Below, piece by piece: positions 1 to 34,238 of a DNA stretch of 34,238 nucleotides. Under the pieces are notes generated by a model. That model had not been told where the DNA came from, did no database searches, and saw only the letters and a program-made list of their open reading frames with translations. This DNA is from Candidatus Gastranaerophilales bacterium (GTDB lineage: Bacteria > Cyanobacteriota > Vampirovibrionia > Gastranaerophilales > Gastranaerophilaceae). The stretch lies in contig CANQNX010000009.1 in NCBI GenBank assembly GCA_947625345.1, positions 1-34,238 of the forward strand, in the 5' to 3' direction. The translations under genes were made by a program, and so were the position numbers. Numbering within the stretch: position 1 is the stretch's first letter; each line of letters starts with the position of its first letter.

Positions 1-113
1 AAAAGATTAGGATATATATTTGTAACAGTTTTTTAAGAAAACATATAAATAAGGCAAATAATTACTTTTAGGAGTTTTATACAGATACAAGAAAATGCTA
101 AAAGGAGGTCAAA

Positions 114-488
114 ATGATTCACCCTGTAAATTTTGCGGGCACTGCTCAAGTTCAGGCAACACCGGCAAATTTTCAAGAACTTATAAATAAACCGCAAGCT
201 TATGTAAAACAAGATGCACAAGCAGCATCTAAATTGGAAGATAAAAATAAAAAAGGCGGTTCTTTTGGTAAAAAATTATTAAAATTAATTATTGCCGCAG
301 GTGTTATAACAGGCGCAGTTGTCTTGGGCGGTAAGAAAAATATCTTTGCTCCCAAAGAAGGCGGTAATAAAATATTGGAAACTATTAAAAAACCTTTAAA
401 TTCTTTAAGTGATGCAATTCTTAAAAACATTGATAAAATTAAAAATAAAGCACCAGAAGCAGCAGAAAAGTTAAGTGCTAACGCATAA
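114..488 (+). CDS. Small lysine-rich protein with one hydrophobic segment, paralogue of the next gene
   Basis: I do not recognise a named family. The 124-residue product starts with a short polar leader containing PVNFAG, has a lysine-rich stretch at about 45-55 and a hydrophobic Ile/Ala/Val/Gly segment at about 56-70. A basic, probably helical tail follows with the block APKEGGNKILETIKK. The same arrangement and a matching block (APNESGNKVIETVKK) occur in the neighbouring 143-residue protein, so the two look like a tandem duplication. The start is well supported by AAAGGAGGT at 101-109, four bases before the ATG. The single hydrophobic stretch could be a membrane anchor, but it is short and Gly/Ala-rich, so the location is uncertain. 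The gene is surely real; its function is unknown. Confidence 0.8.
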   Translation: MIHPVNFAGTAQVQATPANFQELINKPQAYVKQDAQAASKLEDKNKKGGSFGKKLLKLIIAAGVITGAVVLGGKKNIFAPKEGGNKILETIKKPLNSLSDAILKNIDKIKNKAPEAAEKLSANA

Positions 489-494
489 TTATAT

Positions 495-528
495 GTTAAA
501 AAAACTTAATATATATGATGTTTTTAAC
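495..528 (+). other. Weak inverted repeat between the two small paralogues
   Basis: GTTAAAAA at 495-502 and TTTTTAAC at 521-528 form perfect 8-bp arms around an 18-base AT-rich loop. A T-rich stretch follows. It could be a weak terminator or attenuator after the first small gene, but the stem has only one G-C pair per arm end and chance is possible in such AT-rich DNA. Confidence 0.25.
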
Positions 529-588
529 AAATTTTTATTTTATCATACTTTATAGAAGCATAAATTAATATGCAAAAAGGAGAAAAAC

Positions 589-1020
589 ATGCCAGTAAAC
601 GTTGTTAACTCAACCACACAAGTTCCCCAAAACAGAAGTAAAAAAGTTATAAAAACAGTTGCCGCAACAGGTGCTGTAGCTGCTGCAGCCGTAACATCAG
701 CACTTTATTTAGCTAAAACCGGCAAATTAGCACCAAACGAAAGCGGTAATAAAGTTATAGAAACAGTTAAAAAAACAGTTAATACATACGCACAACCGGC
801 TTTAAAAAAGGTTGAAACTGTTAAATCAAAAATTGTTAACAGTGAATTAATCAAGAAGATTCCTTATGCGGATAAAATTTCTTCTTTTGCAAAAAAAGTT
901 AAAAATTCTGTTAAAACCAATTTTTTAGGAGCATCTCTTAATTTTCAATTAATTAAAAATAAAGGCAAAGAACTTTTTCAAACAGTTAAAAATAATATTT
1001 TAAAATTGATAAAAAAATAA
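589..1020 (+). CDS. Small basic protein with one hydrophobic segment, paralogue of the preceding gene
   Basis: This 143-residue protein begins MPVNVVNSTTQV, has an Ala/Val-rich hydrophobic segment at about 22-45 flanked by lysines, then the block APNESGNKVIETVKK shared with the upstream gene. The rest is a long Lys/Val/Asn-rich region likely to be amphipathic helix. AAGGAG at 577-582 lies six bases before the ATG. No domain is recognised. The gene ends directly at an intrinsic terminator, so it is probably the last gene of a short two-gene unit or is transcribed alone. The hydrophobic helix plus basic amphipathic tail could suit a membrane-associated or nucleoid-like role, but that is a guess. 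Confidence 0.8.
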   Translation: MPVNVVNSTTQVPQNRSKKVIKTVAATGAVAAAAVTSALYLAKTGKLAPNESGNKVIETVKKTVNTYAQPALKKVETVKSKIVNSELIKKIPYADKISSFAKKVKNSVKTNFLGASLNFQLIKNKGKELFQTVKNNILKLIKK

Positions 1021-1046
1021 AAAAAGAGCTTTTAAAAGCTCTTTTT
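1021..1046. terminator. Bidirectional intrinsic terminator
   Basis: A near-perfect palindrome, AAAAAGAGCTTTT followed by AAAAGCTCTTTTT, gives a stem with a GAGC/GCTC core, an A-run on one side and a T-run on the other. It lies between the stop of the small gene at 1020 and the stop of the minus-strand prephenate dehydratase at 1048, so it can end transcription from both sides. It is the only clear intrinsic terminator in the window. Confidence 0.85.
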
Positions 1047-1047
1047 T

Positions 1048-1923
1048 TTATCCAAAAATTTCAAAACATCCCAATATTCTGAAAAAGTTAACATAAATTT
1101 CCAATTCTTTTAGCGCATTTATAATTTTTTCATCTTTTGTATTCCCTTCAAATTCAATAAAGAAAAGATATTCTCCCAATCTTTTTTTTGAGGGTCTCGA
1201 ATCAATATAAGATAAATTAATATTATTTTTTGAAAAAATTTGCAGTACATTACAAAGTGCACCTGCTTCATTTTTTATTGAAAGAATTATTGCTGTTTTA
1301 GCATTGTGTAATTCTGATTTATTATCATTTTTATCCGAATAATTTTTTCTTCCCAAAAGATAAAATCTTGTTTTATTATCTTTTTCATCATTTAAATCCG
1401 AGTCTATTATTTTTAAATCAAAAATTTTAGCGCAGATATCGGTTGCAATAGCGGCAATACTTTCATCATTTTCATTTTTAACTTTTTGAGCGGCATAACT
1501 GGTTGAAGAAAATTCTTTTAATTCCGCATCAGGAAAATTTTTATATAAGTAATTACTGCACTGTGCCAAGGCCTGAGGGTGAGAAATAATTTTTTTTATT
1601 TTATTTTTATCCGTTGTCAGCCCTAATAAAAAGTGATTTATAGGCAATGATAATTCACCAAAAATTTGTATATTCTTGTCATTCAATCTTAATAAATTAT
1701 CTATGGTTTCTCTGACAATTCCTTCTATGGAATTTTCTATGGGAAGTATACAAACAGAATTTAAGTCATTTTTAAGTGCTTCTAAAACAGATTTAATGCT
1801 TTTATGAGGAATAATGTTTTTAGGCTCCAAATTGTAAAGTTGAATAAATTTAAGCATGGCTCTGTTTACATTAGAGCCTTCAGGTCCTAAATAATAAATA
1901 TTTTCAGCTGTAATTACATCCAT
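1048..1923 (-). CDS. pheA: Prephenate dehydratase (monofunctional, with ACT domain)
   Basis: Converts prephenate to phenylpyruvate in phenylalanine synthesis. The N-terminal catalytic part shows YLGPEGS near the start, PIENSIEG and the TRFYLLG signature; the C-terminal ACT domain shows NEAGALCNVLQIF and a DSRP variant of the ESRP phenylalanine-binding motif. There is no chorismate mutase domain, so it is monofunctional. Length (about 291 residues) is normal. I chose the ATG at 1923; an in-frame TTG at 1929 is the alternative and is closer to the only Shine-Dalgarno (AAAGGA, 1940-1945). The best-spaced ATG after that site, at 1934, opens a six-codon ORF in another frame, discussed in the findings. 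The gene is divergent from the phosphohexomutase and convergent with the small paralogue. Confidence 0.93.
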   Translation of the reverse strand: MDVITAENIYYLGPEGSNVNRAMLKFIQLYNLEPKNIIPHKSIKSVLEALKNDLNSVCILPIENSIEGIVRETIDNLLRLNDKNIQIFGELSLPINHFLLGLTTDKNKIKKIISHPQALAQCSNYLYKNFPDAELKEFSSTSYAAQKVKNENDESIAAIATDICAKIFDLKIIDSDLNDEKDNKTRFYLLGRKNYSDKNDNKSELHNAKTAIILSIKNEAGALCNVLQIFSKNNINLSYIDSRPSKKRLGEYLFFIEFEGNTKDEKIINALKELEIYVNFFRILGCFEIFG

Positions 1924-1934
1924 TTGCAAAACAT
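1914..1934 (-). CDS. Possible six-codon leader ORF overlapping the pheA start
   Basis: ATG at 1934 begins a reading frame encoding MFCKWM that ends with TAA at 1916-1914, inside the pheA coding region. It sits six bases after the Shine-Dalgarno AAAGG, the ideal distance, while the pheA ATG is 17 bases away. It may couple pheA translation by termination and reinitiation. It is tiny and could be accidental. Confidence 0.25.
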   Translation of the reverse strand: MFCKWM

Positions 1935-1984
1935 TTAATTCCTTTATAAAATTATTTTACACAAAAAAATAAAAAGGATTAATA

Positions 1985-3367
1985 ATGTCAAATATAAATT
2001 TTGGTACGGACGGTTGGAGAGCTGTATTAGACAAAGATTTTACCGTTGAAAATACATTAAAGGTTGTTAATGCTTTAGCAATATATATATATAATGAATC
2101 TGCTTATAAAAGAAATATAATAATAGGATACGACCCGAGAAATAAAGCGGATGAATTTGCATTATTAATAGGGAAAACATTTAGTAAATACGGATTTGAT
2201 ACTAAAATAAGCGACAAAATAATTGCAACACCCGTGTTGGCATATACTGCAAAGAATACTGATTCATACGCAATAATGGTCACTGCTTCGCACAATCCGA
2301 GCGAATATTTGGGAATAAAATTTATACCTCCCTACGGCGGTCCATGTGAAGATAGTGTAATTAAGGTTATAACCGATAATCTTGAAAAAGAATTTAGCGC
2401 TAAACGAGAAGAAAGAGAATTAATCACAGAAGCTTTTGAAGATAATTACATTACTCACATAGAAAATATTATTGATATGGAAAGAATTAAAAAAGCCGCT
2501 ATCCAGATTAATTATGACGGGCATCATGGGGCAGCAGGAAAGTTATTTAAACAAATTTTAGATAAGCATGGAATTAAAAATACGTGTCAAAATATGGAAC
2601 GAGATATAAATTTTGGCGGTTTCATGCCTGATCCGAAAGAAAAATATCTGCCTTATTTAAAAAAACTATGCAAAGAAACAGGGAAAATAGGTTTAAGTAA
2701 TGACGGAGACGGAGACAGATTCGGAGTTTTTGATGAAAGAGGAATTTTCATAAGCCCTAACGATATAATATGCATGCTGTTATTGCATCTTGTTAAGGAT
2801 AAAGGCTATTGTGGCAAATTGGCAAAAACTGCAGGCGCAAGCTGTATGCTTGATATAACGGCGAAATCTGAAAATATTGAAGTAATTGAAACTCCGGTTG
2901 GTTTTAAATGGCTCGGGAGTGCGATGAGAAATGATGATGTTATAATTGCAGGAGAAGAATCAGGCGGTTTAAGCATTAAAGGTCATATACCCGAAAAAGA
3001 CGGAATACTCGCAAATCTTCTAATTATGGAAATGATGGCTTATTCAAATAAACCTCTTAATTTATTACACAAAGAATTTTTGAATAAATTTAACAGAAAA
3101 TTTATAAATGAACGAGTAGATATAAAGTTTGAAACAAAAGATAAACAAGATGAAATTATAAATAAATTCAGCAAATTGAGTGAGATTAATTCAATTAAAA
3201 TAATTAAAACTTCAACTTTAGACGGATTAAAACTATACCTAAACGAAAACACCACACTTTTAATAAGAAAAAGCGGCACAGAGCCGCTATTAAGAATATA
3301 CATCGAAACTGACAAGGAAGAAAAAATAAATTTTTATAAAAATTTCATTAAAAATTTTATTGATTAA
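1985..3367 (+). CDS. Alpha-D-phosphohexomutase (phosphoglucomutase/phosphomannomutase family)
   Basis: Interconverts hexose 1- and 6-phosphates through a phosphoserine. All four family motifs are visible: FGTDGWRA at 6-13, the active-site TASHNP at 100-105 with catalytic Ser102, the metal-binding DGDGDR at 240-245, the sugar-binding GEESGG at 323-328 and the phosphate-binding RKSGTEP at 428-434. The 460-residue length fits the bacterial short form. Substrate preference (glucose, mannose or glucosamine) cannot be read from sequence alone; GEESGG is seen in Pgm and Pmm types, and the absence of GlmM-type features argues against GlmM. AAAAGGA precedes the ATG. The pyrophosphorylase at 29.3 kb could use its product. 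The stop overlaps that of the convergent small gene. Confidence 0.92.
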   Translation: MSNINFGTDGWRAVLDKDFTVENTLKVVNALAIYIYNESAYKRNIIIGYDPRNKADEFALLIGKTFSKYGFDTKISDKIIATPVLAYTAKNTDSYAIMVTASHNPSEYLGIKFIPPYGGPCEDSVIKVITDNLEKEFSAKREERELITEAFEDNYITHIENIIDMERIKKAAIQINYDGHHGAAGKLFKQILDKHGIKNTCQNMERDINFGGFMPDPKEKYLPYLKKLCKETGKIGLSNDGDGDRFGVFDERGIFISPNDIICMLLLHLVKDKGYCGKLAKTAGASCMLDITAKSENIEVIETPVGFKWLGSAMRNDDVIIAGEESGGLSIKGHIPEKDGILANLLIMEMMAYSNKPLNLLHKEFLNKFNRKFINERVDIKFETKDKQDEIINKFSKLSEINSIKIIKTSTLDGLKLYLNENTTLLIRKSGTEPLLRIYIETDKEEKINFYKNFIKNFID

Positions 3368-3618
3368 ACGAGTACATTATAGATAAACAAATCCTGATAA
3401 TTAGAAATTTTATTACTTTTATCAAGAAAAACAGGTTCTTCTGTATCTCTGTTAAAATATTTATTCATTACATATATGAATTCAATACCGTTTTGTTGTT
3501 CAATTTTTTCCAAATCGCTTATTGAACATGCAAATCCCGTTGAACAATCAGCATTTGCAATATTCACGGCAGATAAAAATAACTGAAATAAAACCAAACC
3601 AAATAAAAACTTTTTCAT
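3364..3618 (-). CDS. Small secreted cysteine-containing protein
   Basis: An 84-residue protein with a clear Sec signal peptide: MKKF, a hydrophobic core (LFGLVLFQLFLSAV) and a probable signal peptidase site after NANA-D or ANA-D at about residue 23. The mature part begins with two cysteines in the sequence CSTGFAC, enough for one disulfide, then a mixed polar region. A good Shine-Dalgarno (AAAGGAG) lies about six bases before the ATG. No family is recognised. The cysteine is not in a lipobox, so it is unlikely to be a lipoprotein and should be periplasmic or secreted. Its stop codon overlaps the stop of the convergent phosphohexomutase (shared TTAA at 3364-3367). Confidence 0.72.
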   Translation of the reverse strand: MKKFLFGLVLFQLFLSAVNIANADCSTGFACSISDLEKIEQQNGIEFIYVMNKYFNRDTEEPVFLDKSNKISNYQDLFIYNVLV

Positions 3619-3670
3619 TTTTCCACTCCTTTAAATAATGAGAATAGCCACTTTTCTATATTGTGAGGGA

Positions 3671-3690
3671 TAATGTAAAGTTTTACATTA
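3671..3690. promoter_or_regulatory. Palindromic operator-like site
   Basis: TAATGTAAAGTTTTACATTA is a perfect inverted repeat with 9-bp arms (3671-3679 and 3682-3690) and a 2-bp spacer. It lies between the divergent small secreted protein and the uridine-kinase-like gene. A weaker related site, TGTAAAATTACA, is at 3729-3740. The ATGTAA half-site also recurs at the XRE gene near 25.5 kb. Confidence 0.5.
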
Positions 3691-3728
3691 CGCATTATAA
3701 TAATTTATTTAATTATCAAAAAGTTTAA

Positions 3729-3740
3729 TGTAAAATTACA
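3729..3740. promoter_or_regulatory. Second, shorter operator-like inverted repeat
   Basis: TGTAAAATTACA has 5-bp arms around an AA spacer and continues to the left as TAATGTAA, matching the half-site of the palindrome at 3671-3690. It is closer to the start of the kinase gene at 3797 and may belong to the same control region. Confidence 0.3.
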
Positions 3741-3796
3741 ATATTGAAAAAAGTAAAAAGGTAACAAAAATTATTTTTACGGGTGTTTGAACGAAT

Positions 3797-4666
3797 ATGA
3801 ATTTCCTGTTTGAAAAAGAAGAACAACAAGTAAAAATTACAAAACCTGATTTTAATACCAATTCAGGAAGAGAGTTTTTTGCGCAGTATTTATATTCAAA
3901 ATTTAATCAAATTTTAGAATATGACAGAAAAAGTAATACTCCCGTATTTAAAAGTATAAAATCCGATTTTTACAAACGATTTATGCAAAGATTAATTCAT
4001 AATCCCGAAAAACACTTTTTAATAGGGATAAGCGGTGAATCTGCGAGCGGTAAAACGACTATTTGTAATACAATCAAAAAAGCAACGCAGCGCCATAACA
4101 TGCCTGTCGAAATTTTGAGTGCCGACAATTATTTTAGAGATATCTCCGATTTAATAAAACAACACGGTTCTTTTGATAAACTTTTAGCTTCGGGATATGA
4201 TGTCGATTCTCCCGACAATTTCGACATGGAGCAGCTTTATGACGATTTATATATGCTCTCAAAAGGTTTTGACGTTAAGATTCCTGAATATTTAGTAAAC
4301 GGTACGGGAATTGTTGTTCCTAAGGCAATACCTAAAAAAGCACAAAAAATTATTGTGGTTGAAGGTATGGCAACAATGTACGGCAAAGTTGCTGATTTAT
4401 TTGATATTAAGCTCTTTGTTGATATTTCACCTGATATTCAGGAAAAGTGGTTTATTTACAGGGCTCAAACATCAAGAAATCAAAATGAAGAAAATGCCAG
4501 AAAACAATTGGCATATGTACGTGAAGCTTCCAAAAAATATATTCTGCCCAAAAAAGATAACTCGGATATTATTATTAACGGTGCATCTTCTTTGGATTAC
4601 TTTATACAAATTATTGATTATATTTATCAAATAACAAATAATTATATTCCCGCCGAAATTATTTAA
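3797..4666 (+). CDS. Uridine kinase-like P-loop kinase with N-terminal extension
   Basis: The core is a uridine kinase/phosphoribulokinase-type P-loop domain: Walker A GESASGKT at residues 80-87, a following LSADNYF segment typical of the URK substrate loop, DSPDNFD, and IIVVEGM at the Walker B position. Uridine kinases phosphorylate uridine or cytidine to the monophosphate in pyrimidine salvage. The protein has 289 residues, longer than the usual 210, because about 72 residues precede the P-loop; this region is polar with several aromatic and lysine residues and I do not recognise it. The nucleoside specificity is inference. No strong Shine-Dalgarno precedes the ATG. The 3' end overlaps the convergent glycosyltransferase by 8 bp. 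Confidence 0.78.
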   Translation: MNFLFEKEEQQVKITKPDFNTNSGREFFAQYLYSKFNQILEYDRKSNTPVFKSIKSDFYKRFMQRLIHNPEKHFLIGISGESASGKTTICNTIKKATQRHNMPVEILSADNYFRDISDLIKQHGSFDKLLASGYDVDSPDNFDMEQLYDDLYMLSKGFDVKIPEYLVNGTGIVVPKAIPKKAQKIIVVEGMATMYGKVADLFDIKLFVDISPDIQEKWFIYRAQTSRNQNEENARKQLAYVREASKKYILPKKDNSDIIINGASSLDYFIQIIDYIYQITNNYIPAEII

Positions 4667-6731
4667 CTCTTTTCCATATTGAATATTCAATTAAATTTAT
4701 ATCGTCAACTTTTTTAAAATTATCGGATTTAAAATATTCATAAGGCATAATACATTTAACTTGAACGGGAATCTTATCTGTGTATTCGGACTTTATTGTA
4801 TTCCCTTCCCAATCAAAATAAATACATTTTGATACAAAGTTTTTTCCTTTTATAAAATCCTCATACCTTAGAACTAACGAAGAAGTAGTTGAATTTTGTC
4901 CCAAAATTAAATAATCATATCTGTTTAAATTATAATTTTCTATATTCTCAAGCAATAATTTATCAATTTTAAAACCGTACAGCCTGAGTTTTTCAATATC
5001 AAATAATATCGAATATGAATTATTTGCAATGATTGCTATATTTTGTTTATCCTTCTTTTTAAAGTATTTATATATTTCATTTTCTTCTCTTACATTATTA
5101 ATAAATTTCTCATACCTTAATTCTTTATTAATTTGAGGATTATTTTTTACGTAATTATAATAATTTACTAAAATTGAAACAGATTTAGTATTGGTAATAA
5201 CAAATAAATATATGAATATAAAAATTACGCATATAATTTTATATAAGTTTTTATCGGATTTTTTGTAACTATATACCAAAATTAGAGGACACATACACAC
5301 AAATGTTATTAAATAACGCATATTATATTTTGTAAAAACCATAACCGAAGCAAACAAAATGATATTAAATATGAAAGCATAAGACAATACGGAAATAGTT
5401 TTATATTTTTTATTATTTCTTAAGAATAATGAACAAATTAAAGACGGTAAAAAAGCAAATAACCCTAAGGCACCAAGGAAACTTCCGTCTAAGCTTAAAA
5501 CAGAATCGTATTCAAAAACGGATTGAAATAATTTTGAAGTATAACTGTAGGTATTTAAACCAAATATAGATAAGATTTTATTTTGAATATAAGTAATGAA
5601 ATTATTATAGAAATCTATATTTTCAATACCCGACATATCAAATAAGGCAAAAGAATATTTAATAAGATTTGAAATCCACCCTAATAATCCGCCTCTGAAT
5701 TTATTAATCAGTATCTGTTCACTGTTAGATACGGGATTTGAAAATTGAATAAAATTTAAAATATAATTATAAGAAGAAAATATAATGAAATTTAATAAGA
5801 AAATAAAACAAAAGATATAAAGCCGTTTAAAGAATTCCTCTTTTTTATATAAAATTGTCAAAGTGCAAAATATAATAAATACAGAAGGGATAGCTATTAA
5901 TGCGGTTGTTTTTGTACCGATTGACAATGATAATGCCAAGGCTGAAAAATACAAAGATAATTTATCATTATTTTTTAAGTTGACAAAATATAAATATATC
6001 GAGGTTAAAATTAAAGAACCTGAAAATAAATCAGCGCAAGGAGTGTAAATCATAATACCCACAAGGGCAAAAGAGGAAAATACAAATATGTTCCATAAAA
6101 TTTTTCTTATACTGAACTTAAGCAAACGGAGAAAATTATATATAACAAATATTATGTTTATAAATGCAATATAAGAAAATATACCCAATCCTCTTTCACT
6201 TTTATTAAACAACAGAACCCATGTATATAAAAACTCCATGTTAACAGGCATAATTAACTCTCTTGAATCAGGGGTTATAAAATGCGAAATATTTCCGTTT
6301 TGAATCCACATAGTACATCTCGTAAAATAATAAGACAGAGCATCCGCAAAAGTAACGGGATAAAATAATGTAATAAATAAAGAAGATATAAGAAATAAAA
6401 TAAAACAAACAGATAAAATTCCGAGCAGCTTATCCTGTTTTAATGCATTTTTAATTCTTTTCCACTCTTCACTTAAAAACGGATTTAATAAATTAATTTT
6501 TTTAATTTGCAGGATAACGGATATCAAAAATATTATAAAGTTACATATTAAAAAATTTTTTTTTGAAATAGCACTAAATAAAGATAAAATTTCAAATGAA
6601 AAAACAATTTGAGAGAAAAAAATCAAAAATAAATATATTATTCCTACATTTTTCAGTTTTTCATTTTTAACAAAAAAAGAAGTTAAAAAGTAAGAAGATA
6701 AAAATATTAAAATAAAAGAAAATAATAACAT
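4659..6731 (-). CDS. Large polytopic membrane glycosyltransferase (GT-C fold, family-39-like)
   Basis: A 690-residue protein with about a dozen hydrophobic segments across the first 500 residues and a soluble C-terminal tail of about 180 residues. An acidic/polar loop after the third or fourth membrane segment contains FADALSYYFTRCTMW and a TPDSREL segment, the usual place of the catalytic Asp in GT-C enzymes (dolichyl/undecaprenyl-phosphate-sugar users). Such enzymes attach sugars from a lipid carrier to lipid A, glycans or proteins on the periplasmic side. Family 39-like is inferred from topology and the loop, not from a full motif. The start ATG lies five bases after the queA stop with AGGT before it, so it is the last gene of the operon running from 10.2 kb. 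Confidence 0.65.
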   Translation of the reverse strand: MLLFSFILIFLSSYFLTSFFVKNEKLKNVGIIYLFLIFFSQIVFSFEILSLFSAISKKNFLICNFIIFLISVILQIKKINLLNPFLSEEWKRIKNALKQDKLLGILSVCFILFLISSLFITLFYPVTFADALSYYFTRCTMWIQNGNISHFITPDSRELIMPVNMEFLYTWVLLFNKSERGLGIFSYIAFINIIFVIYNFLRLLKFSIRKILWNIFVFSSFALVGIMIYTPCADLFSGSLILTSIYLYFVNLKNNDKLSLYFSALALSLSIGTKTTALIAIPSVFIIFCTLTILYKKEEFFKRLYIFCFIFLLNFIIFSSYNYILNFIQFSNPVSNSEQILINKFRGGLLGWISNLIKYSFALFDMSGIENIDFYNNFITYIQNKILSIFGLNTYSYTSKLFQSVFEYDSVLSLDGSFLGALGLFAFLPSLICSLFLRNNKKYKTISVLSYAFIFNIILFASVMVFTKYNMRYLITFVCMCPLILVYSYKKSDKNLYKIICVIFIFIYLFVITNTKSVSILVNYYNYVKNNPQINKELRYEKFINNVREENEIYKYFKKKDKQNIAIIANNSYSILFDIEKLRLYGFKIDKLLLENIENYNLNRYDYLILGQNSTTSSLVLRYEDFIKGKNFVSKCIYFDWEGNTIKSEYTDKIPVQVKCIMPYEYFKSDNFKKVDDINLIEYSIWKRVK

Positions 6732-6736
6732 ATAAA

Positions 6737-7774
6737 TTACCTGATTAACATACAGTCACCATAACTGTAAAATTTATATTTATTTTTTACGGCTTGGGAA
6801 TATGCTTCAAAAATATATTCTTTTGAAGCAAAAGCACTGACCAGCATAAGAAGTGTTGACTTGGGCAGATGAAAATTAGTAATTAATTTATCGACAATTT
6901 TAAACTTGTACCCCGGATAAATGAAAAGTTCACTTGAATCCTTAACGGGAAGAATTTTTCCGTATTTATTCATAACTGTTTCGAGTGTTCTTACAGAGGT
7001 AGTACCAACCGCAACAATATTTTTACCCTTGCTTTTAGCTTCATTAATTATTTGAGCTGACTCGGGTGAAATTTCAAATAATTCGGAATCCATTTTATGG
7101 TCAAGAATATTTTCGCACTTAACGGGTTTAAATGTACCCAAACCCACATTTAAAGTAACAAAACAATGTTCTGTACCTTGTTCTTTGAGTTTATTCAAAA
7201 GTTCTGTGGTAAAATGAAGTCCTGCTGTGGGTGCGGCAACTGCACCTTCTTTTTTGGCATAAACAGTTTGATATCGTTCAAAATCTAAATTTTTATACTC
7301 ATCCTCGGTTAAATTTCTTTCGATATAAGGAGGAAGAGGAATATGACCTACTTTATCCAAAATTTCATATATATTTCCTTCATATATAAGTTTAATTTTC
7401 CACTTATCATCGTCTTTTTCAAGAACTTCAACATTTAAATCTTCACTTATTTTAAGAATCATACCTGTCCTGACACGCTTTGAAGGTTTAATAAGTGATA
7501 TCCAAATATTTTTTTCAATTTCTCTTACCAAAAAAATTTCAATTAATGCTCCCGTATCTTTAAAGGCATATAATCTTGCAGGAATAACTTTTGTGTCATT
7601 AAGAACAAGCAAATCATTTTCGGTTAAGAATTCGGTTATATCACGGAAATGTTTATGTATAAATGTTTTATCTTCACGATTAAGAACCAACATTTTAGAC
7701 ATATCTCTCTTTTGAGCCGGAAATTGAGCTATCAATTCTTCGGGTAAATTATAATCAAATTCTTTTAACAGCAT
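6737..7774 (-). CDS. queA: S-adenosylmethionine:tRNA ribosyltransferase-isomerase
   Basis: Builds epoxyqueuosine in tRNA by transferring and isomerising the ribosyl part of S-adenosylmethionine onto 7-aminomethyl-7-deazaguanine. The family signatures are all present in order: DYNLPEELIAQFP at the N-terminus, VLNDTKVIPARL, AAPTAGLHFT, VGLGTFKPV, VGTTSVRTLE, ITNFHLPKSTLLMLVSAF and the C-terminal YSYGDCMLI. Its 345 residues match the family length. The ATG overlaps the yidC stop by one base (TAATG), so its translation is coupled to yidC. Other queuosine genes are not in this window. Confidence 0.96.
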   Translation of the reverse strand: MLLKEFDYNLPEELIAQFPAQKRDMSKMLVLNREDKTFIHKHFRDITEFLTENDLLVLNDTKVIPARLYAFKDTGALIEIFLVREIEKNIWISLIKPSKRVRTGMILKISEDLNVEVLEKDDDKWKIKLIYEGNIYEILDKVGHIPLPPYIERNLTEDEYKNLDFERYQTVYAKKEGAVAAPTAGLHFTTELLNKLKEQGTEHCFVTLNVGLGTFKPVKCENILDHKMDSELFEISPESAQIINEAKSKGKNIVAVGTTSVRTLETVMNKYGKILPVKDSSELFIYPGYKFKIVDKLITNFHLPKSTLLMLVSAFASKEYIFEAYSQAVKNKYKFYSYGDCMLIR

Positions 7775-8874
7775 TATTTATTATCGTTTTCTACAGTCTT
7801 TGTTTCTATTGCATTTATTGTCTTAGCATTTGATAAGTCAGAATTATTAGCATTTTTGGCAGTATCTTCAAGTTCCAATTGTTTATTAATAACAACTGTT
7901 TGAATAATTTGAATAATATTACTTACAACAAGGTATAATAAAACACCTGCCGGAATAGGAGCGATGATAAACATAAATATAATCATCAAAGGCATCATAG
8001 TTCCCATCATTTGCTGCATTTGTGCCTGCATCGGGTCTTGCTGTACATTTTTATTTGTTGCCATCATAATTTTTTGAGTTGCAATCATGGTTGCCGCAAA
8101 CAAAAGAATCAAAATTAAGACATCATAATGGAATTGATTTTTGGGAGTTTCAGTAGGAACTGAAGCTGCCATTATATTATCACGTTTTTCGAATTTAACT
8201 GTTTCAACTTCTCTTGTTTTTAGGTTTTGGATATCAACATCCGCTGATGTCACTTTTTCAAGCTGACTGTATTTCAGGTTAAAGTTATCCAAGTCTATCT
8301 TCAAATCAACGGTTTCATTAGGAACAATTGCACCTTGAATCTTAACGGCATCTTTGCCTGTTATCTTAACATTATCAAGTTCTTCATCACCGAGAAAAAC
8401 CTTAATATTTTTATAAATAACAAATTTATCATTACCTGAAACAGAGAATTTACCGTTATATGAATTACCCGCACTGCCTCTCAAAGTTGTGTCAAGTCTG
8501 TTTATAAAAAGGAAATGAGATTCGCCGGCTTCTTTTATAAATTGAGGACTTATTAATGCGGTATATAACAATATAAATATGGGCATTTGAATTAATAAAG
8601 GCAAACAACCTGCCATAGGATTAAATTTATGTTCTTTATAAAATTCCATTAATTTTCTTTGAGCTGTTTGCGGATCACTTTTGTAGCGTTCCTGAATTTG
8701 TTTTATTTTTGGTTGTAATATTTGCATTGCACGCATTGAACGCTGTTGAGATACACCCAACGGCCACAAGCATAATCTTACCAATATAGTCAAAGCTATT
8801 ATAGCTAAACCGTAACTTCCGGTGAGGCTATTAAGCCCTTTTAATAATTCTACCGTCAATAATGTAAAATCCAC
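7774..8874 (-). CDS. yidC: YidC/Oxa1-family membrane protein insertase
   Basis: Inserts and folds membrane proteins with or without SecYEG. The first transmembrane segment at about 20-38 carries the conserved arginine of the hydrophilic groove (Arg33 in ILVRLCLWPL). Then come the charged cytoplasmic helical hairpin, a GCLPLLIQMPIFILLY segment at 89-104, and two or three C-terminal membrane helices containing MPLMIIFMF and PAGVLLYLVVSN. The large N-terminal P1 domain of proteobacterial YidC is absent; instead about 110 residues of beta-rich sequence sit between the second and third helices, as in cyanobacterial forms. The start is GTG at 8874 with AAGGAG ten bases upstream. The gene follows a glycosyltransferase by 16 bases and overlaps queA. 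Confidence 0.93.
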   Translation of the reverse strand: MDFTLLTVELLKGLNSLTGSYGLAIIALTILVRLCLWPLGVSQQRSMRAMQILQPKIKQIQERYKSDPQTAQRKLMEFYKEHKFNPMAGCLPLLIQMPIFILLYTALISPQFIKEAGESHFLFINRLDTTLRGSAGNSYNGKFSVSGNDKFVIYKNIKVFLGDEELDNVKITGKDAVKIQGAIVPNETVDLKIDLDNFNLKYSQLEKVTSADVDIQNLKTREVETVKFEKRDNIMAASVPTETPKNQFHYDVLILILLFAATMIATQKIMMATNKNVQQDPMQAQMQQMMGTMMPLMIIFMFIIAPIPAGVLLYLVVSNIIQIIQTVVINKQLELEDTAKNANNSDLSNAKTINAIETKTVENDNK

Positions 8875-8890
8875 TTTATATTTTCTCCTT

Positions 8891-10243
8891 TTAAATGTTA
8901 ATTAATTCTTCGGCTTTGTTTTCTTCTTTTAATTTATGCTGTTTTTTTAAAGTATTTTGAACGCAACCATGTTCTGTTTTACCCCAAGTTAGTGTATTTT
9001 TCATAAATATTATTTTAAATATTATAAAAATAGCCAAGGGGAACCACAAAACCACTATATATATTGAAGTAGCTACAGATTGTATAAAATTATCCAACGG
9101 TTTGAGTTTTACATATTTTCTCAAGCTGTAAAATAAAGCTACTATAAAGAAACAACACATTAAAGTCGACAGTGCCATTGATGATAATATCCAATTCGGA
9201 TCATCTTTTATAAATCTGTATGATTGAATTAAAACCTCCGAAACCATCCATACCGGAAGTATAAATTCGGTAATATAAGCAGTCATATCAAGGCTGACTC
9301 TTAAAGACATGTCTTTTGAAGTTAATACGTCAGAAAAGTGTTCCAAATAACGTCTTATAGAACCTTCTATCCATCTTCTTCTTTGTTTTAAAAGCGGAAT
9401 ATAAGAAATAACCCCTTCTTCATAAACACAAACTTCAGGACAAAAACGAACATCCCAGCCTTTTATTTGCATTCTTGTTGATAAATCCAAATCATCCGTA
9501 ATTGTATATATATTCCAACCGCCAACATCCTCTAAGGCTTCTCTTTTAATGAGTTCACCGTTTCCTCTCAATTCAACGGCGCCCTTAACGGAATCTCTTC
9601 CGACTTGGAAATGAGTATCCACCGCCATTTCATTATCTTGACATCTCGTAAGAAAATTTTGTTCTCTGTTTATTATAACTTTACGTGCTTGTACCGCACC
9701 AACCTGATTGGGTTCTAAAGCAGGCACGAGTTCTTTTAAAAAATCGGGATTAACTCTTGCATCCGCATCAAATACGAGAATTGCATCTCCTTTGGCGATT
9801 TTAAGCGCATCATTTAACACTGCGGATTTTCCCGGAAATGCCTCTTTTGTTCTTGAAAAATATTTTATTTTACTATTTTGAGCGCAAATTTCTTCCAAAA
9901 CTTGAGCGGTATTATCTTCACTTCTGTCATCTATTACTATTATTTCATACTTCGGATAATCTATCTTTGAAATATTATCAATCGTATTACCTATTACCGC
10001 TGCTTCATTATGTGCAGGTATTAATATACTGACATAAGGCTTATAGTCATAATTTTTTTCAATCGGGTGTTTTCTCTGTTTCCTTACTCTGTGCTTAAAT
10101 GCTATTTGCATATATGCGGTATAAACAGCCATAAAAATTAAAATAGTCATAAACGCACACGGTGTATTCATGTGGTTTTGAAAAAAGTATAATAAAACAA
10201 CTAACGTAGCTATTATGGTTAAAAGGAATATTCTCTCTTTCAT
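8891..10243 (-). CDS. Membrane-bound family-2 glycosyltransferase, processive type
   Basis: A 450-residue inner-membrane enzyme with two N-terminal membrane helices (about 5-45), a cytoplasmic GT-A domain and three C-terminal helices. The catalytic motifs are clear: VSILIPAHNE at the start of the GT2 domain, VIDDRSED, the metal-binding DADAR, the acceptor-side TDDLDLS, and QRRRW, the signature of processive beta-glycosyltransferases such as BcsA, IcaA and hyaluronan synthase. The product could be a polysaccharide or a single-sugar lipid; it cannot be told from the sequence. No PilZ domain is present. It heads the operon with yidC, queA and the GT-C enzyme. A weak GGGG sequence precedes the ATG. 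Confidence 0.85.
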   Translation of the reverse strand: MKERIFLLTIIATLVVLLYFFQNHMNTPCAFMTILIFMAVYTAYMQIAFKHRVRKQRKHPIEKNYDYKPYVSILIPAHNEAAVIGNTIDNISKIDYPKYEIIVIDDRSEDNTAQVLEEICAQNSKIKYFSRTKEAFPGKSAVLNDALKIAKGDAILVFDADARVNPDFLKELVPALEPNQVGAVQARKVIINREQNFLTRCQDNEMAVDTHFQVGRDSVKGAVELRGNGELIKREALEDVGGWNIYTITDDLDLSTRMQIKGWDVRFCPEVCVYEEGVISYIPLLKQRRRWIEGSIRRYLEHFSDVLTSKDMSLRVSLDMTAYITEFILPVWMVSEVLIQSYRFIKDDPNWILSSMALSTLMCCFFIVALFYSLRKYVKLKPLDNFIQSVATSIYIVVLWFPLAIFIIFKIIFMKNTLTWGKTEHGCVQNTLKKQHKLKEENKAEELINI

Positions 10244-10273
10244 TTCCCCAATCCGTTATTCTTTACTTTTAAC

Positions 10274-10282
10274 ATTCTACCA
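10274..10282 (-). promoter_or_regulatory. Extended -10 promoter of the glycosyltransferase-yidC operon
   Basis: On the minus strand TGGTAGAAT fits an extended -10 element (TGn plus TAGAAT). It would start transcription near 10267, giving a leader of about 24 bases before the glycosyltransferase ATG. No convincing -35 at 17 bp was found; TTGGCA is present with a 19-bp spacer. Confidence 0.45.
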
Positions 10283-10353
10283 AAAACATAATACTTTTTG
10301 CCAATTATTACTTTTAATTAATTATTTTATTAATATTATAAATTGAAAAAGTG

Positions 10354-10362
10354 TGTTATAAT
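10354..10362 (+). promoter_or_regulatory. Extended -10 promoter giving a leaderless mRNA
   Basis: TGTTATAAT is a perfect extended -10. It ends six bases before the ATG at 10369, so transcription should start at the A of the start codon. There is no Shine-Dalgarno. TTGAAAAA lies only 8 bp before the hexamer, too near to be a normal -35. Confidence 0.6.
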
Positions 10363-10368
10363 CTGTAA

Positions 10369-11217
10369 ATGCTTAAAATAATTAAAACATCTTTTAATAT
10401 ACTTAAAAATAATTTAATATTTATACAGCCGATTTTACTGTATTTGCTGTTTGTTATCAGTATACTTTCTTACCTCGTTAATAAACATGTTCATATATCC
10501 GCACAAATATTATTGGCATTTTCTTTAATATTATTGACTGTTGCAGTTACCTCCGGCTGGCTTTTTATAAATAAAAAAGCGGTTTTAGATTATAATAAAG
10601 ATGATTCAAGAGAAGAAAACTCAGTTAAATCAATAAATAATTTTAAAAAATTTTTTGAAGGTGTCGGAATCAATTTTTTTAAAACCTTAGGAATATACAT
10701 AGTTATTTCCTTAATTTATCTTTTAACTACCTTTTTTATTTCCAATCTGCTAACACATTTGTGGGGTGAACCAAAAATCATTTATGAAATACCTAAAATA
10801 TTAAAAGTAACATCGGAAGCAGAGCTGCAAAATATTATTAATGCAATAACATTAAGAGATAAGTTTATATTTTTAATATGGTTTTTTACCGCATATTTTG
10901 TTACTTCAATCTTAAACTATCTTTCAATACTTTATTTTGCAATATCCTCATTTGAAGAAGTAAATATTTTTAAGTCGCTTTGGCTAACTGTAAAATTTTT
11001 CCTTAAAAATATTTTTCCTTCAGTACAAATTATGCTTTCAATGTTTGTTATACATATTTCAATAAATATATTAACGGGTATTTTAGGTTCTAATTCTTTT
11101 TCTTATGTGATTTTAATATTATTATCCATAATGTATTTAAATTATTACGTAATTTTGGTATTCTATTTTTACTATGACAAAATTAATAGCAATAACAGGA
11201 CCGAGCTCATCGGGTAA
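10369..11217 (+). CDS. Hypothetical polytopic membrane protein
   Basis: A 282-residue protein with about six predicted membrane segments (roughly 15-35, 45-67, 103-127, 165-195, 223-245 and 250-272) and a short charged loop after the second. No named family is recognised; the architecture resembles uncharacterised membrane proteins found next to tRNA-modification genes, but this is not diagnostic. The gene appears to be transcribed as a leaderless message from the extended -10 at 10354-10362. Its last 44 bases overlap the start of miaA in another frame, so miaA translation is likely to depend on it. Confidence 0.7.
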   Translation: MLKIIKTSFNILKNNLIFIQPILLYLLFVISILSYLVNKHVHISAQILLAFSLILLTVAVTSGWLFINKKAVLDYNKDDSREENSVKSINNFKKFFEGVGINFFKTLGIYIVISLIYLLTTFFISNLLTHLWGEPKIIYEIPKILKVTSEAELQNIINAITLRDKFIFLIWFFTAYFVTSILNYLSILYFAISSFEEVNIFKSLWLTVKFFLKNIFPSVQIMLSMFVIHISINILTGILGSNSFSYVILILLSIMYLNYYVILVFYFYYDKINSNNRTELIG

Positions 11218-12091
11218 AACCAAGCTTTCAATAGAATTGGCAAAAGAATTAAACGGAGAAATAATTTCCGTAGATTCAAGACAAATATATAAAGAATTGG
11301 ATATAGGAAGTGCAAAACCCACAACAGAGGAAAGAGAAGGAATCCCGCATCATTTAATAGATATTATTAACGTTAATCAAAATTACAGTGCGGCAGACTT
11401 TTGTGACGATGCGGAAAAGAAAATAGAAGAAATTATATCACGAAATAAAGCAGTAATATTATCGGGAGGAACGGGTCTTTATTTCAGAATTTTACTTCAG
11501 GATTTTGATTTACCGAGAGTTGCCCCCAACGAAAATTTAAGAACTGAATTAAACAAAAAATCTTCCGAAGAATTATATTCAACATTAAAAGATTTAGACC
11601 CTAAAATAGCTGAAAAAATACACTGTAATAACAAAGTTAAAATAATAAGGGCATTAGAAGTTATTGAAACATTAAAAATACCTATGAGTCAGGCACAAAA
11701 AAAGAAGCAAAATAAATATAATACTCTTTGGTTCGGTTTAAATTGCAAGAACCGTGAAAACCTTTATAACAAAATTAATTTAAGATGCGATATAATGATG
11801 GAAAAAGGTTTGTTAAATGAAGCTGAAAAGCTTTTTAACAAATATCCCGAGAATAAAATTTTATTGAGCACAATAGGATATCAGGAGTTTTACCCGTATT
11901 TTAAAGGAGAAACAAAGAATCTTACGGATTGTCTGAACAAACTTAAACAGAATACAAGAAGATATGCAAAAAGGCAAATAAGCTGGTTTAAAGCTAATAA
12001 AGACATCCTCGAGTTTTATACGGATTTTGAAAAATTTGAAAATATTAAAGATTATATAATTGATAAATACTACAAAAGTACTGATTTATAA
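11174..12091 (+). CDS. miaA: tRNA dimethylallyltransferase
   Basis: Adds a dimethylallyl group to N6 of A37 in tRNAs reading UNN codons. The P-loop ITGPSSSGKT (Walker A 9-16), the ISVDSRQIYKELDIGSAKPT signature and PHHLIDI are typical; GGTGLYFR is the prenyl-donor segment. At 305 residues it has normal length. The ATG at 11174 lies inside the upstream membrane-protein gene and has no Shine-Dalgarno, but the P-loop position (nine residues in) makes this start certain within a codon or two. Translational coupling is the likely means of expression. A histidine-phosphatase gene follows after 29 bases. Confidence 0.96.
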   Translation: MTKLIAITGPSSSGKTKLSIELAKELNGEIISVDSRQIYKELDIGSAKPTTEEREGIPHHLIDIINVNQNYSAADFCDDAEKKIEEIISRNKAVILSGGTGLYFRILLQDFDLPRVAPNENLRTELNKKSSEELYSTLKDLDPKIAEKIHCNNKVKIIRALEVIETLKIPMSQAQKKKQNKYNTLWFGLNCKNRENLYNKINLRCDIMMEKGLLNEAEKLFNKYPENKILLSTIGYQEFYPYFKGETKNLTDCLNKLKQNTRRYAKRQISWFKANKDILEFYTDFEKFENIKDYIIDKYYKSTDL

Positions 12092-12120
12092 TATAATGAT
12101 TATAAAATAAAGGAATTAAA

Positions 12121-12744
12121 ATGATATTTAAAAGAAAGTGCAAAATAACTTTTATATGCCACGGTGCAACAATAAATACAGAAGAAAACAGACTTTTTGA
12201 CGATGAATCATATCCTGCATTAAATATTGCAGGTAAATACGAAATGGAAAAAATTTCGGAATGGATAAAAAATAAAGGTTTAAAAATAGATAAAATATAC
12301 TCAAGTCCCTCTCTCAGAACTATACAAAGTGCAAGAATACTTTCTCAAGTTTGCAATCGTGAATATGAAACAATTAATGAATTAAACAGCAGAAAATCAG
12401 GTATTTGGAGCGGACTTTCTTTTGATGAAATAGAGCAAAAATATCCTAATATGCTTGATGAATATCATCAAAACCCTGAAACATTTTGCCCTCAAGGCGG
12501 TGAAACAATTTCAAACTATAATAAAAGAATAAATAATTGTTTAAGCAAAATTATTGAAAATAATCTTCATAAAAGATTGATTATTGTTACACACCCTGAG
12601 GCTATTCAAGCACTTATTGCATCAGCATTATCTATACCGATTAGAAACCAATTCAAAGTATACATACCGACAGGTAGTGCAACGCAAATAAGCTATTTTG
12701 AAGATTTTGCCAGTTTAGTATACTCCGCTTATCTGCCGATATAA
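12121..12744 (+). CDS. Histidine phosphatase-fold protein with Cys in place of the motif Arg
   Basis: A phosphoglycerate mutase-like (histidine phosphatase) protein of 207 residues. The expected N-terminal RHG motif reads CHG (residues 13-15, ICHGATINTEEN): the nucleophile His14 is kept, but the phosphate-binding Arg is Cys (codon TGC, one change from CGC). The rest is conventional: IYSSPSLRTIQSA, the acidic ELNSRKSGIWSGL, and VTHPEAIQAL with the second catalytic His. Loss of this Arg would be expected to weaken phosphate binding, so the protein may be impaired, use another group, or have a non-catalytic role. AAAGGA lies before the ATG. It is probably cotranscribed with miaA and the GNAT gene. 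The substrate is unknown. Confidence 0.82.
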   Translation: MIFKRKCKITFICHGATINTEENRLFDDESYPALNIAGKYEMEKISEWIKNKGLKIDKIYSSPSLRTIQSARILSQVCNREYETINELNSRKSGIWSGLSFDEIEQKYPNMLDEYHQNPETFCPQGGETISNYNKRINNCLSKIIENNLHKRLIIVTHPEAIQALIASALSIPIRNQFKVYIPTGSATQISYFEDFASLVYSAYLPI

Positions 12745-12752
12745 GGATATTT

Positions 12753-13244
12753 ATGAAATTTATTAATATTAAAACAGATTCAGAAATTAAAATACTAGCT
12801 GATTTAGCCTGTGAAATTTGGCATGAATATTGGCCAACACTTCTTTCAAACGAGCAAATTAACTACATGGTAAATAAATTTCAATCGTTTGACTCCATAA
12901 AAAATCAAATTCAATATAATTCATATACTTATAATATTATTCAAGATAACGAAAATATTATAGGTTACTATGGAATTTCAGAAGAGAAAAATTTTATATT
13001 TCTGTCTAAGCTCTACATAAAAAAAGAGTACAGAAATCAAGGTTACGGGAAAAAAATATTTGAAAATATAAAACAAACGGCAAAAAGTTTAAATAAAAAA
13101 TATATTAAACTAACAGTAAATAAATATAATACCAATACAATTGAAGCATATCTGAAATGGGGGCTTAAAAAAACTGACAAAGCCGTGACAGATATAGGAA
13201 ACGGATTTGTAATGGATGATTATATTATGGAATATTATTTATAG
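12753..13244 (+). CDS. GNAT-family N-acetyltransferase
   Basis: A 163-residue acetyltransferase. Motif A is visible as LSKLYIKKEYRNQGYGKKIF, with the acetyl-CoA pyrophosphate-binding RNQGYG, followed by an amphipathic helix and a motif B region with NTIEAYLKWGL. The length is typical for a single GNAT domain. The acceptor (small molecule, peptide or antibiotic) cannot be inferred. The ATG is eight bases after the phosphatase stop, with AAGGA just inside the junction, so it is in the same operon. The 3' end overlaps zupT on the other strand by six bases. Confidence 0.85.
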   Translation: MKFINIKTDSEIKILADLACEIWHEYWPTLLSNEQINYMVNKFQSFDSIKNQIQYNSYTYNIIQDNENIIGYYGISEEKNFIFLSKLYIKKEYRNQGYGKKIFENIKQTAKSLNKKYIKLTVNKYNTNTIEAYLKWGLKKTDKAVTDIGNGFVMDDYIMEYYL

Positions 13245-14024
13245 AAAAACCAAACCAAAGCTCATCAAAAGCATACCTGAAACTATACCTATAATCACAT
13301 GGTGATTTTCACCATACTCTCTTGCCAAAGGAAGCAGAGTATCAAATGACAGATAAACCATAATTCCCGCAACGGCAGCCGTCATTATTCCTATAGATTG
13401 AGAAGGTAATATAGTTTTAATTAAAGCAACACCGATTAAACCGCCGATTGGTTCTGATATACCCGATAGAAATGAATAAAGAACAGCCAAACGTTTTTTT
13501 CCGGTCGCATGAAATATTGGAAGCGCTATTGCAATACCTTCCGGAATGTTATGAATTGCAATTGCGATTGCAACAGGAATACCTAACCTTATATCCTGAC
13601 TTGCAACAAGAAATGTCGCCATACCTTCCGGAAAATTATGCAGTGTAACCGCAATAGCTGTTATAAGCCCTGCTCTTCTTATTCTATGCTGCTGATTACA
13701 TTGATTTGAATCACTTAAAAAATCGGATTCTATGTGGTCAGGGATAAAATAGTCAATAAGAACCGCAATCACAATACCTAACAAGAAACCTAAGAAAGTG
13801 AAGACCTTAGCTGTCACATCGCTGTAGTAAGATGCCAATATCTCGGGAGCTTCCGCCATTAAATCATTCAAACTTATATATATCATTACACCGGCCGAAA
13901 ACCCTAACCCGATTGACAGTGCTTTTAAATTATCTCTCTTGACAAAAAAAGTGATAAATCCGCCCAATAAGGTTGACATTCCGGCACAAAGCGTAAGTAT
14001 TAAAGGTAATATATAATTTTCCAT
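13239..14024 (-). CDS. zupT: ZIP-family divalent metal transporter
   Basis: Imports zinc and other divalent metals across the inner membrane. About eight membrane helices are present, with the two hallmark ZIP metal-binding motifs HNFPEG at 129-134 and HNIPEG at 158-163 in helices IV and V. A short loop with Gln/His/Arg (QCNQQHRIRR, about 108-117) precedes helix IV. The 261-residue length matches ZupT. There is no Shine-Dalgarno: an extended -10 (TGTTAATAT) ends six bases before the ATG, pointing to a leaderless transcript. No Zur-like palindrome was recognised upstream. Confidence 0.93.
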   Translation of the reverse strand: MENYILPLILTLCAGMSTLLGGFITFFVKRDNLKALSIGLGFSAGVMIYISLNDLMAEAPEILASYYSDVTAKVFTFLGFLLGIVIAVLIDYFIPDHIESDFLSDSNQCNQQHRIRRAGLITAIAVTLHNFPEGMATFLVASQDIRLGIPVAIAIAIHNIPEGIAIALPIFHATGKKRLAVLYSFLSGISEPIGGLIGVALIKTILPSQSIGIMTAAVAGIMVYLSFDTLLPLAREYGENHHVIIGIVSGMLLMSFGLVFL

Positions 14025-14030
14025 ACGTAT

Positions 14031-14039
14031 ATATTAACA
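14031..14039 (-). promoter_or_regulatory. Extended -10 promoter of zupT (leaderless)
   Basis: TGTTAATAT on the minus strand fits TGn plus a TAATAT hexamer. It ends six bases before the zupT ATG, so the predicted transcript starts at the start codon. Confidence 0.5.
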
Positions 14040-14134
14040 CAAACAACTTTTATGATTACAACTATCTTTTAATCTAGTGTCGCAACATTACGCTTGCTCG
14101 TTTTGTAACCTTTTCAATATGCCACTCGGACATT

Positions 14135-15178
14135 TTATATTTTCATTTCACAAAAAACACTATCAATTGCCTTTTTAACATCATCTGTTTTTATTTCTTT
14201 CATACAGGCTTTATTGTTATGACACTTTCTTTTTAACGAACAGGGAATACAGTCTAAATCAGCTTTTAATAATATATTATTTTCTCCCAAAGCATACCAT
14301 TTATTAAACGGCATAGGTCCATATAAACCTATAACTCTTGTATTTACCGAAGATGCCATATGAAGAGTTCCGGAATCATTACCTATCATTATATCGACAT
14401 TTTTTATAACCGCAAGACTATCCTTTATTGATACCAAACCACACAAATTTACAGGTTCCAATTTTAATTTTTTCGAATATTTTAAAGTATCATATTTTTC
14501 TTTATCACACTCAGCTCCGATAAATATAACCTGAACACCTTTTATTTCAGACAAATATTCAATTATCTGAATATAATTTTTTCTGTCCCAAACCTTCCAA
14601 TCATTAGTTGCGGTAATATTGACAACTGCTTTTTTTATATTATTTCCTATATTATATTTTTCAAACAAATTTTTTACTTTGGTTTCACTCTCAGGATTAA
14701 TCCAATTTTCAAGATAATCATCTTTAACATTAAGAGAATCTGCTCTTAATACATCTAAAAAACATTGTGATTCGTGCGAATCTAAATTATATTTGACTTT
14801 TTTTGTAAGAAGAAACCCTCTATTTTCCGTATCAAATCCAATTCTTTCTTTAATACCTGCCATAAAACATAAAAATGCGCTTGAAAATGAACGTTTTAAA
14901 ATATATGCCTTATCATATTTTTCTTTTCTCAGTAATTTAATATAATAAAATAAAGATTTACGTTTCCCCTCTCCGTTCTCATATTTATGTTTTCTTGTGG
15001 TATCAAAATAGATAAAATTGTTGACATAAGGACATTCTTCAACAACTTCGCCCGAGTTTGGTGAAACAAGCATATCTATTTGTGCGTCAGGATAGTTATA
15101 TCTTAAATTCCTTAAGAAAGGAATCGATAAAATTGTATCCCCGATAAATCTATATCTTACAACAAGAATCTTTTTCAT
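14135..15178 (-). CDS. waaF: ADP-heptose:LPS heptosyltransferase (family 9)
   Basis: Adds heptose to the inner core of lipopolysaccharide on the cytoplasmic face. The N-terminus VVRYRFIGDTILSIPFLRNL carries the family-9 GD motif; the C-terminal domain has GNDSGTLHMASSV (the ADP-heptose site) and VIGLYGP. A cysteine pattern IPCSLKRKCHNNKACM ends the protein, typical of heptosyltransferase II types. I place the start at ATG 15178, which overlaps the lpxK stop as ATGA; an upstream TTG at 15187 is possible but lacks reason. This gives 347 residues. It closes the run dnaX-mlaEFD-lpxK. The exact acceptor is unknown, so the symbol is approximate. Confidence 0.85.
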   Translation of the reverse strand: MKKILVVRYRFIGDTILSIPFLRNLRYNYPDAQIDMLVSPNSGEVVEECPYVNNFIYFDTTRKHKYENGEGKRKSLFYYIKLLRKEKYDKAYILKRSFSSAFLCFMAGIKERIGFDTENRGFLLTKKVKYNLDSHESQCFLDVLRADSLNVKDDYLENWINPESETKVKNLFEKYNIGNNIKKAVVNITATNDWKVWDRKNYIQIIEYLSEIKGVQVIFIGAECDKEKYDTLKYSKKLKLEPVNLCGLVSIKDSLAVIKNVDIMIGNDSGTLHMASSVNTRVIGLYGPMPFNKWYALGENNILLKADLDCIPCSLKRKCHNNKACMKEIKTDDVKKAIDSVFCEMKI

Positions 15179-16239
15179 AGACCGCAAACTTCCTTTATAT
15201 CAATAACTGCCTTTAATTTTAAAGCATAAAATTTTACGGGCAATTCAATATCTTTAATTATATCGTATATTTTTACGGCATCTTTTTCCGTAGTTACTAT
15301 ACTGTCTATATTTTCTTCCTGTGCATAATGTATAATTTTTGAAATATCGTCAATATCATAATTATGATGGTCTTCAAACTCAAGAACAGCAATTAAATTA
15401 TAGTCATTTTTTAAAAAATCATAAAATCCCTGAGGTTGTCCGATTGCAGAAAAAGCCATTATCCTGACTTCTTTTTCAAGATTTTCTTCTGTCAGTATAT
15501 TATAAGCACAATCGGGAATTATATTACATAAATATGTATCTTTCCTAAACATATTTTTTAAATAATCACAATATTTTAGCGCATTCTTAGAATCAATGTT
15601 TTTATTAACAACAACTACTTTATGCGCACGGTTAATATTATTAATATTTTCTCTTAAAGGCCCTGCGGGAAGCAAAAAGTTATTTCCGAATTTATTTTTT
15701 GCATCAATTAAAACGATATCAATATCTCTTTTTAACTTTCTATATTGGAAGCCATCATCCAAAATTATTATATCGGGATTATACTTTTCTTTAATAAATT
15801 TTTCCGCCTTAATTCTGTTTGAGCAGGTGACAACATAAGCGCCTTTACAATTATTACTTAACCAAACAGGTTCATCTCCGGCTTCTTTAGCACTATATAA
15901 TGCACCTGAACCGTCTGATATTAAACGTGGAACCTTATTAGATAAACCTGCTTTATACCCCCTTGATAATATGGCAACACTTTTATTCAGAGACAAAAAA
16001 TATTTTGCTATTTCAAGTGTAAACGGTGTTTTTCCGACACCTCCCGTTGTAATATTGCCTACAGATATCAGAAAGGATTTTGAATTATATGCTCTTATTA
16101 ACTTTTTATCATATAAATTATTTCTGATATTAGTTATTAAAGTATATCCTAAAGCCAATATTCTTAAAAGAAATATTACTATTTTTTCGTATATATTATA
16201 ATTTTTTTGGTAATGTAGTTTTGATATAAAAAGTTTCAT
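15175..16239 (-). CDS. lpxK: Tetraacyldisaccharide 4'-kinase
   Basis: Phosphorylates the 4' position of the lipid A disaccharide at the inner face of the cytoplasmic membrane. An N-terminal hydrophobic helix (about 20-37) anchors the protein; the P-loop GNITTGGVGKT is at 61-71, and LDDGFQYRKLKRDIDIVLID plus LLPAGPLRE are typical LpxK segments. A late DHHNYD and TTEKDAVKI complete the family pattern. The 354-residue length is normal. TTAGGT precedes the ATG. It shows directly that this organism makes lipid A. It starts seven bases after the mlaD stop and overlaps the heptosyltransferase start. Confidence 0.95.
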   Translation of the reverse strand: MKLFISKLHYQKNYNIYEKIVIFLLRILALGYTLITNIRNNLYDKKLIRAYNSKSFLISVGNITTGGVGKTPFTLEIAKYFLSLNKSVAILSRGYKAGLSNKVPRLISDGSGALYSAKEAGDEPVWLSNNCKGAYVVTCSNRIKAEKFIKEKYNPDIIILDDGFQYRKLKRDIDIVLIDAKNKFGNNFLLPAGPLRENINNINRAHKVVVVNKNIDSKNALKYCDYLKNMFRKDTYLCNIIPDCAYNILTEENLEKEVRIMAFSAIGQPQGFYDFLKNDYNLIAVLEFEDHHNYDIDDISKIIHYAQEENIDSIVTTEKDAVKIYDIIKDIELPVKFYALKLKAVIDIKEVCGL

Positions 16240-16246
16240 AACGGAC

Positions 16247-17605
16247 CTAAAACATTAACCTGAAAAGTAAAAATCTTTTATTTAATTTTTCCGAGAATTT
16301 TTTGATATTTTGTGAAGTTACATTAATATCATCCATTGTTTGTTTAAGTTTTTCTTCATCCTCTGTTGCATAATTAACTGTATCTAATGTTATAGTTAAT
16401 TTGTCTAATGCCGAGTTCAATCTGACAACAGATTCTTTTAAATAACTCTTCAATTTTGCATCTTTAGACATATCATTAATATAACTTGAAAGTTCAGCTA
16501 TATTTTTAACGGTAATATCTAAGTTTTGAATTGTATCTTTTGTTTTAGGATCCTCTAATAAACATGAAACATTATCAGAGAGTCTTGAAACAGATTTTGT
16601 AGCATCGGAAACGTTTTTAACAAAATTTTCATCACCGGCAATTTTATTTATATTTTCAGTTAATGTTAACAGTTGGTCAGAAATTTTATTTGCATCTTCA
16701 GATAACATTTCAAGTTCAACTTTTGAAAGTTCAATAAGTTCCTGAGCTTTTTCCATTGTTACATTAGCTTTTTCGGTTAAATCTTTAACATTTATTGCCG
16801 TTTGTTGAAGGTCTGATATAACATCATCAGACATTAACATTGATAATCTTTCATTAGTTTCAATTAAAGATTCCGCACTTCTGTATTGAAGTGATAAGAA
16901 ATCCGATATTCTCATAGGTTCAATAACAGTATACGGGGAATCCGTTTTAGGATAGGGAACTTCAATATCTTCTTTTGGAGATAATCTTAATTTATTTTCA
17001 TTATCTGCTTTTTCTATTTTACCCTGAAGCATTTCAGGAATTATTAGCCCCGGTAAATCAATAATATATTTAATTTTATAAGAATTCTTTGTTTTAATAT
17101 TTTCTTTAATCAATATAGGAAGCGAATTGGTTTCAACTATTTCAATTTTTTTTATAATACCTATATCATAATATTTATTATCAAGCTTCATCTGAACTTT
17201 ATCATCAGAGTGAAGAATATAAGATTTATTTTGTTCGGGAATATAAATTACTCTTTCTTTAGGAGGAGTAATTTCAAGGAATTGTTCTCCGATAATACCT
17301 GATTGCTGTATCGAAATTTCGGAAGCATTTGGAATTAGAATATCAGGTTCCGTAATAACGAATTTAACATCAACATAACTTGACTCATCTCCTATTCTCG
17401 GTTTAATTTCTTCAACTTGTCCTATTCTGACTCCCATCATTTGAACGCCTGAGCCGGCTCTCATTCCGTTAACATCCTTAAAACTTACGGTAATTCTCTC
17501 GGCATTTGAAATAGCTTTTCCTTTTACCCACAACACCGTAAACAATAATATGATTATTGCTGTTATTGCCAATATTCCGACTTTAAATGAAGATGAGAAT
17601 TTCAT
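16247..17605 (-). CDS. mlaD: MCE-domain lipid-binding protein of the Mla transporter
   Basis: The substrate-binding part of an inner-membrane ABC lipid transporter that moves phospholipid between the membranes. One N-terminal membrane helix (about 8-27) is followed by a single MCE domain with FKDVNGMRAGSGVQMMGVRIG and GIIGEQFLEI. About 330 further residues follow: a beta-rich insertion and a long heptad-patterned helical region (about 255-440). At 452 residues it is much longer than E. coli MlaD (about 180) and resembles cyanobacterial and chloroplast TGD2-type proteins. AAGGA precedes the ATG. It follows mlaF and leads into lpxK. The symbol refers to the family. Confidence 0.88.
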   Translation of the reverse strand: MKFSSSFKVGILAITAIIILLFTVLWVKGKAISNAERITVSFKDVNGMRAGSGVQMMGVRIGQVEEIKPRIGDESSYVDVKFVITEPDILIPNASEISIQQSGIIGEQFLEITPPKERVIYIPEQNKSYILHSDDKVQMKLDNKYYDIGIIKKIEIVETNSLPILIKENIKTKNSYKIKYIIDLPGLIIPEMLQGKIEKADNENKLRLSPKEDIEVPYPKTDSPYTVIEPMRISDFLSLQYRSAESLIETNERLSMLMSDDVISDLQQTAINVKDLTEKANVTMEKAQELIELSKVELEMLSEDANKISDQLLTLTENINKIAGDENFVKNVSDATKSVSRLSDNVSCLLEDPKTKDTIQNLDITVKNIAELSSYINDMSKDAKLKSYLKESVVRLNSALDKLTITLDTVNYATEDEEKLKQTMDDINVTSQNIKKFSEKLNKRFLLFRLMF

Positions 17606-17642
17606 ATTTATCCTTTTCTTAAATAAATTATACTACAAAATT

Positions 17643-18371
17643 TTAAAACCCATAAGCAGCTATTTTCATTGGTCCTTCTATTGCAGCAGATACGAACTGT
17701 TTTGTATATGGATTATCCTGTTTTAAAAGTTCATCGGGAGTACCTCTGAATACTATATGTCCGTCATAAAGCATTATAAGCTTATCCGAACAGCGTTTTA
17801 TTGTAGACATCTGATGAGTAACAACTATTGATGTTGCTTTTGTTTCTTTTCTTAAATGCAATATATAATCTTCAATTACCGTTGAAGCAACGGGATCTAA
17901 TCCTGCAGTAGGCTCATCATATAATATAAATTGAGGTTTTGTTACAATTGCCCTTGCCAAGCTGACTCTCTTCTGCATTCCGCCGGATAATTCATGAGGA
18001 AATTTATCTTCTATTCCCGAAAGTCCTACTATATTTAAACTGTTTCTGACAATTTCCTTTAATTCTTCTTTGCTGTATTTACCTTTAAACTCTTTTCTTT
18101 CCTGAAGAGCAAAAGAAATATTATCAAAAACACTCAATGAATCAAATAAAGCAGAATATTGAAAAACCATGGCAACATCGCCGGGATCAATATCTATAAC
18201 TCCGGAATCAGGCTGTAATAAACCTGATAATATTTTTAAGATAGTACTCTTTCCTGAACCGCTAAACCCGACAATGGATAATATTTCGCCCTGTTCAACA
18301 TTAAAAGAAATGTTATCTAAAACTTTTCTTCCGTCAAACTCTTTTGTTAAATTTTGAACTTTTATAGACAT
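17643..18371 (-). CDS. mlaF: Mla-type ABC transporter ATPase
   Basis: ATP-binding subunit driving the MCE lipid transporter. It has Walker A GFSGSGKST, the Q-loop in VFQYSALFDSLSVFDNI, the signature LSGGMQKR, Walker B with ILYDEPTAGLDP and the switch histidine in VVTHQM. I begin the gene at ATG 18371 (MSIKVQNL), which has AAGGAAA about three bases upstream; an in-frame TTG 51 bases further upstream would add a hydrophobic, unsupported extension running into mlaE. This gives 242 residues, normal for the family. mlaE lies immediately upstream and mlaD downstream. Confidence 0.94.
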   Translation of the reverse strand: MSIKVQNLTKEFDGRKVLDNISFNVEQGEILSIVGFSGSGKSTILKILSGLLQPDSGVIDIDPGDVAMVFQYSALFDSLSVFDNISFALQERKEFKGKYSKEELKEIVRNSLNIVGLSGIEDKFPHELSGGMQKRVSLARAIVTKPQFILYDEPTAGLDPVASTVIEDYILHLRKETKATSIVVTHQMSTIKRCSDKLIMLYDGHIVFRGTPDELLKQDNPYTKQFVSAAIEGPMKIAAYGF

Positions 18372-18387
18372 AATTTCCTTCTTTTTC

Positions 18388-19200
18388 TTAAAAATAAAAT
18401 GCGACAGCAAAAATACAGTCAATAATTACTATGGCAACAAAAGACCATACCACAGCTTTAGTTGTTGCAATACCTACACCTTTAGCTCCGCCTTGAGCAT
18501 CATAACCGCAGCTTGAGCTTATTAAACTTATACATCCGCCAAAACATGCGGATTTAAACAGCATTATATTTATATCTCTTATATAAAGTCCTTGCCAAAC
18601 CGAAGATATATAACAAAGCCACGTTACATCTTTTGCGGCAGCCATTGCAGTTAATCCTGCCGTTAATATGCCGAAGGTCGAAGATATTATTACAACAAAC
18701 GGCATCATTATAAATCCTGCAAGTACTCTCGGAACAAATAAATACTTAAACGGAGATACTTTTAATACCTTCATTGCATCTATCTGCTCAGTTACCCTCA
18801 TTGTTGCGAGTTCACTTGCCTGAGATGAACCTATCATCGATATTATAGCAAATCCTGACATTATAACACCGATTTCCCTAACCATTGTCAATGATACCAA
18901 TAATCCGATATAATCTTTTCCGCCCTGTTTAACCATTTCAGGTGCAACTTGCATTGCCAATATTATTGCCGTCATGGATACAATTGATAATGTTATGGGC
19001 AAAGAATCCACAGCAAATCTTGAAGCTTGTTCTATTAACTGTTTCATACTTATTTGCATAGTAAATATATATTTTAAAACTTCAAAAAATCTGTAGGCTA
19101 TTAACCCAAAGGTTTCAAAAAATTCTCTTACCTGTTTTAGTATTGTAAGAGTAATTTGATATGTAAGTGATTCTTTTATGTATGAAACTATATCGGACAT
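18388..19200 (-). CDS. mlaE: Mla-type ABC transporter permease
   Basis: The membrane-spanning permease of the MCE lipid transporter. The 270-residue product has the MlaE/YrbE pattern: an N-terminal amphipathic segment, about five membrane helices, and conserved stretches VREIGVIMSGF, ASELATMRVTEQIDAMKVL and PRVLAG. The ATG at 19200 has no Shine-Dalgarno. A TAAAAT hexamer ends six bases before it, suggesting a leaderless transcript of its own in addition to readthrough from dnaX, whose stop is 26 bases upstream. Confidence 0.94.
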   Translation of the reverse strand: MSDIVSYIKESLTYQITLTILKQVREFFETFGLIAYRFFEVLKYIFTMQISMKQLIEQASRFAVDSLPITLSIVSMTAIILAMQVAPEMVKQGGKDYIGLLVSLTMVREIGVIMSGFAIISMIGSSQASELATMRVTEQIDAMKVLKVSPFKYLFVPRVLAGFIMMPFVVIISSTFGILTAGLTAMAAAKDVTWLCYISSVWQGLYIRDINIMLFKSACFGGCISLISSSCGYDAQGGAKGVGIATTKAVVWSFVAIVIIDCIFAVAFYF

Positions 19201-19206
19201 AAGTAT

Positions 19207-19212
19207 ATTTTA
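19207..19212 (-). promoter_or_regulatory. -10-like hexamer at mlaE (leaderless candidate)
   Basis: TAAAAT on the minus strand ends six bases before the mlaE ATG, in the short dnaX-mlaE gap. No Shine-Dalgarno is present. It would give the Mla-lipid A block its own promoter. Confidence 0.4.
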
Positions 19213-19226
19213 CAATAAATTTAAAA

Positions 19227-21050
19227 TTAAATATACTTACCGTCAAAAAGTTCTTTTATCATTTCAGCTTGATTTGATTTATCCAAAGGCTCTTGAGGTT
19301 TTGTCTTTTCTTCCTCTTTTTGTTCCATATATGTATGATATTCTTCTTCTTCCTGTTTTATCACATTATTTTCTTCACTCACTGCAGGTTGAACAGGTGC
19401 TGATTTAACAGGCAGTTTTTGAGTTAAATCAACATTTTCACTTACAATAATTTCAATATTAGGATTTTGAATACCCATATATTTTGAAACAGCATCAATA
19501 AGGGCTTGTTTTTTAGCTCCTTCTTTAGCTTGCTTGACAAACATTTCTTTCTTAAACGCTATGACTATCTTATCATTTGAAATTTCAACAGGTCTTGCCA
19601 AACTCGAATAAAAAGCCTTATTCGGAAGACTGTCTATACTTTGAAGTATGGACACCCACAAGGAATCCGTATCATTTTTTTGATTTTTTATAATATTCTC
19701 TTTTGATTCAACTGATTTAGTTTCAATGATTTGTTCATTATTTTCAATTATATTTTGCGGCTGAATATTTTTTTCCGTTTTAACCGGTTCATTATTTACC
19801 ACGGAATCTTTTATTTCTGCCTTTTTTATCTCAACAGGTTTAACTGCTTGAAGATTCTTCTCCTGACTTATATTCGTATTTCCCGAAGCTAACCTGTTTT
19901 CCAAGTCCTCAATACGTTTTAAAAGGTTATCAGCCGATGGCAGATTCTTATAATTAGTTAAATCAATTATACAAAGTTCAAGCCACAAATATTTATCAGT
20001 TGTATTTTTTATTTGTTGAATATAATAGGATAATCTGTCAATTATTTGGATTATTTCAGATACACTGAATTTTTCACACTGCTTTTTAACAATGTCATAA
20101 TTTGTTTCATTTATTTGTGTCATAGAAAAAATTAATTCTTTGTCGGAACAGTTTTTTACTATCATTAAATCTCTGAAGTATTGAACAAGGTTTGTAACAA
20201 TTTGCTCGGGCTCGTTGCCTTTCGAATATATTTTATCCGTTAACTCAACTGATTTTGAACAATCGGAATTAATTATATAATCACAAATATTACTTAATAC
20301 ATCAAAAGAAACTTTTCCTAAGATTTCATTAATATCACTAACTTCAATTTGTTTATTAACTCCCAAAACACTTATTTGATCCAAAAGTGCAAGGGCATCA
20401 CGCATACCGCCTTGTGAATTTTTTGCGATTGAATAAAGCGCTTCTCTTGAAATATTAATTTTTTCCTGTTCCGAAATATATGAAAGTCTCTTTACAATAT
20501 CATCCGTTGTGATTCTTCTGAAATCGAATCTTTGACATCTTGAAATAATTGTATCCAAAACCTTATGCGGTTCCGTTGTGGCAAGAATAAAAATAACATT
20601 TTCAGGCGGTTCTTCCAGTGTCTTTAAAAGTGCATTAAATGCATGTTTTGAAAGCATATGAACTTCGTCTATGACATATATTTTGTATCTGCCGTTAACC
20701 GGAACATACTGAATTTTTTCTAATATAGCCTGAGTATCTTCAACCGTTCTGTTACTCGCAGCATCTATTTCAATTACATCAACCGGAACTGAATTTATTA
20801 TATCAAGGCATGCCGGACATTTTCCGCAAGGTGTTAATGTAGGTCCGTTTTGACAATTTAATGATTTAGCAAGAATTCTTGCCGATGATGTTTTACCTGT
20901 TCCCCTCGGCCCTGTCAGCAAATATGCATGCGATATTCTGTTTAATTCTATAGCATTACTTAAAGCATGAACAATATTTTCCTGACCTATTAAGTCATGA
21001 AATGTCTGGGGTCTGTATTTTCGATATAACGGGATGTATTTATTTTCCAA
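19227..21050 (-). CDS. dnaX: DNA polymerase III subunit gamma/tau
   Basis: The ATPase motor of the clamp loader. Walker A GPRGTGKT is at 47-54, four zinc-binding cysteines at 66, 75, 78 and 81, the DEVH Walker B at 128-131 and the SRC sensor at 170-172. Domains I-III run to about residue 365, then a charged, low-complexity linker and a C-terminal domain from about 463. The start is TTG at 21050, supported by GGAG about seven bases upstream; no ATG exists before conserved sequence. An A-run at codons 457-459 followed by TGA in the -1 frame could produce a shorter gamma form of about 459 residues. The gene heads the mla-lpxK run. Confidence 0.95.
   Translation of the reverse strand: MENKYIPLYRKYRPQTFHDLIGQENIVHALSNAIELNRISHAYLLTGPRGTGKTSSARILAKSLNCQNGPTLTPCGKCPACLDIINSVPVDVIEIDAASNRTVEDTQAILEKIQYVPVNGRYKIYVIDEVHMLSKHAFNALLKTLEEPPENVIFILATTEPHKVLDTIISRCQRFDFRRITTDDIVKRLSYISEQEKINISREALYSIAKNSQGGMRDALALLDQISVLGVNKQIEVSDINEILGKVSFDVLSNICDYIINSDCSKSVELTDKIYSKGNEPEQIVTNLVQYFRDLMIVKNCSDKELIFSMTQINETNYDIVKKQCEKFSVSEIIQIIDRLSYYIQQIKNTTDKYLWLELCIIDLTNYKNLPSADNLLKRIEDLENRLASGNTNISQEKNLQAVKPVEIKKAEIKDSVVNNEPVKTEKNIQPQNIIENNEQIIETKSVESKENIIKNQKNDTDSLWVSILQSIDSLPNKAFYSSLARPVEISNDKIVIAFKKEMFVKQAKEGAKKQALIDAVSKYMGIQNPNIEIIVSENVDLTQKLPVKSAPVQPAVSEENNVIKQEEEEYHTYMEQKEEEKTKPQEPLDKSNQAEMIKELFDGKYI
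19672..19682 (-). other. Candidate dnaX frameshift or slippage site
   Basis: On the coding strand the codons read CAA AAA AAT GAT, a run of seven A residues (19681-19675). A one-base shift back, or insertion of one A during transcription, places TGA (19674-19672) next in frame. This would end the protein after about residue 459, in the linker before the C-terminal domain, like the gamma form in other bacteria. Confidence 0.35.
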
Positions 21051-21081
21051 TTGCTCACTCCAAAAATATTTGCTAATATCA

Positions 21082-21091
21082 ATTATATATT
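21082..21091. promoter_or_regulatory. Overlapping divergent -10 region of dnaX and ldcA
   Basis: The minus strand has TATAAT at 21082-21087, about 32 bases before the dnaX TTG; the plus strand has TATATT at 21086-21091, about 27 bases before the ldcA ATG. Divergent promoters in a 67-base gap would overlap here. No clear -35 elements are seen. Confidence 0.35.
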
Positions 21092-21117
21092 AATCAGTTA
21101 AAAAAGTGTGCAGCTTT

Positions 21118-22029
21118 ATGAAAATAATTAAACCAAAAAAACTTAAAAAGGGAGATACAATAGCTTTTATAGGCATTTCCGGGAAAATAAAGGAATATGC
21201 AAGACTTGAAAAAGCAAAAATTTACTTTGAAAAGGAAGGTTATAAAGTTATTATTTCTCCGTCGAATAAATCTTCTCACCGTTATATGTCAGGAGCTTCG
21301 GATGAAAATTGCATAAACACAATTAATGAATATTTTTTAAATGATGATATTAATGCCGTAATATGTTCAAGAGGAGGTTACGGTTCTTTAAGACTATTAA
21401 ACGGGATAAATTGGAATATTATAAAAAAACATCCCAAAATTTTTGCAGGATATTCCGATATTACCGCTTTATTAAATATGATATTTAAAAAAACGGGATT
21501 AATAACTTTTCACAGTGCAATGCCTAACGGTGACTTTTCATCGGATATTCAGGAATACACAAAAAACAGTTTTTTTAATACATTGTCCGGTAACACTTTT
21601 GAATATAAATCCGAAAACAATATATGTTATTTGAAAGGGCAAGCTAAGGGAAGGCTAATCGGGGGTAATTTAGCAACTTTAACTTCACTGTGCGGTCTGA
21701 ATTTTTTCCCTGACGAAGATTTAATATTATTCTTAGAGGATTTAAACGAACCTTCTTACAAAATAGACAGAATGCTTACTCAACTGTTTAACATAAAAAA
21801 ATTTAAAAATAATATAAAAGGAATTGCTTTAGGCGATTTTTTAGATGTTGATAATGAATTATTTCTTGAGGAAATATTAAAAGAAATCTCATTAAAATTA
21901 AAAATCCCTATATGCAGAGGCTTTAAAATAACCCACGACAAAATAAAAGATACTGTTCCGTTTGGTGTTAAAGCAACGCTATATTCTAATGAAGGTATTA
22001 TAAAAATTGAAGAAAATTATGTAATTTAA
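21118..22029 (+). CDS. ldcA: LD-carboxypeptidase (peptidase family S66)
   Basis: Removes the terminal D-alanine from murein tetrapeptides during cell-wall recycling; MccF-type members of the family act on microcin instead. The N-terminal GDTIAFIGIS, SRGGYGSLRLL, the nucleophile-containing AGYSDITAL, the LEDLNEPSYKIDRML segment with the catalytic Glu and the ITHDKIKDTVPFG segment with the catalytic His are all visible. No signal peptide is present, so it should be cytoplasmic. I start at ATG 21118; a GTG at 21106 is the alternative. Neither has a Shine-Dalgarno. About 303 residues is normal. It converges with a small hypothetical gene, one base apart. Confidence 0.9.
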   Translation: MKIIKPKKLKKGDTIAFIGISGKIKEYARLEKAKIYFEKEGYKVIISPSNKSSHRYMSGASDENCINTINEYFLNDDINAVICSRGGYGSLRLLNGINWNIIKKHPKIFAGYSDITALLNMIFKKTGLITFHSAMPNGDFSSDIQEYTKNSFFNTLSGNTFEYKSENNICYLKGQAKGRLIGGNLATLTSLCGLNFFPDEDLILFLEDLNEPSYKIDRMLTQLFNIKKFKNNIKGIALGDFLDVDNELFLEEILKEISLKLKIPICRGFKITHDKIKDTVPFGVKATLYSNEGIIKIEENYVI

Positions 22030-22030
22030 A

Positions 22031-22435
22031 CTATATTTTACCCTTTAAAGCTTCACTTAGTTTTTTTAAAGCATTTTCAAGATTTTTATTAAATGTACCT
22101 TCTTTTGACGGAATTATTAGTGTTTCCGAATATGCTATATCATCAGGTATATTTACTTCATTAATCTCTTTTAAAAAAACATCTTTTTCATCCAATTTAT
22201 CAGATTTAGGGTAAAGTGAAAATTGACAATTTTCTTTTCCTTTAGGGAAAAGTTCAAATCCTCCTCCGTTTGGGAAAAATTTCTCATTTAATGCCATTCT
22301 TTCCGTAACATTTAAATCGGCATCATTAACAGCCTTCTCAAGACTTACCCTTAAATCAATATTATCAATACTTTGAGACCTTCCTTTTATTAATCCTTTA
22401 GGAAAAACTATGACATTAACAGGTTGAACACTCAT
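22031..22435 (-). CDS. Hypothetical small acidic/polar protein
   Basis: A 134-residue protein that I do not recognise. It starts MSVQPVNVIVFPKG and contains two FPKG/LFPKGK segments and two Gly-rich turns, then a C-terminal amphipathic helix (LENALKKLSEALKGK). There is no signal peptide or membrane helix. AGGGA lies about six bases before the ATG and TATAAT at 22466-22471 could be its -10. The gene is convergent with ldcA. The opening residues recall those of the two small paralogues at the left end, but only weakly. Confidence 0.65.
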   Translation of the reverse strand: MSVQPVNVIVFPKGLIKGRSQSIDNIDLRVSLEKAVNDADLNVTERMALNEKFFPNGGGFELFPKGKENCQFSLYPKSDKLDEKDVFLKEINEVNIPDDIAYSETLIIPSKEGTFNKNLENALKKLSEALKGKI

Positions 22436-22465
22436 TTTAATTTCCCTTTTTTTCTACACTTATTT

Positions 22466-22471
22466 ATTATA
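22466..22471 (-). promoter_or_regulatory. Putative -10 of the small hypothetical gene
   Basis: TATAAT on the minus strand, giving a start near 22459 and a leader of about 24 bases that contains the Shine-Dalgarno AGGGA. The upstream -35 region is not convincing. Confidence 0.35.
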
Positions 22472-22511
22472 AATCCTTACATAGTTTTTTTGCATTTTTT
22501 AAAAAAAATTT

Positions 22512-22527
22512 TACATTTAATAATGTA
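22512..22527. promoter_or_regulatory. Inverted repeat between divergent small genes
   Basis: TACATT and AATGTA arms with a TAAT spacer form a 16-bp palindrome in the 140-base gap between the hypothetical at 22435 and the membrane protein at 22576. It covers the expected -35 area of the TATAAT at 22549-22554. The half-site resembles that near the XRE gene at 25.5 kb, though the spacing differs. Confidence 0.35.
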
Positions 22528-22548
22528 TTTTATTATTTTTAAAAAAAA

Positions 22549-22554
22549 TATAAT
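22549..22554 (+). promoter_or_regulatory. Putative -10 of the PH-like membrane protein gene
   Basis: TATAAT on the plus strand, predicting a start near 22561 and a 15-base leader that holds the Shine-Dalgarno GAGGA at about 22567-22571. Confidence 0.4.
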
Positions 22555-22575
22555 ATAAATTTAAACGAGGAAAGT

Positions 22576-23232
22576 ATGGAAAATAAAAACCAATCCAAAA
22601 AAATTAAAATCAGACTCAGCAAAAACAGCAAGTCTTTATATATTATATTTGCTTTTTTCTTTATTTTATTTTTAACTTTAAACATTCTTCCTGAAAACAA
22701 ATCTTTTGATTGGTTATCATTTTCCCCGTTTATGATCAGCGGAATTGTTTGTTTATATGAATATTTTAGTTATCAAAGATTTGCCGTTATAGATGGCGAT
22801 AAACTTATTGTATTTAAAAATAAAAATCAAATTGAAAATGAAATAAAACTAAGTGATATTTCCGAAATAAAAACTAACTATCTGACATCAAGAATTGAAA
22901 TAAAAACAAATACTAATAAAGAATTCCCCGTAATTACATTCGCACCTAATGCGTTTTGCTATTTATGCGTAACGGGACTTATATATATTCCCTACGTTAT
23001 ACTTTTTAATAACACTGCAAAATTATTCATTGCTCAAATAAACAAACACAAATATAAATCAGAAATAGGATTATATACTTCATATAAATATGAATACCAA
23101 AATTATAAGCGTTCTTTAAAAGGACTATATATATATTGTTGGATAATAAACGGATTATTTGTTTTGATTTTTGCGGGATTATTTATTTTGACTATATACG
23201 CTAAAGTAAAAGAATTATTAACTATTCCTTAG
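22576..23232 (+). CDS. Membrane protein with a PH-like central region
   Basis: A 218-residue protein with a basic N-terminus, two membrane segments at about 21-43 and 50-62, a soluble beta-strand-rich region (about 70-120, containing RFAVIDGDKLIVFKNK and LSDISEIKTNYLTSRIEI), a hydrophobic stretch near 130-145 and a C-terminal helix at about 188-212. The strand pattern after the paired helices resembles bacterial PH (bPH2/YdbT-like) domains, but I see no decisive motif. GAGGAAAG precedes the ATG. No neighbouring gene suggests a partner. Confidence 0.65.
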   Translation: MENKNQSKKIKIRLSKNSKSLYIIFAFFFILFLTLNILPENKSFDWLSFSPFMISGIVCLYEYFSYQRFAVIDGDKLIVFKNKNQIENEIKLSDISEIKTNYLTSRIEIKTNTNKEFPVITFAPNAFCYLCVTGLIYIPYVILFNNTAKLFIAQINKHKYKSEIGLYTSYKYEYQNYKRSLKGLYIYCWIINGLFVLIFAGLFILTIYAKVKELLTIP

Positions 23233-23279
23233 AACATAAATTAGATAATATGGCATTATAACTAAATTGAAAAACAGGT

Positions 23280-23285
23280 TATAAT
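23280..23285 (+). promoter_or_regulatory. -10 promoter element of oppF (leaderless)
   Basis: TATAAT ends seven bases before the ATG at 23293 and no Shine-Dalgarno follows. TTGAAAAA lies seven bases upstream of the hexamer, the same arrangement as at 10343-10362. Confidence 0.55.
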
Positions 23286-23292
23286 ATAAATT

Positions 23293-24255
23293 ATGAAAAA
23301 TCTTTTTGAAATAAAAAATTTAAATATGCACTTTCCTATAGTTGACGGCTTTTTAGGAAATATTAAAGGATATGTATATGCTCTCAACGGTGTTAATCTG
23401 ACAATACAAGAAAATGAAATATTAGGATTGGTAGGTGAATCAGGAAGCGGAAAGTCAACATTAGGAAACTGTATATTAAGACTATTAACTCCGACATCGG
23501 GTGAAATAATATTTAAAAATGAAAATTTATTAAATAAATCAAAAAAAGAATTAAAAGAATTCAGAAAATCAGCTCAGTTAATCTTCCAAAATCCGTTTAT
23601 GAGTCTTGACCCTAAAATGAAAGTATATGACATTTTAAAAGAACCCTTCATTATACACGGATATAAAGATAAAAATGAAATTAATAAAAAAATCAGGCAA
23701 ATAATATCTCTCACAGGAATGGATGAAGAAGTCTTGGAAAGATATCCTCACGAATTTTCAGGCGGTCAAAGACAAAGAATAGCAATAGCAAGAGCTATTA
23801 TTCTTTCACCTGAATTTATTGTTGCCGATGAACCCGTAAGTGCATTGGATGTAAGTATTCAGGCTCAAATTATTAACCTTTTACTTAAATTAAAAGAAAA
23901 TTTAAACTTAACCATGCTCTTTATATCTCACGACCTCAGTATTATTAAATATATTTCTGACAGAATTGCGGTTATGTATTTAGGTGAAATTGTTGAAATT
24001 GCAACAAAAGACGAATTTTTCAAAAATCATAAACACCCATACAGCGAAGCACTTTTAAATGCTGTCCCCACAATATCTGATGAAGGTAAAAAGAAAATAA
24101 TACTTCAAGGAGAACTACCCTCAGTTCAAAATCCGCCTAAGGGATGTAAATTTCATACAAGATGCCCTTATGTCATGGATAAATGCAAATCAGAATCACC
24201 CCAATTTTATGAAGTTAACCCTAATCATAAAGTAAAATGTTTCCTTTGCGAATAA
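23293..24255 (+). CDS. oppF: Oligopeptide/dipeptide ABC transporter ATPase (OppF/DppF type)
   Basis: ATPase of a peptide (or nickel) importer of the Opp/Dpp family. It has a Walker A GESGSGKS at 48-55, a Q-loop in LIFQNPFMSLDP, the signature FSGGQRQR, Walker B FIVADEPVSALD, the switch histidine in FISHDLS, and the C-terminal oligopeptide region with GCKFHTRCPYVMDKC typical of OppD/OppF. At 320 residues it is full length. No oppA, B, C or D gene is next to it, so it is an orphan here; the remaining subunits must be elsewhere, or it serves another permease. The message appears leaderless. Confidence 0.92.
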   Translation: MKNLFEIKNLNMHFPIVDGFLGNIKGYVYALNGVNLTIQENEILGLVGESGSGKSTLGNCILRLLTPTSGEIIFKNENLLNKSKKELKEFRKSAQLIFQNPFMSLDPKMKVYDILKEPFIIHGYKDKNEINKKIRQIISLTGMDEEVLERYPHEFSGGQRQRIAIARAIILSPEFIVADEPVSALDVSIQAQIINLLLKLKENLNLTMLFISHDLSIIKYISDRIAVMYLGEIVEIATKDEFFKNHKHPYSEALLNAVPTISDEGKKKIILQGELPSVQNPPKGCKFHTRCPYVMDKCKSESPQFYEVNPNHKVKCFLCE

Positions 24256-24265
24256 ATTTTAATGC

Positions 24266-24715
24266 CTACTTTAACTTAACGGAACGCTCAACATCTCGAA
24301 CTTGAGCTTTTTTAGCTAAATCTTCTCTCTTATCATATAATTTTTTACCCTTTGACAAAGCTATCTGCACCTTAGCCCAGCCGTTTTCAAGATACATTTC
24401 CAACGGAACTATTGAATAACCGTCTTTTTTTATCTTCCCTATTAATTTTTCTATTTCTTTTTTATTTAATAACAGTTTTCTCACTCTTTTTTCTTCATGA
24501 TTATACCTGTTACCCTGCTCATATAAACTTATATGACAATTATATAAGAAAACTTCACCCTCCTCTATCCTGACAAAACTGTCTTTTAGATTAACGGCAC
24601 ATTTTCTCACGGATTTTATTTCTGTTCCGGTAAGTACCATTCCCGCTTCATATTTATCAAAAATATGATACTCATGAAAAGCTTTTTTATTAGTTGTTAT
24701 TATTTTTTTTCCCAT
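24266..24715 (-). CDS. smpB: SsrA-binding protein
   Basis: Binds tmRNA and delivers it to stalled ribosomes in trans-translation. The 149-residue product shows the family landmarks: [34 protein letters not shown], the CHI segment, and the C-terminal basic tail with GKKLYDKRE and [10 protein letters not shown]. The ATG at 24715 has no Shine-Dalgarno; an extended -10 (TGTTATAAT) ends six bases before it, so the message should be leaderless. The -10 hexamer overlaps the stop codon of the upstream gene. ssrA itself is not in the window. Confidence 0.96.
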
Positions 24716-24721
24716 ATCTTG

Positions 24722-24730
24722 ATTATAACA
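24722..24730 (-). promoter_or_regulatory. Extended -10 promoter of smpB (leaderless)
   Basis: TGTTATAAT on the minus strand, identical to the element at 10354-10362. It ends six bases before the smpB ATG and contains the TAA stop of the upstream 106-residue gene. Confidence 0.6.
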
Positions 24731-25043
24731 TCATAATTGCCTTTTTTATAACCTCCTCGTATATTTTATCTCTTAAAATTTTTATTATTTCTCTGTTATC
24801 AATGTTTAAAGGCAGCTTTAATAATATTGAAGCTTTTATTTTCTTATAATTTTTATAATCATTTATTGACCAATATAAAGCAGAAACTGTTATTAAAACA
24901 GTTTCTTTTGTGAATAACCTGTCTAATATAATCTTACTTCCATTTCTTTCTAATTTTATAATGTAGGATTCGGCATTAGCTATCTCTTTATACTTTTTTA
25001 ACTTAAACAGCTTTTTTATTATTTCTTTTTCACTATTTTCCAT
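24723..25043 (-). CDS. Hypothetical small basic protein
   Basis: A 106-residue, lysine-rich protein with no recognised family. It has alternating charged helices ([20 protein letters not shown]), a short hydrophobic strand region ([11 protein letters not shown]) at about 48-58 and a basic C-terminus. There is no signal peptide or clear membrane helix. It begins three bases after the stop of the 101-residue gene, so the two form an operon. The gene ends inside the smpB promoter. Confidence 0.6.
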
Positions 25044-25046
25044 AAA

Positions 25047-25352
25047 TCAAAATTTATTATTTTCAAATCTTTTTAATTTTCTGTAGTAATAATCTACTTT
25101 ATTATCTATGACAATTTTACATATTCTTAATTCGGCTTTTTCAAAATAAGGTATATCTTTGATTCCAGTTGTTATTTCATAATCTTTGTATATTTTTATC
25201 AAAACATCCTTAATAATGTATATTTTTACGTTTTCAGAAACAAATAAATCCTCTATTATATCTTTAATTATCCTAAACATTTTAAAATCAGGGCATTTTT
25301 TTAAATACACTTTCTTCTGAGGCAGTGTAATCCCCGGTTCATTGTTTACCAT
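25047..25352 (-). CDS. Hypothetical small protein divergent from an XRE regulator
   Basis: A 101-residue protein of unknown function, rich in Lys, Ile and Tyr, with strand and helix alternation and no membrane segment. AAGGAG lies nine bases before the ATG. It is the first gene of a two-gene unit transcribed away from the XRE regulator at 25550; the 197-base gap between them is packed with ATGTAA/TTACAT half-sites, so that regulator is the likely controller of this unit. The pair could be a small regulated module such as a toxin-antitoxin or stress unit, but nothing in the sequences proves it. Confidence 0.6.
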   Translation of the reverse strand: MVNNEPGITLPQKKVYLKKCPDFKMFRIIKDIIEDLFVSENVKIYIIKDVLIKIYKDYEITTGIKDIPYFEKAELRICKIVIDNKVDYYYRKLKRFENNKF

Positions 25353-25417
25353 ACTTTCCGACTCCTTGTAGAATTGTAACTTATTAGCTTATATATCACT
25401 AAAATTAATGCAATAAT

Positions 25418-25528
25418 ATGTAATATGTAGTATAATATTATTGGTTATTATTACATTATATTACATTTATTGGTTTTATCTTACTATATCATGTAAAAAA
25501 TATCAATATTTATTACATAATAATGTAA
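25418..25528. promoter_or_regulatory. Array of ATGTAA/TTACAT operator half-sites
   Basis: The 197-base divergent gap holds ATGTAA at 25418, 25491 and 25523 and TTACAT at 25451, 25461 and 25513. Two TTACAT copies are exactly 10 bp apart. TTACATAATAATGTAA at 25513-25528 is a perfect 6-4-6 palindrome, and 25491-25518 forms 12-bp arms with one mismatch around TCAA. This looks like a cooperative operator region for the XRE regulator at 25550. Confidence 0.55.
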
Positions 25529-25549
25529 CAAAAATTAAGCGAAACTATT

Positions 25550-25969
25550 ATGAGTATTGGGAAAAGAATAAAAGAATTAAAAGCTGCTTTGCATTTGACA
25601 TCAGCAGAAATGGCAAATAAATTAAATATTCCTGTAAGAACTATAGGAAGTTATGAACGTGATGAAGTCCCTCCGGGATCTAAATTTTTAAATCAATTAA
25701 TTGAAATATTATATGTAAACGTTAATTGGCTGCTTACAGGAAAAGGTAATATGTTCATATCCGAAAAAGAAAGTTTGGATTTAAATTATATTGCGAAACT
25801 TCAGGAAAGACTTCATTTATCTAAAGATGAAGTAATGGGAATAATTGAAATTCTTGATTCCGATGCGAGCAGAGAAATGGTGATGAAATTTCTTGAAATA
25901 AAAAACGGAAATAAAGATGCACTTGAAAGTTTGATATATAACCTTCAAGGAATTAAAGCTATATTATAA
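25550..25969 (+). CDS. XRE-family transcriptional regulator, CI-like
   Basis: A 139-residue regulator. The N-terminal Xre helix-turn-helix covers about residues 5-65 (GKRIKELKAALHLTSAEMANKLNIPVRTIGSYERDE gives helices 1-4), followed by VNVNWLLTGKGNMF, a segment common in phage-repressor-like regulators. The C-terminal helical half (about 82-139) may mediate dimerisation. No peptidase motif for autocleavage is seen. No clear Shine-Dalgarno precedes the ATG. The dense half-site array directly upstream suggests autoregulation and control of the divergent pair of small genes. No integrase or other phage gene is nearby, so a prophage origin is not supported. Confidence 0.85.
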   Translation: MSIGKRIKELKAALHLTSAEMANKLNIPVRTIGSYERDEVPPGSKFLNQLIEILYVNVNWLLTGKGNMFISEKESLDLNYIAKLQERLHLSKDEVMGIIEILDSDASREMVMKFLEIKNGNKDALESLIYNLQGIKAIL

Positions 25970-28264
25970 TTAATCCGAATCAACAGGTTCTTTTAAAATA
26001 GCATTTATTGCATCTTTTGCATTTTGTTTTAATTCTTCAGATACACAAGGCAGTATTGTAATTTGCCTTAAAACATCAACTGTTCTTTTGAATACTCTAA
26101 CTATGTCACCTTCGGAGGAATCAATTTGTTTTGCTATATCCTCCCACGGAGTATCTTGTACCCACTGTTCAATTAAGGGTGAATAATATGAATTTATATA
26201 CATTTCAGTATTAATATCATAATCACGTTGAAGTATTGCAATATTTTTTCTTATTTCTTTTATCTTATTTAAAGCTTTTCTTGAGTTTATACTTATTGGC
26301 TGATTAGGATAAACATCCCCTCTTAAATCTTCCGTAACCAATGCACAAATAACGGATGCCAATTCATAAGGTAATAAGTTATCCAACACGCCTTTTAAAA
26401 TGATTTCGGAAAGAAAAAGCTCATTTTCCGCCCTAATCATTGAACAAATTACTCCTGTTTCAGTCGGAGATGCGTTTTTAATATACCCCATTTTTTCTAA
26501 GATTTCTTTATGAGCTATAAATTTTTCCCAATATATATCTTTTTGTTTTTCTATATTTTTTGTAATTTCTTTATATTTTTTTTCATATCTGTTTATAATT
26601 TCAATATTTTTAATATGTTTTTTATAACTGCGGCAGATTTCGCACTTATATTTTTCCATATTTTCTCTAATTTCTCTTGTTTTATTGGTATATTCAACGA
26701 CCTCGGGTGCTTCCTTATTCCCTTTTTGTTTTGCCTGTTTTTGGAGTGTTTTTGTCAATTTTCTATACACAATAAACTTATCTTTTAATTTGTTAAACTC
26801 AATGAAATCATCATTAGTCAGTCCGAACGGGCATTTTTCACTGCGCAATTTAGCAAGAGTTTGTTCACAATTTATCTGTTGAATAATTACGGGCTTGAGT
26901 CTGTCGTTGGAAGAAAAATATCCAAAACTTTTTAGAATTAATTCTTTTGCCTGTTCAAGCTCCAAATTTTGCAGCAAATTAAGCACCATGGAATAACTCG
27001 GGGAAAATCTGCTTTCTAAGGGATTAGAAGAACTTTTTACAAGTTCTGCCACTTCCTCGGGAGATTGAAACTGAGTTCCCATTACGACAACATAGCCTAT
27101 CTTATCCATACCCCTTCTGCCTGCTCTTCCCGACATTTGAAGAAATTCATTTGCGCTGAGCATTCGATGCCCTGAGTCAGTTCTTTTACTTATGGCTGAT
27201 ATAACTGTTGTTCTTGCCGGCATATTGATACCTGCAGCTAAAGTTTCCGTTGCAAATACAACTTTTATTAATCCTTTTTGAAATAATCTTTCGACAAGCA
27301 ATTTCCATGCCGGCAATAAACCTGCGTGGTGAGAAGCTACGCCGTTATACAAATATTCAAGATTTTTATTATTTTCAAGATAATTATACTCTTTTAAAAA
27401 TTCGTTTACTTCCGTTCTTATTTGTTTTGCTTCATCCGGAGTAATAAGATTTATTTGTGAACATTTTTCCATATTTTCATCACATTTTTTACGGGAAAAA
27501 GTAAAAAATATTGCAGGAAGCATATCTTTTTTATGCAAAACATTTATGACATCTTTGACATTATTTCTTTTTTTAGCCTGACGGGAATACATATTAACTT
27601 TTTTCTCAGGTCTGATTTTTTTATTTAATCTTCCCTCGGGAGTTAAAAGAGGTAATATTTCAAACGGTTTTGACGAGTCAAAATAAAAATATCTCAAAGG
27701 AACGGGTCTAAAATCGGTATAAACAAGTTCGGTACCGGAATGAACGGTATTTATCCAATCACAAAGCTGTGAAGAATTGGCAATTGTGGCGCTAAGTGCT
27801 ATTATCTGCACGTTAGAAGGACAATATATAATACTTTCCTCCCAAACCGTGCCTCTTTGTTCATCATTCATATAATGAACTTCATCAAGAACAACATATT
27901 TAACGTCCTTCATCGTATCCTTTGTATTACCGAAATTGGTATTATAAAGCATATTTCTGAATACTTCCGTTGTCATGACAACTATAGGTGCATCCCGATT
28001 AATTGAAGTATCTCCGGTCAACAGTCCTACATTACCTTCCCCGTACTTTTTACCGAAATCATAAAATTTCTGATTTGAAAGTGCCTTTAAAGGGGTTGTA
28101 TAAAAAAGCCTTGTATTTTCCTCTAATGCTCTATGTATAGCGTGTTCAGCTATACAAGTTTTACCCGCACCGGTCGGTGCACAAACAACTATACTCTTTG
28201 ATTTATCTATATAATCAAAAGCTTCTTTTTGAAATTCATCAGGTTCAAAATCAAATTTATACAA
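25970..28264 (-). CDS. Ski2-like DEVH-box RNA helicase
   Basis: A superfamily-2 helicase of 764 residues related to Ski2/Mtr4 and to cyanobacterial and actinobacterial (HelY-like) members. Motif I APTGAGKT is at 29-36, motif II DEVH at 127-130, motif III SAT at 158-160, and motif VI QMSGRAGRRG at 376-385; HHAGLLPAW and FATETLAAGINMPA are typical of the family. A C-terminal region of about 300 residues with a KCEIC cysteine pair follows, likely the helical part including a DSHCT-like portion. It probably unwinds RNA for degradation or processing. The start must be TTG at 28264: an in-frame stop of the preceding gene lies one codon upstream, and no ATG occurs before motif I. Confidence 0.88.
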   Translation of the reverse strand: MYKFDFEPDEFQKEAFDYIDKSKSIVVCAPTGAGKTCIAEHAIHRALEENTRLFYTTPLKALSNQKFYDFGKKYGEGNVGLLTGDTSINRDAPIVVMTTEVFRNMLYNTNFGNTKDTMKDVKYVVLDEVHYMNDEQRGTVWEESIIYCPSNVQIIALSATIANSSQLCDWINTVHSGTELVYTDFRPVPLRYFYFDSSKPFEILPLLTPEGRLNKKIRPEKKVNMYSRQAKKRNNVKDVINVLHKKDMLPAIFFTFSRKKCDENMEKCSQINLITPDEAKQIRTEVNEFLKEYNYLENNKNLEYLYNGVASHHAGLLPAWKLLVERLFQKGLIKVVFATETLAAGINMPARTTVISAISKRTDSGHRMLSANEFLQMSGRAGRRGMDKIGYVVVMGTQFQSPEEVAELVKSSSNPLESRFSPSYSMVLNLLQNLELEQAKELILKSFGYFSSNDRLKPVIIQQINCEQTLAKLRSEKCPFGLTNDDFIEFNKLKDKFIVYRKLTKTLQKQAKQKGNKEAPEVVEYTNKTREIRENMEKYKCEICRSYKKHIKNIEIINRYEKKYKEITKNIEKQKDIYWEKFIAHKEILEKMGYIKNASPTETGVICSMIRAENELFLSEIILKGVLDNLLPYELASVICALVTEDLRGDVYPNQPISINSRKALNKIKEIRKNIAILQRDYDINTEMYINSYYSPLIEQWVQDTPWEDIAKQIDSSEGDIVRVFKRTVDVLRQITILPCVSEELKQNAKDAINAILKEPVDSD

Positions 28265-28267
28265 TTT

Positions 28268-29314
28268 TTACACCATACTCATACAATGCTTATTATCGTA
28301 ATCTATCCTGCCTATAAGTTTATTCAGGCGTTTTGCGACATCTTTAAACATAGGGATACTTAAACTTTGTGCCCCGTCTGATGAAGCATTTTCAGGATCG
28401 TGATGTACTTCCATCATAACTCCGTGTGCACCTACTATTAATCCTGCTTTTGCCATAGGTTCAATTAAATATCTTCTTCCCGTTCCGTGGCTCGGGTCAA
28501 CTATAACAGGCAGATGAGAATATTTCTTTATTACGGGTATTGCAGTTATATCAAGAGTATTTCTTGTTGCGGTGTTATCTACACCTTTTATACCTCTTTC
28601 GCATAAAATAACTTTATCATTGCCGTTATACATTATATGCTCTGCAGCAAGTAAAAATTCTCTTATTGTTGCAGCAGGTCCTCTTTTTAATATTACGGGT
28701 TTATCACATTTACCCACTGCTTTTAAAAGTTTAAAATTTTGCATATTTCTTGCACCGATTTGAATAACATCCGCATAACTGCAAACTAAATCCAAATCAA
28801 GAGTATCCATTAATTCCGTAACAACGAGTAAACCCGTTTTTTCTCTCGCTATAGCAAGGTATTCAAGTGCTTTTTCTTCAAGTCCTTGGAAGTCATAAGG
28901 AGAAGTTCTCGGTTTAAAAGCACCGCCTCTTAAAAAATGACATCCCATTTCTTTTGCGGCATCCGCAACCCTCAATAATCCGTCTAAATCTTTTTCAACA
29001 CAACACGGACCTACCATTAATACGGGTTTTTCATTGCCTCCTATTCGAACTCCGTTTGAAAATTCTATAACGGTATCTTCCTGCTTACCTTCTCTTGAAG
29101 CAAGTTTGTAAGGTTCTTGTATAAGTTTTACGCTTCTAACCCCGTCATAAGATTGAAATGCATGAGGTTCTATTAATCTTTTATCACCGATTGCGGCAAT
29201 TACGGTCATTACATCCCCATGATTGAGTACTGTTTTAAATCCTTTATTATGCAGCGCTTTTACGACTGTTTCAATTTGGTTTTGTGTCGCTTGAGGCTCC
29301 ATTATTATTATCAT
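28268..29314 (-). CDS. aroF: 3-deoxy-7-phosphoheptulonate synthase, type I-beta
   Basis: Catalyses the first step of the shikimate pathway, joining phosphoenolpyruvate and erythrose 4-phosphate. An N-terminal ferredoxin-like regulatory domain (about 1-75) precedes the TIM barrel, as in the Thermotoga-type I-beta enzymes. The barrel shows VGPCCVE (usually GPCSVE, here Ser is Cys), [28 protein letters not shown] and [11 protein letters not shown]. The 348-residue length is normal. AGAGGG precedes the ATG. It feeds the same aromatic pathway as pheA at the left end. Its stop is in the same frame as the helicase that follows. Confidence 0.95.
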
Positions 29315-29327
29315 TTTTCCCTCTTTT

Positions 29328-30344
29328 CTATACCGTTATTTTTTCTTTATCTGATGTATTCTCTTTTTCAATTATATTATTATAAACAGAATTATTAATC
29401 ATTTCGTTTGATACTATAACTGAATTTTTTAAGGTTATACCGTCTTTAATTATTATATTATCCCATAAAATAGAATCAGTGATTGTTACATTTTTTCCTA
29501 TTTTACAATTATTACCTATTACACAATTACCGGTTAATGAAGTGGTTTTTTCCAATATAGTATTTTGACCTATTACAGCTTTTCCGTTTACGGTTTTTAC
29601 CGAAAACGGACTAAAACATTTAATTTTACCCTCAAGGGCATCTTGGTTAGATCTAATATACTGCTCAATCGAACCTATATCAGACCAATATCCTTCATGT
29701 TCATATGTATTGATTTTTATTCCGTTTGAAATTATGTAAGGAAAGACATTTTTAGCAAAATCATAAAAAGTATTTTCAGGAATATAATCAAAAATTTTAT
29801 AATTAAATATATAAATACCCGTATTAGCCAAATTAGATTTAGCATTCTTCATCTCGGGTTTTTCCTGAAAGCTTTCAACATAACCGTTTTCATCGGTAAC
29901 AATAATACCGTATTTACAAACGTCCTGTAATGAAACTTTTTTTGTAACTATAGTTATAATTGAACCTGATTTCTTGTGTGATTCATAAGCTTCTTTTACA
30001 TTAACATCAGTTAAACCGTCACCTGACATAACCAAAAAATCATTATCTTTATCAAAAAAGAATTGACATTTTTTAACTCCGCCTGCCGTTCCGGAAAGTT
30101 CTTTTTCCTTTAAAAAGTTTAAATTTACGGGAAATTTGCTTCTTTCATAATGATTTTTTATTTCTTCACTTTTGTAAAAAGTATTTGCAATAATTTCTTT
30201 AATTCCCATTAAATACAGATGATTTATTAAAATATCCATAGCAGGAACATTAGCAACAGGCACAAGAGGTTTGGGCAAAACTTTAGATAAATGTTCAAGT
30301 CTTGAACCGACACCTGCAGCCATTATCATTGCTTTTGTTAACAT
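29328..30344 (-). CDS. Sugar-nucleotide pyrophosphorylase with beta-helix domain
   Basis: A nucleotidyltransferase that makes an NDP-sugar from a sugar 1-phosphate. The N-terminal Rossmann-like domain begins AMIMAAGVGSRLEHLSKVLPKPLVPV (nucleotide-binding G-x-G-x-R plus the PKPL motif), with VMSGDGLTD and ESFQEKP further on. From about residue 245 hexapeptide-repeat sequence (AVIGQNTILEKT, CVIGNNCKIGKNVTI) forms a left-handed beta-helix. At 338 residues it resembles mannose-1-phosphate guanylyltransferase or glucose-1-phosphate enzymes; the sugar cannot be settled. AGGAGA precedes the ATG. The phosphohexomutase at 1985 could supply its substrate. Confidence 0.87.
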   Translation of the reverse strand: MLTKAMIMAAGVGSRLEHLSKVLPKPLVPVANVPAMDILINHLYLMGIKEIIANTFYKSEEIKNHYERSKFPVNLNFLKEKELSGTAGGVKKCQFFFDKDNDFLVMSGDGLTDVNVKEAYESHKKSGSIITIVTKKVSLQDVCKYGIIVTDENGYVESFQEKPEMKNAKSNLANTGIYIFNYKIFDYIPENTFYDFAKNVFPYIISNGIKINTYEHEGYWSDIGSIEQYIRSNQDALEGKIKCFSPFSVKTVNGKAVIGQNTILEKTTSLTGNCVIGNNCKIGKNVTITDSILWDNIIIKDGITLKNSVIVSNEMINNSVYNNIIEKENTSDKEKITV

Positions 30345-30365
30345 ACTCTTCTCTCCTGCCTCTTT

Positions 30366-31727
30366 TTAAAAGGGAAATCTTGAACCTAAATTCTTAGGTA
30401 TTTTAATTTTACCTTTTTTTACTTTCTGTTTTATATCAGAAAATCCTTTCATCATTTTTCTCATTTGGTCAAATTGAGAAATTATCTGATTGACTTCGTG
30501 TAATGGAATTCCGCTGCCTAAAGATATTCTGCGTTTTCTTGAAGTATTTATAATTGAAGGATTTGCTCTTTCTTTTGGTGTCATGCTTGATATAAAAGAT
30601 TCTATTCTTTTTAATTGTTTTTCGCCCTCAGATGCAATAGTTTCTTTTGCATCTTTGTTTAACCCCGGAATCGGAAGCATTCCTAAAATATTATCAATAG
30701 AACCAAACATTTTCATTTGTTTTTGCATATTTAAAAAATCATTATATGAAAACTCGGCTTTTTCCATTTTCTTTTGGAACTCTTTTGCCTTTTCCTCATC
30801 AAAAACCTCTTGCGCTTTTTCAACAAGAGAAACGATATCACCCATTCCTAAGATTCTGTCTGCAATTCTTGAAGGATGAAAATCAGACAAAGCCTCTAAT
30901 TTTTCACCCATACTTGTTAATTTAACAGGTTTATTTACGGAATAAACAACACTTAATGCAGCTCCGCCTCTTGAATCACCATCCAATTTTGTTAAAATGA
31001 CACCTGTAATATCAAGTTGTGCATTAAAGTTTTCAGCAACACCTACTGCGTGCTGTCCTACCATGGAATCAATGACCAAAAGCTTTTCCTGAGGTTTAAA
31101 AGCCCTATCAATCAATATTAATTCCGCCATCATATTATCATCTATTTCAAGACGACCGGCAGTGTCTATTATGATAACATTATTTCCGTTAGTTTTTGCA
31201 TATTCTATAGAATCTGATACTATTTTTTGTACATTATTACAATTTTCAAGACTAAAAACCGGAGTTTGAATTTGTTCACCCAAAGTTTTTAACTGTGTTA
31301 TCGCAGCTGGTCTATATACATCCGCAGCTACCAACAAAGGATTTTTTCCCTCTTTTTTAAGCTTCATAGCTAACTTGGCGGCTGACGTTGTTTTACCTGA
31401 ACCTTGCAACCCCAGCATCATTATAATCGAAGGGTGAGCATCTAAATTTAACGGCGAATTTTCATTCCCCAATATATTTACTAACTCATCATGTACTATT
31501 TTAACAAGCTGCTGCGAAGGATTAACCCCTTTTAATACTTCCTCTCCCATTGCCTTTTCTTTTACGGATGTCATAAAAATTTTAACTACTTTTAAACTTA
31601 CATCCGCATCTAAAAGTGCGCGTCTAATTTCTCTGAGCGCCTCAGCCATATTTTCTTCGGTTAATGAACTATTACCCGATGTCTTTTTTATTATTTCATG
31701 TAATTTTTCAGATAAGTTATCAAACAT
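30366..31727 (-). CDS. ffh: Signal recognition particle GTPase
   Basis: The SRP54-type protein that recognises signal sequences and, with its RNA and FtsY, delivers ribosomes to the translocon. The N domain (about 1-95) precedes the G domain with G1 GLQGSGKT at 106-113, VAADVYRPAA, DTAGR at 188-192 and TKLDGDSRGG. The methionine-rich M domain has MQKQMKMFG, GMLPIPG, RRISLGSG and FDQMRKMMKGF. The length of 453 residues is normal. No Shine-Dalgarno is visible. A TAAAAT hexamer ends nine bases before the ATG, so the leader, if this is the promoter, would be only a couple of bases. Confidence 0.97.
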   Translation of the reverse strand: MFDNLSEKLHEIIKKTSGNSSLTEENMAEALREIRRALLDADVSLKVVKIFMTSVKEKAMGEEVLKGVNPSQQLVKIVHDELVNILGNENSPLNLDAHPSIIMMLGLQGSGKTTSAAKLAMKLKKEGKNPLLVAADVYRPAAITQLKTLGEQIQTPVFSLENCNNVQKIVSDSIEYAKTNGNNVIIIDTAGRLEIDDNMMAELILIDRAFKPQEKLLVIDSMVGQHAVGVAENFNAQLDITGVILTKLDGDSRGGAALSVVYSVNKPVKLTSMGEKLEALSDFHPSRIADRILGMGDIVSLVEKAQEVFDEEKAKEFQKKMEKAEFSYNDFLNMQKQMKMFGSIDNILGMLPIPGLNKDAKETIASEGEKQLKRIESFISSMTPKERANPSIINTSRKRRISLGSGIPLHEVNQIISQFDQMRKMMKGFSDIKQKVKKGKIKIPKNLGSRFPF

Positions 31728-31805
31728 AACAATTAGATTTTACTATAAATACTCACCTAAAAACCTTACTGTTACAAAATTGTTTCAGTTCGTTAAGCAT
31801 TTCTT

Positions 31806-32024
31806 CTAACTATCAAGTTTCTCTTCCAATTTTTCAAACTTCATTTTTAAATCATCTAACTGACTTCTTACAATATCATATATATTTTCTAAATCAGCTT
31901 TATTTGACTCTATATCTTTATAGATTATTGCATCTAAAATCTTAACTACCGTATCTAATTTACTTAAAGATAACATAACATCAGTTCTTAGAAGCGTTAA
32001 TTCATCTTCTTCATAATTTTCCAT
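31806..32024 (-). CDS. Small acidic coiled-coil protein
   Basis: A 72-residue protein that I do not recognise. The C-terminal half (about 40-72) is strongly amphipathic with heptads of Leu/Ile and charged residues and ends DLKMKFEKLEEKLDS, so a short coiled coil is likely. The N-terminus is acidic. AAGGAA about eight bases before the ATG supports the start. It sits upstream of ffh with 78 bases between, and divergent from an XRE regulator. The regulatory gap between the two contains the palindromes at 32044-32058 and 32119-32134. Confidence 0.65.
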   Translation of the reverse strand: MENYEEDELTLLRTDVMLSLSKLDTVVKILDAIIYKDIESNKADLENIYDIVRSQLDDLKMKFEKLEEKLDS

Positions 32025-32043
32025 ATTTTTTTCCTTAATTTGT

Positions 32044-32058
32044 TTGGTTAAATACCAA
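32044..32058. promoter_or_regulatory. Small inverted repeat upstream of the coiled-coil gene
   Basis: TTGGT and ACCAA arms around TAAAT, a perfect 5-bp inverted repeat just before the coiled-coil gene. It may be an operator or a hairpin in the leader. No further support. Confidence 0.25.
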
Positions 32059-32118
32059 CGTGGGAACTTTTTTTAATTTTACAAATAAGTTTAATAAATA
32101 TCAAGACCGTACAAATAC

Positions 32119-32134
32119 GAGAACGAATGTTCTC
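32119..32134. promoter_or_regulatory. GAAC-N4-GTTC palindrome before an XRE gene
   Basis: GAGAACGAATGTTCTC has perfect 6-bp arms and a GAAT spacer. The core GAAC-GAAT-GTTC fits the Gram-positive-type LexA box pattern (GAACRNRYGTTC). It overlaps the expected -35 of the TAAAAT at 32146-32151. It may instead be the operator of the XRE protein itself; the two cannot be told apart here. Confidence 0.5.
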
Positions 32135-32145
32135 ATTTTAGAACT

Positions 32146-32151
32146 TAAAAT
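32146..32151 (+). promoter_or_regulatory. -10 hexamer of the small XRE gene (leaderless candidate)
   Basis: TAAAAT ends six bases before the ATG at 32158, with no Shine-Dalgarno between. The palindrome at 32119-32134 lies over its -35 area, so a protein bound there would block it. Confidence 0.45.
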
Positions 32152-32157
32152 ATTAAA

Positions 32158-32430
32158 ATGCAAGAAGATTTTGAAATACAAAAACAAAAATTAAGAAATG
32201 CCGTATCAAAAGCGGTTAAAAGATTAAGACTTAGTCAAAATAAATCAATAAGCGGTATTTCCGCCGAAATAATGATGACTAAATCCTTGTGGGCAGATCT
32301 TGAAAAAGGTAAAAAAGACCCTCAATTGTCTACTGTTTGGAGAATAGCAGAAGCTCTAAATATTCCAATTGAAAAATTTATTTCAGAAATTAAAAAAGAA
32401 TTGGATTCCGATTTTACACTGATTGATTAA
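32158..32430 (+). CDS. Small XRE-family regulator
   Basis: A 90-residue protein made mostly of one Xre helix-turn-helix domain, at about 15-75, with the pattern ISGISAEIMMTKSLWADLEKGKKDPQLSTVWRIAEALNI; the recognition helix lies in SLWADLEKGK. A short charged tail ends DSDFTLID. It is likely a DNA-binding regulator that controls itself and possibly the divergent coiled-coil gene. The start at 32158 has no Shine-Dalgarno but has a fitting -10 for leaderless initiation. There is no sign of a toxin partner of HipA or HigB type nearby. Confidence 0.82.
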   Translation: MQEDFEIQKQKLRNAVSKAVKRLRLSQNKSISGISAEIMMTKSLWADLEKGKKDPQLSTVWRIAEALNIPIEKFISEIKKELDSDFTLID

Positions 32431-32447
32431 CCCTTGATATTTAATTT

Positions 32448-32453
32448 TATAAT
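32448..32453 (+). promoter_or_regulatory. -10 element of the pseudouridine synthase gene
   Basis: TATAAT lies just before the gene. The start would be near 32460, with a leader of about nine bases to the ATG at 32469 and no Shine-Dalgarno. TTGATA is eight bases upstream, similar to the short spacing seen at 10343 and 23267. Confidence 0.4.
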
Positions 32454-32468
32454 TTGTATCATAAAGAA

Positions 32469-33203
32469 ATGAAAAATGAAAAAGTCAGATTAAACAAATA
32501 TATAGCTTCAACAGGTTTTTGCTCAAGACGTAAGGCAGATGAGTATATCACCGAAGGAAAAGTTAAAGTTAACGGTGAAGTTATAAAAGAATTAGGATTT
32601 CTTATCAATCCAAAATCTAAGGTTATGATTAATGATAGTGTGATTGAACCTCAAAAATTAACCTACATAAGATATTACAAACCTGCAGGTTATATTACTA
32701 CAATGGAAGATGAAAACGGCAGAAAAACCATTTATGATATACTGCCTGAAGAAGTACAAAATTTAAAACCCGTAGGAAGACTTGATAAAGACTCTACAGG
32801 GCTTTTGATTCTTACAAATGACGGAGATTTTATTCAATCTCTTTCTCATCCGTCAGTTAAAGTTCCTAAAGTATATAGAGTTTGTGCTCAAGGTAAATTA
32901 AATCTTAATGAGCTTGAATTAATGCAAAAAGGTATTGAAATAGAAAAAGGACAAATTGCATATGCATATGCACAAATAATTGAATTTGAAGGAAAAAATA
33001 CCGTTCTAAATATAACTTTATACCAAGGATTAAACAGACAAATCAGAAAAATGTTAGATATTTTAGGACACAGTGTTATATCATTAAAACGTATAAGCAT
33101 GGGGCCCGTTGATTTATCAGGACTCAAAAAAGGGCAATTTAAGTACCTGAAACCCAAGCAAGTTGAGCAAATTAAAACCTATTTAAAAAAATTATCCATG
33201 TAA
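32469..33203 (+). CDS. rluB: RsuA/RluB-family rRNA pseudouridine synthase
   Basis: Converts a uridine of ribosomal RNA to pseudouridine. An S4 RNA-binding domain (VRLNKYIASTGFCSRRKADEYI) occupies about residues 5-60, followed by the catalytic domain with YYKPAGYITT, GRLDKDSTGLLILTNDG (catalytic Asp in GRLDKDS) and LYQGLNRQIRKML. The arrangement fits RluB or RsuA. I start at ATG 32469 (MKNEKVRL); an in-frame TTG at 32454 would overlap the -10 sequence. This gives 244 residues. It converges with the heptosyltransferase one base away. Choosing between 23S and 16S specificity needs more than motifs. Confidence 0.9.
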   Translation: MKNEKVRLNKYIASTGFCSRRKADEYITEGKVKVNGEVIKELGFLINPKSKVMINDSVIEPQKLTYIRYYKPAGYITTMEDENGRKTIYDILPEEVQNLKPVGRLDKDSTGLLILTNDGDFIQSLSHPSVKVPKVYRVCAQGKLNLNELELMQKGIEIEKGQIAYAYAQIIEFEGKNTVLNITLYQGLNRQIRKMLDILGHSVISLKRISMGPVDLSGLKKGQFKYLKPKQVEQIKTYLKKLSM

Positions 33204-33204
33204 C

Positions 33205-34238
33205 TTATTTATTAATTAACTTATTTATTTCTTCTTTTACTTCATCAATATTAATGTCATTAACATTGAATGCAGACTCAGGTAGGGGAGATGTATATTT
33301 GTCAATATTATTAATATATTCTATAAACTTTTCGGGATAAATATATTTAATAATATTATCATTGTATGGGTGAAATCTTCCGTATGCCTTAGAGCCTGAT
33401 AAACATATTGTTTTACAACCTGCTTCATGCGCAATGTGCACATTGCCGGATTCTACGCTAATTAAAAAATCACAGAATTTTAAAATTAGAGGTATTAATG
33501 ATATACTCAATCCTGATATATTAACACATCTTTCAGGTTCATCCACTTTGCTTAATAATGTATTTAACTTACGTTTTTCAGCTTTTGAGCCAAGGAAAAG
33601 TAATTCTGTATTTTTATCAGTATTACTTGTAATATAATTTATTATTTCTACCCACTTATTTGTTAAAATTTGTCGGTCATGAGAGCTTGCCAAACAAGAA
33701 AGTGCAATATGTCTTTTATTTGTTTTCAATGGAACATCTAATTTTGAATGTTCTAACGTAATATTTATTCCTAAAAATTGTTCAAATTCTTTTCTGACTC
33801 TTTCAGATTCAAATGCTTGATTTTTTGTGTAATCAAAATAATATTTATTATTAAATATTTTACTTTCTACTGTATCAATATTGGGAAAATGTATTATTCC
33901 TATACATTTTTCTTTTATTTTTATTTTTTTGTAAAAAGGTACAAATCTAAAGTCAATATCACTATTTGGTGTCAATGAAAAAAATACATCAGGTTTATAT
34001 GAATTAATAGTGCGTGCTAAAAAATTTCGGTATAAAGCAGATTTTAATTTTTCAATATTATAATCAAGTATAATATCAAAATATTCGGAATCATAAGTGT
34101 AAACAAAGTCTTTATATATGTCCCGACTTATATATATTAAAGAGGCATCTTTAAACTTTGGAGCAGTCTTAATATATTTGAAATACTGGCGATACATCAT
34201 ATAATCACCAATTCCGACAGGACCAAAAATTACTAATA
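33205..34238 (-). CDS. Family-9 glycosyltransferase (heptosyltransferase-like), 5' end outside the window
   Basis: A glycosyltransferase of the heptosyltransferase family. The frame stays open past the first ATG at 34200 to the window edge and reads LVIFGPVGIGDYMMYRQYF, which is the conserved N-terminal GD motif, so the true start lies beyond 34238 and the gene is partial. The C-terminal half has KWVEIINYI, LLFLGSKAEKRK, ISGLSISLIPLI, SVESGNVHIAHEAGCKTICLSGS (the ADP-sugar-binding segment, here SVESGNVHIA in place of GNDSG-type) and a final acidic helix. The cysteine tail of the other heptosyltransferase is missing. It probably decorates LPS or another surface glycan. It converges with rluB. 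Confidence 0.82.
   Translation of the reverse strand, partial: LVIFGPVGIGDYMMYRQYFKYIKTAPKFKDASLIYISRDIYKDFVYTYDSEYFDIILDYNIEKLKSALYRNFLARTINSYKPDVFFSLTPNSDIDFRFVPFYKKIKIKEKCIGIIHFPNIDTVESKIFNNKYYFDYTKNQAFESERVRKEFEQFLGINITLEHSKLDVPLKTNKRHIALSCLASSHDRQILTNKWVEIINYITSNTDKNTELLFLGSKAEKRKLNTLLSKVDEPERCVNISGLSISLIPLILKFCDFLISVESGNVHIAHEAGCKTICLSGSKAYGRFHPYNDNIIKYIYPEKFIEYINNIDKYTSPLPESAFNVNDINIDEVKEEINKLINK

Follow-up and report, generated by a model that had tools for sequence, protein, structure and literature searches.

A bare phage-type repressor switch, probably of prophage origin, kept between smpB and a helicase gene in gut Gastranaerophilales

The window analyzed here, a stretch of 34,238 nucleotides from a genome of Candidatus Gastranaerophilales, gut relatives of the cyanobacteria (1.6 Mb in 108 contigs), carries a compact module of three small genes between smpB (24266 to 24715, minus strand; PF01668) on its left and a DEAD/DSHCT helicase gene (25970 to 28264, minus strand; PF00270 and PF08148) on its right. 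Neither flank belongs to the module, and the two adjoin each other in the empty-site genomes G026 and G034. Within the module, a gene for an XRE/CI-like repressor of 139 amino acids (25550 to 25969, plus strand) diverges from gene 1 (25047 to 25352, minus strand; 101 amino acids), which is followed by gene 2 (24723 to 25043, minus strand; 106 amino acids). The gap between the XRE gene and gene 1 (25353 to 25549) spans 197 bp at 19% G+C.

The initial annotation had described this gap as a dense array of half-sites, and the description is confirmed. Three copies of ATGTAA (at 25418, 25491, and 25523) and three of TTACAT (at 25451, 25461, and 25513) all fall within the 111 bp from 25418 to 25528. 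Two of them, the TTACAT copies at 25451 and 25461, lie 10 bp apart; a perfect 6-4-6 palindrome, TTACATAATAATGTAA, occupies 25513 to 25528; and the stretches 25491 to 25502 and 25507 to 25518 form a near-perfect 12-bp inverted repeat with a single mismatch. Only two good full palindromes are present in the gap, and we call them O4 (25513 to 25528; perfect TTACAT-N4-ATGTAA, centered 29 bp before the XRE start) and O3 (25481 to 25496; TTACTATATCATGTAA, two mismatches, centered 61 bp before XRE). O2 (25451 to 25466) consists of the two TTACAT half-sites in the same orientation 10 bp apart and is degenerate in relatives, where its TTAC is well kept, and O1 (25418 to 25423) is a lone ATGTAA half-site whose ATGTA is kept in nearly all gaps. 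The centers of O2, O3, and O4 lie 30 and 32 bp apart in the window.

Taken from the window sequence alone, the signal for this array is moderate. Over the full window, half-sites are no commoner than chance predicts (41 copies, with 40.4 expected). Six or more copies in 197 bp arose in about 1 of 3,000 Markov sequences trained on the gap (P = 3e-4) and in none of 3,000 trained on the window; under a stricter test, in which any G/C-containing 6-mer may reach six copies, the gap-trained P value was 0.004 at order 1 and 0.027 at order 2, and the window-trained count was again 0 of 3,000. We take the array as real because it is conserved in relatives. Across the genome, operator sites with at most one mismatch are not enriched (13, versus 23 in a reversed control), as would be expected of a local switch. 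Two of these sites are perfect, and the second (C29:6021) lies inside an open reading frame (ORF); with no such enrichment, a reading of the operator as that of a regulon was rejected.

Divergent promoters can be placed in the gap. The putative XRE promoter (25408 to 25436, plus strand) pairs a -35 element ATGCAA, GTGCAA in many relatives, with a -10 element TATAAT (25431 to 25436) over a 17-bp spacer that contains O1; its -35 is a weak match to consensus and was missed by the promoter scan, and the assignment draws on a conserved block. The putative gene 1 promoter (25478 to 25506, minus strand) reads TTGATA-17-TAAGAT, or TTGTAT-17-TAATAT in some relatives, and is overlapped by O3, with O4 just upstream. 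Since a scan of the gap region returned 12 promoter-like sites where 9.9 were expected, barely above shuffled sequence, both assignments rest on conservation. In G028 and G035, which keep XRE and have no gene 1, the stretch holding O3 and the leftward promoter is deleted, and the rightward -10 and the XRE-proximal site remain; this joint loss fits a role for O3 at the gene 1 promoter. The XRE transcript would start near 25443 and carry a leader of about 105 nucleotides, which is not explained by a known RNA family, as an Rfam scan of the window at gathering scores returned no match. Just after this predicted start, the motif GTTGGAA is kept in most gaps of the genus, outside the operators, and is absent as such in the window; it is possibly a leader RNA signal.

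Comparison of orthologous gaps ties the half-sites to the XRE gene. After aligning the 215 bp that precede XRE, we compared the final 190 bp of 31 gaps with dinucleotide-shuffled sequence, leaving out G017, G028, G035, G009, G010, and G027 (a second copy at a contig end). Half-sites numbered 102 over the 31 gaps, versus 22.0 expected, and TTACAT-N4-ATGTAA palindromes with at most one mismatch numbered 27, versus 0.44 expected. With two mismatches allowed, there were 50 palindromes, versus 4.33 expected, and 28 of the 31 gaps held at least one; the gaps of L039, L049, and L060 held none. These palindromes are also fixed in position. In 27 of the 31 gaps, one lies 59 to 67 bp before the XRE start, at the place of O3, where it is perfect in several relatives, and in 16 of 31, one lies 28 to 35 bp before it, at the place of O4. 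Collapsing gaps at least 85% identical left the ~62-bp site in 19 of 23 and the ~30-bp site in 14 of 23. The proposal that the array belongs to the regulator and is kept among relatives is thus borne out, and the outcome that the initial annotation named as refuting, half-sites that relatives do not share, did not occur. Before the XRE relatives of G009 and G010, the most distant in genus g1, there is no palindrome of three or fewer mismatches.

The operators also travel with XRE into three other genera. G052, in genus g13, has a perfect palindrome, TTACATTATCATGTAA, 62 bp before XRE, together with a divergent gene 1. In genus g20, three genomes carry palindromes 31 and 63 bp before XRE, the latter perfect in all three. 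All four relatives in genus g22 show a perfect palindrome 45 to 60 bp before the XRE start and a weaker site (one to three mismatches) 30 to 31 bp nearer; the XRE proteins of g22 are short and 44 to 48% identical, and their genes stand in the chromosome beside pilin-like ORFs, with no gene 1. The ORFs that diverge from XRE at the g22 loci L132, L133, L134, and L138 have an N-terminal segment resembling that of pilins, and this XRE type may control a surface gene there. Separately, a search of viral contigs for paired palindromes returned 11 loci, two of which (L156:10245-10292 and L159:2233-2279) hold TTACAT-N4-ATGTAA-like sites that adjoin XRE genes at a 31- to 32-bp pitch with nearly the same arms; in L159, the XRE gene is followed by an ORF with an HELGH motif. 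They may show the same operator geometry serving other repressors, but are no more than suggestive, as their recognition helices look different and the search pattern itself demanded most of the likeness.

The XRE protein has an N-terminal helix-turn-helix (HTH; residues about 4 to 66) and a conserved C-terminal part of about 60 amino acids. Pfam HTH_3 and Phage_CI_repr score above their cutoffs (PF07022 at 26.7 versus 22 bits), HTH_19 falls just under its own (28.8 versus 30.2), and the Pfam scan found no Peptidase_S24 domain in the 139-residue protein. The C-terminal part is highly conserved, with NLQGIKAI near its end, and is a candidate for dimerization or antirepressor contact. Weak matches to RmrA and antitoxin models run mostly through the HTH. 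No relative of the module XRE was confirmed in viral contigs, and a search of 50,697 phage records returned three weak matches, none of them close.

The g20 repressor, by contrast with that of the module, is 219 amino acids long. Its HTH is 56 to 59% identical to that of the window XRE, and both copies scanned carry a Peptidase_S24 domain (E = 1.5e-19 and 2.6e-19). The protein shares 30.6% identity with the phage D3112 c repressor along almost all of its length, and a viral contig encodes a 53% relative whose N-terminal part looks different. Judged from ORFs, its neighbors look chromosomal; the small divergent gene beside it resembles gene 1 by eye, a likeness that models do not support (E = 0.003 to 0.12). 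From g1 to g20, the HTH thus stays paired with the operators, and it is the C-terminal domain that changes. An S24 part about 70% identical to that of g20 recurs in many genomes across other genera of the family (L167 to L193). Of 366 genomes, 51 gave a match, which in at least five of them covered the HTH alone. Usually the match begins after the HTH, with N-terminal parts that seem unlike one another; this hints that CI/LexA-type repressors have exchanged domains.

Gene 1 links the module to phages. Among 383 family genomes searched with a gene 1 profile, 44 matched. Genus g1 accounts for 32 of these, and the other 12 comprise the G052 module copy, five other full-length homologues, and six partial or weak matches. 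The five full-length homologues (G046, G151, G199, G340, and G296; loci L124 to L128) are spread over four genera, and all five lie in the same arrangement: a divergent XRE gene, then a small gene, the gene 1 homologue, and phage early genes. A model confirms the small terminase subunit in L124 and in the viral contig L149, and the terminase ORFs of L125 to L127 were assigned by likeness only. Four IMG/VR contigs carry the phage form of gene 1. In the viral contigs L149 to L151, it sits in an early operon divergent from the repressor, and the L149 protein is identical to that of L128. A small gene precedes the gene 1 homologue in phages; in the viral contig L152, the ORF upstream resembles an HTH protein by eye. 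Where prophages carry gene 1 homologues, their repressors are of other XRE types (97 to 184 amino acids), and their gaps are without TTACAT-N4-ATGTAA operators. Of the six partial or weak matches (G170, G275, G139, G317, G308, and G378), two were read, G170 amid DNA methylase-like, SSB-like, and similar ORFs and G275 with no sign of phage.

The reverse search agrees. A profile of the five phage proteins matched 30 of 834 ORFs from the module loci and the window, all of them at the place of gene 1 (best E = 9.6e-12); its match to the gene 1 of the window itself is weak (E = 0.0018), and the gene 1 of L038 was missed. An hhalign comparison of gene 1 with the phage family gave 97.5%, versus 0.1% for a gene 2 (A2) control. 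Profile homology in both directions thus places gene 1 in a family of phage early genes. Among its relatives, one matches phrog_21238, a phage family of unknown function (E = 3e-5); the gene 1 protein found no match in phage records, and module profiles A1 and A3 had no confirmed match in viral contigs. The initial annotation had held that no phage genes were present, a statement contradicted by this family membership and by the CI/LexA S24 domain of the related repressor that shares the operators.

Neither target gene otherwise resembles a described family, as had been claimed: genes 1 and 2 have no NCBIfam or PADLOC family, no credible Pfam family, and no close fold. In gene 1, the C-terminal part is predicted to be all-helical, and the N-terminal part is predicted with low confidence. 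No Pfam HTH was found in gene 1 or in 27 aligned members, and its identification as a cro homologue was rejected. Foldseek returned nothing better than E = 2.9 for gene 1, and a PDB sequence search with the gene 1 and gene 2 profiles returned nothing at E up to 10. Pfam matches of single members were scattered and taken as chance, both for gene 1 (best SirC_C at 4.6e-4, in 3 of 27) and for gene 2 (best DUF3284 at 0.0032, in 1 of 14). Gene 2 evolves fast and is predicted to fold as a helix, four strands, and a helix; its best Foldseek match (5tse; E = 0.028, TM 0.49; LptE-like lipoproteins and RAD52 ranked lower) is not significant and was not used. The gene 2 model also matches G189 (E = 4.6e-5), within a 299-residue ORF that has no Pfam match.

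In the window, smpB begins 7 bp past the stop codon of gene 2, and the same 7 bp separate them in 16 of the 20 genomes with gene 2. A TATAAT at 24727 to 24722 (within 24716 to 24727, minus strand) overlaps that stop codon and is placed for a predicted start at the A of the smpB ATG, that is, for a leaderless mRNA; it is seen as well in G017 and in the empty-site genomes G026 and G034. A terminator-like hairpin with a T-rich tail lies inside the gene 2 coding sequence (24882 to 24906, minus strand).

The module is found across one genus. A scan of named genomes confirmed 34 XRE loci, labeled Candidatus Gastranaerophilales (29), Cyanobacteria bacterium (SIG29) (1), three gut bacteria, and Candidatus Avigastranaerophilus faecigallinarum. 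XRE lies beside the helicase gene and, where the contig reaches, beside smpB in 34 of the 41 genomes of genus g1 (Gastranaerophilales). The remaining genomes are G009 and G010, which have a 48 to 49% XRE relative elsewhere, and five without an orthologue, in which XRE matches were weak or lacking altogether. Of the 34 genomes, 30 have an intact gene 1; in G001, a contig end truncates it, in G017, a fragment remains, and G028 and G035 have none. In G017 (L070, C1 around 222225), a deletion puts the gene 1 remnant almost at the XRE start; operators and promoters are gone, and the XRE frame is intact. Gene 2 accompanies an intact gene 1 in 20 of 30 genomes and is missing from 10, and it is therefore a dispensable part of the module; together with the g22 loci, where XRE and operators occur without gene 1, this makes XRE and its operators the most constant unit.

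No gene at all lies between the helicase gene and smpB in G026 and G034. In a tree of smpB and the helicase gene, these genomes are nested inside the module-bearing clade, some inner supports being low (0.10 to 0.42), and their empty sites thus likely reflect losses. Of the other smpB sites, those of G009 and G010 have other neighbors; the site could not be read in G008, where the contig ends, or in G012 and G037, where no smpB was found. In G052, XRE, gene 1, and a further ORF occupy a different chromosomal place, not beside smpB, and its XRE falls inside genus g1 in the XRE tree (supports 0.865 and 0.814), a position that hints at transfer between genera. Inheritance of the module between the helicase gene and smpB probably goes back to an early point in the history of the genus, several losses having followed. 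Pairwise dN/dS ranged from 0.02 to 0.17 for XRE (11 pairs). For gene 1, it could be computed in 10 of 11 pairs and lay between 0.07 and 0.28; for gene 2, it could be computed in 6 of 7 pairs and lay between 0.16 and 0.49. Where it is present, the module is under purifying selection, yet it can be lost.

Among known systems, those that most resemble the module are phage-type repressors. RstR (NF041951), a short XRE repressor of a divergent phage gene, is the best NCBIfam match of XRE (E = 1.8e-11, residues 1 to 87), although it scores 44.3 bits against a cutoff of 80 and the match stops before the C-terminal part of XRE. ImmR of ICEBs1 (PDB 7t8i), a short XRE protein that controls the divergent promoter of a mobile element, matches at the level of the HTH (E = 2.7e-7), but the module has no adjacent ImmA-like protease gene and no integrative element between the helicase gene and smpB. 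The g20 form is a full repressor of the CI/LexA S24 type, to which D3112 c belongs, and it shares its HTH type and its operators with the module, whose own repressor lacks S24. From a lambdoid immunity region, the module differs in its repressor without S24, in a first divergent gene that does not encode a Cro-type HTH protein, and in the absence of phage structural or lysis genes beside it, its direct flanks being smpB and the DSHCT helicase gene. The DicA model (NF007257) scores 30.2 bits on XRE, under its cutoff of 101. In the published account (PMC10448788), DicA/DicC of the Qin cryptic prophage of Escherichia coli is a bistable system built on the CI-like repressor of a defunct prophage and conserved in many host strains; the operators between DicA and its neighbors resemble those of lambda PR/PL, and the antirepressor Rem relieves DicA repression. 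On that account (PMC10448788), the module shares with Qin a CI-like repressor, operators between repressor and neighbors, and wide conservation across hosts, whereas Qin has a Rem antirepressor gene and a Cro-like DicC and the module is the switch alone. Gene 1 is not recognizably Cro-like, and no antirepressor is known for the module.

We favor, with somewhat better than even confidence, a reading of the locus as a domesticated prophage-type immunity switch, of the sort by which temperate phages remain dormant. The sequence, its conservation, homology, synteny, loss pattern, selection, and the travel of the operators with XRE are established; from them we infer binding, repression of genes 1 and 2, autoregulation, cooperativity, RecA-independent induction, and descent from a phage. 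At the level of sequence, the locus appears to have the lambdoid layout of a divergent repressor and first lytic-type gene with repeated operator-like sites over both putative promoters. A dimer of the CI-like XRE would bind TTACAT-N4-ATGTAA operators in the divergent promoter region. Occupation of O3, over the leftward promoter, and of O4, just upstream of it, would repress genes 1 and 2, and the O1 half-site in the spacer of the XRE promoter, with O2 just downstream of that promoter, would provide autoregulation. With 30 to 32 bp, or roughly three helical turns, between neighboring centers of O2, O3, and O4, bound dimers would line up along the same side of the DNA, a requirement for cooperative binding. 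A repressor without S24 self-cleavage would escape classical RecA induction, and an antirepressor or some other signal would lift repression; we draw this from the missing S24 domain and from the analogy with DicA relieved by Rem. The former phage would have been lost, leaving the switch and its first targets to be inherited at the helicase/smpB site.

A variant of this history, in which selection kept the phage switch for much of the history of the genus as a resident sensor of incoming phages, we consider unlikely. Antirepressors of an infecting phage, or its RecA-independent signals, would then lift the repressor and activate both targets, gene 1 and gene 2, the latter evolving fast; these would act against the phage or protect the cell, and the S24-bearing g20 form would be an SOS-reading version of the same domesticated device. 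More weight, though still in the range of the doubtful, goes to the main rival, an autoregulated XRE-operator unit of bacterial origin that spread over the family with changing neighbors and came to control genes 1 and 2 (perhaps also smpB by read-through), gene 1 having come from a phage or having been captured by phages. The g22 loci, with an operator pair beside pilin-like ORFs in place of gene 1, strengthen the link between XRE and operators but make this bacterial account more likely, and XRE has no close phage relative. Against it stand the CI/LexA S24 domain and the whole-length similarity of the g20 repressor to phage repressors, as well as the gene 1 homologues, whose position within prophage early operons is constant over four genera. 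The 7 bp between gene 2 and smpB in 16 of 20 genomes would permit read-through, but smpB has its own TATAAT for a leaderless start, in empty-site genomes too, genomes without the module keep smpB, and the G052 module does not lie beside it.

A toxin-antitoxin or small defense pair with an XRE repressor is quite improbable. Small ORFs adjacent to an XRE gene, the fast evolution of gene 2, and the HTH-borne matches to RmrA and antitoxin models would suit such a pair; the genes, however, are divergent, with no toxin-family protein in one operon with XRE, no toxin or PADLOC model covers gene 1 or gene 2, three genomes keep XRE after the loss of gene 1, and G026 and G034 lack the module entirely. 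That the array is AT-rich noise or an effect of composition has next to no credence. In its favor are the 19% G+C of the gap and the modest result of the any-6-mer test with gap-trained models (P = 0.004 to 0.027), but the comparison refutes it: position and sequence are kept in 31 gaps against dinucleotide shuffles, and the same sites precede XRE in three further genera.

The initial annotation, which suggested an undescribed small regulated module, is supported as far as the operator array and the family-less genes are concerned, but the locus is better named a phage-type switch in the chromosome. The kind is already known, namely, a phage-type repressor switch kept in a chromosome. A limited literature search found no description of this module, and new to us is that the bare switch spans a genus, that its intermediate states can be traced, and that a relative bears S24. 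The best-known prophage-derived switches come from few model bacteria and lie within recognizable cryptic prophages. The interest of the module lies in its wide conservation and minimal form rather than in a new principle. From a gut lineage that has received little study, it provides a defined, predicted operator and two protein families without names. A switch reduced to a repressor, operators, and one or two targets is found genus-wide and is kept by purifying selection, some genomes show intermediate states or an empty site, and a related form retains S24; comparison across such states gives access to the question of why bacteria keep phage repressors.
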